Below, in pieces: positions 1 to 64,000 of a DNA stretch of 64,000 bases. The position numbers and the translations under genes are program-made. The DNA is from Gemmatimonadota bacterium (GTDB taxonomy: Bacteria > Gemmatimonadota > Gemmatimonadetes > Gemmatimonadales > Gemmatimonadaceae): contig PLCA01000009.1 in NCBI GenBank assembly GCA_003134685.1, forward strand, positions 62,001 through 126,000, in the 5' to 3' direction. Each line of letters starts with the position of its first letter. Position 1 is the stretch's first letter. The notes under the pieces were generated by a model. It was not told the origin of the DNA, ran no database searches, and saw only the letters and a program-made list of their open reading frames with translations.

Positions 1-625
1 GCGCGGAGCGCGTCTCGGTGGCGTCGAGACCCGACGGAATCGAGAGCTGTCGCGCCAGAAAACCGCCTGGACCAGACGCGTCAATGACGAAATTCGCGCG
101 CAGCTCGAAGGGCGTGCCGTTCCGCGTGCCGCTCAAGCGGACGGAATCCGGTGCGATGTCCGCCGTGGTCAGGTTCACGCGGTCCCTGTAGTCGACACCA
201 GCGGCGATTGCCTCGCGCACGAAATGGTGATCGATGTCCGCCCGCACCCAATGCGAGTCCGAGAGGGAGTCATGCGGGCTCGCCGCGACCAGCAGACGCT
301 CCGAATCGAGGCCGCGATTGGCGAAAGGCTGATCGCGATGATGCCTGTAGTAGGTGAAGCCGCGCTTCAGCCCGCGACGAAGCTCCGGGAAATGCGCCAG
401 CCAGCGGCCGTGCGTCGCCAACCGATAGCAGTCCGGCAGTCCGTACCGAATTCCAATCCGCTCGAGCGACAGGTTTGCGAGCGGAGTTGACGACTCTCCG
501 ATCGCGAAGCGCGGATGCGTGCCGCGCTCGAGCAGGACGACGTCGTACCCTTGCACGGCGAGTATGCGGGCCAGGAGCGATCCGGCGAATCCACTGCCGA
601 CGATAGCCACCTCGCACGATTTCAT
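1..625 (-). CDS. FAD-dependent oxidoreductase, halogenase/geranylgeranyl-reductase type (partial)
   Basis: Only the N-terminal 208 codons are inside the window; the gene runs off the left edge. Read leftward from the ATG at 623-625 it starts with an FAD-binding Rossmann fingerprint GSGFAG (residues 10-15), an acidic strand end LLER (31-34) and the motif GESSTPLANLSLERIG (from residue 43), which is typical of flavin-dependent tryptophan halogenases and geranylgeranyl-reductase-like monooxygenases. A second FAD motif, VIDASGPGGFLARQL, lies near residue 185. The visible part cannot separate halogenase from reductase, because the diagnostic WxWxIP region would lie past the edge. It sits 48 bp after a radical SAM gene and an asparagine-synthase-like gene on the same strand, so it is probably the third gene of one operon. 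It was identified by translating the frame directly, since no stop codon falls inside the window. Confidence 0.8.
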   Translation of the reverse strand, partial: MKSCEVAIVGSGFAGSLLARILAVQGYDVVLLERGTHPRFAIGESSTPLANLSLERIGIRYGLPDCYRLATHGRWLAHFPELRRGLKRGFTYYRHHRDQPFANRGLDSERLLVAASPHDSLSDSHWVRADIDHHFVREAIAAGVDYRDRVNLTTADIAPDSVRLSGTRNGTPFELRANFVIDASGPGGFLARQLSIPSGLDATETRSA

Positions 626-673
626 ATCACGGCCGACCGCGAAGACGCGAGCGCAAAAAACGACGAGCTCATT

Positions 674-1663
674 TTACTCCGCTCCGCAAGAGCCGCAGGA
701 GACTCGTGACTCCGAGCGGCCGCTGACATTCACGCGTCGCAACCGCTCCACGCGCTCGGCGCGGCAATGCTCGCACGCCGGCAGGCGGTCGACGTCCCAC
801 AGGTCGGCGGTCACGACTGCTTTCGTGAACTGCAGAGAGAGGTCGAGCGATTCCTCGAGCTGTAACAACGTCGGCGGTGTGAAATGCCCCAATCCCTGAA
901 GCCGTTCCATCTCGCCATTCCCGCCGCGCACGGGAATGATCGATACGACCGACGCGCCTCGCTCTACCGCGTACTCGACGGCGCGCACTGTCCACCCGAC
1001 GGTTTCGTCGACAGGCACGTACGGCGCGCCGAGCAGAACGAAAACGCGGAGATCGATGCCATTGTCCGAAAGAAACCGCGCCGCCGTATCGAATCGCGCG
1101 AGGTCGAGGCGTTTGTTGAGCTGCGCCGCAGCTGCAGGATGAATCGTCTCGAGTCCCACCGCGACTTCGAGCTGTCCCGGAATCTGTCGCGCGAACTCGA
1201 GCGTTTTCGCCCCGATCGTGTTGGCGTGGGACTCTACGGTGATTGCGGCAAACGGCGCTGCCAACTTCGCAATGCCGAGCACGTCCTCGGAGGGGACAGC
1301 TCGTTGGTCGAAGAAGTTGCTCGCGTTGTAAAGCTTGAGCCGATCCGGCGTCTGGCCGTCGCGCGCCTGTCCGTCGCGCGCCTCGAGAACACTTTCGAGC
1401 TGCCGGGTCAGCGCACCGGGAGGCGTCGGGCCGTCGAGAGTCCATTGCCACAGGTCGCAGAACGAGCACGTGAACGGACACTCGGCACCAGTGAGAAATA
1501 CCGTGAGCGCCCGCTCGACCTTTCCGCCGGGCCGGCGCTCGTCCTCGAGCACCGATCCATGCGCCATGTAAGGATCTACGCGCGCCTTAGGCGGCCGGAG
1601 GCTCCGAATTCGCCGATCGACATCGACAGTCGTCCCCACGAATGGATCCAAGGTCGAGGTCAC
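674..1663 (-). CDS. Radical SAM protein, uncharacterised family
   Basis: 329 residues from the GTG at 1661-1663. The frame is open further upstream, but that part overlaps the asparagine-synthase-like gene and has no family-like sequence. The cluster-binding triad CPFTCSFC (Cys 62, 66, 69; CX3CX2C) binds the [4Fe-4S]/SAM pair. Further on come IKLYN-like KLYNASNFFD, VAVGLETIHP and SIIPVRGGNGEMERL, which fit the second half of a radical SAM barrel. The C-terminus has two cysteine pairs (CEHC and CGSC) that could hold zinc or a second cluster. The family is widespread in environmental bacteria but I know of no assigned reaction. It lies 28 bp after the asparagine-synthase-like gene and 48 bp before the flavoprotein, on the same strand. 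A role as the core radical enzyme of a small biosynthetic pathway is an inference. Confidence 0.85.
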   Translation of the reverse strand: MTSTLDPFVGTTVDVDRRIRSLRPPKARVDPYMAHGSVLEDERRPGGKVERALTVFLTGAECPFTCSFCDLWQWTLDGPTPPGALTRQLESVLEARDGQARDGQTPDRLKLYNASNFFDQRAVPSEDVLGIAKLAAPFAAITVESHANTIGAKTLEFARQIPGQLEVAVGLETIHPAAAAQLNKRLDLARFDTAARFLSDNGIDLRVFVLLGAPYVPVDETVGWTVRAVEYAVERGASVVSIIPVRGGNGEMERLQGLGHFTPPTLLQLEESLDLSLQFTKAVVTADLWDVDRLPACEHCRAERVERLRRVNVSGRSESRVSCGSCGAE

Positions 1664-1691
1664 GCGAGGCGCACGAGCACTGTCGACGTGC

Positions 1692-3029
1692 TCACACGAC
1701 GGCGGCGTGCAGCTTCTCGAAATGACGGCGGTAGCGCGTCTCGTCCTGCGGGAAGAGTCGCGCGACTTGTTTCGCCGAGACCGATCCGTGCTGGAACCGG
1801 CGCTTGGGAAAAACTGGCATGTCGAGCCCCAACACCGATCGAATACCACGCGCGACGATCTCGCCCTTCAAAGCGTACAATCGTTCGTGCGATCCCTTGG
1901 TCAGCTCGGCGAACGGAATCGCCTCAGCCACTGCGATGACGGAGGGACGAGTGTAAGGACTGAACCCCTCGAACCCGTATTCACGAGCGCAGGCGAAGCT
2001 TCGCACGCAGGCGCGGCTATAGCCGCCGGAGTAGGTGAGCGAATGCTTGATGGAGTCGACGCCCCAGCCTTCCTGGTAGAGCATCCGGTTATTGACCACG
2101 CTCCGAATGGTGAGCTCACGATTCGCTTCGATCGGGTAGTCCTTGAGATTCTCGTCGCCGCCGTCGCCATCCACGAGCAGAGTCCAAGATGGATAACGCT
2201 CACGAATGCCGGCGAGCAGCGCGAGATTTACCGCGGCGCACTCCACGTCGAGCGGCTTGTAGTCCTCGATCACGCTGACGGCGCGGAGTGGATCGAGGCT
2301 GCTCGAGGAGACCTCGATGGTCTCGTGGAGCATCTCGAGATTCGTCCGACTCAGGAATTCGCGGGCCTGTCGCGCATCATCGCCCTCACCATCCACGTCG
2401 AGAGTGAACGCCTTGAGACGCGTGGGAGCCTGCCCTTCGTTCAAGAGAAGCTTGTAAAGGCAAAGCAGAACCGCTCCGCTGTCGATGCCGCCCGAAAACG
2501 GAACGCCGATTGGCGCGCCGCGGTCGTGCAGCGCGAGCCACTTACGGAGCTCGGTGTAAACGCCCTCGATGTAGTGCCGGCCGATCTGATCGAGATCACC
2601 AGGCAGCGTAGCACGCGGCGGATCGAAGAAGCGCAGGTACACGGGATTTGGATCCGGGCAGCCCACCAGCCGAAGCGTGGTGACGTGATGCGCCGGCACC
2701 ATCCGGGTGTACGACGGATGGAATTGGGCTTCCCACCCGTGGCGGGCCAGTTCCGCGGCGATCTCGTCGATTCTCTCAGCGACGATCAGGACCGGCCCGT
2801 CGACTGCTTTCGCCAGGAAATATCTGAGTGGACGGTCAAGGCTTCGCGCCAGGGCGACTCGCTCCCCGTCCTGCGCGACGATTGCAAAGGAGCCGTCGAT
2901 TGCGAGTACTTGACCGACATCACTAGCGAGCAACCTGCGCTGCGCTTCAGATTCGTCGATCGCCCAGAAGCGCTGGGAGTCTCGCGGGATCAGGTTAACG
3001 ACGCGGGAAATCGGCAGGGCAGTGGTCAT
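1692..3029 (-). CDS. Asparagine synthase-like ATP-dependent ligase lacking the glutaminase cysteine
   Basis: 445 residues from the ATG at 3027-3029. An upstream extension is open but would run into the divergent methyltransferase gene. The synthetase half is clear: the PP-loop SGGIDSG (about residues 179-185) binds ATP, and DGDGGDEN matches the second ATP/acyl-adenylate motif. The N-terminal 120 residues still look like strands of a class II glutaminase (IDGSFAIVAQDG, SLDRPLRYF), but the protein begins MTTALPIS and has no Cys at position 2. It therefore cannot make ammonia from glutamine in the usual way. Relatives of this type often form amide bonds or cyclise acids in natural-product pathways, like beta-lactam synthetase. 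First gene of the three-gene minus-strand set. Confidence 0.88.
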   Translation of the reverse strand: MTTALPISRVVNLIPRDSQRFWAIDESEAQRRLLASDVGQVLAIDGSFAIVAQDGERVALARSLDRPLRYFLAKAVDGPVLIVAERIDEIAAELARHGWEAQFHPSYTRMVPAHHVTTLRLVGCPDPNPVYLRFFDPPRATLPGDLDQIGRHYIEGVYTELRKWLALHDRGAPIGVPFSGGIDSGAVLLCLYKLLLNEGQAPTRLKAFTLDVDGEGDDARQAREFLSRTNLEMLHETIEVSSSSLDPLRAVSVIEDYKPLDVECAAVNLALLAGIRERYPSWTLLVDGDGGDENLKDYPIEANRELTIRSVVNNRMLYQEGWGVDSIKHSLTYSGGYSRACVRSFACAREYGFEGFSPYTRPSVIAVAEAIPFAELTKGSHERLYALKGEIVARGIRSVLGLDMPVFPKRRFQHGSVSAKQVARLFPQDETRYRRHFEKLHAAVV

Positions 3030-3091
3030 GCGATGAAATTGGCACTCGTGCACCAAATATTCCAGATTGTTGGCCGCACTCAACAGGGAGG

Positions 3092-3589
3092 TTGGTGAAG
3101 GGCGAACCGAACGACGGAGCGACACCGATTCACCCAGTGATGCACATTCCAGTGCCATGGGTGTTCATACTTGTCTATCTCATTGGTATAGGTGCGCGGC
3201 TCCTTTTCCCGATACGGCTTCGCCTCGGCCAATTCGCGGGCAGCATTCGCGTTGCCGGGTTGGTCCTCGTAGCCATCGGGATACTCGTCGCGTTTTCAGC
3301 GCAGGCGATTTTCCGGAGAGTACACACGACAACGATACCGTTCGAGAAACCGTCGACCTTCGTCAGCTCGGGCCCGTACCGATTCACTCGCAACCCGATG
3401 TATCTGGGACTGACGCTGATTTACGTGGGCGTGGCTGGAACTCGCCTCGAGATCTGGCCGCTCATCGTGCTGCCCCTGCTGGTGGCTTACATCGACTTCG
3501 TTGTAATTCCAGTCGAGGAGCGACGTCTCAGCGTCGTATTTGGCGATGCTTATCAACGGTACTGCGCGAGCGTGCGGCGTTGGCTGTAG
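3092..3589 (+). CDS. Isoprenylcysteine carboxyl methyltransferase-family membrane methyltransferase
   Basis: 165 residues, integral membrane. The family signature GPYRFTRNPMYLG (about residues 94-106) and the following VIPVEERRL are the SAM-binding elements of the ICMT/PEMT superfamily. Hydrophobic stretches near residues 22-40, 53-70 and 107-140 give three to four membrane segments. Bacterial members methylate lipids, small isoprenoid acids or unknown substrates, so the substrate cannot be read from sequence. A TTG/GTG pair at 3092-3097 directly follows AGGGAGG; an ATG at 3140 is the alternative start and would still keep all motifs. It is divergent from the asparagine-synthase-like gene, with 62 bp between them, and could share its regulation or be unrelated. 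Confidence 0.85.
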   Translation: MVKGEPNDGATPIHPVMHIPVPWVFILVYLIGIGARLLFPIRLRLGQFAGSIRVAGLVLVAIGILVAFSAQAIFRRVHTTTIPFEKPSTFVSSGPYRFTRNPMYLGLTLIYVGVAGTRLEIWPLIVLPLLVAYIDFVVIPVEERRLSVVFGDAYQRYCASVRRWL

Positions 3590-3627
3590 CTGTGACGGCG
3601 GCGCACCCCTGCCCGGGGTTCCTTAGC

Positions 3628-6600
3628 ATGCGCCGCCCCAAACTGTGCGCAGCGCTGATCCTCATACTGGCGTCAGCCGGTTGCGATCGGGGGGCTGAGC
3701 ATCCGGTCTTCAAGCTGCTGAGCGCGGATCAGACCGGAATCACCTTCGCTAACACCATCACCACCAGCGACTCGCTAAACGTTCAGACCGACGTCTACAT
3801 CTACAACGGCGCCGGCGTCGGCGTCGGCGACATCGACAACGACGGACTGCCCGACATCTTCTTCGCCGGCAACATGGTCTCGAGCCGATTGTACCTGAAC
3901 AAGGGGCACATGAAGTTTGAGGACATCACCAAGGCCGCCGGAGTCGCCACCAATCGGTGGGCCACGGGTGTGACGATGGCCGACGTCAACAACGACGGCT
4001 TTCTGGACATCTACGTTTCGGTCTCCGGACCGGCGTGGTCGAAGGGCGAACAGCGCGCAAATCTTCTCTTCATCAACAACGGCGACCGCACCTTCACCGA
4101 AGAAGCCGCCCGTTACGGCGTCGCCGACACGGGCTTCACCACCCACGCCGTCTTTCTCGACTACGATCGCGACGGCTGTCTCGACCTCTTCCTGCTCGAG
4201 AACTCGCCCAGCGATTTCTCACGCAGCAGCCTCCCCAGCCACCCCTCGGGCATGGCCGGGGAGACGCCCGGAAGCCACAACCAGCTCTATCACAACAACT
4301 GCCACGGCGGCTTCACCAACGTGTCGCAGCAGGCGGGCATTCTCAGCGAGGCGGGGTTTGGACTCGGCGTCGTGGTCGCCGATTTCAACCAGGACGGCTG
4401 GCCGGACATCTATGTCTCCAACGACATAACGCCAAACGACGTCCTCTACATCAACAACGGCAACGGAACCTTCACCAACAAGCGCGGCCAGTGGCTCAAG
4501 CACACCAGCCAGGCGGGTATGGGCGTCGACGCCGCCGACATCAACAACGATGGCTGGCCCGACATCGCGCAGGTCGACATGGCGCCGCACGACCTCAGTC
4601 GCAGGAAGCGGATGAGCGGCTTTGCGACGCTCGGCGGCGTCCAGCGGCTGCTTAGCCAGGGCATCCGGCAGGACTACAGCGTCAACGCGCTGCAGCTCAA
4701 TAACGGGATGATCGGCAACGGCGACGTGTTGTTCAGCGACATCGCGGCGCTCGCCGGTGTCGCGGCGACCGACTGGAGCTGGAGTCCCTTGCTCGCCGAT
4801 TTCGACAACGACGGCAACAAGGATCTCTTCATCGGCAACGGCTATCCCAAGGCGGTCAACGATCTCGACTATATGGCCATGGCGAACGGGGCGCGGCGGC
4901 GAGGAAATGCCGCGGCGGCACTCAAGCTCGTCGATCAGCTGCCGGCGTACGACGTCTCCAACTACTTCTTCGTCAACAACGGCGACCTGACGTTCACCGA
5001 CAAAACCAAAGCGTGGGGCCTCGAGCGTCCGAGCTTCTCCTACGGCGCCGCCTACGCCGATCTGGACAACGACGGCCGGCTCGATCTGGTGGTGAACAAT
5101 ATCGATGCGCCTGCGTTCATCTATCAGAACGTCCAGGCAGTCGACGACAAGCACCACTTCCTGCGCATCAAGCTGGAGGGCGACTCCACCAACCGTCGCG
5201 GCATCGGCTCGAGCGTCGTGCTAACCGCCGGCGGACGGAAGCAGTACCTCTATCAGTCGCCGTACCGCGGCTTCATGTCCACTGTCGATGACCGGCTTCA
5301 TTTTGGACTCGGTGCGGCCAGGAGCATCGACAGTCTCGAGATAGTCTGGCCCGACGGCAGATACCAGGTGTTGACCAACCTGGGCGTGGATCGAGAGCTG
5401 GTGCTCCGACACTCCGATGCCTCAGGGAAGCGAGGCGTCGGTCCGGCGGTGCCGAGCGGGAATCTGGCGTTCCAGCCTTTAGACGCGCGCAGAGGGCTCG
5501 CCTACAACGAGGCGAAATCGACGCGGTCGGATTACAGCGTGCAGCCGTTGTTGCCGTACAGTTTGTCCAGTCACGGGCCAGTGGTCGCCGTCGGCGATGT
5601 CAACGGTGACGGACTGGACGATGTGTTCATCGGGGGCGCGGCGGGTAGCACGCGCAAGCTCTTCATTCAGAAGAAGGATGGGAGCTTTGTCGCGGACACG
5701 CAGTCGCAGCCATGGGACGGCGACAAGGCGTATGAGGATTGGGGCGCGCTCTTCTTCGACGCCAACGGCGATGGGCTGCCCGACCTGTACGTCGCCAGCG
5801 GCGGCTATCAGCTCACGTCCGGCTCCCCGCTGCTGCAGGATCGCCTCTACATCAACAAGGGTGGCGGGCGATTCGTCAGAGATTCCGCAGCGCTCCCGGT
5901 GATGCTGACCAGCACCGCCACCGTTCGCGCCGGCGATTTCAACGGCGACGGGCGGCTGGACCTATTCGTTGGCGGTCGACTGACACCAGGCCAGTATCCG
6001 GTGCCCACCCGCAGCTACATCCTTCGCAACGACGGCGGGCATTTCACCGACGTGACAGCGCAGGTTGCTCCCGACCTGATCAAGCCCGGTGGCCTCATCA
6101 CCGACGCGCAGTGGATCGACTTCGACGGTGACGGCCGGCTCGATCTCGTGACCACCGGTGAGTGGATGCCGATCGAGTTCTATCGGAACGAAGGGGGCCG
6201 GCTGCGCAATGTCACCCAGTCCACCGGTTTGCCCCCGTTGCGGGGGTGGTGGTTCAGTCTCGCTGCCGGCGACTTCGACCGCGACGGACGCCAGGATCTC
6301 GTCGCCGGCAACCTCGGGCTCAACTACGCGTACACCACCGGCAAAGACTCCCACTTCGGCATTTACGCCGGCGACTTCAGCGGCGAGCGGAAGACCGATG
6401 TGATTCTCACGCAGGAGATGGGCGGGAAAGACTATCCGTACGCCGGCATCGCGCAGCTGGCGAACGCGATTTATCAGCTGGGAATCCGGTTCCCGACGTT
6501 CGGATCCTTTGCCAACACGACAATGGATCAGGCCTTCGCCGAGGCGGCGCTGAAGCAGGCGCTACACTATCAGGCGGATACGTTCGCCAGCATGTACCTG

Positions 6601-6954
6601 CACAACGACGGTGGCGGGAAATTCAGCGCCACGGCGCTCCCCAACTTCGCGCAGATCGCGCCCATAAAGGCGATCCTGGTGCAGGACGTAGACGGCGACG
6701 GAAACCTCGATTTGATCGTGGCCGGAAACATGTACGACGCGGAGCCCAACACTCCGCGCGCCGACGCTGGGAACGGGCTCTGGCTGAAGGGCGACGGCAA
6801 GGGCCACTTCGCCCCAGTGCCGCCGTGGCAGAGCGGTCTCGTCGCTCCTGCTGACGTCATGGGTCTTGCCATCGTGAAGACGGTGAGGGGCAGGGTGTTG
6901 ATCGTCGCCAACAGCGGGGACAGTCTTCAGACCTTCATGATCAGGAAACGGTAA
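3628..6954 (+). CDS. FG-GAP/VCBS repeat lipoprotein with ASPIC/UnbV domain (CRTAC1-like)
   Basis: 1108 residues from the ATG at 3628-3630. The frame is open upstream to 3067, but that part overlaps the methyltransferase, and the ATG starts a proper lipoprotein signal (positive MRRPK, hydrophobic core, lipobox ASAGC). The body has at least thirteen calcium-loop repeats of the form DxDxDGxxD, for example DIDNDGLPDIFF, DVNNDGFLDIYV and DFDGDGRLDLVT, which build beta-propeller blades. An ASPIC/UnbV module (RRGIGSSVVLTAGG through IVWPDGRYQ, about residues 515-590) separates two propeller halves. Such proteins are surface-exposed and common beside SusC/SusD pairs; the function is probably adhesion or glycan handling, not established. 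A damaged copy of its 3' end follows at 6968-7152. Confidence 0.92.
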   Translation: MRRPKLCAALILILASAGCDRGAEHPVFKLLSADQTGITFANTITTSDSLNVQTDVYIYNGAGVGVGDIDNDGLPDIFFAGNMVSSRLYLNKGHMKFEDITKAAGVATNRWATGVTMADVNNDGFLDIYVSVSGPAWSKGEQRANLLFINNGDRTFTEEAARYGVADTGFTTHAVFLDYDRDGCLDLFLLENSPSDFSRSSLPSHPSGMAGETPGSHNQLYHNNCHGGFTNVSQQAGILSEAGFGLGVVVADFNQDGWPDIYVSNDITPNDVLYINNGNGTFTNKRGQWLKHTSQAGMGVDAADINNDGWPDIAQVDMAPHDLSRRKRMSGFATLGGVQRLLSQGIRQDYSVNALQLNNGMIGNGDVLFSDIAALAGVAATDWSWSPLLADFDNDGNKDLFIGNGYPKAVNDLDYMAMANGARRRGNAAAALKLVDQLPAYDVSNYFFVNNGDLTFTDKTKAWGLERPSFSYGAAYADLDNDGRLDLVVNNIDAPAFIYQNVQAVDDKHHFLRIKLEGDSTNRRGIGSSVVLTAGGRKQYLYQSPYRGFMSTVDDRLHFGLGAARSIDSLEIVWPDGRYQVLTNLGVDRELVLRHSDASGKRGVGPAVPSGNLAFQPLDARRGLAYNEAKSTRSDYSVQPLLPYSLSSHGPVVAVGDVNGDGLDDVFIGGAAGSTRKLFIQKKDGSFVADTQSQPWDGDKAYEDWGALFFDANGDGLPDLYVASGGYQLTSGSPLLQDRLYINKGGGRFVRDSAALPVMLTSTATVRAGDFNGDGRLDLFVGGRLTPGQYPVPTRSYILRNDGGHFTDVTAQVAPDLIKPGGLITDAQWIDFDGDGRLDLVTTGEWMPIEFYRNEGGRLRNVTQSTGLPPLRGWWFSLAAGDFDRDGRQDLVAGNLGLNYAYTTGKDSHFGIYAGDFSGERKTDVILTQEMGGKDYPYAGIAQLANAIYQLGIRFPTFGSFANTTMDQAFAEAALKQALHYQADTFASMYLHNDGGGKFSATALPNFAQIAPIKAILVQDVDGDGNLDLIVAGNMYDAEPNTPRADAGNGLWLKGDGKGHFAPVPPWQSGLVAPADVMGLAIVKTVRGRVLIVANSGDSLQTFMIRKR

Positions 6955-6967
6955 GAAAGAAATCGCC

Positions 6968-7152
6968 TTACTGCGGGCGCAAGGTGGAAAAATCAGGAAG
7001 GGCCATTTCACGTCGGTGCCGCCGACCAAGAGCGGCTTTCTAGCTCCGTTTAACGCCGTTGGTCTCGCGCTCATCAACACACCGAACGGAAGGCTGTGAT
7101 CGTCGCGAACAGCGGTGACACCTTCCAGGCGTTCACCATCCGGAAACGGTAA
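6968..7152 (+). pseudogene. Decayed duplicate of the 3' end of the FG-GAP gene
   Basis: Directly after the stop of the FG-GAP gene the sequence encodes a second, diverged copy of its last 50 or so residues. The frame from 6998 reads KGHFTSVPPTKSGFLAP then NAVGLALINTPNGRL and meets TGA at 7097; shifting by one base restores VIVANSGDTFQAFTIRKR and TAA at 7150. The intact gene ends with GHFAPVPPWQSGLVAP, VLIVANSGDSLQTF and MIRKR. One base is thus missing near 7094-7098. This is best explained as the tail of a former tandem paralogue, most of which has been deleted. No start codon or signal peptide remains. Confidence 0.8.
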
Positions 7153-7171
7153 GGAAGAAGATCGTTGAAAA

Positions 7172-7205
7172 AAAAGGCCCTGGTACGTGAGTACCAGGGC
7201 CTTTT
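7172..7205. terminator. Bidirectional intrinsic terminator between convergent genes
   Basis: A perfect 15-bp inverted repeat (7172-7186 and 7191-7205) with the loop GTGA and an A-tract on the left and T-tract on the right. It lies between the FG-GAP gene plus its remnant (plus strand) and susD (minus strand), so it can end transcription from both sides. Confidence 0.9.
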
Positions 7206-7218
7206 GTACAACAGGTTC

Positions 7219-9009
7219 TTACCAGCCGGTATTCTGCTTGAGCATGTCAGTTCCGCCAACTTGGCTCAACTGGATCTGATCGAGCGGGATTGCATACCAA
7301 CGATGCCGGGCAGTTGGCAGCTCTGCCGTTAGCTTGTAGGCCTTTCTGGCTTTCTCGTTTCCGCCACCAACTCCGTTGAGGTATCCGGTGATGACAGGGA
7401 TAAAGGTTCCGTAGCGGCGCAGATCGAAGAGGCGTTGACCTTCCATCGCCAGCTCGAGCCTGCGTTCGGTTTGGACCGCCGTACGGGCGGTCGCTGCGTC
7501 CGGGAACGGCGGGTATAAGCCGATCTTGTATGTCGCCCACGTGATCCTTGGATCGTTGATCGGGATCGCCATGTCGGCGCGACTCGTCCCTGGGCCCTGG
7601 GCGAAAACACCCGCACGAGTTCTGATCTGGTTCACAATCGCCGTGGCGCCGGCCAGATCACCGGTTTCAACTTCCGCCTCCGCCAGCATCAGCAGCAGGT
7701 CGGCGTAGCGGTAAATGTGGATGTTGATCGAGCTCTGCTGCTGCGGCTGCCAACCAACGGTCGACTCGGCGCCGCTGCCCTTTTCGTGGATGATTTTCTT
7801 GGGCATGTAGAGACCGGCGTTCACCACCTCCCTCACCCACGCATTGCTGAAGTTCCCCCAATCCTTGAACGGGACGCCATCACGGCCGACCGTCCAATCC
7901 AGGCGCGGATCCACCGGCGTCATATTGCCGGCGGCGAAGTCGCTTTCGTCCGAATTCCATGTAGCCGGAGCCGTGATCGAGAGCGGGAGTCCCGACACGG
8001 GGTCAACCTTGAATTGGTTGACCAGGTTCTGCGACGGTGGGTCAAAGCCGCAGCAAGCGAAGTGACTCGGGGAATACGGGAAATTCAGACGCTCCCCGTA
8101 GTTCGCATTCGCCGCGTTCGGCTCTCCGTCGTTGGAAGATGCCTGGTACGCGAAGATCGTCTCTGGGCCGTTCGACGCGTCCTGATAAGCGCTCCAGACA
8201 CGATCGAAGCTCGTCTCGAGGGCGTAAGGTCCGTTCGCCTGAACCTCCTTGAGCTGCGTAACCGCAAGGGCCCACTGGTGCGCATAGACCAGCACGCGAC
8301 CCCTATACGCCTTGGCCGTCCACTGACTCGCTCGCCCCTTCTGACCGTTGCGTGGCGAGGCCGGCAATACCTTGATTGCCGAGTCGAGATCCTTCAGGAT
8401 TTCGGTGATGACTGCCGCGCTATCGATGTTTGGCTTGCGGAAATCCTGGTCATCCTCGCGGTAATAGGGAATGTTCCCCCACATCCGGTACGCCTCGAAG
8501 TGGTAGTGCGCCCTGAGGAATATCGCCTCCCCCGCGACTTGGGCTGCCTCCGTGGGAGAGTACTCCGTCGGGCTCGCCGTTACTACCTGCTTCAGCAGGC
8601 GAAGAGTCGAGTTCGCTCGGACGACTCCTTCGTACACTATTACCCACTTCTGATTCAGATATTGGTCTGCCGAGGGAGTACCCCAATGATATCCCTCGAT
8701 GTCATTGATGGGGGGTTGATCGGTACTAGATGATCCCTTGTAGGAATCATCGGCCGCGACGCTACCAAACACCCAGTTGCTGACCGCGCACCCCCAGTTG
8801 CCGCTTGTCGCATCCGTGCAATCGAGGGTTCGATACGCAGCTATGAGAGAGCCTTCCACGCCCGTGCGATTCGCAAGGGTCGTTGCATCCAGTGTCCCCT
8901 GTGGCTCAGACGCGGTCGACAGGAAATCCTTGCAGCCGTAAAGCACAGCTGTCGCAAGAATCGTCACCGCCATTCCGCGGAGCAGGGACTTTTTCGATAC
9001 CGGTGCCAT
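7219..9009 (-). CDS. SusD/RagB-family outer-membrane nutrient-binding lipoprotein
   Basis: 596 residues. The N-terminus is a lipoprotein signal with lipobox LYGC (Cys about residue 26), followed by the conserved CKDFL start of mature SusD proteins. The middle carries the SusD TPR-like region (LRLLKQVV, AIFLRAHYHFEAYRMWG), and the C-terminus has RRLELAMEGQRLFDLRR and ends in LKQNTGW, close to the usual family ending. It forms the surface lid of a TonB-dependent SusC channel and binds oligosaccharides or peptides. It lies 32 bp after susC on the same strand and is co-transcribed. No glycoside hydrolase or anti-sigma/ECF pair is adjacent, so the substrate is not indicated by context. Transcription ends at the hairpin 7172-7205. 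Confidence 0.96.
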   Translation of the reverse strand: MAPVSKKSLLRGMAVTILATAVLYGCKDFLSTASEPQGTLDATTLANRTGVEGSLIAAYRTLDCTDATSGNWGCAVSNWVFGSVAADDSYKGSSSTDQPPINDIEGYHWGTPSADQYLNQKWVIVYEGVVRANSTLRLLKQVVTASPTEYSPTEAAQVAGEAIFLRAHYHFEAYRMWGNIPYYREDDQDFRKPNIDSAAVITEILKDLDSAIKVLPASPRNGQKGRASQWTAKAYRGRVLVYAHQWALAVTQLKEVQANGPYALETSFDRVWSAYQDASNGPETIFAYQASSNDGEPNAANANYGERLNFPYSPSHFACCGFDPPSQNLVNQFKVDPVSGLPLSITAPATWNSDESDFAAGNMTPVDPRLDWTVGRDGVPFKDWGNFSNAWVREVVNAGLYMPKKIIHEKGSGAESTVGWQPQQQSSINIHIYRYADLLLMLAEAEVETGDLAGATAIVNQIRTRAGVFAQGPGTSRADMAIPINDPRITWATYKIGLYPPFPDAATARTAVQTERRLELAMEGQRLFDLRRYGTFIPVITGYLNGVGGGNEKARKAYKLTAELPTARHRWYAIPLDQIQLSQVGGTDMLKQNTGW

Positions 9010-9041
9010 CGTGTCTTATCCTTTGAAAAAGGCCGATTCGT

Positions 9042-12000
9042 TTAGAAGGAGGTGGAAATGCCGATGCTGAATATTCTGTTGCTCGGATACGCGCCCACGT
9101 CGACGCCCATAGCCTGATCCCGAGTGTCGCCTGCGGCTCCGGTGAAGTTGCCAGCGGGCAACGCCGGGTCGAGACCATCATAGTTGGTCTTGGTGAACAG
9201 GTTCTCACCCTGCAGGTACACTCTCGCCCCCGGCAGATAGCGTGCACCGGAAGGAAGTGTGTAGCCAACCTGCATGCTGCGCAGCCGCGTGTACGATCCG
9301 TCCTTCACGTAGTAGCTGCTGATAGCACCGCTGTACGTGTCGGTGATATCGAGCCGCGGGTACTTCGCGTTTAGGTTTTGTGGCGTCCACGAATTTGCCA
9401 GCCGGTCCTTCACCACGTTCGAGGAGAAATCCTGGAAGACGTAGAAGTCCATCTGGTTTTCGAAGATCTTGTTCCCGTACGTTCCGAAGATGGTCGCGCT
9501 GGCATCCCAGTTTCCGCGATGGGCTCCCAGATCGATTCCGGCCGTAAACTTCGGATGGGGACTCCCGATGATCGTCTGATCGCTGCTGTTGATCACGCCA
9601 TCGCCGTTCACGTCGCGGAACTTGATGCGACCCGGGGCGGCTCCGTTCTGCGTGGCATGGGCCGCTACATCGGCCGCATCTCTGAAAAATCCGTCGGCGA
9701 TGAAGCCGTAGAAAGAGCCGATCGGTTGGCCAACCATGTTGATGGTCGAGTTGCCGATGCGCGTCCCTATCGGTCCAAAGAATTGGGTCTGGACGCCATC
9801 AATGGAAACGATCTTGTTATTGTAGTGACTTCCGTTGAAGCTCGCATTCCACCACGAGCCCGTGTGGCCGACGGAAAAGTCGAAGCCCTTGTTTGACATC
9901 TTGCCGATGTTCACGATCGGCGGAGACGCTATGCCCGCCGTCGCCGGCGTTCTGGGATCGAAGAGCAGATTGTCCGTCAAACGGTTGTACACGTCCAGTA
10001 CCACATTAAGCACGCCGTTGAAGAGCACGAGATCGGTGCCGATGTTGGTGGACTTATTCGATTCCCACTTCAAGTCCGGGTTACCGAGTGACGCCTGCCG
10101 GAAGCCCGGCACGATCGTCGAGTTGGAGCCGGTGATGTCGTAGAAGGTATCTCCGCGATCGCCGCCGAACTGCGAAACGATTCTTCCTGATGGGATGTTC
10201 TGGTTTCCCGTACGGCCCCATCCGTAACGGAGCATGACGTCCGAGAAAATCCGGTTATTGGAAAGGAAGGGCTCGTTGGAAATACGCCACCCGAGGCCTA
10301 CCGCCGGGAAGGTTCCCCAACGGTGAGCGGGACCAAGGTTGGATGAGCCGTCCTTTCTGAGCGTAAAGCTCGCGACGTACTTATCCGCGAAGTTGAGACC
10401 GGCCTTTCCGAAGAACGACAGCAAAGCGGTTCTGCCGCCACTGCTGAAGACGTTCTTGGTGGTCGGGTCGCCGAGCGCGTCCTGTATGTATCTGGAATCG
10501 AGACCCGTGTTCAGAAGATTGTTGATCGATCCCTGCAGGTACCGGTTGGTACCGGCGTTCGCCTCCTGTCCGACAAGCAGGTCGACGCTCGCCCTGGAAA
10601 TCGTCTTGACGTACCTCGCCGTGTTGCTCAAGGTCCAATCGGTAGAATTGAAGTTGTTCTCATTGATAGAGTTGCCCAACTGCGCCTCATTGTTCTGAGG
10701 GGTGGGGGCACCGAACCCGGCAAATGAATTCTGTTGAAGGTTGAAGCCGAGCCTGCTCTTCAGAGAGAACTGAGGATTGAGATCGAACCCGGCAAACACG
10801 TTTCCAAAGACCTGGTTGTCCTTGTTGATGTTGTCCTTGGCATCCCACGCGTTCTTGAGCGGGTTGCTGCTGTTGACGCCGGATACGCCCTTTGCGCCGG
10901 CGAAATTGACCCCGCTGATGTCGTAGACCGACACGATCGGCTGTAGCAGGATGTCCTTGCCGAGGATGCCGTTTTCGCCGGAGGCGTCATTGAAGGTACC
11001 GGTGCCGCCGTAGTGACGATCAACGGAGAGGGCGATGTTCTCACCGAAGTTGAACTTCGACCGGTTGAACGACGTATTGACCCGAACGCTGCCGCGGCGA
11101 TAGTCGTTGTAAGCGGCCGTGCCCTGCTGATCGAAGTAGTTGAAGGAAACGGCGTACGCGTTGGCGTCGCCCCCACCCCTGACATCGAGGTTGTAATCCG
11201 AAACCGGCGCCGAGCTGAAAACGGCCTTCCACCAATCGGTGCCTGCGCTGGCCGGCTCGATCAAGGTGGTGGGATATGAATACTTGGATTTATCTACGGT
11301 GACGACGCGGCCGTAGGCATCCGTGCTGAGTATCGCGGCTGCATCGGCGTAAGTGTAATTGGGAACCGTCGGGTTGTTCGGGTCACCGTAGGTCTTCGGC
11401 ATCGAGGCGAGCTGCCCGGCGTTGGCGTAGGTCGCCTTCATGACCTGGAAGTAGTCAAGGGAATTCGTGAGAAGCATGTCATCGAGTCCCCTTGTCGGAG
11501 ATGCGATACCCCTTCTGACCCGGAGCGTGGCTCTGGGCGGTCCCACTGGTCCGTTCTTCGTCGTCTCGATCACGATCACGCCGTTGCTGGCGCGCGATCC
11601 GTAGATCGATGCTGCCGACGCGTCCTTGAGAACCTGGATCGACTGAATGTCCTCGGGGTTCAGGAAGTTGATATACGAATCCTGAACCGGCGTGCCGTCG
11701 ACGATGTAGAGAGGGTCGTTGTTCTGAAACGAGCTGATTCCGCGGATTCGGACGGTGCTCCGCGAGCCCGGCGAGCCGCTGGTCTGGACCGTCACGCCGG
11801 GCACGGTAGCATCCAACGCCTTGAGCACGCTTGCCTGAGTCTGCCTCTTTGCGTCTTCCATGTTGGCGCTCGAAACCGCGCCGGTGATGTCTGCTCGCCG
11901 TTGCTCGGTGTAGGCGGTGACAACCACCTCTTCGAGGTACGTGACGTTTGTCATGGTGACGTCGACTGTTCTCCGTCCGGCGACCAACGCCGCGAAGGGC

Positions 12001-12284
12001 TTGCTCCCCACGTGGACAAAAGTCAAACTCGCATCGGTCGGAGCCGTGAGACGATAAACCCCGTTCGCATCCGTAACGACGTGGATATCGGTCCCCTGCA
12101 CCCGCACCAGGACGCCGGGGATTGGAGCGCCCGCCGCGTTCGTAACGGTTCCGGACACCGGTACTTCCTGACCGAATGCAGTGCCAGCGAATGCCACCGC
12201 GAACAGCAGACCCATTCCCGCCGCGTGAAGCCAGCGTGAGCTGCTATTCAACAACGAACGCTTTCCTACCAGTACTCTCTCCAT
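9042..12284 (-). CDS. SusC/RagA-family TonB-linked outer-membrane transporter
   Basis: 1080 residues from the ATG at 12282-12284. The start was chosen because GGAGGA lies 7-12 bases upstream and the next residues form a Sec signal peptide ending AGTAFGQ. Domains in order: carboxypeptidase-regulatory-like beta-sandwich (about 40-125, GTVTNAAGAPIPGVLVRVQG), TonB contact EEVVVTAY, plug domain (about 130-245, with GVTVQTSGSPGSRSTVRIRG and the SusC hallmark SIQVLKDASAASIYGSRAS), then a 22-strand barrel ending in a phenylalanine (ISTSF). It imports large nutrients using proton-motive force via TonB/ExbBD, which are not encoded in this window. It is the main product of the promoter at 12767-12795 and pairs with the SusD gene downstream. 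Confidence 0.96.
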   Translation of the reverse strand: MERVLVGKRSLLNSSSRWLHAAGMGLLFAVAFAGTAFGQEVPVSGTVTNAAGAPIPGVLVRVQGTDIHVVTDANGVYRLTAPTDASLTFVHVGSKPFAALVAGRRTVDVTMTNVTYLEEVVVTAYTEQRRADITGAVSSANMEDAKRQTQASVLKALDATVPGVTVQTSGSPGSRSTVRIRGISSFQNNDPLYIVDGTPVQDSYINFLNPEDIQSIQVLKDASAASIYGSRASNGVIVIETTKNGPVGPPRATLRVRRGIASPTRGLDDMLLTNSLDYFQVMKATYANAGQLASMPKTYGDPNNPTVPNYTYADAAAILSTDAYGRVVTVDKSKYSYPTTLIEPASAGTDWWKAVFSSAPVSDYNLDVRGGGDANAYAVSFNYFDQQGTAAYNDYRRGSVRVNTSFNRSKFNFGENIALSVDRHYGGTGTFNDASGENGILGKDILLQPIVSVYDISGVNFAGAKGVSGVNSSNPLKNAWDAKDNINKDNQVFGNVFAGFDLNPQFSLKSRLGFNLQQNSFAGFGAPTPQNNEAQLGNSINENNFNSTDWTLSNTARYVKTISRASVDLLVGQEANAGTNRYLQGSINNLLNTGLDSRYIQDALGDPTTKNVFSSGGRTALLSFFGKAGLNFADKYVASFTLRKDGSSNLGPAHRWGTFPAVGLGWRISNEPFLSNNRIFSDVMLRYGWGRTGNQNIPSGRIVSQFGGDRGDTFYDITGSNSTIVPGFRQASLGNPDLKWESNKSTNIGTDLVLFNGVLNVVLDVYNRLTDNLLFDPRTPATAGIASPPIVNIGKMSNKGFDFSVGHTGSWWNASFNGSHYNNKIVSIDGVQTQFFGPIGTRIGNSTINMVGQPIGSFYGFIADGFFRDAADVAAHATQNGAAPGRIKFRDVNGDGVINSSDQTIIGSPHPKFTAGIDLGAHRGNWDASATIFGTYGNKIFENQMDFYVFQDFSSNVVKDRLANSWTPQNLNAKYPRLDITDTYSGAISSYYVKDGSYTRLRSMQVGYTLPSGARYLPGARVYLQGENLFTKTNYDGLDPALPAGNFTGAAGDTRDQAMGVDVGAYPSNRIFSIGISTSF

Positions 12285-12290
12285 GAGCAA

Positions 12291-12296
12291 TCCTCC
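12291..12296 (-). promoter_or_regulatory. Ribosome binding site of the SusC gene
   Basis: On the minus strand GGAGGA lies six bases upstream of the ATG at 12282-12284. It decides the start, since the frame is open for 23 more codons upstream without a comparable site or a signal peptide. Confidence 0.75.
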
Positions 12297-12349
12297 AGGT
12301 AACTGCATGAGACGACTCCTCCACGTAACGCACGTACGTCCTACATCCT

Positions 12350-12670
12350 TCACCCTTCCGGTCTTCGCATAGAGTTCAAGCCTTGCATGGCGATCAGCTG
12401 TCGATAGGTCAGGAGCTGGATGTTGCGGGCCTTGAGCGCGTCCCTGAATCGCGGCGACATGAGCGCATCCACGGGAAGGCCGGTCTCGATGAGCTTTTCG
12501 AGACCCATGTTCACGCTATGACTCATCCCGGCATCGTCACTGCGGATGATCAGGTAGACCTGTTCGGGACTGGCGGGATGCTTCGATGTCTCGCGCTGAC
12601 CGGTAATGTCGGTCGGCGCGGCGGACAACAGCGGGCCACATAACAGAAGGGCCAACGACGAACGAAGCAA
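12350..12670 (-). pseudogene. Internally deleted YdjC/ChbG-family carbohydrate deacetylase
   Basis: A 106-codon frame starting with TTG at 12670, with GGGAGG ten bases upstream. Residues 1-20 are signal-peptide-like. Residues 37-67 are the N-terminal active-site region of YdjC deacetylases (VYLIIRSDDAGMSHSVNMGL, where the DD pair binds metal, then KLIETGLPV). It then jumps directly to what is normally the C-terminus of the same family (LMSPRFRDALKARNIQLLTY, RQLIAMQGLNSM). Full-length relatives are roughly 280-330 residues, so about 200 residues including the metal-binding histidines are missing, with the junction near 12470 and the frame kept. It cannot be an active deacetylase. It lies in the leader between the promoter and susC, 65 bp upstream of susC. 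Confidence 0.8.
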
Positions 12671-12734
12671 ATGCGTACGACCTCCCGGGGACGGGCCAGG
12701 TAAGTCCCACCTACACGCCGCCTAGTCCGAGTCA

Positions 12735-12749
12735 CTCAGCACTGCTGAG
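12735..12749. promoter_or_regulatory. Palindromic operator-like site
   Basis: CTCAGCACTGCTGAG is a perfect 7-bp inverted repeat around one central base. It lies about 20 bases downstream of the -10 element of the promoter at 12767-12795, just inside the expected transcript, where a repressor dimer would block the susC-susD operon. The regulator is unknown and none is encoded nearby. Confidence 0.5.
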
Positions 12750-12766
12750 CACTCGAAAGACACCCT

Positions 12767-12795
12767 GTATTAATTCCCGGGGTTGGAGTTGTCAA
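12767..12795 (-). promoter_or_regulatory. Sigma-70-type promoter of the YdjC remnant-susC-susD operon
   Basis: On the minus strand TTGACA (12790-12795) is followed after exactly 17 bases by TAATAC (12767-12772). The -35 box is a perfect match, and the -10 box matches the consensus at four of six positions. Transcription would begin near 12760 and read through the truncated YdjC frame into susC and susD. Confidence 0.7.
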
Positions 12796-12862
12796 GTTTA
12801 GGTTTCGGTAGGGGCCGACGGGCTGGCGGACTTCCAGATTTGCTGTGGGCCGACGGGACCGG

Positions 12863-12910
12863 TGCCTCGACCTTTGTCCTATTCACTGCCTCGACCCTTG
12901 TCCGATTCAT
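12863..12910 (+). repeat. 24-bp tandem duplication upstream of GNAT gene
   Basis: Two adjacent 24-bp units beginning TGCCTCGACC, with three or four differences between them, end six bases before the ATG of the acetyltransferase gene. The second copy puts the start codon further from any upstream promoter. It may be a replication-slippage product or a regulatory direct repeat. Confidence 0.7.
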
Positions 12911-12915
12911 ATAGT

Positions 12916-13467
12916 ATGGGCGTGGTGCACTCATTCTCCATCCGCCGCTGCACGGTCGATGATGCCGCGACGATGGCATCGCTCGGCGCGCGACTGTTCG
13001 CGGAGAGCTACGGGGAGACACATCCAGAGCCGGAGCTGAGTCGCTATCTGTCGAGATCCTTTTCGGTCGACGGCATTCGTGATGCGATCGCCGACGGGGG
13101 CGTCACCATGCTGATAGTGGAAGATCCCAAAGGAAGCGCGATCGCGTACGCGTATCTCCGCTCGAGTGCCGAACCTCCTTCAGGCGTTGCCGGGGAACGC
13201 GCGTTCGAGATCGTCCGATTCTATGTCGACGGCGTGGCCCAGGGGCGCGGAGTCGGCGCCGCGCTAATGGACAAATGCTTCGACGATGCGAAGAATCGCG
13301 GGGCCGATGTGGTCTGGCTCCAGGTCTGGAAGGAAGCGCCCTGGGCGGTCGCGTTCTATGCGCGGATGGGATTCTCCGTCGTCGGCTCGGCTCCCTTCTA
13401 CTTTGGGGATCAGGTCGGCGACGACCACATCATGGCGAAGTCACTCCGATCGGGGGCAGATAACTAA
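12916..13467 (+). CDS. GNAT-family N-acetyltransferase
   Basis: 183 residues from the ATG at 12916; the open frame extends upstream only through the tandem repeat. The acetyl-CoA pyrophosphate loop is QGRGVGAAL (about residues 113-121, Q/RxxGxG/A), preceded by beta-4 EIVRFYVDG and followed by beta-5 WLQVWKEAPWAVAFY and MGFSVVGSAPFYFG, the usual GNAT fold order. The N-terminus IRRCTVDDAATMASL matches relatives of the RimI/YhbS type. It transfers acetyl groups to an amine, with unknown substrate, in the cytoplasm. It is divergent from the susC operon and appears to be transcribed alone. Confidence 0.9.
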   Translation: MGVVHSFSIRRCTVDDAATMASLGARLFAESYGETHPEPELSRYLSRSFSVDGIRDAIADGGVTMLIVEDPKGSAIAYAYLRSSAEPPSGVAGERAFEIVRFYVDGVAQGRGVGAALMDKCFDDAKNRGADVVWLQVWKEAPWAVAFYARMGFSVVGSAPFYFGDQVGDDHIMAKSLRSGADN

Positions 13468-13495
13468 CGATCTTTTGTTTCAACAAAGAATCGTC
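13468..13495. terminator. Possible weak hairpin after GNAT gene
   Basis: An AT-rich imperfect stem (13 bp per arm, two mismatches, 2-base loop) starts at the base after the GNAT stop codon. No T-tract follows on the plus strand, so termination is uncertain. Confidence 0.35.
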
Positions 13496-13531
13496 AAAAA
13501 AGCGTGACTGCGGCCGCGAGAGAACAGTCAC

Positions 13532-14251
13532 TTGAGAGTGAAGATTTCCCTCCAGCCCAGGAAGTGGCGCCGCTCGGTCCCCCGCGCGTGGAAGCAGACC
13601 CAACTTCTCCACCCCGCGAAGATTGCCGGCTGCGTGACGATCTCCGCACTCAATATCATCTGGCATGGACACGGTATACTCAGGTCGTCCCCGCCAGTCC
13701 TGCGCTTCGTCATCGTTGGCGTCGCCTGCTACGTGGTGGCGACGATTGCGGAGTTTCTCTGGTTCCTGTACAGCGGCCCGAGCTTCACCGGCTTCGAATC
13801 ACCGACCGCCGCGAAGGGCGCCACTAGACCACCTTCGACTGATCCTCTCGTCGAACAGTTGAAGGAGCTGCCGCCCGCGGAGCTGCGCGAAGAGGTGCTT
13901 CAACTCGCGAAAGAGATGAAGTCATTCGAGGCCGTCAGCGATCGCGAGTTCGTCGCCACCCTCGCCGGCGCCAAGCCGCTCGGTGTGGACACGGAAGCGG
14001 AGCGCGACGAGGTGCTGGACCAGCAGAGCGCCGAGCTGGTGGAGCACAACCTGCGCACGTGGCGGGCATACAAGGAGAGATTCTACCGGCCCGCGCGCGC
14101 CTTCCGTGACGAGCTTCGCAAGCGACTCGGGATTCGCAACGTCAACAGCGAGCCGAAGATTCCGGCGCTGGATCGGGCCGCGCTCACCGGTGCGAAGCCG
14201 ATCGCGCAAGCAGCGGATTACCTGGTGGGGCTGGCGCGCCGACTGAAGTAA
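13532..14251 (+). CDS. Hypothetical membrane protein
   Basis: 239 residues; not recognised. One strong membrane segment (FVIVGVACYVVATIAEFLWF, about residues 59-78) separates a basic N-terminus from a charged C-terminal region of about 150 residues, rich in Glu, Arg and Ala, that is predicted to be helical (for example PPAELREEVLQLAKEMKSFE). The segment around residues 165-185 (ELVEHNLRTWRAYKERFYRP) also looks amphipathic. No enzymatic motif is visible. The start is uncertain: the first 40 residues have low-complexity basic character and a downstream start near the membrane segment is possible. It is convergent with the CHASE3 gene, 22 bp away. Confidence 0.65.
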   Translation: MRVKISLQPRKWRRSVPRAWKQTQLLHPAKIAGCVTISALNIIWHGHGILRSSPPVLRFVIVGVACYVVATIAEFLWFLYSGPSFTGFESPTAAKGATRPPSTDPLVEQLKELPPAELREEVLQLAKEMKSFEAVSDREFVATLAGAKPLGVDTEAERDEVLDQQSAELVEHNLRTWRAYKERFYRPARAFRDELRKRLGIRNVNSEPKIPALDRAALTGAKPIAQAADYLVGLARRLK

Positions 14252-14273
14252 CCTTAGTTCCGCGGCAGAGGGA

Positions 14274-15080
14274 TCAACTCTTCTGGGGCTCCTCGAGCCC
14301 CACCTGGAGCTGCGACAGAGCTTCCGGCGAAATTCCGTGCGTCGACGAGATGCCGAACTTCCGGCGCAAATACTCCTCGAAGCTTATCCACTCGCCCTCG
14401 TATTCGACCGATCTCGTCCACGCGCACAGCGTCACGAGATTCCGATAGTGTTCCGCGCCTCGCGCAATGACCAGGAGCGAGATCAGCATCAGGGCGAGCG
14501 CCACGGCGAGACCCAGAGAGATCATGTCCCCGCGGTGCAGCTCCGCTACGAGCGACTGTTGCCGGTCTCGTAGAAGACTCGCCTCGTCGGCAGTCATCGA
14601 CTGGAGACCCGACCGGATCGAGGTCATCACTCTGTCGCTTTTATTGTTTTTCACCATGCTTACAGCCAAGTCATGCGTGCCTGCGCGCTCCAGTATGATC
14701 ACCGAGTCGAGCTCGGCCAGCTTGGCGCGCGAAAGCGAGTCGATTATCAAAAGGCGCCGCAGCTGGCCCGGATTGTCCGCCAGCAGACGCCGCAGGTTCA
14801 GGAGGCGGGTGCGGATCTCGTTCGTTGCAACCGAGTACGGGGCAAGAAAACCAGGCTGGCCAGTCAGGAGGTATCCCCTCTCCGCCGACTCCGCCTCGCT
14901 CATCCGCGCTTCCACGGTGGCGAGCTCGCGTTGGTTTTCGAGCGTGCGACTCACCCACTCGAACGACTCGACTGCCGCAGTTCCATCCCGCCACTCGAGC
15001 AGCAGGAGGGCGCACATGACCAGCGCGGTCGAGGCCAATCCGAAAGAAAGGAGAATCGATCGGCTATGGGGAATCTTCAT
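14274..15080 (-). CDS. CHASE3-domain membrane protein without an output domain
   Basis: 268 residues. Two membrane segments (about residues 9-27 and 187-207) flank an extracytoplasmic helical domain with the CHASE3 signature ESAERGYLLTGQPGFLAPY (about 63-81), the sensor fold found in many histidine kinases and chemotaxis proteins. After the second membrane segment only about 60 residues remain (AEHYRNLVTLCAWTRSVEYE, then EWISFEEYLRRKFGISSTHG), with no HAMP, HisKA, GGDEF or methyl-accepting domain. The tail motif CAWTRSVEYEGEWISFEEYL resembles short motifs sometimes found at the end of PAS-kinase relatives, but I cannot name it. It probably signals through a partner protein. It is convergent with the preceding gene and divergent from ppc. 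Confidence 0.85.
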   Translation of the reverse strand: MKIPHSRSILLSFGLASTALVMCALLLLEWRDGTAAVESFEWVSRTLENQRELATVEARMSEAESAERGYLLTGQPGFLAPYSVATNEIRTRLLNLRRLLADNPGQLRRLLIIDSLSRAKLAELDSVIILERAGTHDLAVSMVKNNKSDRVMTSIRSGLQSMTADEASLLRDRQQSLVAELHRGDMISLGLAVALALMLISLLVIARGAEHYRNLVTLCAWTRSVEYEGEWISFEEYLRRKFGISSTHGISPEALSQLQVGLEEPQKS

Positions 15081-15335
15081 TTTTTGCGCCTTGGGGCGAG
15101 CGTAGCGGAACAGTCCACTGCTAATACAGGACGATTCACCGGCGGGCCTGGTATCCGATTTGGATCAGGTTCCTTGGCCGGCCGGGAGGGCAGGCCGACT
15201 GTGGTAGGGCTCGGAGCGCGAGACACTCGCCATCATAGCCGGTCCGGGGCAATTTGCCATGCCGTTTTCGCGTCACGGGCTGACGATTTCCTATCATTTC
15301 GGCGCGGGTCCAAAATCGGGTAGATTGATCGCTCG

Positions 15336-18125
15336 ATGGAAAGCCATGCCCTGGCGGCGCCAACCCGTAAAGAAGACCTCCCACTCCACGACGATGTTCG
15401 GTGGCTTGCCGGCGCGCTCGGGCGGGTCATAAGGAGGCTCGAGGGCGACGAGGCATTCACGACAGTCGAGCGCCTGCGCGTCGCGACGCGGGCCCGGCGG
15501 CACGGTTCGCCAGACGCACCCACCCTGGAGCAGCTGCTCAAGCTGATCGACGGATTCAGCGTCGCGCAATGCGCGATGGCGGCGCGCGCATTCACGCTCT
15601 TTTTCCTGCTGATCAACACCGCCGAGCAAACTCACCGCGTCCGGCGCCGCAATTCGTATCTGGGCAAAGGCGTCACCGATCCGCAGCCCGCATCCGCGCG
15701 CTGGACGATGCGCCAGCTGCGCAACCTGGGCGCGAGCGCCGAGGCAATCGAGCGGGCGATGCTCAACCTGGATATCCGCCCCGTACTGACCGCGCACCCT
15801 ACCGAGTCCACACGCCGCACCCTGCTCGGTCTCCAGGCACGGGTTGCCGACAACCTTCTCGCGCGTGAATCCGCGCCGCCGGACGAAGTAAGGCTGATCG
15901 AGCAGTCGCTGGAGGGCGAAGTGGAGCTGCTCTGGCTGACGAGCGAGGTCCGGCAGGACCGCCCGACCGTTCTCGACGAAGTCAGTTCGGCGCTCTGGTA
16001 TCTGGAAACGCGACTTCTCGAGGCGGACGCGTACGTGCACTCGACGCTCGCGCTTGCGTTCGAGGATGAATTCGCCCGCTCGGCCGACGCGTTCAGGCTC
16101 GCGGTTCCGGTGCGATTTGGGACGTGGGTCGGCGGGGATCGCGACGGGAATCCGTACGTCACACCGGAGATCACGATCGCCACCGCGCGCCGGGCGAGCC
16201 ACGTGATACTCGGGCGTTATCGCGACACGCTGGAAGATCTCACGCGGCGGCTGTCGCTATCGTCGTCGATCGTGCCGCCACTCGATGCCCTCATCAAGTC
16301 GCTCGAGAAGGACCAGAAGCTGCTGCCCTTGATCTGGAACAAGAACAGAAAGCGCAACGCAGACGAGCCGCTGCGGCTCAAACTGAGCTTCATGTCAGCG
16401 CGGATCGAGGCGACGCGCCGGCTGGTCGCATCGCGCGACGCCGCGCGACCCCGAAAGGAGCCCGCGGCGTATCCCGATGTCGCAGCGTTCGAGGCGGATC
16501 TGCAGCTGGTGCGCAAATCTCTGCTGCGCGCGGGTGCGGAACAGGCGTGCCGCACGACGGTCGATCCGTTGTATGCGGCCGTGCGCGCGCACGGCTTTCA
16601 CGGCTTCATGATGGATGTCCGCGATCATTCCGACGTTAATGCCGCCGCGGTCAAAGAGATTCTCTCACCGAAAGACGGTGATGTGGATGGAGAGCGGCTT
16701 CGCTCCGCGCTTCTCGCGAGAAAGCCGATTCTAGGCAGGAACCGGAAGATCTCTGACGCGACGCGCCAGGCGGTTGCTACGATGGCAGCGATCCGGACGA
16801 TCCAGGACGAAGCAGGGGAGCCGGCCGCCTGCACGTACATCGTTTCGATGACGCGGTCCGCCGAAGACCTGCTGAAGGTGTTGCTACTAGCCCGGGAGGC
16901 GGGGCTGGTGAATCTCACTGGCGCGAAGCCGGCGTCCCGTCTCGACATAGTACCTCTGTTCGAGACGGTCGACGATCTGGAGCGCGCTCCGGAAGTGATG
17001 CGCTCCCTGTTCACCGATCCCGTTTACACTCGGCAGCTGGAAGCACGGGGACGGAAGCAGGAAGTAATGATCGGCTACTCCGATTCTGGTAAGGATGCCG
17101 GGATGATCGCGGCGTCGTGGGGATTATATCGCGCGCAGGAGTCTCTGGCCGAGGTATTCGATGAGGCAGGGGTGGAGCTGCGTCTCTTCCACGGCAGGGG
17201 TGGGAGCGTCGGGCGCGGCGGCGGCTCGCCCGTCTATCGCGCGCTCGCCGCGCTTCCTCCGGGAACGACCAAGGGCCGCATCAAGATCACCGAGCAGGGC
17301 GAGATCATCTCCCAGCAGTTCGGCTTGGTGCCAGTAGCGGAGCGCACGCTGGAGGTGACGGCGGCGGGAGTGCTGCTGCACGAGTTCAGCGACTGGCGAA
17401 AGAAGGTCGGAGTAAAGGAGGTCGAAGATTTTCGAGAGGTGATGGATCGCGTGTCTGCTCGCTCCCGTGATGTCTATCACCAGCTCGTCTACGATGACGA
17501 CGCGCTGTTCCAGCTCTTTCGCATGGCGACGCCGATCGACGAGCTGGCAAACGCCCGGTTTGGCTCGCGCCCCGCGTACCGTCCCGGCGCAACGACAGGG
17601 ATCGAAGGCATTCGCGCCATCCCGTGGGGATTCGGCTGGACGCAAATCCGGCTCATGCTCACCGGTTGGCTTGGTGTCGGAACCGCGCTCGGCGACGAGG
17701 TGTCCACGCGCGCGGGCTTGCGTCGGGTTCAGCGTATGGCCGAGAGCTGGCCGTTTATGGATGACCTGTTGGGGAAGGCGGAGATGGTCTGCGCGAAAAC
17801 CGATGTCGAGATCGCGAGCGCCTACGTACGACACCTGGGCGGCGATCGCAAGCTCCTCGGATCACTCATCGGCGAGTATCAGCGCGCCGTCGAGGCTCTG
17901 CTCCTCATTCGGGGGCATCGTCAGCTGCTCGAGGATTCTCCGGTGCTACAGTCTGCCATCGCGCTCAGAAATCCCTATGTCGACCCGCTTTCGCTGCTTC
18001 AGATATCCCTGTTGCGGAGAAAGCGCACCGGCGTGGCGAAGAATGAGCGTGGAAGGGAAGCGATAGACGATGCACTCGCGACGACGCTGAGTGGGATCGC
18101 CCAGGGGCTCCGGAATACGGGCTAG
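15336..18125 (+). CDS. ppc: Phosphoenolpyruvate carboxylase
   Basis: 929 residues, full length for the family. It carboxylates phosphoenolpyruvate with bicarbonate to oxaloacetate and phosphate, refilling the TCA cycle. The catalytic motif VLTAHPTEST holds the essential histidine (His 154). The second catalytic region is GYSDSGKDAG (about 575), followed by the glycine loop FHGRGGSVGRGGG (about 610-625), and the protein ends with the invariant IAQGLRNTG, whose C-terminal glycine forms part of the active site. No N-terminal phosphorylation motif of the plant type is present, and a putative aspartate effector site cannot be judged. It stands alone on the plus strand with a 255-bp upstream region in which I see no convincing promoter. 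Confidence 0.98.
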   Translation: MESHALAAPTRKEDLPLHDDVRWLAGALGRVIRRLEGDEAFTTVERLRVATRARRHGSPDAPTLEQLLKLIDGFSVAQCAMAARAFTLFFLLINTAEQTHRVRRRNSYLGKGVTDPQPASARWTMRQLRNLGASAEAIERAMLNLDIRPVLTAHPTESTRRTLLGLQARVADNLLARESAPPDEVRLIEQSLEGEVELLWLTSEVRQDRPTVLDEVSSALWYLETRLLEADAYVHSTLALAFEDEFARSADAFRLAVPVRFGTWVGGDRDGNPYVTPEITIATARRASHVILGRYRDTLEDLTRRLSLSSSIVPPLDALIKSLEKDQKLLPLIWNKNRKRNADEPLRLKLSFMSARIEATRRLVASRDAARPRKEPAAYPDVAAFEADLQLVRKSLLRAGAEQACRTTVDPLYAAVRAHGFHGFMMDVRDHSDVNAAAVKEILSPKDGDVDGERLRSALLARKPILGRNRKISDATRQAVATMAAIRTIQDEAGEPAACTYIVSMTRSAEDLLKVLLLAREAGLVNLTGAKPASRLDIVPLFETVDDLERAPEVMRSLFTDPVYTRQLEARGRKQEVMIGYSDSGKDAGMIAASWGLYRAQESLAEVFDEAGVELRLFHGRGGSVGRGGGSPVYRALAALPPGTTKGRIKITEQGEIISQQFGLVPVAERTLEVTAAGVLLHEFSDWRKKVGVKEVEDFREVMDRVSARSRDVYHQLVYDDDALFQLFRMATPIDELANARFGSRPAYRPGATTGIEGIRAIPWGFGWTQIRLMLTGWLGVGTALGDEVSTRAGLRRVQRMAESWPFMDDLLGKAEMVCAKTDVEIASAYVRHLGGDRKLLGSLIGEYQRAVEALLLIRGHRQLLEDSPVLQSAIALRNPYVDPLSLLQISLLRRKRTGVAKNERGREAIDDALATTLSGIAQGLRNTG

Positions 18126-18170
18126 CGGATTCGCGGGTCGCGAAAGCCGCCACCGGGCCTAGAACTCGCG

Positions 18171-18977
18171 CTATTTGACCTTGATCCCTTTCAGCTTGGG
18201 ATCGAGAGCGGGATAGCGAAGGTCGAGAGCGTCGAGGGTGTCGGCGATTTTGCGCGCGACCAGAAAATTGCGCGCGTCCTCGTCGTCGGCCGGCACGATG
18301 TGCCACCGCGCCCAGCTGGTGCTGCACCTGGCGATTGCATCGCGGTACGCCTTCGTGTAGTCGTCCCACAGCGCGCGATCGTCCAGATCACCAGCGCGGA
18401 ATTTCCAGTTCTTTTTTTTGTCTTCCAGTCGGTCGATGAGCCGCTTCTTCTGCTCGTCACGGGAGACGTGCAGGAAGAACTTCAGAATCACGACCGAGTT
18501 CTGAGACAGCATTTGCTCGAAGTCGTTGATCTGGTCGAACCGCTCCGACCACACTTTCTTCGGCACCAGATCGTGGACCCGCGTCACGATCACATCCTCG
18601 TAGTGCGAGCGATTGAATATTCCGATCATCCCCCGCGGGGGAACGCGCTCGTGCACGCGCCAGAGATAGTCGTGCTGCTGCTCCAGCTCCGTCGGGACCT
18701 TGAAGCTGGTGACGACGCAACCCATCGGATTAACGCCGCGAAAGACTTTCTTGATCGTCCCATCTTTCCCCGATGCATCGCGGCCCTGAAGCACGATGAG
18801 CAGCGCAAACCTTCCGTCCGCGTACAGCTTCTGTTGCAGCTTCCTGATTCGGTCCACGTGCTCCTCGGCGGCATCGTCGAGGTGCTTGTGCCTGGGGAGA
18901 CCCGTTGGCGGCGCGGCATCATTGTCGCCTAGTCGGATCTGGCGCGGGCTCGTGATGGGCTTGAGGTTGAAAGGCAC
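18171..18977 (-). CDS. ppk2: Polyphosphate kinase 2 family protein
   Basis: 268 residues, from a GTG start at 18975-18977. PPK2 enzymes transfer phosphate between polyphosphate and nucleoside mono- or diphosphates. The Walker A motif is GRDASGKDG, the Walker B region is FNRSHYEDV, and the lid region has RLIDRLEDKKKNWKF. The single PPK2 domain with the N-terminal extension PRHKHLDDAAEEHVDRIRKL fits the AMP/ADP-phosphorylating short classes. A TTGACA lies at 19006-19011 only 28 bp upstream of the start, with a poor -10, so the message might have almost no leader. It is convergent with ppc, 45 bp apart, without a clear hairpin between them. Confidence 0.93.
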   Translation of the reverse strand: MPFNLKPITSPRQIRLGDNDAAPPTGLPRHKHLDDAAEEHVDRIRKLQQKLYADGRFALLIVLQGRDASGKDGTIKKVFRGVNPMGCVVTSFKVPTELEQQHDYLWRVHERVPPRGMIGIFNRSHYEDVIVTRVHDLVPKKVWSERFDQINDFEQMLSQNSVVILKFFLHVSRDEQKKRLIDRLEDKKKNWKFRAGDLDDRALWDDYTKAYRDAIARCSTSWARWHIVPADDEDARNFLVARKIADTLDALDLRYPALDPKLKGIKVK

Positions 18978-19046
18978 GAAGCAATGTCCCCGCCGTGGCG
19001 CGGTTTGTCAAAGTCTCCAAACTGAAAACTGAACTGCAACTGAACT

Positions 19047-19224
19047 GAACGGGGTGGGAGGTGTCAGAAGCATAGTTGCCAGGCGTCAGGTCAGGACGCC
19101 CGGACTTGCCTCAGTGGCGTTCCGGCAAACGGCAGTTGCCTGTACCTGGAATTGCGTCGCGAAAAGTCACGGCGTAGTGACCTGAAAACTGGCACCTACG
19201 CCTCTGACATCTCCCACCCCGTTC
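19047..19224. mobile_element. 178-bp MITE-like element with 36-bp terminal inverted repeats
   Basis: The left end 19047-19082 (GAACGGGGTGGGAGGTGTCA and onward) and the reverse complement of the right end 19189-19224 agree at 32 of 36 positions. The interior contains smaller hairpins, such as GGCGTC/GACGCC at about 19083-19101 and GTCAC/GTGAC at about 19166-19181, and no open frame. A related end sequence occurs alone at 47259-47293. The size, the inverted ends and the second locus suggest a non-autonomous transposable element or a dispersed hairpin repeat. No transposase is in the window and I could not identify a target-site duplication. It fills most of the 333-bp gap between ppk2 and the SnoaL-like gene. 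Confidence 0.6.
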
Positions 19225-19310
19225 ATTTGTCGTTGTTATTTCCCGGTCCTCCGTCTGGCGCCCACCGATCCTTTCGCTACTATGAAGAAGACCCCACAAA
19301 AGGAGAAATC

Positions 19311-19703
19311 ATGACAACCGCGGCACCCAGCTCTACCGCCACCGCCGCCGTCGCTGAGGAGCTCGTCTCCTTCTGCAGGGCCGGGAACTTCATGGGAGCG
19401 ATCGAGAACCTTTACTCCTCGGACATCGTCAGCATCGAATCGATGGGCAACGAGACGATGCCACGCGAAATGAAGGGAATTGACGCGATTCGGGGAAAGA
19501 ACCAATGGTGGGCCGAGAACCACGAGGTCAATTCCTCGGTCGTCGATGGACCTTTCGTCGGCGAGGATAAGTTCGCCGTCTACTACAACCTCGACGTGAC
19601 GTTCAAGCCGACCGGGAAGCGCACCACCATGGAAGAAATGGCGCTCTACGAAGTGAAGAACGGGAAGATCGTGCGCGAGCACTTCTTCTATAGGACGTCA
19701 TAG
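19311..19703 (+). CDS. SnoaL-like (NTF2-fold) protein
   Basis: 130 residues from the ATG at 19311, five bases after AAAAGGAG; the open frame upstream runs into the inverted-repeat element. The sequence has the NTF2/SnoaL cone-fold pattern: N-terminal helix (AVAEELVSFCRAGNFMGAIE), then LYSSDIVSIES, the conserved GIDAIRGKNQWWAENHEV and a final strand pair VKNGKIVREHFFYR. Related proteins are small ligand-binding or isomerase-like proteins of unknown substrate. The stop TAG (19701-19703) lies within a 10-bp tandem duplication and is in the same frame as the following helicase gene. Confidence 0.85.
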   Translation: MTTAAPSSTATAAVAEELVSFCRAGNFMGAIENLYSSDIVSIESMGNETMPREMKGIDAIRGKNQWWAENHEVNSSVVDGPFVGEDKFAVYYNLDVTFKPTGKRTTMEEMALYEVKNGKIVREHFFYRTS

Positions 19704-19709
19704 GACGTC
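19690..19709. repeat. 10-bp perfect tandem duplication at a gene junction
   Basis: ATAGGACGTC occurs twice without gap. The second copy supplies the stop codon of the SnoaL-like gene, and the helicase frame begins immediately after it. Confidence 0.85.
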
Positions 19710-19715
19710 GAACAC

Positions 19716-22700
19716 CTGAAGGTTACGACCACGCGCGCGGACGGATCCGCGCGAACGGACACAGCGTCCATCTCGGAAACGGCGTCGCTAGGCACCGACG
19801 CCGTTTCTCTTCCGCGCGATCCCTCCCCTTCGCAGCGCCTGGCGATCGAAGCGGCGGCAAAGCCGCTACTCGTGCTCGCGGGACCGGGCGCGGGGAAAAC
19901 CTTCTGCCTGATCCGGCGCATCGGATTCCTGATCGACAAGCTCGGCGTCAAGCCCGAGCGGATCTGCGTCTTCACTTTCACCAACAAGGCCGCCGGCGAA
20001 ATCGCGGAGCGACTCGCGGGCGAGCTAGGCCCGAGCGTGGAGCGCGTCAAGCGTGGAACCATCCACGCCTTCTGCGCCGAGCTGCTGCGCGAGTTCGGCG
20101 AGCACGTGGGACTGCAGCTTGGATTTGGCATCGCCGACGAGGCTGACCAGAGGGCCGTCCTGCGCCGGCTCAAAGCACCGGCAAAAATACACAAGAGCGT
20201 CCTCGACGCATTCGCGCGCTACCGGTTCCGTGGCGAGCCGATGGGGCACCGGTATCAGACATACTACGAGGCCTACAAGCAGATCATGTCCGAGCGAAAT
20301 GTGGCCGACTTCGACACGCTGGTGCTTAAAACCGCGGAGCTCCTCAGAATCGCCACCGTGGCGGCGGAAGTGCGCGCGCGGTGGGACGTCGTGCTCGTCG
20401 ACGAATTCCAGGACTTGAATCCGATTCAGTACGCCGTCGTTCGCGAGCTGGCTCGCGAGCATCGCCACGTGTTCGTGGTAGGTGACGACGAGCAGTCTGT
20501 CTATTCCTGGACGGGCGCCGACCCCAAGGTGTTCAACGATTTCCGAAACGACTTCGGAATCGCTCTTGGGGACGTGGTCCATCTGCGTGACAACCGGCGG
20601 TGCCCGCCCGCTGTGCTCGACCTCGCGCGGCGCCTGATCGCGATGAACGAGTCGATCTTCGAGAACCGTGAGCCCCAGCGCACCACGCACGTCTCTCCAT
20701 TTGCCGTGACCGCCCTCAACTTCGCGGACGACGACAGCGAGACGGCCTGGATCATGGAAGATCTGCGGCGCGACCACTCGGCCCACGAGGGAACACTGGG
20801 ATGGGGCGACGTGGCGCTGCTCTACCGAACGCACAAGATCGGCAGCGCGATCGAGACGGCCTTTCTGAATGCGGGAATCCCCTGCCGTCTCGCACAGGGA
20901 CGAGCCCTCGCGGATGACAAGATTGTCGCCTACGTCCTCGCCGCGCTGCGCGTGATAGCGAACCCGCACGACGAGATTCAGCAGGAGCTGTTTTATCAGA
21001 CTGTGCTCCCGGACGCCGTCTTCGACAGCGCCCGCGCCTGGGCTGAAGAGACCGGGCGCACTCTCGTTCAGCAGCTGGAGCACATGGCGCGCACGCTCCC
21101 GCGCGAGCACGGAGACCGCAAGAAGATCTGGCGCGGCAGCTACGCGCTCCAGAATCTCGCTGCCCTCGGGAAGAGCCACACATCGCTGCGATCGCTCGTC
21201 GACGACATCCTCTCGGAGAAAGTCGGCACTTACCGCACTGTCCTCGAGGAACACCAGGAAGAGCTGAGCGACCCGGCGACCCACGAGGAAGCTGTCGCAA
21301 TGGCCGAACGTGTTCAGCGCACGATCGATGAGGGACGATCCGTCTGGATTCCGCGTTCTGGCGGGGCCGAGATCGCCGCCAAGAAAATGCTGACGGAGAT
21401 GGGTGTGCGCTCGGTGTCCATGGGCGGAGCGCCAGCCGCCGACGCGCAGCGCGTGAGGCCGGAGGATTTCCCCACACTCGGATTCGGCCTGGGTCTCTTC
21501 AAGACCGCGCAGCTCGCGCGCACCAAATCGTTCGCGAACACATTCCGCGACTTCACCGCGATAGATCTCGAGACCACGGACAAGGACGTTCATACCGCCG
21601 AGATCGTTGAGATCGCCGCGGTGCGGGTGAGAAACTGGAAGATCGTGGACGAATACCGGACGCTGGTCAAGCCGCGGGTGCCGATTACATCAGGGGCGGC
21701 GGCGACGCACGGCATTTCCGGGAGCGATGTGGCCGACGCGCCGTACTTTGAGTCAGTGTGGCCGGCGTTCAGGGACTTCTGCGGTGCCGACGTGCTGGTC
21801 GCGCACAACGGCTATGTGTTCGATTTCCCGATCCTGCGCCGTATGGCGATGCATCTTCCGCGTGGAACCGATTTCTCGACGTACGACACGCTGCCACTCG
21901 CCCGGACGCTGCACGCCACCAGCCGCCGGCTGGAGCACCTGGCCAAGCGTTATGGCATTGCGACCGGCCAGTCCCATCGCGCCCTCGACGATTGTCGCAC
22001 GCTGGCAAAGCTCTTCCCGATGCTGAGCGAAACGAGAATCGAGTACGCCCGCAAGACCGCGCTCGTGAATCTCCTCGATCAGCTCGGCATCATGCTCGCC
22101 CTCAGCGATCGCGACTCGCTCTGCGACGAAGCGCGCAAGATCTTCGAGTACGTTGCCGCCTACTCGCTCGGGCGTCACAGCGATTGTCTCGACCGCTACA
22201 ACTCCGAGTGCGAGCTGAGCGGAGACACGTCACTCCCAACCGTCGACGAGCTGATCACGCTCCTCGGCGGCCACCAGCGGATGGAACGGCTGCGGTCCGA
22301 GCGCTCGGCCGAGAAGCGATACCCGGAGACGATGGGAAGACTGCGCCGGCTGATCGACGCCTGCTCTGCTGGTGACTTGCCCGTGCAGATATCCGCATTC
22401 CTCGAGCGAGCCATTCTCTCCCGTTACGATGGAGCCGAGCCGCAGAAGAACCGCGTCAATCTTCTGACGATGCACTCGACCAAGGGTCTGGAGTTCTCAC
22501 GGGTGTACATCGTGGGCATCGAAGACGAGCAGCTGATTCCAACGCCGCGAAATGGAGTGCTTGGAAAACTGGATCTCGAGGAGGCGCGCCGGCTTCTCTA
22601 CGTTGGCATGACCCGGACGATCGATCGGCTGGTCATGACGCGCGTCGAGTCCCGCGCCGACAAGGTCACTGGCGGGCACCGGTTCCTGGATGAGATGAGA

Positions 22701-22724
22701 TTGAATCTGAGTTCGGCGCGGTGA
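19716..22724 (+). CDS. UvrD/Rep-type helicase with an inserted DEDDh 3'-5' exonuclease domain
   Basis: About 1002 residues if started at the CTG at 19716. The GTG at 19872 would remove the Q motif (PSPSQRLAIEA) that precedes Walker A, and no ATG/GTG/TTG occurs between the upstream stop and that motif. Superfamily 1 motifs: I LAGPGAGKT, II VLVDEFQDLNP, III VVGDDEQSVYSWTG, IV region HLRDNRRCPP, V LLTMHSTKGLEF, VI EEARRLLYVGMTR. Between motifs IV and V (about 21546-22010) lies a complete DnaQ-like nuclease: TAIDLETTD (catalytic Asp and Glu), VAHNGYVFDFPIL (Asp), and SHRALDDCRT (His and Asp). One chain can thus unwind DNA 3'-5' and trim 3' ends, as in repair. No partner recB/addB genes are near. 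Confidence 0.9.
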   Translation: MKVTTTRADGSARTDTASISETASLGTDAVSLPRDPSPSQRLAIEAAAKPLLVLAGPGAGKTFCLIRRIGFLIDKLGVKPERICVFTFTNKAAGEIAERLAGELGPSVERVKRGTIHAFCAELLREFGEHVGLQLGFGIADEADQRAVLRRLKAPAKIHKSVLDAFARYRFRGEPMGHRYQTYYEAYKQIMSERNVADFDTLVLKTAELLRIATVAAEVRARWDVVLVDEFQDLNPIQYAVVRELAREHRHVFVVGDDEQSVYSWTGADPKVFNDFRNDFGIALGDVVHLRDNRRCPPAVLDLARRLIAMNESIFENREPQRTTHVSPFAVTALNFADDDSETAWIMEDLRRDHSAHEGTLGWGDVALLYRTHKIGSAIETAFLNAGIPCRLAQGRALADDKIVAYVLAALRVIANPHDEIQQELFYQTVLPDAVFDSARAWAEETGRTLVQQLEHMARTLPREHGDRKKIWRGSYALQNLAALGKSHTSLRSLVDDILSEKVGTYRTVLEEHQEELSDPATHEEAVAMAERVQRTIDEGRSVWIPRSGGAEIAAKKMLTEMGVRSVSMGGAPAADAQRVRPEDFPTLGFGLGLFKTAQLARTKSFANTFRDFTAIDLETTDKDVHTAEIVEIAAVRVRNWKIVDEYRTLVKPRVPITSGAAATHGISGSDVADAPYFESVWPAFRDFCGADVLVAHNGYVFDFPILRRMAMHLPRGTDFSTYDTLPLARTLHATSRRLEHLAKRYGIATGQSHRALDDCRTLAKLFPMLSETRIEYARKTALVNLLDQLGIMLALSDRDSLCDEARKIFEYVAAYSLGRHSDCLDRYNSECELSGDTSLPTVDELITLLGGHQRMERLRSERSAEKRYPETMGRLRRLIDACSAGDLPVQISAFLERAILSRYDGAEPQKNRVNLLTMHSTKGLEFSRVYIVGIEDEQLIPTPRNGVLGKLDLEEARRLLYVGMTRTIDRLVMTRVESRADKVTGGHRFLDEMRLNLSSAR

Positions 22725-22778
22725 CGGTTGGCATCCACAATGCTGAGGCAAGGCATCGTAGACCGACCGGGTCTATGA

Positions 22779-24101
22779 TCAACGCTGCGGTGAGCGCGTC
22801 ACCCTCCAAATGGTATTCCCAACGTCATCAGCCACAAGGAGCGCGCCCTCCTTGTCGATCGCAACGCCGACTGGCCGACCCATCGCCTCTCCATTTGCTT
22901 TGAGGAATCCGGTGAGAACGTCGATCGGCTGCCCTCTCGGCTTTCCGTTCGCGAATGGAACGAAGATCACCTTGTAACCGCTCCACGGCTTGCGATTCCA
23001 GGAGCCGTGCTGCCCCACGAACATTCCGTTGTTGAACCGAGGCGGAAGCGCCTTCGCTCCGGACCAGGTGAGGCCGAGCGATGCGGTGTGGGGGCCGAGG
23101 GCGTAGTCGGGGATGATCGCCCGGTCGATCAGCTCCGGATGCTGCGGCTCAATTCGATAATCGACGTGCTTGCCGTAGTAGCTGAACGGCCAGCCGTAGA
23201 ATCCGCCGTCGCGCACGGAGGTGATGTAGTCGGGGACAAGATCACTGCCGAGCTCGTCGCGCTCATTTACCGCGACCCACAGCGCGTGGCTCTCCGGCTC
23301 CCACGCGAGGCCCACCGGGTTGCGAAGCCCCGTCGCGAAGACGCGATGGTTCCCGGTCGCTCGATCGATCTCCCAGATAGCCGCGCGCGTCTGCTCGTGG
23401 AGGTATCCGTTTTCCATCGCGTTGCTGTTGGAGCCCACCGAGGCGTAGAGCTTCGTCCCGTCCGGACTGGCGATGACATTCTTCGTCCAGTGATGGTTGA
23501 TGCGGCCGGCGGGCAGATCGACCAGCTTCACTCCGGGCGCAACGATGTTCGTCACTCCTGGTGTGTACGGGAAGCGCACAATGCCGTCGCTGTTCGCGAC
23601 ATAGAGCGCATCGCCAACCAGCGCCATTCCGAAGGGCGAGTACAGTCCCGACAGAAAAACGGAGCGCGTGTCCACGATCCCGTCTCCGTCGGTGTCCCGC
23701 AGCAGGACGATGCGATTCGGGCTCGGAACGCCGCTGCCCGATTTTGCCTGAAAGAATCTGAAGAAGAATCCCTTGATTCCCTTGCCGTCATCGGGCCTCT
23801 TCGGCCCATTCGTCTCCGCCACGAGCACGTCGCCGTTCGGAAGCACGTAGAGCCATCGGGGATGGTCGAGCCCCCGTGCGAACGCGCGAACCGTAAGGCC
23901 TTCAGCCGCGACCGGTGTTGCGTCGTCCCTCCAGCTCTTCGCCGTCACGACGTGTATGACGGGGATGACCGACTCTCTTGGCCGCGGGATGATTGGATGG
24001 ACACCCGTCTCGGCGGAGACAGGCAGGCGGGCCGGCGACCCGCAGGCGGTCGCAAGCGAGGCCACGCCAAGCAAACAAATCCGGGGGAAAATGCTTCGCA
24101 T
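22779..24101 (-). CDS. PQQ-dependent sugar (sorbosone-type) dehydrogenase lipoprotein
   Basis: 440 residues from the ATG at 24099-24101; the frame is open upstream, but this start gives a lipoprotein signal with lipobox SLATACG. The rest is a six-bladed propeller of the soluble glucose/L-sorbosone dehydrogenase family: [30 protein letters not shown] (calcium-like loop), [29 protein letters not shown], and the C-terminal [19 protein letters not shown]. Members oxidise sugars or aldoses in the periplasm, passing electrons to carriers, with PQQ as expected cofactor; no pqq genes are present here. It is convergent with the helicase gene and divergent from a hydrolase gene. Confidence 0.92.
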
Positions 24102-24159
24102 GAAGCTCGGGTGAGCGCAAGAATCACGCGCATCACGAGCGGATGATAAGTTTGAAATT

Positions 24160-24846
24160 ATGGCTGAGCGCGAACGGCAGCAGGCGGGCGGCGAGTGGCG
24201 AGTTCCGGTCGGCGGTGAAGAAACCTCGGCGGTTTTCGAGCCGGCGACGGGCGGGGCGGAGCAGGGGGTTGTCTTCGTCTGCGCACACGGCGCCGGCGGA
24301 AACATGGACGATCGCGGACTCGTTCAGACCGCGAATGCTCTCCATGAGCGCGGATTCGGCGTCGTGCGGTTCAACTTCCTCTACAAGGAAAAGAAATCCG
24401 GGCGCCCGGACCCGATGCCGCGACTCAAGGAATGCTACGCCGCCGTCGTCGCGCGTGCGCGCCAGGAGTTGAACCCCAGGACACTAATCATCGGCGGACG
24501 CTCGATGGGCGGACGAGCCGCGTCGATGCTCGCCGCGGACGGATTCGACTGCAATGGGCTGCTGCTCGCGTATCCGCTGCATCCTCCCGGCAAGCCGGAT
24601 CAGCTGCGCGACGCCCACCTCCCCGCGATCAAGGTCCCCGTGATTTGCTTTAACGGCACACGAGATCCGTTTTGTACGCCGAGCCTGATGGAAGAGGTTC
24701 TCAAGCGCGTGACGACGAAGTGGGAGATGCATTGGGTGGAGGGCGCGGATCACAGCTTTCACGTCCCCAAGTCTTCGGGAAAGACAGACGCCCAGGTTCT
24801 CGATGAGATCGCCGACGCGAGTCGGACCTGGTTGCAGGGCATCTGA
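24160..24846 (+). CDS. Alpha/beta hydrolase of the KANL3/Tex30 (dienelactone hydrolase-like) family
   Basis: 228 residues, no signal peptide, so cytoplasmic. The oxyanion region is [11 protein letters not shown] (about residues 46-56), the nucleophile elbow is GRSMGGR (Ser about 115), the acid is in FNGTRDPF, and the histidine is in GADHSFHV, a complete Ser-Asp-His triad. Proteins of this family are annotated as hydrolases but their natural substrates are unknown. It is divergent from the PQQ-type dehydrogenase (58 bp gap) and lies 33 bp upstream of a VOC gene on the same strand, so it might be the first gene of the VOC-DGPF-sigma group. Confidence 0.9.
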
Positions 24847-24879
24847 GGCCTATCTCAAAAACAGTCAAAGGAGAAAAGG

Positions 24880-25254
24880 ATGCTAGGTGACAAAGACGCA
24901 ATCGCGACGATCGCGGTGAAAGACCTCAAGGTCGCAAAAAAATTCTACGAGGGCGCGCTCGGCCTGAAGGCCAACCCGTCTACGCAGCCCGAAGTGATCG
25001 AGTACAAGAGCGGAAGCTCGAAAATTCTTGTCTACAAGTCGCAATACGCCGGGACCAACAAAGCCTCGGCGGTCACCTGGTTTGTCGACGATATGGACGA
25101 CGTGGTGCGGACGCTCAAGGGCAAGGGAGTAAAGTTCGAGCATTACGACCTGCCGGGACTGACACTGAAAGGCGACCTCCACATCGTGGGCAAGATGAAA
25201 GCCGCATGGCTCAAGGATCCCGACGGCAACATTCTCGCGCTCGTCGGCGGGTAA
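24880..25254 (+). CDS. VOC-superfamily (glyoxalase-like) protein
   Basis: 124 residues, start set by AAAGGAG about seven bases upstream of the ATG. The two beta-alpha-beta-beta-beta halves are visible: DAIATIAVKDLKVAKKFYEG with ALGLKANPSTQPEVIEYKSG, and AVTWFVDDMDDVVRTLKGKG ending with KAAWLKDPDGNILALVG. The motif DPDGNILAL carries the usual C-terminal Glu/Gln-type metal position replaced by Asn-Ile, so metal binding is uncertain. VOC proteins of this size are often encoded with DGPF proteins and ECF42-type sigma factors, as here. Its exact role is unknown. Confidence 0.88.
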   Translation: MLGDKDAIATIAVKDLKVAKKFYEGALGLKANPSTQPEVIEYKSGSSKILVYKSQYAGTNKASAVTWFVDDMDDVVRTLKGKGVKFEHYDLPGLTLKGDLHIVGKMKAAWLKDPDGNILALVGG

Positions 25255-25302
25255 GCGACGCAAGATCCGGGTTTTCAACAACTTAGCAGCTCCCAAAAAA
25301 AG

Positions 25303-25330
25303 CCGCCGCGAATTGTCGATTTCGCGGCGG
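25303..25330. terminator. Strong hairpin between VOC and first DGPF gene
   Basis: A perfect 10-bp GC-rich stem (CCGCCGCGAA with its complement at 25321-25330) and an 8-base loop, preceded by a run of seven or eight A. On the plus strand no T-tract follows; the A-tract would serve as T-tract for transcripts on the minus strand. It may act as a transcript-stabilising or attenuating hairpin. Confidence 0.5.
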
Positions 25331-25423
25331 ATCATTCGTCGCCTGTGTAGAGCCAGATCAATCCGGGTGGCAAGACCGTCCGGAACCGCGGCTCCGAACC
25401 GAAACCATTCAGGAGAGACTGCA

Positions 25424-25858
25424 ATGCGATTCATGGTGATAGTGAAGGCCGACAAGGACTCGGAGGCTGGAGTCCTCCCCGACGCGAAGAGCTTTGCCGA
25501 GATGGGCAAGTTCAATGAAGAGCTGGTGAAGGCCGGCGTACTCCTCGCGGCCGAGGGACTTCAGTCCAGCAAAAAGGGCGCACGCGTGAGGTTCTCGGGC
25601 ACCAAGAGAACCGTGATCGACGGACCATTCGCCGAGACGAAGGAGCTGATCGCTGGCTTCTGGCTCTGGCAGGTGAAATCGCTCGCAGAGGCGATCGAAT
25701 GGGTGAAGCGCTCGCCGAATCCGTTCCCGGGCAAGGAGTCCGAGATCGAGATTCGCCAGGTGTTCGAGGCGGACGATTTCGGTCCCGAGCTCGCGTCCGA
25801 GGAGAGGAAGCAGAGGATGCGGAACATTTCGCAGATCCAGGGAAGAGAAGGTCGGTAA
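25424..25858 (+). CDS. YCII/DGPF-domain protein (first of two)
   Basis: 144 residues from the ATG at 25424 with AGGAGAG upstream. It shows the DGPF family pattern: MRFMVIVKADKDSEAG start, LLAAEGLQSSKKGARVRFSG, then the name-giving VIDGPFAETKELIAGFWLWQ and a C-terminal ferredoxin-like strand with EIEIRQVFEADDFG. Such proteins have a dimeric alpha-beta barrel fold. They are the standard genomic neighbours of ECF42 sigma factors, and may be their targets or modulators; biochemical activity is not established. About 45 percent of positions match the next gene by eye, so the two are paralogues from tandem duplication. Confidence 0.93.
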   Translation: MRFMVIVKADKDSEAGVLPDAKSFAEMGKFNEELVKAGVLLAAEGLQSSKKGARVRFSGTKRTVIDGPFAETKELIAGFWLWQVKSLAEAIEWVKRSPNPFPGKESEIEIRQVFEADDFGPELASEERKQRMRNISQIQGREGR

Positions 25859-25926
25859 GCAGATGGCCAACAACGCGAAGCGATAGTCAGCACACCGCAA
25901 ATAAAATCTCAGGGAGAAAACGACAA

Positions 25927-26343
25927 ATGCGATTCATGACGCTATACAAGCCAGGCACAGAGAGCGACATGCCGACCGAAAAGGAAATGGCCGCCGTTGG
26001 ACAGTTGATCGAAGAGATGGCCAAAGCCGGCACGCTGATCGCGACCGACGGGCTTCAGCCCAGCTCGAAGGGCGCGCGCGTGCGGATCGACTCGAATGGA
26101 AAATTCACGGTCATCGACGGACCATTCACCGAGACGAAGGAGCTGATCGGCGGCTACGCGATCATCCAGGCGAAGTCGAAAGCCGAAGCGATCGAGCTGA
26201 CGAAGCGCTTCCTCAAGACGATGGGCAGAGGTGAGAGCGAGATTCGCCTGATGCAGGACGTTCCGGGGTTTGATGCCGCAGCGGCGTCCCCGTCAGCCAA
26301 GGCCGGTCAGAAGCCTCGTGGAAAGATTGGCGCAAGGGCGTAG
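25927..26343 (+). CDS. YCII/DGPF-domain protein (second of two)
   Basis: 138 residues from the ATG at 25927, after AGGGAGAAAA. Core: MRFMTLYKPGTESDMPTEKE, LIATDGLQPSSKGARVRIDS, FTVIDGPFTETKELIGGYAI, then ESEIRLMQDVPGFD. A basic, alanine-rich C-terminal tail (SPSAKAGQKPRGKIGARA) is not found in the first copy. It lies 44 bp upstream of the sigma factor gene and belongs to the same transcription unit by spacing. Function as for its paralogue, unknown but linked to the ECF42 regulator by conserved neighbourhood. Confidence 0.93.
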   Translation: MRFMTLYKPGTESDMPTEKEMAAVGQLIEEMAKAGTLIATDGLQPSSKGARVRIDSNGKFTVIDGPFTETKELIGGYAIIQAKSKAEAIELTKRFLKTMGRGESEIRLMQDVPGFDAAAASPSAKAGQKPRGKIGARA

Positions 26344-26387
26344 CCTCGGCCGTTCGGCACTTGCACGAGAGCGCGAAGATGGTGTGA

Positions 26388-27686
26388 TTGGAGGCCGTGG
26401 CGGCCTCCGATACCCATCGCGCGATCGACGCAGTCTGGCGAATCGAATCCGCGAGACTGATTGCCGGTCTTACGCGAATCGTGCGCGATGTCGGTCTCGC
26501 TGAGGATCTCGCGCAGGACGCTCTCCTTGCCGCGCTGGAGCGGTGGCCGGAATCGGGCGTCCCTGACAACCCCGGCGCGTGGCTCATGGCTACAGCGAAA
26601 CATCGCGCGATCGACACGTTTCGACGTGCCGAGCGGATCGAGCGCAAACACGAGGAGCTCGGTCACGAGCTCGAGTCACAGCAGGAGCGGGCGGTGCCCG
26701 ATATGGACGAAGCGATCGACGACGACATCGGCGATGACGTTCTACGCCTAGTGTTCATGTCCTGTCACCCGGTGCTCCCTCGAGAAGCGCGGACCGCGCT
26801 GACGCTCCGCCTGCTCGGTGGTCTCACCACCGATGAGATAGCGCGCGCGTTTCTCGTCCCTGAGCCGACCATCGCGCAACGAATCGTCCGCGCCAAGCGG
26901 ACGCTCTCCGAGCGCAAGGTTCCATTTGAAGTCCCGCGCGGGGCCGAGCTCGCGGCCCGACTGTCGTCGGTGCTGGAAGTCATCTACCTCGTGTTCAACG
27001 AAGGCTACACGGCGACCGCCGGCGACGACCTGGTCCGACCCACGCTCTGCGAGGATGCGCTCCGTCTTGGCCGCATCGTCGCCGAGCTTGCCCCGGAGGA
27101 ACCGGAGGTCCACGGACTAGTGGCGCTAATGGAAATCCAGGCGTCGCGTCTGCGCGCGCGGACCGGCCCCTCGGGGAAGGCGATACTGCTGCTCGACCAG
27201 GATCGCGGGCGCTGGGATCAGATCCTGATTCGCCGGGGACTCTCGGCGCTCGAGCGCGCGGAGAAGCTGCGCGGGGCGAATGGCCCGTACGCACTGCAGG
27301 CGGCGATTGTCGCCTGTCATGCGAGAGCGCGTACAGCGGCGGAGACGGACTGGCGGCGGATCGCGTCGCTGTACGATGCGCTGGCGGCGGTTACACCATC
27401 ACCGGTGGTGGAGCTCAATCGCGCGGTCGCTGTCGCGATGGCTTTCGGACCGACGGAAGGGCTCAAGATCATCGACGCGCTGACGTCGGAGCCGTCGCTC
27501 AAGGGCTACCATTTGCTGCCGGCGGCGCGCGCAGATCTTCTCGAAAAACTGGGTCGGTTCGACGAGGCACGTACGGAATTCGAGCGCGCCGCGTCGCTCA
27601 CGCGAAACGCTCGCGAGCGCGAGCAGCTGCTCGAGCGCGCGCAAGCGCACAACGCGGGCAATCACACTCATCAGAAGGAAAAATAG
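26388..27686 (+). CDS. ECF42-type RNA polymerase sigma factor with C-terminal TPR-like extension
   Basis: 432 residues, start TTG at 26388 or GTG at 26397 (an in-frame stop directly precedes). Region 2 is VWRIESARLIAGLTRIVRDV and DLAQDALLAALERWP, with NPGAWLMATAKHRAIDTFRR for -10 recognition; region 4 is LTLRLLGGLTTDEIARAFLV and PEPTIAQRIVRAKRTL. After about residue 185 a helical extension of 240 residues follows (VIYLVFNEGYTATAGDDLVR and VELNRAVAVAMAFGPTEGLK), diagnostic of the ECF42 group. This group has no anti-sigma factor; the extension itself is thought to control activity. The neighbours (two DGPF proteins, VOC, DoxX) are the classical ECF42 context. Confidence 0.95.
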   Translation: MEAVAASDTHRAIDAVWRIESARLIAGLTRIVRDVGLAEDLAQDALLAALERWPESGVPDNPGAWLMATAKHRAIDTFRRAERIERKHEELGHELESQQERAVPDMDEAIDDDIGDDVLRLVFMSCHPVLPREARTALTLRLLGGLTTDEIARAFLVPEPTIAQRIVRAKRTLSERKVPFEVPRGAELAARLSSVLEVIYLVFNEGYTATAGDDLVRPTLCEDALRLGRIVAELAPEEPEVHGLVALMEIQASRLRARTGPSGKAILLLDQDRGRWDQILIRRGLSALERAEKLRGANGPYALQAAIVACHARARTAAETDWRRIASLYDALAAVTPSPVVELNRAVAVAMAFGPTEGLKIIDALTSEPSLKGYHLLPAARADLLEKLGRFDEARTEFERAASLTRNAREREQLLERAQAHNAGNHTHQKEK

Positions 27687-27687
27687 A

Positions 27688-28095
27688 ATGGAATACGTTG
27701 CACAAACCGTTGCGGTCTCGAAGGGGCAGCTCTGGACCGGACGCATTCTCAGCGGCCTCGGTGTGTTGTTCATGCTTTTCGACGCCACGATACACGTGAT
27801 GAAGCCGGCGCCCGTGGTCGCGAGCCTTGCGCAGCTCGCTTTTCCCTTGAGCGCCGCCGTCCCGCTCGGGATAATCGAGCTCGTCAGCATCGCCCTTTAC
27901 GTGATTCCGCGTACTTCGGTGTTTGGGGCGATCCTGCTCACCGGGTATCTTGGAGGGGCGACTGCAACCCAGGTGCGTGTAGGTGCTCCACTCTTCAGCA
28001 CCACTCTTTTCCCGATCTATATCGCGCTGTTCCTTTGGGGAGGGCTTCACTTTCGTGACGACCGGGTGCGCTCGCTCATACCGCTGCGACGCTGA
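27688..28095 (+). CDS. DoxX-like small membrane protein
   Basis: 135 residues with four hydrophobic segments (about 16-35, 50-68, 72-92 and 105-125), the DoxX-like family layout; GVLFMLFDATIHVMKPAPVV is characteristic. It starts one base after the sigma factor stop codon, so the two are translationally coupled. DoxX-like proteins are inner-membrane proteins tied to redox or organic-solvent stress in various bacteria, without a settled reaction. Its position makes it a likely member of the ECF42 regulon. Confidence 0.88.
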   Translation: MEYVAQTVAVSKGQLWTGRILSGLGVLFMLFDATIHVMKPAPVVASLAQLAFPLSAAVPLGIIELVSIALYVIPRTSVFGAILLTGYLGGATATQVRVGAPLFSTTLFPIYIALFLWGGLHFRDDRVRSLIPLRR

Positions 28096-28113
28096 TGATT
28101 CGGAGATGACTTG

Positions 28114-29079
28114 ATGAAAACGACCACGAACGCTCTTGTGCTCGGCTGTGCTGTCGATACGGCGGGGCCTGGCACGCTTCTACGATTCGTCGTGCTCGTC
28201 ATCGCCGCGGCGATGCTCGTCGTAGCGCCAATCGCGTCGGCGCAGCGGACCATCGGTCGCAGGGGCTCCGGGGGACGCTATGCTTTTGTGAATGGCCTCA
28301 AGATGTATTACGAGGTTCGCGGCCCCCAGCGCGGCAGGCCGATCGTGTTCCTTCACGGAGCATTCTCGAACATCGAGTCCGACTTCGGAAAAATCCTTCC
28401 GACGATTGCGAAGACCAGGCAGGTCATCGCGATGGAGCAGCAGGGCCACGGCCGCACCGCGGACATCGATCGTCCGCTCACGTATGAGCAGATGGCGGAC
28501 GATGTCGCTGAGCTGCTAAGGCAGCTCAGGATCACGAATGCGGACTTCGTCGGCTACAGCATGGGAGGCGGCATCGCGATGTACGTCGCCGTTCGCCATC
28601 CGGAGCTCGTGCACAAGCTGGTGTTTGCGGGGGGAGCGAGCTACGACCCGGACGGCTTCTATCCCGCGCTGCTCGAGGGAGAAAAGAAGTTGACTCCCGA
28701 TGCTTTTGTCGGAACGCCATGGCTCAGGACGTACCAGAGGATTGCTCCCAACAAGGGCGACTGGCCCAAGCTCGTCGAAAAAATAAAGTTTCTCGACCTG
28801 AACTGGCGCGGCTTGTCGGAGGACCAGGTTCGATCGATCAAGGCTCCGACGATGCTGATCGTCGGTGATGCCGATGTCGTGCGTCCCGAGCACGTCGTCA
28901 AGATGTTCCAGCTGCTCGGCGGCGGAGTGCCCGGCGATCTCGTCGGGCTCCCGCGTTCCCGGCTCGCGGTGCTGCCGGGCACGACACACGTCACGCTCAT
29001 CACCCGCACCGCCTGGCTGCTCTCGATGATCCCGGAGTTTCTCGACGCGCCAGTGCCCGTGCAAAAAAGTCCGAAGTGA
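28114..29079 (+). CDS. Exported alpha/beta hydrolase
   Basis: 321 residues from the ATG at 28114 (a TTG precedes it directly). The N-terminus has a hydrophobic segment (about 30-46, FVVLVIAAAMLVVAPIASA) with AxA cleavage site, so the protein is exported. The hydrolase core has PIVFLHGAFSN (oxyanion), DFVGYSMGGGIAMYVA (nucleophile Ser about residue 149), LIVGDADVVRPEH (acid) and PGTTHVTL (His). The fold matches small-molecule esterases and haloperoxidase-like enzymes; the substrate is unknown. It follows the DoxX-like gene by 18 bp and precedes the MATE gene by 10 bp, so it can be part of either unit. Confidence 0.9.
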   Translation: MKTTTNALVLGCAVDTAGPGTLLRFVVLVIAAAMLVVAPIASAQRTIGRRGSGGRYAFVNGLKMYYEVRGPQRGRPIVFLHGAFSNIESDFGKILPTIAKTRQVIAMEQQGHGRTADIDRPLTYEQMADDVAELLRQLRITNADFVGYSMGGGIAMYVAVRHPELVHKLVFAGGASYDPDGFYPALLEGEKKLTPDAFVGTPWLRTYQRIAPNKGDWPKLVEKIKFLDLNWRGLSEDQVRSIKAPTMLIVGDADVVRPEHVVKMFQLLGGGVPGDLVGLPRSRLAVLPGTTHVTLITRTAWLLSMIPEFLDAPVPVQKSPK

Positions 29080-29089
29080 GAGTCGCCTA

Positions 29090-30559
29090 GTGACGGACGC
29101 AGCCGCGACCGCGGCGACCGCCACACCCGACGCGAGGTCGCCGGCATCGGCGGCACGGCCGGAGCGCCCGAAATACGATCGCTCAATCGTCGAGGGACCG
29201 CTCCTTCCGGCGGTGTGGAAGCTGGCGTGGCCGACGATGCTCACCAACATCGTCGGCGGACTTCAGGGGATGGTCGATCAGGCGCTGGTCGGCAACATGA
29301 TCGGATACAAAGCCAACGCCGCGATCGGCGTGAGCATGCAGATGTGGCTCATCGTCATGATCTTCATCTCGTCGCTGTTCACGGGGATGAGCGTTCTGGT
29401 CGCGCGCTTCGCGGGTGCGGGCGATCATGAGAAGGTGGACCGCACGGTCTACCAGGCGTTCGTGACGGCGATCGGGCTCGCGGTTCTGGTGATGGCGCCG
29501 ATCGGATACTTCTCGGCTCCGTGGCTGCTCAATTTCGTGAATGCCGCGCCGGAGGTGCAACGCGAGGCGTTGCCATTCCTGCGCATCATGTTCGTATTCA
29601 GCGGCGGGATGCTCGTCTTCTTCATGCTCGGCGGCGCGCTTCGGTCCGCCGGCGACGCGCGGACGCCGATGATACTCGGCATCAGCCTGACGGTGTTGAA
29701 TCTCGTTCTGAACATCATCCTCATTCGCGGGCTCGGGCCCATCCCCGCGTTCGGGACCAAGGGCGCCGCGATGGGGACGTGCATCGCGTCGGGATCGCTC
29801 GCCATCTACTCGCTCGTCAAGCTGTGGAACGGCGGATGGGTCGTGTCGTTTCCGCGCGGGCGCGGCTACGGTCCGGACTGGGCGATCATACGCGAATTGT
29901 TCCGGTTCGGACTGCCGAGCGGATTCCAGGGAATCGTGGCGAACATCGGCGGCGTGTTCATGCTCTCCTTCATCGGGTCGTTGGCGCTGAGCGCGGCCTC
30001 CCAGGCGGCGTTCGCCGTCTCTTACACGCAGCTCTTTTCGTTGATCACATGGACGTCGGTCGGGCTCATGGGCGCGTCGGCGGCGATCGCCGGCCAGAAC
30101 CTCGGGGCGGGCAAGCCGGATCGCGCGGCGGCAGCGGTACATGTTGCCGCTCGCATTGGTCTCAGCAGTGCGGCGATCATCGGCGCGCTGTTCCTGTTCC
30201 TGCCGCGGCAGCTGCTGGCGATATTCGGAATGCACGATCCAGTAGTCGTGGGGATCGGTGTGCAGCTGCTGCACGTGCTCAGCCTTTCGGGTTTGTTCAT
30301 CGCCGTCGCGCTCACCTACTCCGGCGGACTGCAGGGGACTGGCGATACGAGGAGCCCGCTCTACATCTCGATCGTCTCGCAGGTCATGCTGCCGCTCGGC
30401 ATCTGCTACGTGATCCAGCGGACGGGAACGCTGCATCCGATTCACATCTGGCTGGCGATCCTGGCCGGCCATGCGACGCGGTGTACGTTGAGCGTGCTGC
30501 GATTCAATCAGGGGCGGTGGCGCAACATCGCGGTCAATATCGGTGCGGCCAAAGCGTAG
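29090..30559 (+). CDS. MATE-family multidrug/toxin efflux transporter
   Basis: 489 residues from a GTG start. Twelve membrane segments are evident, arranged as two homologous halves. Family features include the first helix region LAWPTMLTNIVGGLQGMVDQ followed by ALVGNMIGYKANAAIGVSMQ, and in the second half GSLALSAASQAAFAVSYTQL and GASAAIAGQNLGAGKPDRAA, which is the typical loop after helix 8. These proteins export cationic drugs or metabolites using Na+ or H+ gradients. The first 45 residues are an Ala/Thr-rich cytoplasmic extension. It starts 10 bp after the hydrolase gene and is convergent with the TPR gene, nine bases apart. Confidence 0.94.
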   Translation: MTDAAATAATATPDARSPASAARPERPKYDRSIVEGPLLPAVWKLAWPTMLTNIVGGLQGMVDQALVGNMIGYKANAAIGVSMQMWLIVMIFISSLFTGMSVLVARFAGAGDHEKVDRTVYQAFVTAIGLAVLVMAPIGYFSAPWLLNFVNAAPEVQREALPFLRIMFVFSGGMLVFFMLGGALRSAGDARTPMILGISLTVLNLVLNIILIRGLGPIPAFGTKGAAMGTCIASGSLAIYSLVKLWNGGWVVSFPRGRGYGPDWAIIRELFRFGLPSGFQGIVANIGGVFMLSFIGSLALSAASQAAFAVSYTQLFSLITWTSVGLMGASAAIAGQNLGAGKPDRAAAAVHVAARIGLSSAAIIGALFLFLPRQLLAIFGMHDPVVVGIGVQLLHVLSLSGLFIAVALTYSGGLQGTGDTRSPLYISIVSQVMLPLGICYVIQRTGTLHPIHIWLAILAGHATRCTLSVLRFNQGRWRNIAVNIGAAKA

Positions 30560-30568
30560 TCACATCTT

Positions 30569-31699
30569 CTACTGCGCGATCCTGCCGTGAATAAGCGCCA
30601 GCGCGCCCTCCTGTCCGTCGGGCGCGCACCGCGATCTCCGCAGTCCCCACAACTGCTCCGCAAGCGAAAGATTCTGCTCGACTGACTGCGCTTGCCCCGC
30701 CGCGGCTCCGGAAACGAGAAGCAGCGTAGCCGAGTCGAGAGCAACCGCAACCTGCGGCGCCTGCACGCCGAGACATTTGCGCACCGACGCCAGCGTCGTC
30801 TGCACGAGATTTCTGCTTCGCCTGACCTGCTCGGGAAGCGTGAGCCCGCTCTGTGTCGGGTCCAACGAGATCACGCTGTCGGTGAGTGCGATTCGCCCCT
30901 TGAGACTGCTGCTGTCCTCGGGCATCAGCTTCTGGGCCGCGAGCAGATCGGTGCGCGCGGTCGCGAAATCTCCAAGCGAGAGAGCCGCCTCCGCCAATCC
31001 AACGAAGGCGTCAGCATCCTTCGAGTCGCGATGCAGAATCTCGCGGAAGATCACCACCGCTCGCGCCGGCGATCCGGCCACCACGAACAGGTGGGCGATT
31101 CGCTTGCGCTGCGCCAGATCGTTCGTCGTGTCATCCTGGATCGGCAACAGCTCCGAAAGAAGCTCCTGCTTCGCGTTTGCCCGCGCGAGGAGGTCGATCA
31201 GCTCGAAGCGCGCGGCAGTGCGGCTTTTTTCGGCGCCCCTCGGCCACAGTCCGTAGATCGCGCGGTGATAGTAGGACTTTGCCTTGTCGAGCTTTCCCTC
31301 TTTGGCGAGGACGCGGGCCATCGCGAGATTCGTCGCTCCATCCGTCTCGTTCCGTTCCAGCAGCGGCAACAACATCTGGTCGGCCTCGGTCGGACGGCCG
31401 TCGGCGAGAATCGCCTGCGCCAGCGCAACACCGTACGCGGAGTTGTCGCCATCGAGCGTCGATGCGGTCCGCAGATGTTCTATTGCGGCCTCGACCTTTC
31501 CCAGCGCGATCAATTGCTGGCCCGTCGCGAACTCCCGTCCGGCGTATGCCTTGCGCTCGGCGACGTCCACCCTGGCCAGCGCGGTGTCGAACAGGAGCAA
31601 CCCCACGATCGCGGCCAGGATCACAGCGAATGTCGCGATGAACTCGGACACGGTGGCAGTCGGTGTCGGAGCGGCCGGCTGGACGAGAGGAGTTTTCAT
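30569..31699 (-). CDS. Membrane-anchored TPR protein
   Basis: 376 residues from the ATG at 31697-31699; the open frame extends further but lies inside the ClC gene. One N-terminal membrane anchor (EFIATFAVILAAIVGLLLFD) is followed by a periplasmic helical repeat region with tetratricopeptide patterns (AAIEHLRTASTLDGDNSAYG, NLAMARVLAKEGKLDKAKSY, AFVGLAEAALSLGDFATART). It has no catalytic motif, so it is likely a scaffold for protein contacts. The start codon overlaps the ClC stop as ATGA (31696-31699), implying translational coupling with that transporter. Confidence 0.85.
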   Translation of the reverse strand: MKTPLVQPAAPTPTATVSEFIATFAVILAAIVGLLLFDTALARVDVAERKAYAGREFATGQQLIALGKVEAAIEHLRTASTLDGDNSAYGVALAQAILADGRPTEADQMLLPLLERNETDGATNLAMARVLAKEGKLDKAKSYYHRAIYGLWPRGAEKSRTAARFELIDLLARANAKQELLSELLPIQDDTTNDLAQRKRIAHLFVVAGSPARAVVIFREILHRDSKDADAFVGLAEAALSLGDFATARTDLLAAQKLMPEDSSSLKGRIALTDSVISLDPTQSGLTLPEQVRRSRNLVQTTLASVRKCLGVQAPQVAVALDSATLLLVSGAAAGQAQSVEQNLSLAEQLWGLRRSRCAPDGQEGALALIHGRIAQ

Positions 31700-33477
31700 A
31701 AGTCGGGATGATCCCTGTAGTCGAGCTCGTCGGCGCTCTCGACGCCGAACTCCTTCAGAATGTCCGCGAACGTGACGATGCCAAGCATGATGCGAACGTT
31801 GGCGCGGCTCACTACGGGAAGAACCGTGTGCCCATTTTCTTTCATTCGCGCCAGAGCACGACTGAGCGGCTGATCGTTGTGCACGTGGGGGAGCTCCACG
31901 CTTTGGTCGGTGTCTGATCTGCGCGCGATCTGCATGAGCCGCTCGATTGTCATCTCCAACTTTCCCTGATCCAGTGCGTGCGCGATGTGACGCGTGCGGA
32001 TCATTCCAATGAGACCGAGCTCGTCCGCGACGGGCCACGACTCGAGAGCGCTGTCCTTCACGCGCTCGGCGGCGTCACTGATCTTCATCTCGGGAGTAAG
32101 AGACTGCGGCACCTCGCGCGCCGCGCTGCTGACGAGCGGCACCGCCCCGTGAGTGCGCGACGAGCTGCGCGGGAGATGCAGGCCATCCTGACGCGCTAGC
32201 GCCTCGTAGATCGGCTCTTTCTGGAGCTTCTGCGAGATGTAGAACGCGATGAGGTTCGAGATCATCAGTGGAACGATGATCGTGTAATCGCGGGTCACCT
32301 CGAAGATCATGATCACCGATGTGAGCGGCGTCCTGATGATTCCCGCGAACGCCGTTCCCATACCAACGAGCGCGTACGCTCCCGGCCCCGCCGTGGACGC
32401 GGGGAAGAGCAGGTGCGCCACCGATCCCACTGTTGCGCCGACCATCGAGCCGATGAACAGGCTAGGGCCGAATATTCCGCCGGCGTTGCCCGATGCGTAG
32501 GCGACGGACGTCGCGACGATCTTGAGCACCGCCAGCGTGATTGCGACTTTGAGAATCACGTCGCCGTTGAGGACTCTCTCGACCTGATCGTAGCCGACAC
32601 CCAGCACCTGCGGCACGAAGTAGCCGAGGATGCCGACAGTCAGTCCACCCGCGACCGGTTGAATCCAAAGCGATGCCCGTGGCATCTTCGCGAATTTCGC
32701 GCGCATCCAGAGCAGCATCTTCACGAACGCCACGGAGCTGAGTCCGCCGACGATTCCGAGCACGACGTACACGCCGAGCTCCTTGAGGCTGACGAGATGA
32801 TAGCCGGGCACGTGGAAGAGCGGATTGTCGCCGAGGACGAGGTGGAGCACCATCCACGAGGCGGCGGACGCCAGCACGATCGAGCCGAGCACGGGCGCGT
32901 GCAGATCGCCGACGATCTCCTCGAGGGAGAAAAGCACCGCCGCGATCGGAGTGTTGAACGCGGCGGCGAGCGCGGCCGCTCCGCCGACGGGAATCAGGGA
33001 TCTGATCTGCGCTCTGCTCAACCCGAGTCGTCGCGCGATCACGGACGCGAGCCCCGACCCCATGTAAACTGCCGGCCCTTCACGCCCGAGCGGGATTCCT
33101 GTGGCCAGAGAAATCGAGCAGCAAACGAACTTACCCACCACTGATCGCAGCGAGATGCGGCCGTCGTGAATGAAGAGCGCGGCCCGCGTCTGTGGAATGC
33201 CGCTGCCGCGCGCGAGCGGAAAATACTTGAAGAGAAGATATCCGGTGACGAGCGAGCCGATCGTGGGGACGACTATGCGCCGCAAGCCAGATCCGCCGGG
33301 CGGATACATGAGCGCCGTGAGTCGCCCGGTGAGAAGAATGAAGGCAACTACTACCAGCCCCACGAGAGCTCCAATCACCAGGCTGAGCAGGAGGGCGAGG
33401 CGATCCTCTTTGCGACGGAGGTCCTCGACCAGTCTGACCAGTCGTGCCGGCAGAGCTCGGATTTTTATGGCTGCCAT
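31696..33477 (-). CDS. ClC-family chloride channel/transporter with two CBS domains
   Basis: 593 residues. The chloride filter motifs are GSGIPQ (91-96), GREGPA (131-136, with the gating Glu 133) and GGIFGPSLF (about 330). A Glu pair in SLEEIVGD matches the position of the inner proton glutamate in transporters, which favours Cl-/H+ exchange over a pure channel. After about residue 430 come two CBS domains (region with AERVKDSALESWPVADELGL and ARMKENGHTVLPVVSRANVR) that may bind adenine nucleotides. Membrane-embedded dimer expected. A 34-bp perfect palindrome lies ten bases upstream of the ATG, and no Shine-Dalgarno sequence is visible there. It overlaps the TPR gene downstream by four bases. 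Confidence 0.95.
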   Translation of the reverse strand: MAAIKIRALPARLVRLVEDLRRKEDRLALLLSLVIGALVGLVVVAFILLTGRLTALMYPPGGSGLRRIVVPTIGSLVTGYLLFKYFPLARGSGIPQTRAALFIHDGRISLRSVVGKFVCCSISLATGIPLGREGPAVYMGSGLASVIARRLGLSRAQIRSLIPVGGAAALAAAFNTPIAAVLFSLEEIVGDLHAPVLGSIVLASAASWMVLHLVLGDNPLFHVPGYHLVSLKELGVYVVLGIVGGLSSVAFVKMLLWMRAKFAKMPRASLWIQPVAGGLTVGILGYFVPQVLGVGYDQVERVLNGDVILKVAITLAVLKIVATSVAYASGNAGGIFGPSLFIGSMVGATVGSVAHLLFPASTAGPGAYALVGMGTAFAGIIRTPLTSVIMIFEVTRDYTIIVPLMISNLIAFYISQKLQKEPIYEALARQDGLHLPRSSSRTHGAVPLVSSAAREVPQSLTPEMKISDAAERVKDSALESWPVADELGLIGMIRTRHIAHALDQGKLEMTIERLMQIARRSDTDQSVELPHVHNDQPLSRALARMKENGHTVLPVVSRANVRIMLGIVTFADILKEFGVESADELDYRDHPDL

Positions 33478-33486
33478 GTGCTGAAA

Positions 33487-33520
33487 CTAAACGCTTCGGC
33501 CCCGGGGCCGAAGCGTTTAG
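33487..33520. terminator. Perfect 34-bp palindrome, possible terminator or leader hairpin
   Basis: Two 17-bp arms with no spacer, CTAAACGCTTCGGCCCC and its exact complement, sit between a lipoprotein gene (ends 33555) and the ClC start (33477). On the minus strand the stem is followed by TTTCAG, a weak T-tract. It may end the upstream transcript or control ClC expression. Confidence 0.6.
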
Positions 33521-33554
33521 CTCATGCGGGATTTTTGTGCGCGGGTGAAGATAG

Positions 33555-34256
33555 CTACGGCTTCGTCACCGTCAGACCGCTGACCAGTCCCTCGGTGTTG
33601 TGCGAGAAGCGGATTCCGTAAATCCCATCGGTCGTCTTGAGCTTCCCCGGTCCCACGACGGCGGATTTGTCGTAGGTGCCGACGACGGTTCCATTGATCG
33701 CGCATGAAACCTTGTCACCCTTCACCGAGACGGCGATGTCCTGCGTCACGGGAGATCCAGCCGCTGCGGCTTTGTGAACCGCCGAATTCGCTTCGCCATG
33801 GCCACCATTCAACTGAAACGGCGCGGGGCCAAATCCGCGCGCGATGAAGCTGCCGTTCCCGTACGCCGCGCAGTAGAAATAACTCTGATTGGCCGTCCCC
33901 ATGTCGTTCCCGCCGATGAAGATTCCGTACGGGTGCGGATGATCGTTCAGGTTCATGTACTTGGGTTCCGTGAACGTCGCCTTCACGGTGTAGTCATGAC
34001 TCGCCACGTTCTTCGGATTCCAGTACGCGACCGCGGGTCCGGTGGTGACGTGCAGCGCGTCACCTTCCTGGGCGAGCTTCCCGTTCGCGAGGAGCTGCCC
34101 CCGTTTCGCCTCGCCGGGGTCTATCTGTCCGGACCAATCCTTGACGGAGATTCCGCCACCAGCGACCTGGCGTGAGGATTCATTCTGGGCCTTGCTGGTG
34201 CAGGCCAGCGTGACGAGAGCGGCAAGCGGCAAGAGGGAGGCATAAATGCGGCGCAT
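33555..34256 (-). CDS. Hypothetical lipoprotein with concanavalin-like fold (DUF1080-like)
   Basis: 233 residues. The signal peptide ends in the lipobox LACT (Cys about residue 19). The mature part is a beta-rich domain: DALHVTTGPAVAYW, DYTVKATFTEPKYM, HPYGIFIGGNDMG, YFYCAAYGNGSFIARGFG and a C-terminal GIYGIRFSHNTEGLVSGLTV. This strand order and the IFIGG/GIYGIR elements resemble the laminin-G/DUF1080 group of sugar-binding or glycosidase-like domains, but catalytic residues cannot be named. It is likely periplasmic or outer-membrane bound. It ends 78 bp before the ClC gene, with the palindrome in between, and has no clear partner. Confidence 0.7.
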   Translation of the reverse strand: MRRIYASLLPLAALVTLACTSKAQNESSRQVAGGGISVKDWSGQIDPGEAKRGQLLANGKLAQEGDALHVTTGPAVAYWNPKNVASHDYTVKATFTEPKYMNLNDHPHPYGIFIGGNDMGTANQSYFYCAAYGNGSFIARGFGPAPFQLNGGHGEANSAVHKAAAAGSPVTQDIAVSVKGDKVSCAINGTVVGTYDKSAVVGPGKLKTTDGIYGIRFSHNTEGLVSGLTVTKP

Positions 34257-34355
34257 GGAGACCTCTGTACGTTAGAGAAAGGCAAAAGAACGAGGGGGGA
34301 GCTGATTCCAGTGAGGCGCGTTTCCGTACCTCACTGGAGTCCAATGCGAAACTGT

Positions 34356-36437
34356 TCAGGATGATGCCGCAGCCAGATCTCTCAGTGATTTAGCCAAAGA
34401 CCTGACCTTGGCGCCATCGCTCGATCCGGCCGCATCGGCGTCGAGCTGTAATGCGATTGATCCGAGCGCTGTTCGCAGTTGTACCGAGATCGGTTGCGGT
34501 GCGCTCGCCGCGCCCGAGAGGGCTTGACGGACCTGCGACAATCTCTCGGCGCTCAGACCCCTCGAACGCTCGAGCTGGTCGGCATACGCGAGCGCCAACG
34601 CATAGCTCGTCGGCCATACCAGCTTCGGTTGGCCCTGCGTATTGAAGTAGTCGAAGTGCACCGTCTTGGCGGCGTCGATTTCGTTCTGCGTGATATACTG
34701 GCTCGGAACGAGCGCGAAGATGTCGAGGCCACGCGCGATCTCGGAGCTCACGATGTTGCCATTGTACCAGTAGGCGGACCACGATCCACCCATCGCCATT
34801 CTGGTGGAGTCCACCGGGCCACGATCGAAGAACGCGATCTCCCGCGGGTTTCTCGGGTCGGTCCAGTCGAATACCGAAATGCCGCCCTGGTACCACGCCT
34901 GCACCATCACGTCGCGTCCCGGGATCGGGATGAGCGAGCCGTTGTGGGCAACGCAGTTCTCTTCCTTCGTCTGCGCGGCGGGCAGCTTGTAGTAATTCTG
35001 GAACTGCATCTTCTCGCCGGTCCGATCCGCTGAGGCGTTGCGAGCCAGCACAGGTGTGCCGTTCGCATCGGTGAGCGTGAAGATCGCGTCGGCACCCCAC
35101 TCGCGCTTGTCGGTGCTGCGGCACTTCGGCTGTCCGCCGCCGCCCCATTCATCCGAGAACAGGATCTTGGTGCCGTCGTTGTTGAACGTCGCCGAATGCC
35201 AGTAGGAGAAGTTTGAATCGGACGCGGCCGCGATGCGAACCGGATGCGCGGGATCGCGGATGTCGAGCAGGAATCCGTAGCCTTCGCACGCGCCACCGGC
35301 CAGGCCGATCGCCGGATAGACGGTGATGTCGTGACACTGCGTTGGTCCGGGGCGCGGGCCATTTCCGGTCGGCTGCGGACCAATCATCTTCTCGATGATG
35401 CCGGGAAGCGCCGCACGCAACGCCGCGCTGTCTGCGGCCGTGGGTGGGCCAGTGCCGCTGCGAGCCTTGACGACGCTATCCAGCAGCGGATTGATCATCT
35501 GATTGGGCAGGACCCTTTCCGAGCCGAAAATCATGGCGGTGTAGCCGCCCTTGGCGCGCGCGGCAGCCGCGGCGGCCTTTGATTCGGCGACATCCTGGGG
35601 CGACTCGCCGTGTCTCACCGGCGCCGTCAGGTCATTGAAGATGCGCGGCGAGCTGACAATGGCCGCCTGCTCGGGATGAGCGAGCGGAACCTTGATGACT
35701 TCGATGCGGAAGAGCGCCGAGTTTGGATCCTTGTCCGGCGTCACCTTCACGCAGCCGGCAAGCTCGCTGGGCGAGCGCACACCGGCCGAACCCGAGATGT
35801 AGACGTAGACGTTGTCCGGGTCCTTGGGATCGAACAGCACGGTGTGCGTGTGCGAGCCGCGACACGTTTGGACGTTGGCGATGTATTTCGGAGTGCTGAT
35901 GTCGGTGATGTCGAAGATGCGGAGGCCGCGCAGCCGGTCGTGGCTGACCGTGTCCTTGACTCCGCCGGCGCCGCAGTCGAGGCGCCCACTGTTCCCCTCG
36001 CCTGAGACGAACAGGAGATTCTTATATACGGAGACGTCGCTCTGCGAAGCCGGGCAGAGGTACGCGGTTTTCAGGGTAGGGGCGCTCGGGTTGGAGATGT
36101 CCCACACCTGATAACCGTTGTAGCTGCCCTGGATGGCGTAAGGACCGGTGAACGCCAGATCGGAGTTGGTGATCCCGGCGAATTTCTCAGTCGGTTGCGT
36201 CGAGGACAACAGCCGCATGTTCCACGAGGCCGAGGCCGCGTCGAACTTTCCCGCGCGCAGACCAACTCGCGGATCGGGGGTCGGCTCACCTGGCGACATG
36301 TCGTTGTTGCTCCCGGCCGTAGAGGAGATCGCGGGCGCGCACGCCGCCGCGGAAAACAGACCGAGCGCGAGTGCCAGTGAGAAGAGCGGCGCGAAGACGG
36401 ATCGAACCGCGGTGCGGCGGTGGTGCGCGGATGCCAT
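34356..36437 (-). CDS. LVIVD-repeat surface lipoprotein
   Basis: 693 residues. Signal peptide with lipobox SAAAC (about residue 33). LVIVD-type propeller repeats follow, for example YQVWDISNPSAPTLKTAYLC, LRGLRIFDITDISTPKYIAN, LLDIRDPAHPVRIA and ISVFDWTDPRNPREIAFFD. These repeats are normally parts of beta-propellers on bacterial surfaces. An aspartate/histidine-rich middle (GSHTHTVLFDPKDPDNVYVY) could bind metal. The last 80 residues are helical (QLERSRGLSAERLSQVRQAL). Function unknown. A 34-bp piece of this gene occurs again at 37269-37302 upstream of DUF305. Confidence 0.85.
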   Translation of the reverse strand: MASAHHRRTAVRSVFAPLFSLALALGLFSAAACAPAISSTAGSNNDMSPGEPTPDPRVGLRAGKFDAASASWNMRLLSSTQPTEKFAGITNSDLAFTGPYAIQGSYNGYQVWDISNPSAPTLKTAYLCPASQSDVSVYKNLLFVSGEGNSGRLDCGAGGVKDTVSHDRLRGLRIFDITDISTPKYIANVQTCRGSHTHTVLFDPKDPDNVYVYISGSAGVRSPSELAGCVKVTPDKDPNSALFRIEVIKVPLAHPEQAAIVSSPRIFNDLTAPVRHGESPQDVAESKAAAAAARAKGGYTAMIFGSERVLPNQMINPLLDSVVKARSGTGPPTAADSAALRAALPGIIEKMIGPQPTGNGPRPGPTQCHDITVYPAIGLAGGACEGYGFLLDIRDPAHPVRIAAASDSNFSYWHSATFNNDGTKILFSDEWGGGGQPKCRSTDKREWGADAIFTLTDANGTPVLARNASADRTGEKMQFQNYYKLPAAQTKEENCVAHNGSLIPIPGRDVMVQAWYQGGISVFDWTDPRNPREIAFFDRGPVDSTRMAMGGSWSAYWYNGNIVSSEIARGLDIFALVPSQYITQNEIDAAKTVHFDYFNTQGQPKLVWPTSYALALAYADQLERSRGLSAERLSQVRQALSGAASAPQPISVQLRTALGSIALQLDADAAGSSDGAKVRSLAKSLRDLAAASS
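35168..35201. repeat. Source copy of a 34-bp duplicated gene fragment
   Basis: This piece of the LVIVD gene encodes the WHSATFNNDG region. It matches 37269-37302 with one mismatch in 34 bases, in the same orientation. Confidence 0.8.
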
Positions 36438-36513
36438 TGTTGATTCCTCGAGTGTGACGGAGAGGGAGCTAGGGAGTGGCGACTACAGGTTGATCAATGC
36501 GACTGCGGGTGGA

Positions 36514-37188
36514 TCACTGGGTGGTTATGCCGAGCGTTATCGCGGCGAGCATTTTCTCCATCCGCGCAATCTCGGTGGTCTGATCGACGTTCACGTCGGA
36601 TGCGAACTTGAACACTGTCTCGTCCTGGCCGGCGCCGTAAGAGCCAAACAAATCCTTCACCATCGAGACGGCACCGCGGTGGTGCTGGATCATGAAGGTG
36701 AGGAACTTCCGGTCGAACTCCGGTCCCCGCGCGGCGTCCAGCTCCTTCATCTGCGCTTCGGTGAGCATTCCGGGCATCAGCATCTCGTGCTCCATGCCGT
36801 CCATCATCATCTTCATTCCCGTCGCGGTAGCCTGGGGCACCGGTTGAAGCCGGTCACTCAGCCACCGCTGCATGGTTACGATCTCGTCCTGCTGAGCGTT
36901 GATGATCCGCGATGCGAGGGTTAGTACCGAGCCGCTGGCGCCGTGGTTGGGCGCCCAGCGGGACATGACTATCGCCTGGGCGTGGTGGGCGATCATGCCG
37001 GACATGAAATTCACGTCCGCCGCGGTGTAGGGAAGGCGGAGGCTGTCTTTTTTTGCCTGAGCTACGTACTGCGGATCGCTGGGTCGGGGAGTGACCGGCG
37101 CCGCGGACGTGTTGGTCGTTCCGCTGCCGGCGCTGGCGCACGCAGACAAGGCGATCGCGGTCAGGAAGGTGGAAGTGAGTCGGATCAT
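36514..37188 (-). CDS. DUF305 lipoprotein
   Basis: 224 residues from the ATG at 37186-37188, giving the lipobox SACA at about residue 17; an upstream open extension only covers a fragment of the LVIVD gene. Two DUF305 four-helix units are visible with their hallmark histidine pairs: FMSGMIAHHAQAIVMSRWAP and FLTFMIQHHRGAVSMVKDLF, together with a methionine-rich stretch (GMKMMMDGMEHEMLMPGM). His/Met pairs suggest copper binding, and DUF305 proteins are often encoded by copper-resistance loci; no copper pump is near here. Periplasmic lipoprotein. It is on the same strand as, and 76 bp upstream of, the LVIVD gene. Confidence 0.9.
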   Translation of the reverse strand: MIRLTSTFLTAIALSACASAGSGTTNTSAAPVTPRPSDPQYVAQAKKDSLRLPYTAADVNFMSGMIAHHAQAIVMSRWAPNHGASGSVLTLASRIINAQQDEIVTMQRWLSDRLQPVPQATATGMKMMMDGMEHEMLMPGMLTEAQMKELDAARGPEFDRKFLTFMIQHHRGAVSMVKDLFGSYGAGQDETVFKFASDVNVDQTTEIARMEKMLAAITLGITTQ

Positions 37189-37268
37189 ACCCGTCAAGTT
37201 CTGCCTGAATGGGACACCGTATATGATACTGAGCGGCACGGAGTTCGGGAGGGCGGAAAAAGAAAAAC

Positions 37269-37302
37269 TGGTGCCGTCGTTGTTGAACGCCGCCGAATGC
37301 CA
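37269..37302. repeat. Second copy of the 34-bp LVIVD gene fragment
   Basis: Differs from 35168-35201 at one base. In the minus-strand frame it reads WHSAAFNNDGT, matching WHSATFNNDGT of the LVIVD protein. It lies between the DUF305 gene and the terminator of the monooxygenase gene and looks like a leftover of a duplication or gene conversion. Confidence 0.8.
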
Positions 37303-37329
37303 AAAAGAGGGGCCCAAATCGGGCCCCTC
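37302..37329 (-). terminator. Intrinsic terminator of the ABM monooxygenase gene
   Basis: On the minus strand a perfect 9-bp stem (GAGGGGCCC with its complement, five-base loop) is followed by TTTTT. It lies 29 bases after the stop codon of the gene at 37358-37675. Confidence 0.9.
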
Positions 37330-37357
37330 CTCAGGTTCATGATCTTGTCAGCTAAGG

Positions 37358-37675
37358 TCAGCCGATCGTTGACAGTGCGTCGTACTTGAACGTCTCGACC
37401 GTCGCGTTTCCGGACATTACCGGGCGCAGCTTCTTGTCGAGCTGAGGATAAGTCGCGGTCTCGTACTTTCGCGCTGAATCCATGTCGTTCCAGACACTGA
37501 TGGCGAGGACGTGCTGATCCTTTACCAGCAACAGCTCATCCTTGAACCCGTCCTGCTTCTTGAGGGTCGGAAGGATTTCGTTTCTGAAGAGGGTTTGGAA
37601 CTCTTCGTTCTTGTTCGTTGCGATATCGAAACGAACGCTGCGGGCGATCTGCCCATTTTTGGTATTCTTGATCAT
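37358..37675 (-). CDS. ABM-domain (antibiotic biosynthesis monooxygenase-like) protein
   Basis: 105 residues. The single ferredoxin-like ABM domain is seen in ARSVRFDIATNKNEEFQTLF, LKKQDGFKDELLLVKDQHVL and AISVWNDMDSARKYETATYP. These small dimeric proteins bind aromatic molecules or haem; many are cofactor-free oxygenases and many have no known activity. Codon use is less GC-rich than that of the neighbours (Lys AAA and Asn codons are frequent), and the upstream 280 bp is also AT-rich, which could mean recent acquisition. The gene has its own terminator (37302-37329) and is likely monocistronic. Confidence 0.85.
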   Translation of the reverse strand: MIKNTKNGQIARSVRFDIATNKNEEFQTLFRNEILPTLKKQDGFKDELLLVKDQHVLAISVWNDMDSARKYETATYPQLDKKLRPVMSGNATVETFKYDALSTIG

Positions 37676-37957
37676 TTGAATATCTCCATCACCCCGTCGG
37701 AATCTGCCGGACCCCTGCGTGCGAGGTTTCTCCGCAGGTCGGCCAACGCCAAAGGCACTAAATCTGGCGCTTCAAACTCTCTCAAATCGTAAGACTCAGT
37801 ATAACCCTTTTTGGGTCGTAAATGTAGAATTGACAACAATTTACGCTAAGTCACGATGGCCACGGTGCTTACCTGATGAGATCGTTTTTCTTGATCCGCG
37901 TGAGGGCGATTTAACTCCGGAAGCTCAACCGGCCTGGGGCCTGAAAAAACTCCGTTT
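37676..37957. other. AT-rich intergenic region with probable promoter of the ABM gene
   Basis: 282 bp without a credible gene. On the minus strand a TATACT sequence (37798-37803) is preceded by AT-rich DNA with ACCC-AAAAA-GGGT dyad symmetry, suggesting a promoter or operator for the ABM gene, but no -35 box has correct spacing. The local base composition differs sharply from the surrounding high-GC DNA. An 80-codon open frame on the plus strand has no family features and was not called. Confidence 0.4.
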
Positions 37958-38170
37958 TTAGCTGCCTTCGAACTTGAAGGACACTTTGATCTTTGCGCGG
38001 TAGCTCTCCACTTTGCCGTCCTTCAGCACCATGTCGAGCTGCGAGATCTCCGCAACGCGCAGGTCGCGCAACGATTTCGCCGCTCGCTTGACCGCCGCGT
38101 TGGCGGCTTTCTCCCAGGACTCCGTACTGGTCCCGACCAGCTCGATCACTTTGTAGACGCTCTCTGCCAT
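37958..38170 (-). CDS. Dodecin family flavin-binding protein
   Basis: 70 residues from the ATG at 38168-38170; an upstream extension is open but lacks family sequence. It is a full-length dodecin: VYKVIELVGTSTESWEKAAN, AAVKRAAKSLRDLRVAEISQ, LDMVLKDGKVESYRAKIKVS. Dodecins form hollow dodecamers that store riboflavin or FMN/FAD; the tryptophan in SWEKA stacks on the flavin ring. The gene lies 41 bp downstream of the RNB-family RNase, with the same orientation, and so may be the last gene of the ku-DUF72-RNase unit. Confidence 0.95.
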   Translation of the reverse strand: MAESVYKVIELVGTSTESWEKAANAAVKRAAKSLRDLRVAEISQLDMVLKDGKVESYRAKIKVSFKFEGS

Positions 38171-38211
38171 GTCAGTCTCCTCGTCTTGCTGCGTTGGTCG
38201 CTGTCCCACAC

Positions 38212-40212
38212 CTATATACTATCCTCTCGTGCGAAGTCGATGAAGCCTCGGTCCGGGTCGACGGCCAGCAACACCACGCCCGTCTCGTCCCCGACGCTCA
38301 GGCCGCGACGGCCGCGCACGAGGCGCCCCTCGATCTCATCGGGCTCGATCTTCAACCACGTCGCCTTCTTCGATGTACCGGACACGACGGCGCGAAATGT
38401 CTGCCCTATACGATCCCGCAGTGAGAGCGCTGCCGCCCGCTTGCGCGCGCGACGTTCCTCCTTCGATGGATCCACGCCCTGCGTATACTCGAAGTCGATG
38501 AATCCGTGCACACTGTCTGTATTGACTAGTTTCACTTTTACCTTCATCCCGACAGAAAGCGGCTTGTAGCCTCGCACGACGCGTCCTTCCGCTGAGCCGT
38601 CGAGCAACCGCGCATACGTGCCACTCTCTGACACGCCGGTGACCTCGGCGTCGAACATCTCCCCGATGCGTGGGCGGAGTCGATCAGCCGCTGCCTTCTT
38701 GCGACGGCTGCGCTCCAGCTTGCGTGACGCATCGCCTGCCTCGTGCGCGAAGTCGATATATCCGCGCATTGGATCGGCGACAACGAGCTTGAGGCGCACG
38801 GTGTCGCCGACGTCGAGGCCACGCCCCCCGCGCACGATTCGGCCTTCCACCGGGGGATTGAGCACCCGCGCGTAAATCCCTTTCGGCGACGACGCGGTGA
38901 CGATCGCGGCGAAGCTCTCGCCCACGCGCTCCTCCAGCATCGACGCTCCGGCCACTTTGCGCATCGTGCGCTCGACCTTGCGCGCGGCCTCGCCGCGTTC
39001 TGTGCAGCGACTCGCTATCTCCGTGAGCTGCTGATCGGTATATGGCCGCGCCCCGCCCGACGTTGCCGCGCGCAGCATCCGTTGTGTGACGAGATCCGCG
39101 AATCGGCGATTGGGAGCGGTGGAGTGCACATAATCGGCGACGGCGAGACCGAAGTGCCCCATCTCCCTCCGATCCCCCAGTCGACGCTCGAGAACGTAGA
39201 TGCCGGGGCCGAGGAGCTTGACGACGGAGAGCGACAAATCGGGGAAGTGCTCGGGATCGGCGACGCGGCGTCGCGCGAGGAACGCACTCAGGGAAACGTT
39301 GTCCGGTTTTTCCGGGAGCACTTCACCGAGTTCTGCCGCCAGCGCCACGATGCGATCCCACCGCGTTGGCTCGCGCACCACTCGGCGCAGAGACGGCGAG
39401 CCCCGCTCGATCAGATAAGTGGCAACGGACCTATTCGCCGCCACCATGAAATCCTCGATCATGTCGCGCGCTCGATTGCGGCGGGCGACCGCCAGATCCA
39501 CCACTTTGCCGTTGACGACGACCGGGCTCGCCTCGACGCTCTCGAAGTCGAGCGCGCCAGCGATGCTCCGCGCGAGGCGGAGCCGCTGCGCCGCTTCATC
39601 CTGCATGCGGAGCTGATCGTGCAGCTCGGAAGACGCGGCGATCGCCGCCGGGGCCGGTCCTTTCTCCTCGAGCCAGAGGCCGACAGCATCATAGACGAGC
39701 TTGGCCTTGTTGCGGACGAGCGCGTTGTACACCGAGGCTTTGCCGAGCGCTCCATCGTGAGCGACGTCGAATTCGATGACGACGGCGAGCCGTTCCTTTC
39801 CCTCGTTCAGCGAGGTGAGATCGGTCGAGAGCCGCTCCGGCAGCATCGGAAAGACTGCGACCCCAGTGTAGACGGAAGTCGTATTCGCGGCTGCGTGTTG
39901 ATCGGCGGGCGAGCCGACCGGAACCAGCGACTCGACGTCGGCGACTCCGATGCGGATTCGGATTGAGCCGTCGGCGACGCGCTCCGCGACCTCGATCTGG
40001 TCCAGGTCGCGCGACTCGCGGTTGTCCACCGACGACCAGTGCAGCGCGCGCAGGTCGCGGACGCCCGGGGGCAGGGGATTATCGGACGGATCGTCGAGTG
40101 ATCGAACCTCCGCGATCACCGCCGCGGAGAAGTCGGGCTCGAACCCGTTCAGCCGCATGGCGGCGACCGCCGTGCCGCGAAGAGTCTGCGAAGAATCAGT
40201 TACTGCAGGCAC
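38212..40212 (-). CDS. RNB-domain exoribonuclease with three C-terminal S1-like repeats
   Basis: 666 residues from a GTG at 40210-40212 (ATG at 40158 is the alternative). The RNase II/R catalytic site is SVDNRESRDLDQIE: Asp 63, 69 and 71 match three of the four metal-binding aspartates, but the fourth is Gln 72, a variant known from other RDLDQ-type RNB proteins. Downstream are NKAKLVYDAVGLWLEE, ANRSVATYLIERG and the conserved STAPNRRFADLVTQRML. Where the family normally has one S1 domain, this protein has three similar OB-like repeats (about residues 430-495, 520-585 and 605-665), each with the pattern RIG-F-A-V-G and RGFIDF. It degrades RNA 3'-5'. It overlaps the DUF72 gene by 17 bases and follows ku in the same unit. 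Confidence 0.93.
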   Translation of the reverse strand: MPAVTDSSQTLRGTAVAAMRLNGFEPDFSAAVIAEVRSLDDPSDNPLPPGVRDLRALHWSSVDNRESRDLDQIEVAERVADGSIRIRIGVADVESLVPVGSPADQHAAANTTSVYTGVAVFPMLPERLSTDLTSLNEGKERLAVVIEFDVAHDGALGKASVYNALVRNKAKLVYDAVGLWLEEKGPAPAAIAASSELHDQLRMQDEAAQRLRLARSIAGALDFESVEASPVVVNGKVVDLAVARRNRARDMIEDFMVAANRSVATYLIERGSPSLRRVVREPTRWDRIVALAAELGEVLPEKPDNVSLSAFLARRRVADPEHFPDLSLSVVKLLGPGIYVLERRLGDRREMGHFGLAVADYVHSTAPNRRFADLVTQRMLRAATSGGARPYTDQQLTEIASRCTERGEAARKVERTMRKVAGASMLEERVGESFAAIVTASSPKGIYARVLNPPVEGRIVRGGRGLDVGDTVRLKLVVADPMRGYIDFAHEAGDASRKLERSRRKKAAADRLRPRIGEMFDAEVTGVSESGTYARLLDGSAEGRVVRGYKPLSVGMKVKVKLVNTDSVHGFIDFEYTQGVDPSKEERRARKRAAALSLRDRIGQTFRAVVSGTSKKATWLKIEPDEIEGRLVRGRRGLSVGDETGVVLLAVDPDRGFIDFAREDSI

Positions 40213-40900
40213 TCACGAATGTCGTGACCGCCGGCGGGCCCGAGCCGGCGCCTTCGTCGTGCTTGAAGAAGACGTACGCGTCTTTCCAGGTCTGCGCCGT
40301 CACAACTTTCGCCCATTGAACCAGCGAAGCTTCGTCATAGTCGAGACGATGCAGCCGCAGATATCCCCACGACGCAGTGCTGACGACGGGAACCTTGAAG
40401 TCCTCCTGTTCCGCCACGCACATCGCGATGTCCCGCTCGCGGAGAGCGTCGTAGACTTCTTCGTCGAACCAGCTCTCGTGCCGGAACTCGAACGCGTACC
40501 TGCGATCGGTCGGCAGGAGGCCAAGGAATCCGCGAAAGCGGTCCGCATCTTTTTTCAGATTGGGCGGCAGCTGAAAAAGAATCGGCCCCAATCTGTCGCC
40601 GAGCACCGCGGTGTTCTTGAGCAGGAAATCAACGAGATCAGCCGATTGTTCCTTGAGCCGCGCGTGGTGGGTGATGCGCTGGCTCGCCTTGAGCGCGAAC
40701 GTGAATGTCTCCGGCACCTGCGCCGCCCATTCACGCAGCACGTTCTCCCTCGGCAGTCGGTAAAACGTGTTGTTGATCTCCACCGCCGGAAATTTGCTGG
40801 CGTAGTAGCCGAGGAATCCGTCGTCCTTGAGATCAGCGGGGTAGAAGTTTCCCTTCCACTCCTTGTACGCGTAGCCGCTGGTCCCGGCGAGAATCTTCAC
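40196..40900 (-). CDS. DUF72 (YecE-like) protein
   Basis: 234 residues. A TIM-barrel-like protein with family signatures GTSGYAYKEWKGNFYP, FPAVEINNTFYRLP, FTFALKASQRITH, GPILFQLPPNLKKD, RYAFEFRHESWF and YLRLHRLDYD. Activity is unknown; a nuclease or phosphoesterase role has been guessed from the fold. Its start codon overlaps the Ku stop as ATGA (40897-40900), so the two are coupled, and its end overlaps the RNase start. DUF72 genes are repeatedly found near Ku/LigD genes, which supports a role in DNA metabolism. Confidence 0.93.
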   Translation of the reverse strand: MKILAGTSGYAYKEWKGNFYPADLKDDGFLGYYASKFPAVEINNTFYRLPRENVLREWAAQVPETFTFALKASQRITHHARLKEQSADLVDFLLKNTAVLGDRLGPILFQLPPNLKKDADRFRGFLGLLPTDRRYAFEFRHESWFDEEVYDALRERDIAMCVAEQEDFKVPVVSTASWGYLRLHRLDYDEASLVQWAKVVTAQTWKDAYVFFKHDEGAGSGPPAVTTFVSACSN

Positions 40901-41733
40901 GACGCCTTGCGCTTGGACTCGCCCTTCTCCTTTTCCTTTTCCTTCTCCTTTTTGGGCTTGTCGCCGGCGAGACTCGCCTTGAGCGCTTGCATCAGGTCGA
41001 GCATCTTGGTGTCGGTGCCCGGGGTGATATCAGCCGTGATATCCTGTCCGTCGACCTTGCGCTGAATGGTCTCCAGCACCCGCTCGCGCACCGTGTCCTT
41101 GTACTTGTTGGGCTCGAACGCCTCATTCGACGTCTGATCGATCAGCTGCTTCGCGAGCTTGAGCTCGGCGTCCTTCACCTCTCCAGCCGGGATGGTGACC
41201 TCGGTCGTCGGCCGTACTTCGTCGGCGTAGTGGAGCTGCTCCATGACGAGCACTCCGTTGAGAGGCCGCAGCAGCACGAGATGCTGTTGTCCCCTCGCCG
41301 CGTACTGGCCGAGCGCGGCACGTCCCGTTTCCTTGAGCGCGGCGGCGAGCAGGCGATACGCGCGATCGCCGCCCTTGTCGGGGCCCAGGTAGTAGACCTT
41401 TTCCATGTACTCGCGATCGACGGTCGCGAGGGGGACGAATTCGAGGACGTCGATGGTGCTCGTCGCTTTTTCTTCCAGCGACTTGAGCTCCTCAGCGGTG
41501 AGGACAACGTACTGGTCCTTGGCGAACTCGTATCCTTTCACGGTCTCGTCGCGCGTCACGACCTCGTTGTTGTCCTTGGGACAGATGTATTGCTGCTTGA
41601 GGCGCGTGCCGCACTTCTTGTGGAGCATGTTGAACGAGATGCTCGCTTTGGATTCGGACGCAGAATAGATGCTGACTGGGACCGAGACGAGACCGAAGGA
41701 GATCGTGGCGGTGCCTATTGATCGGGCAGGCAT
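40897..41733 (-). CDS. ku: Ku protein, DNA end-binding for non-homologous end joining
   Basis: 278 residues. Bacterial Ku homodimer ring: ARSIGTATISFGLVSVPVSI start, LHKKCGTRLKQQYICP, EEKATSTIDVLEFVPLATVD, REYMEKVYYLGPDKGGDRAY, then a coiled helical region (AEVKDAELKLAKQLIDQTS) and a lysine-rich tail (KPKKEKEKEKEKGESKRK) that promotes DNA threading. Ku binds double-strand break ends and recruits LigD, which is encoded divergently 114 bp away. It is the first gene of the ku-DUF72-RNase-dodecin unit. No Shine-Dalgarno site is evident before the ATG. Confidence 0.97.
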   Translation of the reverse strand: MPARSIGTATISFGLVSVPVSIYSASESKASISFNMLHKKCGTRLKQQYICPKDNNEVVTRDETVKGYEFAKDQYVVLTAEELKSLEEKATSTIDVLEFVPLATVDREYMEKVYYLGPDKGGDRAYRLLAAALKETGRAALGQYAARGQQHLVLLRPLNGVLVMEQLHYADEVRPTTEVTIPAGEVKDAELKLAKQLIDQTSNEAFEPNKYKDTVRERVLETIQRKVDGQDITADITPGTDTKMLDLMQALKASLAGDKPKKEKEKEKEKGESKRKAS

Positions 41734-41847
41734 GGCTGGGGGCGAAATAAAGGTGGGCGTGCGCAGTACCGGGCTTTATTATGGTATGCGTCACAAACAT
41801 TTTCTACGTGCACAACACCGACATCCCAATCCTTATGCCCGGCAAGG

Positions 41848-44556
41848 ATGACCGCAAGAGGTAACTCGGCAGATCTGAGCGACAATCTCAGTAGCTACCG
41901 CGCGAAGCGGTCCCCTGACCGGACGCCCGAGCCGTTCGGGCCAGTCTCGCCCGTACCCGGAAATCTCTTTGTCGTCCACAAGCACGCCGCGCGGAATCTT
42001 CATTTTGATCTGAGGCTGGAGATGGACGGCGTCCTTCGCTCCTGGGCGGTGCCGAAGGGTCCGTCGTACGACACGGCTGACAAGCGGCTCGCCGTGAAAG
42101 TCGAGGATCACCCCATCGAGTACGGAGACTTCGAGGGGAACATTCCGCACGGGAACTATGGAGCCGGCGGCGTGATCGTGTGGGACCGCGGTGAGTGGGT
42201 GCCCCTGGAGCCCTGGCGGGAGGGGCTTGAGAAGGGGAAGCTGCTGTTCGAGCTCAAGGGATACAAGCTCCACGGAAAATGGACGCTCGTGAAGATCAAG
42301 AAGAGCGAGAAGGACTGGCTGCTGATCAAGGAGCGCGACGCCTACGTGATGTCTCCGGGCGATCAGTTTCCCGAAGAGTCGGTTCTGTCGGGACTCACAG
42401 TCGAAGAAATCATGGCGGGCGACAACCCGGGCGCGCAGATCCGCAAAGCGCTCGAAGGGGAAACCCAGGTGGTGCGCGCCCGCGTCGATGCGCGGAAGGT
42501 CGAGCCAATGCATTGCGAGACCGCGGACGCGGCGTTCACTCGGGATGACTGGTTGTTCGAGCTCAAGCTCGACGGATATCGATTGATTGCGAGCAAGGCG
42601 CATGGTGAAGCGCTATTGCTCACCCGCAATGGGAACGACTATACGAGCGTCTTTCCCGAGATCGCGCGCGCGGTGAAATCGCTGCCGTTCGACGAATGCA
42701 TCGTCGATGGCGAGGTGGTGTGCCTCGATGCGAAGGGGATTCCAAGCTTCTCGCGACTTCAGCAGCGCGGACGACTCTCATCGGAGCTGGAGATTCGTCG
42801 GGCGGCGGTGGAGCTGCCGGCGACGTTCTATGCGTTCGATCTTCTCGCGTTCGAGGATTTCGATTTGCGCCCGCTGCCTCTCTCGCGGCGAAAGGAGCTG
42901 CTGGCCGAGGTCGTGCCCAAGCTCGGGGCTCTGTGCTATCTCGATCACATCGAGACCGAAGGCGAAGCGTTCCTCGAGCAGGTGACGGCGATGGGGCTCG
43001 AGGGAATCGTCGCCAAGAAATCCACTTCGCGGTACCGGGGCGGACGGTCGGGCGACTGGCTCAAGATCAAGGCGGAGCGCACTGGCGACTTCGTCATCGT
43101 CGGCTTCACCAAGCCCAAGGGCAGTCGCTCGCACCTGGGCGCGCTGCAGCTCGCCGACTATGTGAACGGAACGCTCGTATACGCGGGACGGGTCGGAACC
43201 GGGTTCAACGATGAACGGCTGAAAGAGCTGCATGAATTGCTCGAGCCGATCGTTCGCAGCGATCCGCTATGCGCGGGGCCGGTCTACAAGCCGGGCGACG
43301 AGCCGCTCAAGAGCGAACAGATTCCCGAGACGAGCACGACTATATGGACCGACGCGGTCCATGTTTGCGAAGTTCGGTACCGCGAGTTCACGCCCGATGG
43401 ATTGCTACGTCACTCGACGTTTGTCCGACTCAGGAACGACAAGAGTGCGCACGAATGCGAGCGTCAGGGGTGGAGCACACCCGTCGAGAGCTCGGCGTCA
43501 GACAATGGAGTCGCGGAGGCAGGGGCTGCAGACGCAGACGACGCAGACAGCGCGGACGCAGATGATGCGAACGCAGGCGCCGCGGCAACTCGCCCCGCCC
43601 CCAGTGACGCCGCCTCGATTCACTCGCACGATCCGCCGGCGCCCCCCGCCAAAGGTCCGGCGCAGAAAAACATCGCGTTCTCGAACCTGAACAAGATCTA
43701 CTGGCCGGCCGAGAAGTATACGAAGGGTGATCTCATCGAGTACTATCGCGCGGTGTCGAAGTGGCTCCTTCCGTATCTCGCGAATCGGCCGGTGGTCCTG
43801 ACGCGTTTCCCCGACGGGATCGATGGGAAGTCCTTCTATCAGAAAGATGCGCCGGTGTTCGCGCCGGACTGGATTCGCACCGTACCGATCTGGAGCGAGG
43901 AGACACAGCGCGAGATCAAGTACTTCGTGGCCGACGACGAGGAGTCGGTGCTGTACCTGGCAAACATGGGGTCGATTCCACTGCACATCTGGGCGAGCAG
44001 GGTGGGATCGCTGGAGCTGCCGGACTGGTGCGTGATCGATCTCGACCCGAAGGAGGCGCCGTTCTCCGACGTGATCCGCACCGCGATCGTGCTGCATCGC
44101 GTATGCGAATCGGCCGGTCTCCCCAGTTTCGTCAAGACGACAGGGAAGACGGGGCTGCACATCATGCTGCCGTTAGGCCGGCAGTGCACGTACGAGCAGT
44201 CGCGCATGCTGGGCGAGCTGCTCGCGCGATGTGTGCTGCGTGAGCAGAACGACATCGCGACGATCACGCGTCACGTCACGAAGCGTGGGGACAAGGTCTA
44301 TCTCGACTATCTGCAGAACCGGCATGGGCAGACGATCGTCGCGCCCTTCAGCGTGCGTCCGCTTCCCGGCGCCACGGTGTCGATGCCGCTCGTTTGGGAC
44401 GAGGTGGACGATTCACTCGATCCGAAGGTGTTCACGATCCGGAATGCGCTGGAGCGCATGGAGCGACTCGGCAATGATCCCGTGTTGCCGGTGCTCGACT
44501 TGAAGCCGGATCTCCCGCAGGTCCTGGATCAGCTCGCGAACGTGTTGACGAGCTGA
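41848..44556 (+). CDS. ligD: Multifunctional DNA ligase D
   Basis: 902 residues, three domains in the order phosphoesterase, ligase, polymerase. The 3'-phosphoesterase (about 15-195) has FVVHKHAARNLHFDLRLEMD and GNIPHGNYGAGGVIVWDRG. The ATP-dependent ligase has the adenylated lysine in LKLDGYR (about residue 240), GEVVCLD, GLEGIVAKK and SGDWLKIKAERTGDFVIVGF. An acidic Ala/Asp linker (about 548-600, ADADDADSADADDANAG) precedes the primase-polymerase, which has the catalytic LPDWCVIDLDPKEAP. With Ku it completes bacterial end joining: end cleaning, gap filling with ribonucleotides, sealing. The ATG directly follows AAGG, so translation initiation is weak or the start lies a little downstream. 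Confidence 0.97.
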   Translation: MTARGNSADLSDNLSSYRAKRSPDRTPEPFGPVSPVPGNLFVVHKHAARNLHFDLRLEMDGVLRSWAVPKGPSYDTADKRLAVKVEDHPIEYGDFEGNIPHGNYGAGGVIVWDRGEWVPLEPWREGLEKGKLLFELKGYKLHGKWTLVKIKKSEKDWLLIKERDAYVMSPGDQFPEESVLSGLTVEEIMAGDNPGAQIRKALEGETQVVRARVDARKVEPMHCETADAAFTRDDWLFELKLDGYRLIASKAHGEALLLTRNGNDYTSVFPEIARAVKSLPFDECIVDGEVVCLDAKGIPSFSRLQQRGRLSSELEIRRAAVELPATFYAFDLLAFEDFDLRPLPLSRRKELLAEVVPKLGALCYLDHIETEGEAFLEQVTAMGLEGIVAKKSTSRYRGGRSGDWLKIKAERTGDFVIVGFTKPKGSRSHLGALQLADYVNGTLVYAGRVGTGFNDERLKELHELLEPIVRSDPLCAGPVYKPGDEPLKSEQIPETSTTIWTDAVHVCEVRYREFTPDGLLRHSTFVRLRNDKSAHECERQGWSTPVESSASDNGVAEAGAADADDADSADADDANAGAAATRPAPSDAASIHSHDPPAPPAKGPAQKNIAFSNLNKIYWPAEKYTKGDLIEYYRAVSKWLLPYLANRPVVLTRFPDGIDGKSFYQKDAPVFAPDWIRTVPIWSEETQREIKYFVADDEESVLYLANMGSIPLHIWASRVGSLELPDWCVIDLDPKEAPFSDVIRTAIVLHRVCESAGLPSFVKTTGKTGLHIMLPLGRQCTYEQSRMLGELLARCVLREQNDIATITRHVTKRGDKVYLDYLQNRHGQTIVAPFSVRPLPGATVSMPLVWDEVDDSLDPKVFTIRNALERMERLGNDPVLPVLDLKPDLPQVLDQLANVLTS

Positions 44557-44577
44557 CCCAACCTCAGGGGCGGATCG

Positions 44578-45021
44578 TCAGAGCTGCTTGACGAGACGGT
44601 AGGTGTAAACCGGGCTTGTCCGAGGCGAGACGTCGGTTGTGAGAGTCAAGGCAGCCTCGGAGAAAGCGCCGACATCATTAAGGCGGCAGGAACTGGTACA
44701 GGTACCGAACGACCCTACCGTGATACTGTCGTTCGCGATCCTGTACTCATCGTGAAGTGTTTCAGTTCTATTGTACGTCTGTCCATTGTTCGCGGAGTAG
44801 TCGCGGTAACGATCGACCCGGACGGCGCCACCGGCGTTGTAAAGAAACAGAGAGCCCGAGAGTACGGTCGAACCGGCGTCGACTCCCATGAAGGTGACGG
44901 GTAGGGGATGCCCATCAATTTCGGTGAGGGTGTAAGTTCGCCCAATCACCCCCGTAGAATCGGCACACGCTGATGCGGCGACGGAGACGAAAAGCACTGC
45001 GGCCAGACGAGAGAGTTGCAT
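44578..45021 (-). CDS. Hypothetical lipoprotein
   Basis: 147 residues, not recognised beyond its export signal: MQLSRLAAVLFVSVAASACA ends in a lipobox (Cys 19). The mature domain is short and beta-rich, with YTLTEIDGHPLPVTF near the start, a middle GGAVRVDRYRDYSANNGQTY and two cysteines in FGTCTSSCRLND (a likely disulphide). The opening phrase YxLxxIDGxPLP recurs in many small lipoproteins of Gemmatimonadota-like genomes, which points to a META/HslJ-like or lipocalin-like fold, not proven. It is convergent with ligD, 21 bp apart. Confidence 0.65.
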   Translation of the reverse strand: MQLSRLAAVLFVSVAASACADSTGVIGRTYTLTEIDGHPLPVTFMGVDAGSTVLSGSLFLYNAGGAVRVDRYRDYSANNGQTYNRTETLHDEYRIANDSITVGSFGTCTSSCRLNDVGAFSEAALTLTTDVSPRTSPVYTYRLVKQL

Positions 45022-45173
45022 GGGCCTTTCCGGAAGGGGTTGAGGGGTTGCTCGATCAAACTGTAAGGTGGGTGTCGGGACTGCAAGTTGGGCTGGTTAA
45101 ATGCGTCCAATCCTGGGCGTCACTAACTTTCCGTTCCATGAGATCGGCTCTATCCCGCGATTGAAAATGATGA

Positions 45174-45959
45174 ATGGCTGATACCGCGCCCGGAAACGAA
45201 ATACGCCCAATCTCCCATCGCAGCACCAACGACAAGGTGCTTCAGCTCGTGATGCCGCTCATAAAGTCCGGGATCCGCGTCGCCGACATCGGTGCCGGAG
45301 AAGGCTTTTTCTCCCAGCTCCTCGGCGGGCACGTCAAAGCCAATTTGGGAATTCAGCCCTCTGCCGTGATCTCGGCCTGCGACATTTTCCCTGAGTCCTT
45401 TCGATATCCGGAAGTGAAGTGCCTCTGGATTTTACCGGACGGGCGTCTGCCGTACGAAGATTCATCAATCGATGTGGCGTGCAGCCTCGAAGTGATCGAG
45501 CACGTCGAGGATCAGTTCGCTTTCACGCGCGAGCTACATCGAATTCTCCGCCCCGGAGGGTTGGCGATCATCAGCACGCCAAACATCCTCAACCTCAATT
45601 CTCGTTGGCGGAATCTCCATTCCGGTTTCGCCACGCTGTTCGATCCGCTGCTGCTGTCCAGCACCGACCCGGTTCATACATCAGGCCACATCAACCCCGT
45701 GAGCTACTACTATCTCGCGTACCAGCTGCGACGGGCGGGGTTTGAGTCGACGTCGGTTGCGTACGATCGCTTCAAGGATTCGGCGCGATTTCTTCTTCTT
45801 CTCTGTGGTCCGATGATATGGATCGGGAATCGACTTTTCCGACGCCGGCTGAACGCGCGGAAGAAAGACGTCGCGACCGAGAACGCTTCGATCCTGAAGG
45901 AAATGTGGTCGCTCAAGATGCTTACCTCGCGGAGTGTCATTGCCCTCGCGACAAAGTGA
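45174..45959 (+). CDS. Class I SAM-dependent methyltransferase
   Basis: 261 residues. Motif I is VADIGAGEGFFSQLL (about 36-50), an acidic residue after motif II is in ACDIFPESF, and post-motif LPYEDSSIDVACSLEVIEHV and LHRILRPGGLAIISTPNILN follow, typical of UbiE/Methyltransf_11-type enzymes that act on small molecules or sugars. The C-terminal third has a hydrophobic segment (RFLLLLCGPMIWIGNRLF), which suggests membrane association. It is 68 bp upstream of a glycosyltransferase gene on the same strand, which points to cell-surface glycan or lipid modification. The stop codon lies at the junction of a 41-bp tandem duplication. Confidence 0.9.
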   Translation: MADTAPGNEIRPISHRSTNDKVLQLVMPLIKSGIRVADIGAGEGFFSQLLGGHVKANLGIQPSAVISACDIFPESFRYPEVKCLWILPDGRLPYEDSSIDVACSLEVIEHVEDQFAFTRELHRILRPGGLAIISTPNILNLNSRWRNLHSGFATLFDPLLLSSTDPVHTSGHINPVSYYYLAYQLRRAGFESTSVAYDRFKDSARFLLLLCGPMIWIGNRLFRRRLNARKKDVATENASILKEMWSLKMLTSRSVIALATK

Positions 45960-45998
45960 TGCATATCTCGCGGAGTGTCATTGCCCTGGCGACAAAGT
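45917..45998. repeat. 41-bp tandem duplication covering the methyltransferase 3' end
   Basis: Two direct 41-bp units (45917-45957 and 45958-45998), nearly identical. The first ends the methyltransferase reading frame (SRSVIALATK), and the second repeats the same coding sequence after the stop in another frame. Confidence 0.85.
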
Positions 45999-46027
45999 GA
46001 GCGCGGAATTCTGACTCGCTGGCTTCG

Positions 46028-47230
46028 GTGCCGCAACGATCAACCGGGCATTGTGTGAGGCATCTATTTGTAACGCAGGATTACGCTCCGGATCTGGGCG
46101 GCATGGCGCGCCGCCACGTCGAGCTCTGTCGGCGCTTCGCCAATGGTGACTCGACCATCGAAGTATCGACGATCAGCGCGAAGGGTGCCGACGCGTTCGA
46201 TTCATCCGAGCCGTACGCGATCAATCGACAGCCTTTTCCGTTTTCGAAAGCCAAGGTCTTCACGAATCAGCTACGATGGGGGCGATGGCTGTCTGCCCGT
46301 GCGGCGACGGACATCGACGTGCTGCATTGTGGCAACATCAGACCGGTCGGCTACGCGGTGCTTCTCGCTCATCTGAGGCGGCGTGTCCCCTACCTCGTTT
46401 ACGTGAACGGCGGCGATCTGCTCAAGGAGCAGGCCGGCATTGGGGCGAGCGCTCGCAAGCGGTTCGGCGCGCGCCACATCCTCGGCTCGGCAAGCGGGAT
46501 AGTCGCGACCTCGGCGTGGGTTGCCGGATTGGCCGCCGACGTCATGGGCCGCCTCGGGATCGGGCGAATTCCGCCAATCGGAACTTTCGGTCTCGGCACG
46601 GATCCGGATTTCTTTCGTCCGGGGCGCGATACCGGCAAGCTCCGAGCGAAGTGGGCGATAGGAGATGCGCCGCTCCTGCTCACCGTGGCGCGTCTCATTC
46701 CGCACAAGGGACAGGATGTCGTGCTGCGCGCGCTGGCGTCGTTGACGACGGAGTATCCGACACTTCGTTACGCGATGATCGGCACCGGCCCCGACGAGCC
46801 GCGCCTTCGAACGCTCGCCGGCGATCTCAAAGTTTCCGACCGGGTGATTTTCGCGGGGGCATTATCCGACGATGAAGTGGCTGAGGCTTACGCGACGTCG
46901 ACGGTTTACCTCGGACTTTCGCGACTTGACGGGAGGATCGACGCCGAGGGATTCGGCATCTCATTTCTCGAAGCAGCCGCCTCCGGTGTGCCGATCATTG
47001 CCGGCGACTCCGGCGGGGTTCGCTCGGCCGTCCGCGATGGCGAGAGCGGAGTAATTCTGGCGCCCCAGGACGTGACCGCCGTGGTCGAGGCGCTGCGGAT
47101 GTACCTAGCCGATGCGGAACGGCGGGCGAGTACGGGGAAGATTGGCCGCGCGCTGGTCGAGACGTACTACAACTGGGATCGGGTGGCCCGCGAGACGCGG
47201 AACTTTACGTACGAGGTCGTGAAGCGGTGA
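46028..47230 (+). CDS. GT4-family glycosyltransferase
   Basis: 400 residues, GTG start at 46028 or 46055. GT-B fold: the N-terminal domain has TQDYAPDLGGMARRHVELCR, the acceptor-side pattern of GT4 enzymes, and VNGGDLLKEQAGIGASARKR. The C-terminal donor domain has LLTVARLIPHKGQDVVLRAL, YAMIGTGPDEPRLR, DRVIFAGALSDDEVAEAYAT and the nucleotide-sugar signature EGFGISFLEAAASGVPIIAG with the two conserved glutamates. It transfers a sugar from a nucleotide donor with retention of configuration, probably during lipopolysaccharide or exopolysaccharide synthesis. It pairs with the upstream methyltransferase. Confidence 0.94.
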   Translation: MPQRSTGHCVRHLFVTQDYAPDLGGMARRHVELCRRFANGDSTIEVSTISAKGADAFDSSEPYAINRQPFPFSKAKVFTNQLRWGRWLSARAATDIDVLHCGNIRPVGYAVLLAHLRRRVPYLVYVNGGDLLKEQAGIGASARKRFGARHILGSASGIVATSAWVAGLAADVMGRLGIGRIPPIGTFGLGTDPDFFRPGRDTGKLRAKWAIGDAPLLLTVARLIPHKGQDVVLRALASLTTEYPTLRYAMIGTGPDEPRLRTLAGDLKVSDRVIFAGALSDDEVAEAYATSTVYLGLSRLDGRIDAEGFGISFLEAAASGVPIIAGDSGGVRSAVRDGESGVILAPQDVTAVVEALRMYLADAERRASTGKIGRALVETYYNWDRVARETRNFTYEVVKR

Positions 47231-47258
47231 GCGCGGCTCGTGCCTCATCTCCTGAGAA

Positions 47259-47293
47259 CTGGCAACTAAGCCTCTGACACCTCCGACCCAGTC
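47259..47293 (+). repeat. Solo copy of the terminal repeat of the 178-bp element
   Basis: CTGGCAACTAAGCCTCTGAC and onward match the right terminal repeat of the element at 19189-19224 with about six differences in 35 bases; a further 20 bp downstream is also similar (TTTGTTGTCGTCCTCTT). No partner inverted end is found nearby. Confidence 0.6.
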
Positions 47294-47342
47294 CTTTGTT
47301 GTCGTCCTCTTCAGCGTCGCCCGGACAATGTCGCAATGACGA

Positions 47343-48035
47343 TTACGGCAGCTCCGGCCAACCATCCAATGCAAGCAGTGTTGGCCGGCCCCCGAGGGCA
47401 TCGGCGCTGACTCTATCGACCTGGAAATCGAGACCGAGACCCGCGGGAAGATCTTCCGGCCTGCGTCGAGATTGCTTCATTTGCAAACCGCGCACGGCAG
47501 TGTACTGGTCCGCGTTCAGATTGTACGCTCCCCAATAATGAGTGAATCGCAACGATCGATAGAGTTGCAGCGGGGTGAGTCCAGCGCGGTAGCCGACATA
47601 TAGACCGGGCACGTAACCCGCGCCGCCGACCGCCGCATGCCACTGATTGCAATAGTCGATTGTCCTCTCGGCGGGAGTGCCGACTTCGACGCCCTCGAGA
47701 TCGCACCAGATCGTTACTCCCCACGGCAGGCCCAGCTTTTCCGCCTCCGAGGCAGCAACCTCGCCATTTCGGCTTCCTTTGGCGGCAGTCGGCTTCCACG
47801 ACGACTCTGACTCTACGTATTGAACTGCCATGAGGCCGAGTCCGGCGTTGAGAAGCGACCTCGCCTCGTTGGCGCTCAGAGCGGACGCATGTGGCTTGTC
47901 TCTCCGGACATAGCGCACGCAGAATCGGAAGCCGTTCTTGCGCAGAGCAACAGCCGCACTCGCGGTGACGGTCTCGGCCGTGTCGAGGCCGCGCAGCCCG
48001 TCTGGCGCTGCGAATACATGGCCTGGAAGACTCAT
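47343..48035 (-). CDS. DUF1906 glycoside hydrolase-like protein
   Basis: 230 residues from the ATG at 48033-48035; an upstream open extension lacks family features. DUF1906 (Rv2525c-like) pattern: GLRGLDTAETVTASAAVALR, FRFCVRYVRR, GLGLMAVQYVES, WGVTIWCDLEGVEVGTPAER (the strand-end Asp/Glu that would be catalytic), GYVPGLYVGYRAGLTPLQLY and a C-terminal GLDFQVDRVSAD. The fold is that of GH25-like TIM barrels, related to peptidoglycan or cell-wall binding. No obvious signal peptide exists, though the N-terminus could be reassigned. It stands alone and is divergent from the respiratory operon. Confidence 0.88.
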   Translation of the reverse strand: MSLPGHVFAAPDGLRGLDTAETVTASAAVALRKNGFRFCVRYVRRDKPHASALSANEARSLLNAGLGLMAVQYVESESSWKPTAAKGSRNGEVAASEAEKLGLPWGVTIWCDLEGVEVGTPAERTIDYCNQWHAAVGGAGYVPGLYVGYRAGLTPLQLYRSLRFTHYWGAYNLNADQYTAVRGLQMKQSRRRPEDLPAGLGLDFQVDRVSADALGGRPTLLALDGWPELP

Positions 48036-48121
48036 GGAACGCGGAGAGGATAGCCCGTCAGTTCTCTCATGCCGAACAATACGTGACGCGGTCCTAACGC
48101 CAATATGACAGACGCGGGCGC

Positions 48122-48150
48122 TTGACAAGCATCCCCCGCGTGCATAGTCT
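48122..48150 (+). promoter_or_regulatory. Probable sigma-70 promoter of the respiratory operon
   Basis: TTGACA (48122-48127) is followed after 17 bases by TAGTCT (48145-48150), 61 bp ahead of the start of the first gene. The -35 is perfect; the -10 is moderate. Confidence 0.5.
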
Positions 48151-48211
48151 GACGCAACTGTACCGAAGCAAGCAGTTCCACAGATGCGTACCGCTACGAC
48201 GAGGAGCCGGT

Positions 48212-49789
48212 ATGATCAAGTGGTTTCTGATGCAAACCCGTTCAGGAAAGGGCGCAAGGCCGACCGTGTTTATCGGTCGCGCCAGTGTCACGGCGGGACT
48301 TGTATTGAGCACCATGGCTCTCGCGCCTCCCCGAGCGACTGGCGTCAGTCCGACGAGTTACCACCCTCCCTACAACAACACCGGACCGTACTCCGCCGCC
48401 CCCATCAGGCTTTCAAGCCACCGACCCAGTTATGGCAGTACGGTGTCGGAACGCTATCGGCAGCTGATGATGGCTCGCTTCAACAAGGCGCTGATTCCCG
48501 CGTTCGCGCGCAAGTACAACTTACCGTGCTCTGCGTGCCACACGACGTGGCCCGAGCTGAATAGTTTCGGACAGAAATTCCGGGACAACGGATTCCAGCT
48601 CGGCAACGATCGGGACGCTCCGATATGGCAGAATCCGTCCTACTTCCCGCTGGCGGTCAGAACCACACCGATGTGGCATATGGAAACCACCACGCATCAA
48701 CCCGTCGACGCCGTGCGTGGAGATGCGACGAGCGGTACTGTAGAACGAACGATCACGCAGCAAGGCTTTGATCTCTCCGGAGTCGATCTCCTCTTCCTTG
48801 GAACGCTCCACAAGAATATTTCCTTCGGATTTGTTCCATCTTCCGACAACACGGGAAGTTTTCACCTCGAATCGGCTTTCGTACGCTTCGACGATCTGCT
48901 CGACACACACTGGGCAAACGTCAAGGTTGGGAAATTCGAGCTCGACAACCTGGTTTCAGAGAAGCGGTTCCTGTTTCTCTCCGCCAACGGCGGCATCTAC
49001 CAGAACTACCACTTCGTGCCGGTCGGTGACGCGACCACCTTCGGATTGGGTGACAATCAGGTCGGGGCGGAGTTTTCCGGACATTCGGAAAACAGCTATA
49101 CGAGGTATACCGCTGCGATTATCGGGAACTCGGACGGCGAGGTGGGCTTCTCTGGCGGCAGCCAGGCGTATGATGCCGCGGTCACCGTAAGTCAAGCCTT
49201 CGATGCAGGAAGCCTGGGCATTCAGCGCATTGGCTTGTATGGGTACCTCGGCCAGCGGCCAACGACTTTCGAAACGACTGCGGGGGCAGCGATACCTGGC
49301 ACCGGATCGTTCAATAAATCGTTTCAGCGATACGGAGTGGCGGGTGACTTCTTTCTTGGCAACCTGGAATTTCTGCCGCTCTATCTGCGAGCATCAGACG
49401 ATGCGTATCTGGGAACAGCGACCGCAGGGGACCAGCCGCTTCCCGCAGGCGCGAGGGCACCGAAGTGGAATGGAGGCTTCCTCGAGATCCACTACTACGT
49501 GAACCCCCAGATGATTTTCACTCAGCGCAGTGAGCTCATCCGGATGTCCCAGCAGGCGCTTCCTACGACGCCGAGCAATTTGGGAAACATCGACGCCTAC
49601 ACCTTTGGCTATCGATGGTATCCCATGATGACCAGTCGGGCCGGGCTGGCTTTGCACGGGGAATACTCGATGGTGAAGACGATTGGCGCCGTTCCTCTGA
49701 GTGGGGATGGAGTCGGGTTGCCACCACTGTCGCCGGACACGCCGGTCTGGAGCCGGTCGCTGTTGTTCGGGCTCGATTTTGCTTTCTAA
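48212..49789 (+). CDS. Outer-membrane barrel protein with N-terminal c-type haem motif (Cyc2-like architecture)
   Basis: 525 residues from the ATG at 48212, five bases after GAGGAG. After a long signal region comes a short domain with a single haem-binding motif CSACH (106-110) in the setting FARKYNLPCSACHTTWPELN, then SFGQKFRDNGFQLGND. This matches the layout of the cytochrome part of fused cytochrome-porins such as Cyc2. The remaining 390 residues are alternating beta-strands (ISFGFVPSSDNTGSFHLESA, FVRFDDLLDTHWANVKVGKF, GLALHGEYSMVKTIG) and end in SLLFGLDFAF, with the terminal phenylalanine of outer-membrane barrels. Likely task: electron transfer across the outer membrane. It is the first gene of an operon ending in a terminal oxidase. 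Confidence 0.85.
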   Translation: MIKWFLMQTRSGKGARPTVFIGRASVTAGLVLSTMALAPPRATGVSPTSYHPPYNNTGPYSAAPIRLSSHRPSYGSTVSERYRQLMMARFNKALIPAFARKYNLPCSACHTTWPELNSFGQKFRDNGFQLGNDRDAPIWQNPSYFPLAVRTTPMWHMETTTHQPVDAVRGDATSGTVERTITQQGFDLSGVDLLFLGTLHKNISFGFVPSSDNTGSFHLESAFVRFDDLLDTHWANVKVGKFELDNLVSEKRFLFLSANGGIYQNYHFVPVGDATTFGLGDNQVGAEFSGHSENSYTRYTAAIIGNSDGEVGFSGGSQAYDAAVTVSQAFDAGSLGIQRIGLYGYLGQRPTTFETTAGAAIPGTGSFNKSFQRYGVAGDFFLGNLEFLPLYLRASDDAYLGTATAGDQPLPAGARAPKWNGGFLEIHYYVNPQMIFTQRSELIRMSQQALPTTPSNLGNIDAYTFGYRWYPMMTSRAGLALHGEYSMVKTIGAVPLSGDGVGLPPLSPDTPVWSRSLLFGLDFAF

Positions 49790-49804
49790 AGGGGAGCGCT
49801 CGCC

Positions 49805-50644
49805 ATGAGACTCGCAACTTTGCAAAAAAAGTTTGTGTCGAATCTGGGTGTCATCCTCCTCGCGATGGTAGCCACTTCGCTCCCGGCGCAGCAGACGCGC
49901 GTCGGAAACATCGACGGGCACGCATCCGCCGGCAAAAAGGAGTATCGTCGCTCTTGCGTTGGATGCCACGGCCCGGATGGCGATGGCCTGGGCGAAAACG
50001 CCCAATGGATCGATCCCAAGCCGCGCGATTTCACGGCGGCGGTTTTCAAGTGTCGATCCACTCCTACCGGCACTCTGCCAACTGACGACGACCTGGGCAA
50101 CACGATTCATCGCGGAGTCGTCACGACCAATATGCCATCGTGGCTTCCTCTCACCGGCCAGGTGAGAGCCGACCTGGTCGCCTACATCAAGACGTTTTCA
50201 CCCCGCTGGAGCCAGGGCCATGGAACGCCTATAACGATTCCGCCCGAAACTCCGACCACCGTAGAGAGCATGCTGCGCGGCAGGGCACTCTTCCAGAAAA
50301 TGGAATGCTGGAAATGTCATGGACCTGCCGGTCACGGAGATGGCCCGTCCGCCTCGACACTCACCGACAGCAAGGACAATCCCATCCGGCCGTACAACTT
50401 TGCCGCTGGAACACGCTTCAAGTGTGGAGAAACGAATCAGGATTTGTACCGCGTCTTCATGACCGGTCTCGATGGAACGCCGATGCCGTCCTTCGCGGAC
50501 AACTTGAAACCGGCCGAGGCGTGGGATCTGGTTCATTTCCTACGGACGCTGCAGCCTGTCAAAACCCCGGAAGCCGCGGCCTGGAAGACCTGGCTTAAGT
50601 CGAATGCCAACTCGCTTAAACCCATCGGGCCAGAAACCCAATAA
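49805..50644 (+). CDS. Periplasmic dihaem cytochrome c
   Basis: 279 residues with a Sec signal ending SLPAQQ. Two haem sites: CVGCH (51-55, in RRSCVGCHGPDGDG) and CWKCH (168-172, in MECWKCHGPAGHGDG), each in a cytochrome c domain with a candidate methionine ligand (TTNMPSWLPL, about residue 110, and DGTPMPSF near 223). The double domain is typical of soluble electron carriers between membrane redox complexes. It lies 15 bp after the haem-barrel gene, and its position between that gene and the oxidase suits a shuttle from the outer membrane to the CuA site of oxidase subunit II. Confidence 0.93.
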   Translation: MRLATLQKKFVSNLGVILLAMVATSLPAQQTRVGNIDGHASAGKKEYRRSCVGCHGPDGDGLGENAQWIDPKPRDFTAAVFKCRSTPTGTLPTDDDLGNTIHRGVVTTNMPSWLPLTGQVRADLVAYIKTFSPRWSQGHGTPITIPPETPTTVESMLRGRALFQKMECWKCHGPAGHGDGPSASTLTDSKDNPIRPYNFAAGTRFKCGETNQDLYRVFMTGLDGTPMPSFADNLKPAEAWDLVHFLRTLQPVKTPEAAAWKTWLKSNANSLKPIGPETQ

Positions 50645-50681
50645 CCCTGACCCTCAACCCTTTCCTGAGAAGTGACAGCAG

Positions 50682-51410
50682 ATGCAGAAACCAGGCTTTT
50701 TTGTTCTCGCAGTTGTGTTTCTCGTTTCCTCGGGCGCCAGCACCAGGGCGAGCAGATTCACCGCCCCGATGGTGGCTCCAGGTTCTGTAGAGGGGATAAT
50801 TACGTATACGGGCACGCCTCCCAAGATGAAGCCCATCGATATGGCCAAGGAGCCCTCGTGCGCCAAGCAGCACGCGACGCCGGTGATGACGGAAAGCGTC
50901 GGCGTCGGGCCGGGAAACACTCTCGAAGATGTCGTTGTTTACGTCTCGGCGGGCGACATGGGAGGGGCAGCTACCCAACCCGTGACCTACGAGCAAAAGG
51001 GGTGTCAATACATCCCCCATGTGGCAGCAATGGAAGTAAATCAGCCGCTGGAGATCTACACTCGCGACCAGACTTCGCACAACATCCACCCGATGGCAAA
51101 GGTGAACGCGGAGTGGAACAGATCTCAACCTCCCGGAGCGCCACCGATTAAGGTGACGTATGAAAAGCCGGAGTTCATTCCGGTGAAGTGCAACGTCCAC
51201 CCATGGATGCATGGATACTTCGCTGTGCTCAGCACATCCCACTACTCGGTGTCTGACGACAATGGCAAGTTCAGTCTTAAAGGACTGCCGCCCGGGAAGT
51301 ACACGCTCACGGCCTGGCAGGAAAAGTTCGGCACCCAGACACAAGACGTCACGGTCAGCAGCGGCGGAACCGCCAAGGTGAATTTCACATTCAAAGCAAC
51401 TCCCTACTAA
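50682..51410 (+). CDS. Cupredoxin-like protein with carboxypeptidase-regulatory domain
   Basis: 242 residues with a signal peptide (cleavage near SGASTRA). An N-terminal beta-sandwich (GSVEGIITYTGTPPKMKPID) has candidate type-1 copper ligands in QTSHNIHPMAKV and FIPVKCNVHPWMHGYFAV (Cys, His, Met within CNVHPWM). The C-terminal 60 residues (DNGKFSLKGLPPGKYTLTAW and EKFGTQTQDVTVSSGGTA) form a carboxypeptidase-regulatory-like domain. Proteins of this composition occur widely next to periplasmic cytochromes and oxidases. It could be an extra electron carrier or a copper supplier for the CuA/CuB sites. It sits 37 bp after the dihaem cytochrome and 39 bp before subunit II. Confidence 0.85.
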   Translation: MQKPGFFVLAVVFLVSSGASTRASRFTAPMVAPGSVEGIITYTGTPPKMKPIDMAKEPSCAKQHATPVMTESVGVGPGNTLEDVVVYVSAGDMGGAATQPVTYEQKGCQYIPHVAAMEVNQPLEIYTRDQTSHNIHPMAKVNAEWNRSQPPGAPPIKVTYEKPEFIPVKCNVHPWMHGYFAVLSTSHYSVSDDNGKFSLKGLPPGKYTLTAWQEKFGTQTQDVTVSSGGTAKVNFTFKATPY

Positions 51411-51449
51411 CCGCTAGAAATCCAGAGCGGACATAAAGGGCAAAGCGCC

Positions 51450-52250
51450 ATGGGCAAAGTCTTCGCGATTGTCGTGACGATCATCACCATCGTCGCTACT
51501 GCGATCTTTGTCTCGCATGTCTGGTGGCTGCCGCCGGACGTCTCCCTGCTTGGAGCGGGTATCGACCGACAGATATCGGAGACAATGGTTACCTCCGGCA
51601 TCCTTTTCGTTGTGGCCCAGCTGACGCTCGCGCTCTTCGTGTGGCGGTTCGCCGACAACAACGATCAGCGCAAGATCAAGATATTTCCCGGCGGTGCCAC
51701 TCCGATGGTGGTCGGCGCAATACTTATCGTCGGCGCCGAAATTCTCGCGCTCACGCTTGTGGGCACCAAGATCTGGGCTAGCATCTACGTTGCTCCCGCC
51801 GATCCCCACTCGCTCAAGATCGACGTGCAGGCCGAGCAGTTCGCCTACTACTTCCGGTATCCGGGACCCGACGGCAAATTCGGCGCACTCCATCCCGAGC
51901 TCATCGACGAATCGAGCGGGAACTTCTTCGGGTTGGACCCGGCTCATGATACGGCGGCCCGGGACGACATCGTCGCCGCGACCTTGGCAGTGCCGGTCAA
52001 CACGCCAATCCTGCTCGAGCTGCACTCCAAGGACGTGAATCATGCTTTCTATGTACCGGAGCTGCGGATTCAGCAGGACTTCGTGCCGGGGCTCGTGATA
52101 CCGCTCCATTTCACCGCCATCCGACTTACAAAAAGCGAAATAGTGTGCACCCAGCTGTGCGGCCTGGGTCACTATAACATGCGCGCCTATCTCGAGGTAA
52201 TGAGTGCCGAGGACTTCAAGAAATGGTTAAATGACCAGTCCGCACAGTAG
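51450..52250 (+). CDS. coxB: Cytochrome c oxidase subunit II, with altered CuA/Mg and K-channel residues
   Basis: 266 residues. Two membrane helices (about 5-24 and 48-66, plus a third hydrophobic stretch 88-112) are followed by the periplasmic CuA domain: QFAYYFRYPGPDGKFG, VNHAFYVPELRIQQDFVPG (first His ligand) and CTQLCGLGHYNM (Cys, Cys, His, Met ligands). The usual CxExC is CTQLC here: the Glu that also binds the active-site Mg is Gln. The HNTxxEVxW motif with the K-channel entry Glu is replaced by GATPMVVGA. It accepts electrons from a cytochrome c or cupredoxin. It has no fused cytochrome c domain. Its 3' end overlaps coxA by 20 bases. Confidence 0.95.
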   Translation: MGKVFAIVVTIITIVATAIFVSHVWWLPPDVSLLGAGIDRQISETMVTSGILFVVAQLTLALFVWRFADNNDQRKIKIFPGGATPMVVGAILIVGAEILALTLVGTKIWASIYVAPADPHSLKIDVQAEQFAYYFRYPGPDGKFGALHPELIDESSGNFFGLDPAHDTAARDDIVAATLAVPVNTPILLELHSKDVNHAFYVPELRIQQDFVPGLVIPLHFTAIRLTKSEIVCTQLCGLGHYNMRAYLEVMSAEDFKKWLNDQSAQ

Positions 52251-53997
52251 TCACGCTGCGCCCCAGAGCTTCTGGCGCAAGTACGTCTTCAGCCTCGATC
52301 ACAAGGTGATCGGTCGGCAGTACCTGGATCTTTCTCTGGTCGCGGTTACGACGGGAATGATCCTCTCCTGGCTGATGCGATTGCATCTGGCCTGGCCAAC
52401 ACGCGCCATACCATTCCTCGGCGTACTCTCGCCCGAGGCAACGGGCGGCATCATCACACCCGAGTACTACCTGTCGCTGATGACGATGCACGGCACCATC
52501 ATGGTGTTCTTCGTGCTCACCACGGCGCCCTTTGCCGGCTTCGGAAATTTCATCCTTCCGATTCAGATCGGCGCGGAAGACATGGCATTTCCGCATTTCA
52601 ACATGATGTCGTTCTGGGTGACGTTTGTGGCGTTCATCGTGCTCGTCTCCGCGTTCTTCGTCCCGGAAGGACCGCCACTCGCCGGCTGGACCGCTTACGC
52701 TCCGCTCAGCGCGGTGGGAAAGGACTCTGGTCCTGGGGAGGGATGGGGGCAGACTCTTTGGGTCATCTCGATTGCAATCTTCTGCATAGGCCAGCTAATC
52801 GGATCGCTGAATTTCATCGCGACGACGCTCGATCTTCGGACTAAAGGCATGACGTTGGCGCGGATGCCGTATAGCACCTGGGCCTGGTTTATCACGTCGG
52901 TAATTGGTCTCATCGCGTTCTCGGTGCTGTTTCCCGCTTGCATTCTGCTTCTGCTCGACCGGGTGGCTGGGACCAGCTTCTTCATCCCGGCCGGCCTCGT
53001 CATAAGCGATCGACTGCAACCCCACTCGGGCGGCTCGCCACTCCTCTGGCAGCATCTATTCTGGTTCTTTGGACACCCCGAGGTATACATCGCCATACTC
53101 CCGGGCTTCGGAATCGTGTCGCACATTCTACCTGCAGTGACGAGAAAGCCGTTGCTTGGACCGCGCGTGCTGATCGCGTGCATGATCGCGATCGGGTTTC
53201 TGAGCTATACAGTGTGGGGCCATCACATGTTCATGAGCGGAATGAATCCCCTCTCTGCGACGCTATTTTCGGTCCCGACGCTCATCATTACGATCCCCGC
53301 CGCAATCGCGACGCTGCTCTGGATCGGAACGCTTTACGGATCGAAGCTGCGCTTCAACACGCCTGCCCTGTTCTGCCTGGGCTTTATTTCAGTATTCGTC
53401 AGCGGCGGACTGAGTGGTTTCTTCCTCGCGCAACCGGCGATCGACAGCTATCTACACGGGACTTATTTCGTGGTCGGCCATTTCCACTTCGTGATGGGGG
53501 TGGCGGCGATGTTCGCCATCTTTGCGGGCCTTTACTTCTGGTTTCCAAAAATGTTTGGCCGCATGATGAACGAAACGCTCGGCAAGTGGCACTTCATCCT
53601 GACGTTCATCGGCGTCTACTGCATCTTCATGCCGATGCACTACCTGGGGCTCGCCGGCAACGTACGCCGCTACTCCACTTTCACCGTCGACTACATGAAG
53701 GGCTCGATCCCATTGCACCGCTTCATTACGGTCGCTGCGCTATTCACCGGAGCCGCCCAGCTCATTTTCTTCTACAACCTTTTCCGGAGTCGCTTCCGCG
53801 GGGAAATCGCGCCGGCTAACCCATGGCAGGCGACGTCGCTCGAGTGGACGACCAGCTCACCCCCTCCGCACGACAACTTCGGAGGCCATCATCCGGTCGT
53901 CTATCATGGTCCGAACGAATATGGGGTTGCCGGGAGGGAAGGAGACTACATCATGCAGACTTCTCCGGAACCCGAGCCTGTGGCTGCGGCTTCGTGA
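52231..53997 (+). CDS. coxA: Cytochrome c oxidase subunit I lacking the K-channel lysine
   Basis: 588 residues, twelve or more membrane helices. Haem a ligands are in TMHGTIMVFF and VVGHFHFVMG; CuB and the cross-linked Tyr are in FFGHPEVYIA and WGHHMF. The D-channel looks intact (GFGNF, AEDMAFPHFN, Glu of HPEVY). The K-channel is not: between HHM and the following LLWIGT an ungapped comparison with A1 oxidases puts Ala where Lys and Thr of VPTGIK should be (IPAAIA). The Mg-site Asp of the HDTYY motif is Gly (HGTYF). The arginine pair VRRYSTF near the haem propionates is kept. It reduces O2 to water and pumps protons. A C-terminal extension of about 50 residues is polar. It overlaps subunit III by four bases. 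Confidence 0.96.
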   Translation: MTSPHSSHAAPQSFWRKYVFSLDHKVIGRQYLDLSLVAVTTGMILSWLMRLHLAWPTRAIPFLGVLSPEATGGIITPEYYLSLMTMHGTIMVFFVLTTAPFAGFGNFILPIQIGAEDMAFPHFNMMSFWVTFVAFIVLVSAFFVPEGPPLAGWTAYAPLSAVGKDSGPGEGWGQTLWVISIAIFCIGQLIGSLNFIATTLDLRTKGMTLARMPYSTWAWFITSVIGLIAFSVLFPACILLLLDRVAGTSFFIPAGLVISDRLQPHSGGSPLLWQHLFWFFGHPEVYIAILPGFGIVSHILPAVTRKPLLGPRVLIACMIAIGFLSYTVWGHHMFMSGMNPLSATLFSVPTLIITIPAAIATLLWIGTLYGSKLRFNTPALFCLGFISVFVSGGLSGFFLAQPAIDSYLHGTYFVVGHFHFVMGVAAMFAIFAGLYFWFPKMFGRMMNETLGKWHFILTFIGVYCIFMPMHYLGLAGNVRRYSTFTVDYMKGSIPLHRFITVAALFTGAAQLIFFYNLFRSRFRGEIAPANPWQATSLEWTTSSPPPHDNFGGHHPVVYHGPNEYGVAGREGDYIMQTSPEPEPVAAAS

Positions 53998-54581
53998 CTT
54001 CCCTCTCTGTGAAGTCGCCCGCAGCGCCTGCTCAAACCGGCGTGTTGGTCGGCATCGCGGCCATCACGATGTCGTTTGCCGCCTATTCGAGCGCTCTAAT
54101 CGTGCGACAGGGTGCGAGCCCCGATTGGCTGCACTTTACTCTCCCACGAGTCCTTTTCTTCAACACGCTGGTCGTTCTGGCGAGCAGCGCAACATTGTAT
54201 GTTGCGCGCCCGCGCAGCCGCGCGACGGCGGATCCGGCAGGCAGCGGGGCGGCCGTCGATGCGCCTAATCTCACCTGGCTTTACGCCACGATCCTGCTCG
54301 GATTCTTGTTTCTCGCTGGTCAGATCATGGCGTGGCGCAACCTCGCCGCTCAGGGTCTCACGCTGTCCTCGAGTCCGAGCAGTTCTTTCTTCTACCTGCT
54401 GACTGCGATGCACGGGCTGCACCTGTTAGGTGGGCTCGCCGGCCTCCTCTATGTCGTTTACCGTGTCCGCCGCTCGAGCCCGGTACGGGCGGTGGTTGCG
54501 TATAAGGCCGCGTCACTCTACTGGCATTTCATGACGGTACTGTGGCTGTACTTATTCGCGATACTCGCCACCCGCATTTAG
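53994..54581 (+). CDS. Cytochrome c oxidase subunit III (first of two)
   Basis: 195 residues from the GTG that overlaps the coxA stop (GTGA, 53994-53997). About five membrane helices; sequence marks of the family are TLPRVLFFNTLVVLASSATL, LGFLFLAGQIMAWRNLAAQG, FFYLLTAMHGLHLLGG and ASLYWHFMTVLWLYLFAILA. The histidine/glutamate pattern of helix III in classic seven-helix subunits is incomplete, as expected for short versions. Together with the next gene it gives two subunit-III-like proteins in the operon, as in the alternative coxMNOP-type oxidases. Confidence 0.9.
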   Translation: MTSLSVKSPAAPAQTGVLVGIAAITMSFAAYSSALIVRQGASPDWLHFTLPRVLFFNTLVVLASSATLYVARPRSRATADPAGSGAAVDAPNLTWLYATILLGFLFLAGQIMAWRNLAAQGLTLSSSPSSSFFYLLTAMHGLHLLGGLAGLLYVVYRVRRSSPVRAVVAYKAASLYWHFMTVLWLYLFAILATRI

Positions 54582-54597
54582 CCAAACGGAGGTATGG

Positions 54598-55224
54598 GTG
54601 AGCCACGCTGAAGTCTCTATGGAACACGTGCACGGCGCGGTCACTGAGGAGCGCCCTTTCGGCGTTTCGAGCAAAAAGCTGGTGATGTGGCTTTTCATCA
54701 TCGCCGATGCGGCTACGTTCGGCGCGATCCTCTTCGCTTACGGGTACGTACGCGTTGGTAGCCCTGACTGGACGAAGCCGTTCGAGTTCTTTCCCACTAT
54801 CCTGAACGGAATCGTCATGACGATCGTGCTGCTCACGAGCAGCCTCACCATGATGGGAGCTGTCCGCGCTGCAAGCGCCGGCCGTCCGACCGCAATTCGC
54901 TGGCTCGGTGCAACAATTCTGTTGGGAACCGCCTTCGTCGTGCTACACCTGCGCGAATGGTCCCTCATGATCCGCGAGGGCTGGAGCCCGAGCCGTAATC
55001 CTCTGGGTGGATCCCCGCTCTTTGGCGCGACGTTTTTCGGCATCACGGGGTTGAGCCTCTTGCACATAGTGGCTGGTGTGATTGCCCTCGCAGTGGTGAC
55101 CCTGCTTTATCGGAGGGGCCGGCTTGACGCGAGCTACATAGAAACGACCGGACTCTACTGGCATTTCGTAGATCTGGTTTGGATTTTCGTATTTCCGCTC
55201 GTCTATCTTTTGAACGCGCGCTGA
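54598..55224 (+). CDS. Cytochrome c oxidase subunit III-like protein (second of two)
   Basis: 208 residues from a GTG start 16 bp after the previous gene, preceded by GGAGG. Five membrane helices, with FGVSSKKLVMWLFIIADAAT, FGAILFAYGYVRVG, FFGITGLSLLHIVAGVIALA and TTGLYWHFVDLVWIFVFPLV; the last is the conserved final helix of subunit III/CyoC proteins. It differs clearly from the first subunit III, so it is a paralogue with its own role, not a repeat. It presumably binds beside subunit I. Confidence 0.9.
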   Translation: MSHAEVSMEHVHGAVTEERPFGVSSKKLVMWLFIIADAATFGAILFAYGYVRVGSPDWTKPFEFFPTILNGIVMTIVLLTSSLTMMGAVRAASAGRPTAIRWLGATILLGTAFVVLHLREWSLMIREGWSPSRNPLGGSPLFGATFFGITGLSLLHIVAGVIALAVVTLLYRRGRLDASYIETTGLYWHFVDLVWIFVFPLVYLLNAR

Positions 55225-55250
55225 CCAACGTCCGAAGAGAAGAGGTGGAG

Positions 55251-55595
55251 ATGTCGAGTGCTGGGTCCAGCTCTAGTCCGGGAATGAGGTTTTACACAGT
55301 CCTCTGGGCAGGACTGCTGGGGATTGTAATCGTCGAGGTCCTCTTGACGTATGGGGGCCTGCGTCCACTCCCGCTGCTGATAGCGCTGCTCGCGCTCGCT
55401 CTAATCGGGGCTGGTGTGGTGCTCATGTACTTCATGCATCTGAGATACGAGCGACGGGTTCTCTTTTGGAGTCTCATTCCGGCTCTTGTATTCGCGCTGG
55501 TGATGCTCGATCACATTTGGCCAGACGCGTTTCGCGTGACGTCGATGCGGCTCCCTGTCGCCGCTAGCAGTACCCCCGCGGGCGGCGCGCAGTGA
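55251..55595 (+). CDS. Cytochrome c oxidase subunit IV-like membrane protein
   Basis: 114 residues from the ATG at 55251 after GTGGAG. Three membrane helices: YTVLWAGLLGIVIVEVLLTY, LLIALLALALIGAGVVLMYF and VLFWSLIPALVFALVMLDHI, then a short polar tail. MHLRYERR between helices two and three is the usual CoxIV/CyoD-type loop. This small subunit helps assembly of CuB into subunit I in related oxidases. It lies 26 bp after the second subunit III and overlaps the following small gene. Confidence 0.88.
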   Translation: MSSAGSSSSPGMRFYTVLWAGLLGIVIVEVLLTYGGLRPLPLLIALLALALIGAGVVLMYFMHLRYERRVLFWSLIPALVFALVMLDHIWPDAFRVTSMRLPVAASSTPAGGAQ

Positions 55596-55723
55596 ACCGC
55601 TACATGCCGGGGATGTTGAGCGCGATGCTTATTCTGATCGTGCCGGCGTTCCTCATCTGCGTAGGACTGACGGTTCTGGCCTATCGGAAATGGCAATCGC
55701 CCGATGAGGAGCCACGGCCATAG
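55592..55723 (+). CDS. 43-residue single-span membrane peptide at the operon end
   Basis: The GTG at 55592 overlaps the stop of the subunit IV gene (GTGA). The product has one hydrophobic helix (LSAMLILIVPAFLICVGLTV) followed by a basic and acidic tail (YRKWQSPDEEPRP). Too short for ordinary gene calls, but the four-base overlap, the clean helix and the position at the end of an oxidase operon argue for a real small subunit, similar in size to CcoQ/CydX-type peptides. No homologue is recognised by sequence. Confidence 0.6.
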   Translation: MNRYMPGMLSAMLILIVPAFLICVGLTVLAYRKWQSPDEEPRP

Positions 55724-55840
55724 CGCGCACTTCCGGGGCAGGGAAATAGCGAGGGGCGCGCCCTGGTGCTAGCTTGCCATCCGTAGAGCGTCATCCCTCA
55801 GCGCGATCGGTAACGCGCCTCCGCCACACTGGGACGGAAC

Positions 55841-57481
55841 TTGGTCGGAACTCAAAAGCGCTCCAGGCCTCTGTGGACTATCGGCTCGCGTTATGTGCTC
55901 GCGCTCGTGACCACAATCCTGGCGCATGCCCTCACGATCGCACTCAGGCGAGACGTGCCGACCCCCAGCTTCATGCTCTTCATACCCGCCGTCGCGATCT
56001 CGGCCTGGTTCGGCGGACTCGGGCCGAGCATTCTGGCGACGGCAATGTCACTGGTCCTGATCAGGATCCACTATCTTGGGCCCGGCTGGGTCGGGCTCGG
56101 ACCGGAGAATGGAACGCTCTCGGTGGCGACGTTCCTCGTCGTCGCCGTAATCATTGCCGGCACGATGGAAGCGCTGCGGCGCTCGCGAGTTCTAGCCGAT
56201 TCCCACGCGGCGGCGCTCGGGCGCCTCAACGACGAAAATCAGCGCGTCGCCATGCGCGCGACGAAGCTCCTCGATGTGACGACCGCGCTCTCCGAAGCAA
56301 TGTCGGTGGACGAGGTGACTGCGGTCGTGCTGACCAATGGTCTCGCGGTGGTCGAGGCGGCTCGCGGCGTACTTGTGTCGGTAGAGGGTGATCGCGTCAA
56401 ATTCCTGGGCTCGCGCGGCATGACGCCGGCCCTGGACGCTCAACTGGCCCTGCTGACGCTCGATACCGATGTCCCGGTGATTCGCGCCCTCCGAAAGGGG
56501 GAAATGATTTCTATCGAATCACCGGAGGAATTCCGGGACACGTTCGCGGGAGTGTATCAGGACTTCGGCGAGCTCGCGGACATGCAGACCTACCTGGCGA
56601 CACCACTCGTGCATGCCGGGGAGACGGTCGGCTCACTCGCGCTTCACTTCAAGGAAGCCGCCGCGGTTGGCGCGTCTGACAGGGCGTTCACTATGCTGCT
56701 TGCCCAGGCCGCGGCGACTGCGCTGTTCCGGGCGCGGACCTACGACGCGGAGCTCGACAAGCGACGCCGCGCGGAGCTGCTCGTCCAGGCACGCGAAGAT
56801 GTTCTCGGCGTCGTCGCGCACGACCTTCGCAATCCGCTGAATCTCATTCTCATGACGAATGAGCTGTTGCTCGAGGAGCACCTGGCTCCCGAGCGCCAGA
56901 CGGAGATGTTCGGCGTCGCGATGCGCGCCTCGAAGCAGATGAACCGCATGATAGACGATCTGCTCGATCATGTGCGTCTGCAGGCGGGGAGGCTCTCGCT
57001 CGAGATCGAGGAAGTGAGCGTGGAAACCATCATGCGTCAGGCGGAAGAGACGTTTCGTCCGCTCGCCGAGAGGGGTCACCTTCACTTCCACATAGCGACG
57101 CAGGACAGCGCTATTGTGCGCGCTGATCCCAAGCGCGTGTCGCAGATCGTCGGCAACCTGGTCGGAAACGCGATCAAGTTCACACCGGAACAGGGATTGG
57201 TGAGCTTGCGCGCGATCCACGACGACGATCAGGTTGTGTTTCAGGTCGTGGACGACGGGCCCGGCATTCCACCAGAACAGATATCGCATCTCTTTGACAA
57301 CTTCTGGCAGGCTCGGAAGAACGATCAGCGCGGTGTCGGGCTCGGGCTTGCCATTGCAAAGGAGCTTGTTGAGGCGCACGGCGGAAAGATATGGGTCGAA
57401 AGCGACGTTGACCACGGCAGTACGTTTTCCTTCAGCCTGCCCGCTGTTACCATGTCCGTGGAGAGCGTCATTCCTCAGTAA
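55841..57481 (+). CDS. Membrane histidine kinase with DUF4118 and GAF domains
   Basis: 546 residues from a TTG start. Four membrane helices in the first 110 residues form a KdpD-like DUF4118 module (PSFMLFIPAVAISAWFGGLG, PSILATAMSLVLI). A GAF domain follows (about 145-297), then the dimerisation helix with the phosphorylated His 327 in VVAHDLRNPLN and the ATPase domain with NLVGNAIKFTPEQ (N box), VDDGPGIPPEQ and GVGLGLAIAKELVEAHGG (G boxes). All catalytic motifs are intact. No response regulator gene is next to it, so it is an orphan kinase. It is 117 bp after the oxidase operon and could sense redox state or gases, but no haem motif is seen in the GAF domain. Confidence 0.94.
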   Translation: MVGTQKRSRPLWTIGSRYVLALVTTILAHALTIALRRDVPTPSFMLFIPAVAISAWFGGLGPSILATAMSLVLIRIHYLGPGWVGLGPENGTLSVATFLVVAVIIAGTMEALRRSRVLADSHAAALGRLNDENQRVAMRATKLLDVTTALSEAMSVDEVTAVVLTNGLAVVEAARGVLVSVEGDRVKFLGSRGMTPALDAQLALLTLDTDVPVIRALRKGEMISIESPEEFRDTFAGVYQDFGELADMQTYLATPLVHAGETVGSLALHFKEAAAVGASDRAFTMLLAQAAATALFRARTYDAELDKRRRAELLVQAREDVLGVVAHDLRNPLNLILMTNELLLEEHLAPERQTEMFGVAMRASKQMNRMIDDLLDHVRLQAGRLSLEIEEVSVETIMRQAEETFRPLAERGHLHFHIATQDSAIVRADPKRVSQIVGNLVGNAIKFTPEQGLVSLRAIHDDDQVVFQVVDDGPGIPPEQISHLFDNFWQARKNDQRGVGLGLAIAKELVEAHGGKIWVESDVDHGSTFSFSLPAVTMSVESVIPQ

Positions 57482-57526
57482 CACAGACGCCGACTGACAA
57501 TCGGCAGTCTACTTTCTGGAGCAGCC

Positions 57527-59233
57527 TTGGCCGGCCTCGAGCTCATTCTGCTTCTCCTTGCCGTCTCGGCGGGACTTCGCCTCGTCGCTGAGCGGCTGGC
57601 TGTTCCGTATGCCGCCGTGCTCGTCGTCGGCGGGCTCCTCCTCGCGCTCGTTCCGGGACTGCCGCGGGTCACGCTGGCACCTGACGTTCTGTTCCTCATC
57701 TTCATCCCGCCGCTCCTGTACTCGGGGGCGATCGCTTACCCTCTTCGCGACTTTCGGCGCGAGTTCGGGCCGATTCTTCGCCTGTCGGTGGTCATGGTTC
57801 TCGTCTCGACGGCCGCCGTTGCTGCCGTCGCGCACGCGCTGCACCCTTCGTTCACCTGGGCCGCGGCGATCACGCTCGGCGCGATCATCTCTCCTCCAGA
57901 TCCGGTCGCCATCCTTTCCATCATGCGCTCGCTGCGCATGCCGCGGGAAATCGTAAGCATTCTCGAGGGGGAAGGCCTCCTCAACGATGCAACGGCGTTC
58001 GTGACCTACCGGCTGGCGGTCGCGGCCGCTGTCACCGGCGCGTTCTCGCCGTCCCAGGCGGCGCTGCGGTTTCTCCTCGGCGGCGGCGGCGGAATCGCAA
58101 TTGGAGTTCTGATCGGAGTCATCGTCGCGCGAGTGCATCGCGTCACGCGAAGGGTGCCGGTGGTTGCGAACACGGTGTCGCTACTGACGCCGTTCGCATC
58201 CTACCTGTTGGCTGACCTCCTCGGCACATCGGGAGTCCTGGCGGTAGTCGCCACGGGCTTGTATGCGGCGCGCACGGTCCCAAAAGTCATAGGCGCCGAA
58301 ACGCGAGTGCAGATCACCGGGACGTGGACTGTCGTCACGTTCATCCTCGAGAGCCTCGTGTTCATCCTCGTAGGCCTCGAGCTCCCCAACATCACCCGCG
58401 TGCTGGACCGGCTCCCGCTGTCCACCCTACTTGGTGAAGCGGCGGTCGTGAGTTTGTGCGTGGTGCTCGTTCGAATCGCGTGGGTGATGCCGAGCACGTA
58501 CGTCTTCCGGATATTCTTTCGCTGGCTTCGTGGCAGCTACGAGCCGCTGCCTGCCTGGCGCTCCGTGTTTTTTATCGCGTGGGCCGGTCTGCGCGGCGGG
58601 GACTCTCTCGTGCTCGCGCTGTCGCTGCCGCTGTTGACGGCATCAGGCGCGCGATTCCCGGCGCGCGAACAAATCATCTTCATCACCTTTTGCGTCATCT
58701 TCATCACGCTCGTTCTCCAGGGGACGACGCTCGCGTCAGTTGCGCGGTTGCTCGGCATTGGCGCCGACGAGGAGGAGGTGGCTGAGGATGCGCACGCGCG
58801 ACTTGCCGCTGCGGAGGCGGGACTCCGAGTACTTGATGAACCGGGAATTGCGAACCCGCGGTATCCCGAGATTGTTCGCTACCTCCGTCAGCGACATCGC
58901 CAGCGTGCGCGACGGTGGGCGGCACGCGAGGCTGAGCCCCACGAGGGCGAATCCGGGGATGTCGCGCACGAGCATTTCACTGTCGCCCCGTCGCATGAGG
59001 CGGCCGCGATCGACGAGCTTCGCGCTGAGGAGTACCGTCGTGTTCGCTCGGCGATGCTCGGCGCCGAACAGCGGGCGATCGCCGAGCTGCGGGACAATGG
59101 CGTGATCGCGGATGATGTCATGCGCCGCATTCAGCGGGACCTCGATCTGGAGACCATGCTGCTGGAAACGAGCGAGCCGGTTATTGAATCTGTGAGTGAA
59201 GTCCCATCGGCGATCGACGCGGCATCACGATAG
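57527..59233 (+). CDS. Na+/H+ antiporter of the CPA1/NhaP type
   Basis: 568 residues from a TTG start. About twelve membrane helices; the ion-binding region is LGAIISPPDPVAIL (the usual SPTDAVA variant with the Asp kept) and LEGEGLLNDATAFVTY (Asn-Asp of the second half-helix), followed by TFILESLVFILVGLELP and WAGLRGGDSLVLALSLPLL with the conserved arginine. A cytoplasmic tail of about 160 residues, rich in Arg and Glu, may regulate pH response. It exchanges cytoplasmic Na+ for H+. It follows the kinase by 45 bp on the same strand. Confidence 0.93.
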   Translation: MAGLELILLLLAVSAGLRLVAERLAVPYAAVLVVGGLLLALVPGLPRVTLAPDVLFLIFIPPLLYSGAIAYPLRDFRREFGPILRLSVVMVLVSTAAVAAVAHALHPSFTWAAAITLGAIISPPDPVAILSIMRSLRMPREIVSILEGEGLLNDATAFVTYRLAVAAAVTGAFSPSQAALRFLLGGGGGIAIGVLIGVIVARVHRVTRRVPVVANTVSLLTPFASYLLADLLGTSGVLAVVATGLYAARTVPKVIGAETRVQITGTWTVVTFILESLVFILVGLELPNITRVLDRLPLSTLLGEAAVVSLCVVLVRIAWVMPSTYVFRIFFRWLRGSYEPLPAWRSVFFIAWAGLRGGDSLVLALSLPLLTASGARFPAREQIIFITFCVIFITLVLQGTTLASVARLLGIGADEEEVAEDAHARLAAAEAGLRVLDEPGIANPRYPEIVRYLRQRHRQRARRWAAREAEPHEGESGDVAHEHFTVAPSHEAAAIDELRAEEYRRVRSAMLGAEQRAIAELRDNGVIADDVMRRIQRDLDLETMLLETSEPVIESVSEVPSAIDAASR

Positions 59234-59286
59234 TCACGCAGGCACGGTTCGCCCTCAGCAGACTGCACCCCGATGACGCCTCGACT

Positions 59287-61962
59287 TTACCGATTGAGCC
59301 AGTAAGAGACTTTCACGAGGAACGTATTGGCCGGGTGCAAGCGGAACAGATCGCGAACATCGCCGTGGAAATCCTGGGTTCCTTCGAGCGGGTTGTATCC
59401 CTGCCTCCCTTCGTTCCACACGACGAAGAGCGTGGAGCCGGGATTGTACTCCCAGCGTAAGACCATGTTCGATTGAAACGCCTTGAAGTTGAATCCGCCG
59501 GGGTCGCTTGCGACGGCTGGATTGATGTATGGCGCGTAGCGGTCGTCGTATGCGTCCGCCCGGGGAGTTGCGGAGAGCTGGCGCACATTGCTATATGTGC
59601 CCTTCGACACGAAAGGCTGCAGGTATCCCTGAAGCGAGAGATCCGGCGTGAACGTGTAGTTGAGGCGCGCCGTTACCGATGTCGTGTGTTGGTCGAGGTG
59701 GGCGAAAGTGTAATGCGTCCCACCAGCGTCGGTGAAGTTGCCGTAAAACTGGTTGTCGGCGATGTTGTGCGACCAGTTGAAGATGAGTGCCGAGCTGAAT
59801 CGCCCAAGGAACTTGTAGTCGAGCTCTGGGTTGAGATTCAATGACGAGTTCCGGCCCGCATCTCCTCTGAAATAGTTCACACCCATAAACGGAACGACCG
59901 CTCGGCGATCATTGCCATTGATGAAGAGCCACGGAGCGACGTAGGGATCCTGCCGGATTGCCGGTCCGCCCCGCGCTGAACGATCGTCGTAAGTGGTGCC
60001 GAGCTGTCCTACTGTTCCGCCCGTATGGAACGACCAGTTGTTCTTTAATGTGATGTGGATGTTTGAATTGTACGCTGCCTCGAGCGGCAGGCCGGCAGTG
60101 GTCCAATACTGCCACCAGTTGTTGTTCCACTGAAGGCGGTTGTAGTACTTTCGCTCGTGCCGGTCGAAGAATCCGACCCATGTATTCCACGACACCTGGT
60201 CCGCGCGTCGGAGAAAGCCCAGGTCATTGATCTCGAATCCTTCGGAGCGGCGCTGATAGTCGGTTTCGAACAAGAGGTGCTGTCCGCCGATCTTGCCCAC
60301 CTTGAGCTCCTCCGCGTTGCCGGTGAGCGACGTACGGTTCGAGTCGAGCGGAAGGTTGGCGTCCGGGCGCTGGTAGTTGTGCACTCCGTCAGTTTGCGTT
60401 GAGAGAATCACCGCGGGCGTTCCCTCCACGCGACTCTGATCGAGTGATCCGGAGACCTCGTAGTTGTTCTTGAAGAGGCGGTGGCGGAAGTCGAGGGCGC
60501 CTACATAAGCCGTCTTGGGGAGATACGCGGACGACCATGAATCCAGGCTCCGGTTCACAGCGGTGAACATTCCCCCGATGGCGCTGTTGCCGCCGCGGAA
60601 ATCCTGCGTAGCGCGCACCACGGTGAAGTTTGTCCGTGGCTCGAAGGTCGTGTCACCGGGACTCGTTGCGCGCTCAGTCATGGCGTCGAGCACGCCGATC
60701 GTCGTCCCGTGTGGGAACCGACCCAGCAACTTCGCGGCGCCGAGGATCGTCGTCGGTTGCAGTGGAACGGTATCGCCATAGATGCCGGCCAGCTCGGGTG
60801 TCCGACCGATGCGTCTACTATAGTAGAGCGTTTCGCCGTTGCAGTTGACGGCGCTGCAGTTCACGTCGAAGCGGAACAACCCACGTCCTGCGACGAAGAA
60901 TGGGCGCCGTTCGTCGAAGAACGACTCGTATGAAGAGAGGTTGAGGACCGAGGGGTCGGACTCCACCTGCCCGAAATCAGGGTTAATCGTGGCGTCGAGT
61001 GTGAGGTTCGAGGCCACGCGGTATTTCACGTCGCCGCCGACCGCCACGTTCGCTTTTTGTCCGTAGGCGTTGTTTGTGATCTGCGACGCGCTCTTGCTGA
61101 CGACGTAGGGCATCGCCTCGAGTCGGCGCGGCGACTCAAGGTCGTCCATGCCGTCGAGGATGCCGAGCTGCGAAATCAGGTCCGGCTTCGACTGGGTGAA
61201 CACGGGCCAACTCACCCGCTCACTGTACCGATAGATGTCGCGATCGATCGTGAACCCGAAGATGTGCGATCGGTCCCTGCTGTAGCGCATCTGCGAGAGT
61301 GGAATCCGAAACTCGGCCGTCCAGCCGAGCGAATCGATTCGGGTCGCGGCGTCCCATACGCCGTCCCAGGCGCCGTCCTCGTTCCCGCCGTCATAGACGG
61401 CCTGGTCGATCTTCACGCCAGCCGCGTTGACGCCAAACTCGTAACCGGTTCGCCGGTCGTGATATGAGTCGATGAAGATCCAGATCATGTCGGATGGTGT
61501 GAAGCTGTCGCGCCGCTCGAGAAGCCGGATGATGCTGTCGGGATGTGGATCGAACGCGCGCACGAACACGTAAAGATTCGCGGCGTCGTATGCCACCTTC
61601 GCCTCGGTCTTGAAACGGGGCTGCTTTCCCTCGGTGGGCTGCCATTGCTTGAACGCCGTTATGGGCGGGGCAGTGCGCCAGACCGCATCGTCGTCCTTGC
61701 CATCGATCACCGGCGCGACTTCCGCCCGGGTGGCGGTCACGCCGCTATCGTTCGGGGCGCCGATTCGAGAGGAAATGGGGGGCTTGGACTGCCGCGTATC
61801 GGCGCGGACAGGTATCTGAGCTGGAAGCTGTAGACTTACCGCGAGTCCCAGCAGGGCGGCGACGCCAATCATAAGTGCTGTCGAGTCAGGGTGAAGGCCG
61901 GGGAACGACTGCTTTAAGGCGTTAGATACCGTACAGGCGAAAATGGTTGGAAGTTTCACCAT
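59287..61962 (-). CDS. DUF5916 outer-membrane protein with N-terminal carbohydrate-binding (CBM9-like) domain
   Basis: 891 residues. A hydrophobic segment (about residues 30-48) precedes a CBM9-like domain (VAPVIDGKDDDAVWRTAPPI, AKVAYDAANLYVFVRAFDPH, DMIWIFIDSYHDRRTGYEFG, WTAEFRIPLSQMRYSR). The rest is a large barrel region (FFDERRPFFVAGRGLFRFDV, LNPELDYKFLGRFSSALIFN, MVLRWEYNPGSTLFVVWNEG), ending in LVKVSYWLNR. Such proteins are common in Bacteroidota and Gemmatimonadota and are probably involved in surface glycan binding. The ATG at 61960-61962 has a weak Shine-Dalgarno; an ATG at 61872 is an alternative start. Confidence 0.9.
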   Translation of the reverse strand: MVKLPTIFACTVSNALKQSFPGLHPDSTALMIGVAALLGLAVSLQLPAQIPVRADTRQSKPPISSRIGAPNDSGVTATRAEVAPVIDGKDDDAVWRTAPPITAFKQWQPTEGKQPRFKTEAKVAYDAANLYVFVRAFDPHPDSIIRLLERRDSFTPSDMIWIFIDSYHDRRTGYEFGVNAAGVKIDQAVYDGGNEDGAWDGVWDAATRIDSLGWTAEFRIPLSQMRYSRDRSHIFGFTIDRDIYRYSERVSWPVFTQSKPDLISQLGILDGMDDLESPRRLEAMPYVVSKSASQITNNAYGQKANVAVGGDVKYRVASNLTLDATINPDFGQVESDPSVLNLSSYESFFDERRPFFVAGRGLFRFDVNCSAVNCNGETLYYSRRIGRTPELAGIYGDTVPLQPTTILGAAKLLGRFPHGTTIGVLDAMTERATSPGDTTFEPRTNFTVVRATQDFRGGNSAIGGMFTAVNRSLDSWSSAYLPKTAYVGALDFRHRLFKNNYEVSGSLDQSRVEGTPAVILSTQTDGVHNYQRPDANLPLDSNRTSLTGNAEELKVGKIGGQHLLFETDYQRRSEGFEINDLGFLRRADQVSWNTWVGFFDRHERKYYNRLQWNNNWWQYWTTAGLPLEAAYNSNIHITLKNNWSFHTGGTVGQLGTTYDDRSARGGPAIRQDPYVAPWLFINGNDRRAVVPFMGVNYFRGDAGRNSSLNLNPELDYKFLGRFSSALIFNWSHNIADNQFYGNFTDAGGTHYTFAHLDQHTTSVTARLNYTFTPDLSLQGYLQPFVSKGTYSNVRQLSATPRADAYDDRYAPYINPAVASDPGGFNFKAFQSNMVLRWEYNPGSTLFVVWNEGRQGYNPLEGTQDFHGDVRDLFRLHPANTFLVKVSYWLNR

Positions 61963-61992
61963 CCCTGGCGGCCGACAGCTTTAGGCGACCGG

Positions 61993-62592
61993 TTAACGCG
62001 GGCTGAGGAGGCCCTCGGCGCGTGCGAGGGCGGCCTTCACCACGCGAGAGGTCACGAGCGTTGAGAAGGCGATGGGCTCTGGCGGCTCGATTACATGCTC
62101 TGCCAGTGGCCGTTCGAGCCAGACTACATCATGCCACTTGCCGAACTTGTACCCGATGCGGTGATAGACGCCAACCTGCTTAAATCCCATCGACTGATGC
62201 AGCTGAACGCTGGCGGGGTTTGGTAGCGTGGCACCCGCGTAAGCGTTCCGATACCCTTGAATGACAAGTATCTCGAACAGTGCGGTGTAAAGCGCTCTGG
62301 CAATTCCCCGACGGTGCGCGTCGTATCTGATGTACGCCGAGACGTCGACGGACCACCTGTAGGCCGCGCGCTCCATATGGGTGGTCGCGTAGACATATCC
62401 GAGCACCGAGCCTGATGATTCGCAAACGAGCCACGGGTACTGGGGCAGAACGGCGAGGATACGCCGCCTCATTTCTTCGGCGTTGGGCGGCGTCAGCTCA
62501 AACGATGTGGAGCCATCGGTCACTGCCGGAGCATAGATGCCAGCTATGGATTCGGCGTCCCGTTCTCCCGCGACTCGAATCAGCGCGGTCAT
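61993..62592 (-). CDS. GNAT acetyltransferase of the phosphinothricin/methionine-sulfoximine type
   Basis: 199 residues. The start IRVAGERDAESIAGIYAPAV, then TDGSTSFELTPPNAEEMRRR, is the signature N-terminus of PAT/Bar-like enzymes; the acetyl-CoA loop is RRGIARALYTALFEIL, and LPNPASVQLHQSMGFKQVGV and IGYKFGKWHDVVWLERPL complete the family pattern. These enzymes acetylate phosphinothricin-like glutamate analogues or methionine sulfoximine; the native substrate here is unknown. The C-terminus has 25 additional residues. It lies 30 bp upstream of the DUF5916 gene on the same strand. Confidence 0.9.
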   Translation of the reverse strand: MTALIRVAGERDAESIAGIYAPAVTDGSTSFELTPPNAEEMRRRILAVLPQYPWLVCESSGSVLGYVYATTHMERAAYRWSVDVSAYIRYDAHRRGIARALYTALFEILVIQGYRNAYAGATLPNPASVQLHQSMGFKQVGVYHRIGYKFGKWHDVVWLERPLAEHVIEPPEPIAFSTLVTSRVVKAALARAEGLLSPR

Positions 62593-62729
62593 CGGGGGTC
62601 GCTCGCGCCGATGATGCCCATCTTCATAGCTCCTCCTTTCTTTGCGTATAATTGCTGTGACACCGACGGATCAATTCATCCAGCATCCATGCTGCTGCTA
62701 AGCTGGACACAGATAATCGCGGAGGGTAG

Positions 62730-63155
62730 ATGAGCACGGATTCAAACACCGGGACCTCAGTCGCGCTTTCGCTCGCGCCCATGCTGTCAGTTCGGAACGG
62801 TGCGCGGGCAGTTGAGTTCTACAAGACGGCGTTCGGCGCGAACGAGGGCTATCGTGTGGAGGATCCCGGGGGCTCCGTTGTGTCTCGGCTGTCCATTGAC
62901 GGTGCGGAGTTTTGGGTGAGTGACGAGTCCCCCGAGCACGGCAACTTCAGTCCGGAGTCCCTGGGCGGTGGTTCTGTCCGGATGATCTTGACTGTGCCGG
63001 ATCCGGATGCAGTGTTCGCTCGGGCACTTGCGGCAGGGGCTCGAGAGATCTCCGCGGTCGAGGAAGCGTATGGGTGGCGTGTGGGTCGCGTGGTAGATCC
63101 ATTCGGTCATCACTGGGAGATCGGACGCCAACTTGCGGATAATTCCGTCACGTAA
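62730..63155 (+). CDS. PhnB-like VOC-superfamily protein
   Basis: 141 residues, start after GGAGGGT. It shows the family halves LAPMLSVRNGARAVEFYKTA with FGANEGYRVEDPGGSVVSRL, and VRMILTVPDPDAVFARALAA with GRVVDPFGHHWEIGRQL. The phrase RVVDPFGHHWEIG is characteristic of PhnB/glyoxalase-like proteins and supplies the C-terminal metal Glu. Substrate unknown. It is a single gene between two minus-strand genes and divergent from the GNAT gene. Confidence 0.9.
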   Translation: MSTDSNTGTSVALSLAPMLSVRNGARAVEFYKTAFGANEGYRVEDPGGSVVSRLSIDGAEFWVSDESPEHGNFSPESLGGGSVRMILTVPDPDAVFARALAAGAREISAVEEAYGWRVGRVVDPFGHHWEIGRQLADNSVT

Positions 63156-63191
63156 CAAAAGTCCCGAGCATCATTTCGCTCTCTCGCTGGA

Positions 63192-64000
63192 TCAGGTTAG
63201 CCGATAAGCCCGCTTGGCGAGATCGTACGCGAGGGCTTTAGCCATCTCGCTCGCGTCGGCCATGTCGACCACGTGACGCGCAACGAGACCGCCGAGATAA
63301 TTCGCGTCCACGCGTCGAGCGAGATCATGGCGAGCTGGGATCGAGCAGAACGCGCGCGTGTCATCCGTAAAGCCGGCCGTATTCCCGATGCCGGCAGTCT
63401 CGGTGGTCTGCCGGCGAAAGCGCGTCAATCCTTCGATCGAATCGTGGAACCACCACGGCGCGCCAAGAAGCATTGCTGGATAGTGACTCGCGAGCGGCGC
63501 AAGCTCGCGGCTGTACGTTGACTCGTCGAGCGTGAACACGATGAGCTGAAAGCGCGCGTCATTCCCATACGCGTTGAGCAGGGGACGCAGGTTGCGCGTG
63601 AATTCGGTCGCCACCGGGATGTCTCCGCCCCGATCCGCTCCAAAGCGCCGATGCACGAGCTCGTTATGATCCCGCAGCGAGCCCGCGTGCAGCTGCATGA
63701 CGAGCCCATCGTCCACCGACAGGCGCGCCATCTCCATGAGGAGATGGGCCTCGAAGCGCGCCTGGTCGTCCTCGGTCGCCGCGCGTTGGCCGGCCTTCGT
63801 GAACAAGCGCTCGGCCTCTGCGTCCTTGAGTCGTTCGGTGCGGGGAATTACGACGGCGTGATCCGTCGCGGACCCGCCCATCGCCTTGAAGTCGGCGCGT
63901 CGCCTCGCCAACGCCCTCACCAGCTCGGCGCAACTTCCGATCGTGCCGCCACCGGCGTGCTCCAGGCGCGCCACCTCCGCCGACCAACCCGGCGCCGCGA
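63192..64000 (-). CDS. uxaC: Glucuronate (uronate) isomerase, C-terminal part
   Basis: The C-terminal 268 residues are in the window; the gene continues past the right edge. Motifs of uronate isomerase are plain: FEAHLLMEMARLSVDDGLVM, QLHAGSLRDHN (metal and substrate site, with the family's MQxHxGxxRxxN), RFQLIVFTLDESTYSRELAP, GAPWWFHDSIEGLTRFRR and GNTAGFTDDTRAF (the conserved Asp). The enzyme interconverts D-glucuronate/fructuronate or galacturonate/tagaturonate in pectin and hexuronate degradation. The visible part is intact to its stop codon at 63192-63194. No partner gene for the pathway lies inside the window. Confidence 0.93.
   Translation of the reverse strand, partial: AAPGWSAEVARLEHAGGGTIGSCAELVRALARRRADFKAMGGSATDHAVVIPRTERLKDAEAERLFTKAGQRAATEDDQARFEAHLLMEMARLSVDDGLVMQLHAGSLRDHNELVHRRFGADRGGDIPVATEFTRNLRPLLNAYGNDARFQLIVFTLDESTYSRELAPLASHYPAMLLGAPWWFHDSIEGLTRFRRQTTETAGIGNTAGFTDDTRAFCSIPARHDLARRVDANYLGGLVARHVVDMADASEMAKALAYDLAKRAYRLT

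Follow-up and report, generated by a model that had tools for sequence, protein, structure and literature searches.

What is the near-palindrome at positions 19047-19224 of the window, by which we mean the whole 64,000-nucleotide stretch of a Gemmatimonadaceae contig (PLCA01000009.1) that was analysed, and how might it have come to lie there? A first-pass annotation, made from the letters alone, had described a gene-less element with inverted ends of 36 bp and a related end 28 kb away, and had left the choice between a family of non-autonomous mobile elements and a structured RNA repeat specific to the lineage. Read directly from the sequence, 32 of the 36 end positions match the reverse complement of the opposite end, and the element indeed has no coding capacity, a single ORF for an intervening sequence protein (IVP, see below) being seen only in longer units that share these arms. 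The symmetry extends further than first noted, with arms of 65 nt that are 82% complementary around a spacer of 56 nt, such that the near-palindrome spans almost the entire element. The features on which we rely are as follows.

19047-19224, no strand assigned: gene-less near-palindromic element of family A, recognised by its inverted repeat, blastn copies, fold and covariance model
19043-19107, plus strand: left arm of the inverted repeat, corresponding to the end of IVP unit L071/L014 on the 3' side of the ORF
19164-19228, plus strand: right arm, reverse-complementary to the left arm, corresponding to the IVP unit end on the 5' side of the ORF
19020-19046, plus strand: tail of AACTG(CA) units on the outer side, representing the terminal repeat as it occurs in the genus
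47239-47293, minus strand: half of an element, truncated, flanked by a glycosyltransferase gene and a convergent ORF
18171-18977, minus strand: flanking gene for polyphosphate kinase 2 (PPK2), with 70 bp separating its start from the element
19311-19703, plus strand: flanking SnoaL-like gene
13437-13502, no strand assigned: intergenic stretch without an insert, orthologous to an IVP-unit site in genome G011

The element occupies the intergenic stretch from which PPK2 (minus) and the SnoaL-like gene (plus) diverge, and an exact ACTGCAACTGAAC lies at 19033-19045 in its outer tail. Folding, which had been suggested as a check, gave -115.3 kcal/mol, with none of 200 dinucleotide shuffles as stable (z -10.7). 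The related end was recovered by covariance model R1 at 47210-47293 (E 0.00095), with blastn aligning 54 bp at 78% between the window element and the relative at 47239-47293, a half element that directly follows the glycosyltransferase gene. The window element is real, and beyond chance.

A hairpin family in the genome and genus

The suspicion that the symmetry might be local, with no further copies in the genome, was not borne out, as copies are plentiful both in the element's own genome and in its genus. Searching the own genome (3.63 Mb in 16 contigs, 98.4% complete) by blastn with the window element returned 57 matches, both strands counted, with full-length copies at 69-82% identity, and R1, a covariance model built from 27 copies, gave 116 strand-hits there and matched 15 of the 19 genus genomes. 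Across 99 relatives, own genome included, blastn found matches in 11, with 10 of these 11 inside the genus. Numerous hairpin copies are common to several species, so much of the family is old. Short, multicopy, non-coding and bounded by inverted ends, the window family shows each of these four traits of MITEs.

Two subfamilies, A (GGGCGGGAGGCGTC) and B (GGATCCGAGATCTG), have stems that differ in sequence, with complementarity kept in both. Two-sided changes were found in 11 of 31 stem pairs (4.3 in shuffles, 1-4 in slid controls), and this pattern shows a hairpin evidently maintained by paired changes. While 96.6% of the alignment cells are paired in the stem, this share is favoured by construction because the structure was derived from the same alignment, and the two-sided changes are the stronger point. 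Of 54 element ends, 30 have an AACTGCA-like tail within the adjoining 25 nt on the outer side; the figure for control stretches is 2 of 54.

Longer units encoding an intervening sequence protein

At C12:645 kb, a gap of 600 bp separates the two halves of a family-A element, and the single ORF in this gap matches PF05635, the 23S rRNA intervening sequence protein (S23/IVP), as well as TIGR02436, four helix bundle protein. Evaluating all PF05635 genes in the own genome, we found seven, one of them split across two frames; all seven are flanked by inverted arms of 52-89 bp, and the arms of three match the short families A or B. The window element and IVP unit L071 share 153 of 178 positions in a loose alignment with free gaps. 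A PF05635 gene is present in 17 of the 19 genus genomes, and an inverted-arm score of at least 21 was reached by 47 of 49 genus IVP loci vs 1 of 340 shifted controls. The arm and heptad tests need flanks of 350 bp on each side, for which 49 of the 55 placed genus loci were long enough, and 16 of the 72 genus PF05635 match rows, mostly fragments and weak matches, were left out. Values of dN/dS of 0.08-0.15 for IVP (three orthologous pairs at two shared sites), together with the absence of any in-frame stop within the aligned part of 55 IVP loci, show a protein evidently under purifying selection. As a side observation, loci L089, L120 and L121 belong to a lower-scoring PF05635 subgroup and have excellent inverted arms (118 of 123 for L089), those of L089 and L121 being built from ACTGCGG-type heptads.

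A second arm family, with arms taken from L068, comprises 28 convergent inverted pairs, 23 of them short and gene-less (118-289 bp) and five long (498-631 bp); PF05635 was found in all five long units, and no other gene in any of them. The ends of the hairpins are hence common to a longer protein-coding unit, as is expected of MITEs, its product being IVP and not a recognised transposase. An S23/IVP ORF between complementary ends, as in the intervening sequences (IVSs) of 23S rRNA genes, is found in the long units, the window element itself being gene-less. We consider it very probable, on these comparisons of sequence, that the window element is an internally deleted, MITE-like derivative of a mobile IVP unit.

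Distant IVP loci, drawn from the best 80 relatives and spread over many phyla, have an IVP gene with arrays of degenerate 7-nt repeats in inverted orientation on its two sides, frequently of the type AGCNNTC. Periodicity appears at lags 7 and 14, with the remaining lags near control level except for a small rise at lag 8 in the distant set (6.7 vs 4.2), and arrays have a median length of 5.1 units (quartiles 4.4-7.8). Of the 45 distant loci, 34 exceeded the control 95th percentile for both heptads and inverted arms, as did all 12 plasmid loci, compared with 2 of 290 controls, the 95th percentile being chosen because some shifted controls fall on real arrays and raise the 99th; three distant loci (L155, L162, L169) carry neither the heptad nor the arm signal. 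Within the genus, 16 of 49 loci exceed the control 95th percentile for heptads and all 49 pass the arm part of the same test, and the heptad signal is weaker there than in distant loci. The tallies omit L122-L150, which duplicate loci of the genus or are close kin, and the distant tallies also omit the Gemmatimonads loci L153, L175 and L200 from the wobble count onward (see below), L153 and L200 being included among the 47 distant loci of the inverted-arm score test. Lineage specificity, part of the earlier proposal, applies to these arm sequences (11 of 99 relatives, 10 in the genus) but not to the kind of unit, which recurs across phyla. Assessing rRNA location, we found no Rfam match in the 20 distant loci checked; L313 (Azospirillum lipoferum) holds an IVP unit that lies within a 23S rRNA gene and shows the same inverted heptads, and it is the only one among the loci checked to lie inside such a gene, the window element lying elsewhere.

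Presence, absence and mobility

Closely related cyanobacterial plasmids allow presence and absence to be compared. Plasmid C of Trichormus variabilis (L306) carries an IVP insert of 428 bp with an exact empty site in the Nostoc linckia and Tolypothrix plasmids (L315 and L316), which are without the 428-bp unit at the same site. This insert starts and stops at heptad arrays and is flanked twice by GTAAT, a 5-bp target duplication, and as such it shows the arrays to be, as far as sequence can tell, the ends of the unit. A split match around the Trichormus unit was seen in six records among the matches listed (H74-H79), two of which were aligned. In Nostoc C052 pD (L307), an insert of 417 bp, with an imperfect ATTCT repeat, has an exact empty site in L318 and L319. 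A unit of 416-419 bp is the main stretch common to L305, L306 and L307, with flanks that differ, and four further plasmid records match L307 in the unit only, their flanks being different.

Closer to the window, genome G000 has 294 bp comprising an element and stuttered ends where G014 is contiguous, giving an empty site within the genus. Target duplications, which the first pass had suggested looking for, are represented by GTAAT at the plasmid IVP unit, whereas by eye none is clean at this G014/G000 site. Genome G002 has an element at C8:8949 that is absent from G000, and in G011 (contig C61, L120) an IVP unit lies between flanks orthologous to the surroundings of 13437-13502 in the window, the junction not being exact because the intergenic bases themselves do not align. 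Taken as comparisons between sequences, these cases make movement of the units well supported.

Several other candidates were rejected as empty sites. Other indels in the 20-kb comparison that gave the G014/G000 site were not elements; for L310/L317 the spot holds another hairpin; for L309/L320 the best duplication was only TTAG; L321 retains part of an IVP unit; and for the 20-kb query L266 the IVP unit lies in a stretch unmatched in four relatives. In the L266 comparison, contigs of G014 break at the hairpin.

Two accounts differ from ours. Regulatory or terminator hairpins that do not move, and that were multiplied by ordinary duplication, would have the very stable fold and the intergenic site seen in the window, but exact empty sites and the presence of one unit in different plasmid backbones argue against this account, and a terminator is ill suited to the divergent-promoter position of the window element; we regard it as extremely unlikely. 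Use of single hairpin copies by the host is possible. The second account has an unrelated transposase (e.g., of the DDE type) acting on both IVP units and hairpins, whose own part would be passive, with IVP as a passenger or regulator. A target duplication of about 5 bp is ordinary for DDE transposases, and the one plasmid case fits with that, as do genomes with hairpins and no IVP match: many hairpins and no PF05635 match were found in G002 (93% complete), and second-family arms and no PF05635 match in G010 (68% complete). Set against these points are the second arm family, in which five of five long units hold IVP and none another gene, and the retention of IVP between repeat-bounded arms in distant phyla, such that we judge a passive role unlikely, though not negligibly so. 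Overall, we hold as probable our own account, in which the window element is a MITE-like derivative of an IVP-only mobile unit whose movement IVP may assist.

Relation to known systems and possible mechanism

IVSs that carry S23p, MITEs, and arrays of heptanucleotides had each been described before. Like the TAACTGA arrays of Beggiatoaceae, the arrays here consist of short 7-nt direct repeats scattered over phyla, and the STRR of cyanobacteria are presumably comparable to them as well. For heptanucleotide arrays, PMC4679880 reports that how they spread is not evident; in contrast to the arrays of that paper, those described here are inverted around an IVP gene, and S23 has no occurrence in that text. 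The 23S IVSs with an S23p ORF (Coxiella, Leptospira), as described in excerpts of PMC4990558, are likewise stem-loops of about 430 bp with complementary ends and one S23/PF05635 ORF, and the Coxiella IVS has tandem heptamers ahead of the S23p ORF; the same excerpts state that IVS function and origin remain unclear. Unlike 23S IVSs, the IVP units here lie outside rRNA genes, occur several per genome and have gene-less derivatives. The window family resembles MITEs in being short, gene-less, multicopy, bounded by inverted ends and related to a longer unit with the same ends, and differs from them in that the longer unit is without a recognised transposase, the palindrome runs through the entire element, and the empty site of this genus has no clean target duplication. 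Searches of open-licence PMC papers returned none that connects S23/IVP genes to inverted heptad arrays or to gene-less derivatives, nor any that unites IVSs, MITEs and heptanucleotide arrays in one dispersed mobile unit. IVP units occur among many bacterial phyla, often bounded by inverted heptad arrays, and may explain the movement of IVSs.

Two enzyme classes could be weighed as movers through the gene content of the genus. REP, BIME and REPIN elements, mobilised by a Y1 transposase (RAYT), are like the window family palindromic, intergenic and multicopy, but the window family is much longer, and Y1_Tnp (PF01797) was not found in the own genome (98.4% complete) and is present in 3 of 19 genus genomes; of the readings weighed, we find this one the least credible. 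Retro-mobility, in which IVP would work with a reverse transcriptase on hairpin RNA as its homologue Avd does, draws on the relation of PF05635 to the Avd of diversity-generating retroelements, as given in excerpts of PMC10053308. Unlike those systems, the own genome has no reverse transcriptase (RVT_1, PF00078), which is present in 3 of 19 genus genomes, and the arms of IVP units show no single-strand wobble bias, with 128 GU vs 145 AC mismatches in the genus and 70 GU vs 67 AC in distant loci; we regard retro-mobility as very unlikely. An RNA hairpin in place of a DNA one was rejected on the same lack of strand wobble bias in the IVP-unit arms. The short hairpins gave 155 GU vs 88 AC, a bias inseparable from shared ancestry because the copies share ancestry. 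No Rfam match above gathering score was found in the window, and of the two natures first proposed the non-autonomous, MITE-like family stood, whereas the structured RNA, with no Rfam match and no strand bias in the IVP-unit arms, was not supported.

Returning to a MITE-like derivative of an IVP unit, we lean towards IVP itself taking part in the mobility of its own unit. The ends (heptad arrays, or here the AACTGCA tails and long stem) would be recognised by the mobility machinery as a hairpin or repeat, with IVP binding them and acting in trans on gene-less copies, and the host may supply the activity that cuts and joins; we know of no nuclease fold that can be named for IVP. Solved relatives of IVP (2gsc, 2rld) are both uncharacterised, and for a solved relative a ring of five four-helix bundles is reported. 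A median array of 5.1 units is compatible with five sites, and is no proof of them. A bolder and, in our estimate, doubtful version would make IVP/S23 itself the mobility protein of pan-bacterial minimal elements with no classical transposase, its ring reading tandem heptads as single strands or hairpins, one per subunit. A single system would then comprise 23S IVSs, dispersed IVP units, the MITE-like hairpins and some of the scattered bacterial heptanucleotide repeats. Three puzzles meet here, namely the movement of IVSs, the function of the S23 four-helix bundle and the scatter of heptanucleotide arrays over phyla. Should a single mobile unit account for them all, each would be testable in cultured cyanobacteria with a plasmid assay, and should IVP be the mover, DNA would be moved here by a protein with no known transposase fold.

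Lastly, the ends of the elements and their neighbours show further structure. A truncated copy of the element's own end lies beside 7 of 30 elements, scoring above all 60 control stretches, and truncated tandem copies of the terminal 20-30 nt were seen beside a full element in L070 (1271-1392), L036, L016 and L008. At the window site, a family-B hairpin replaces family A in G014:C164 (L258) and G002:C54 (L259), and a similar hairpin swap is seen at L223/L060. Hairpin swaps and truncated end copies suggest that old ends were inserted into more than once, or that stuttering occurred, and the truncated tandem copies in particular could be traces of stuttering or nested insertion. Among neighbours, cas6 and cas4 of Anabaena sp. 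90 (L310) have an IVP unit between them, at a spot where Dolichospermum (L317) has a different hairpin, and IVP genes between cas genes were also seen in L304 and L308. Tandem repeats of 10 bp (AACTGAATGG) lie at about 8880-8948 of L263 (G002:C8), directly outside the hairpin that is absent from G000.
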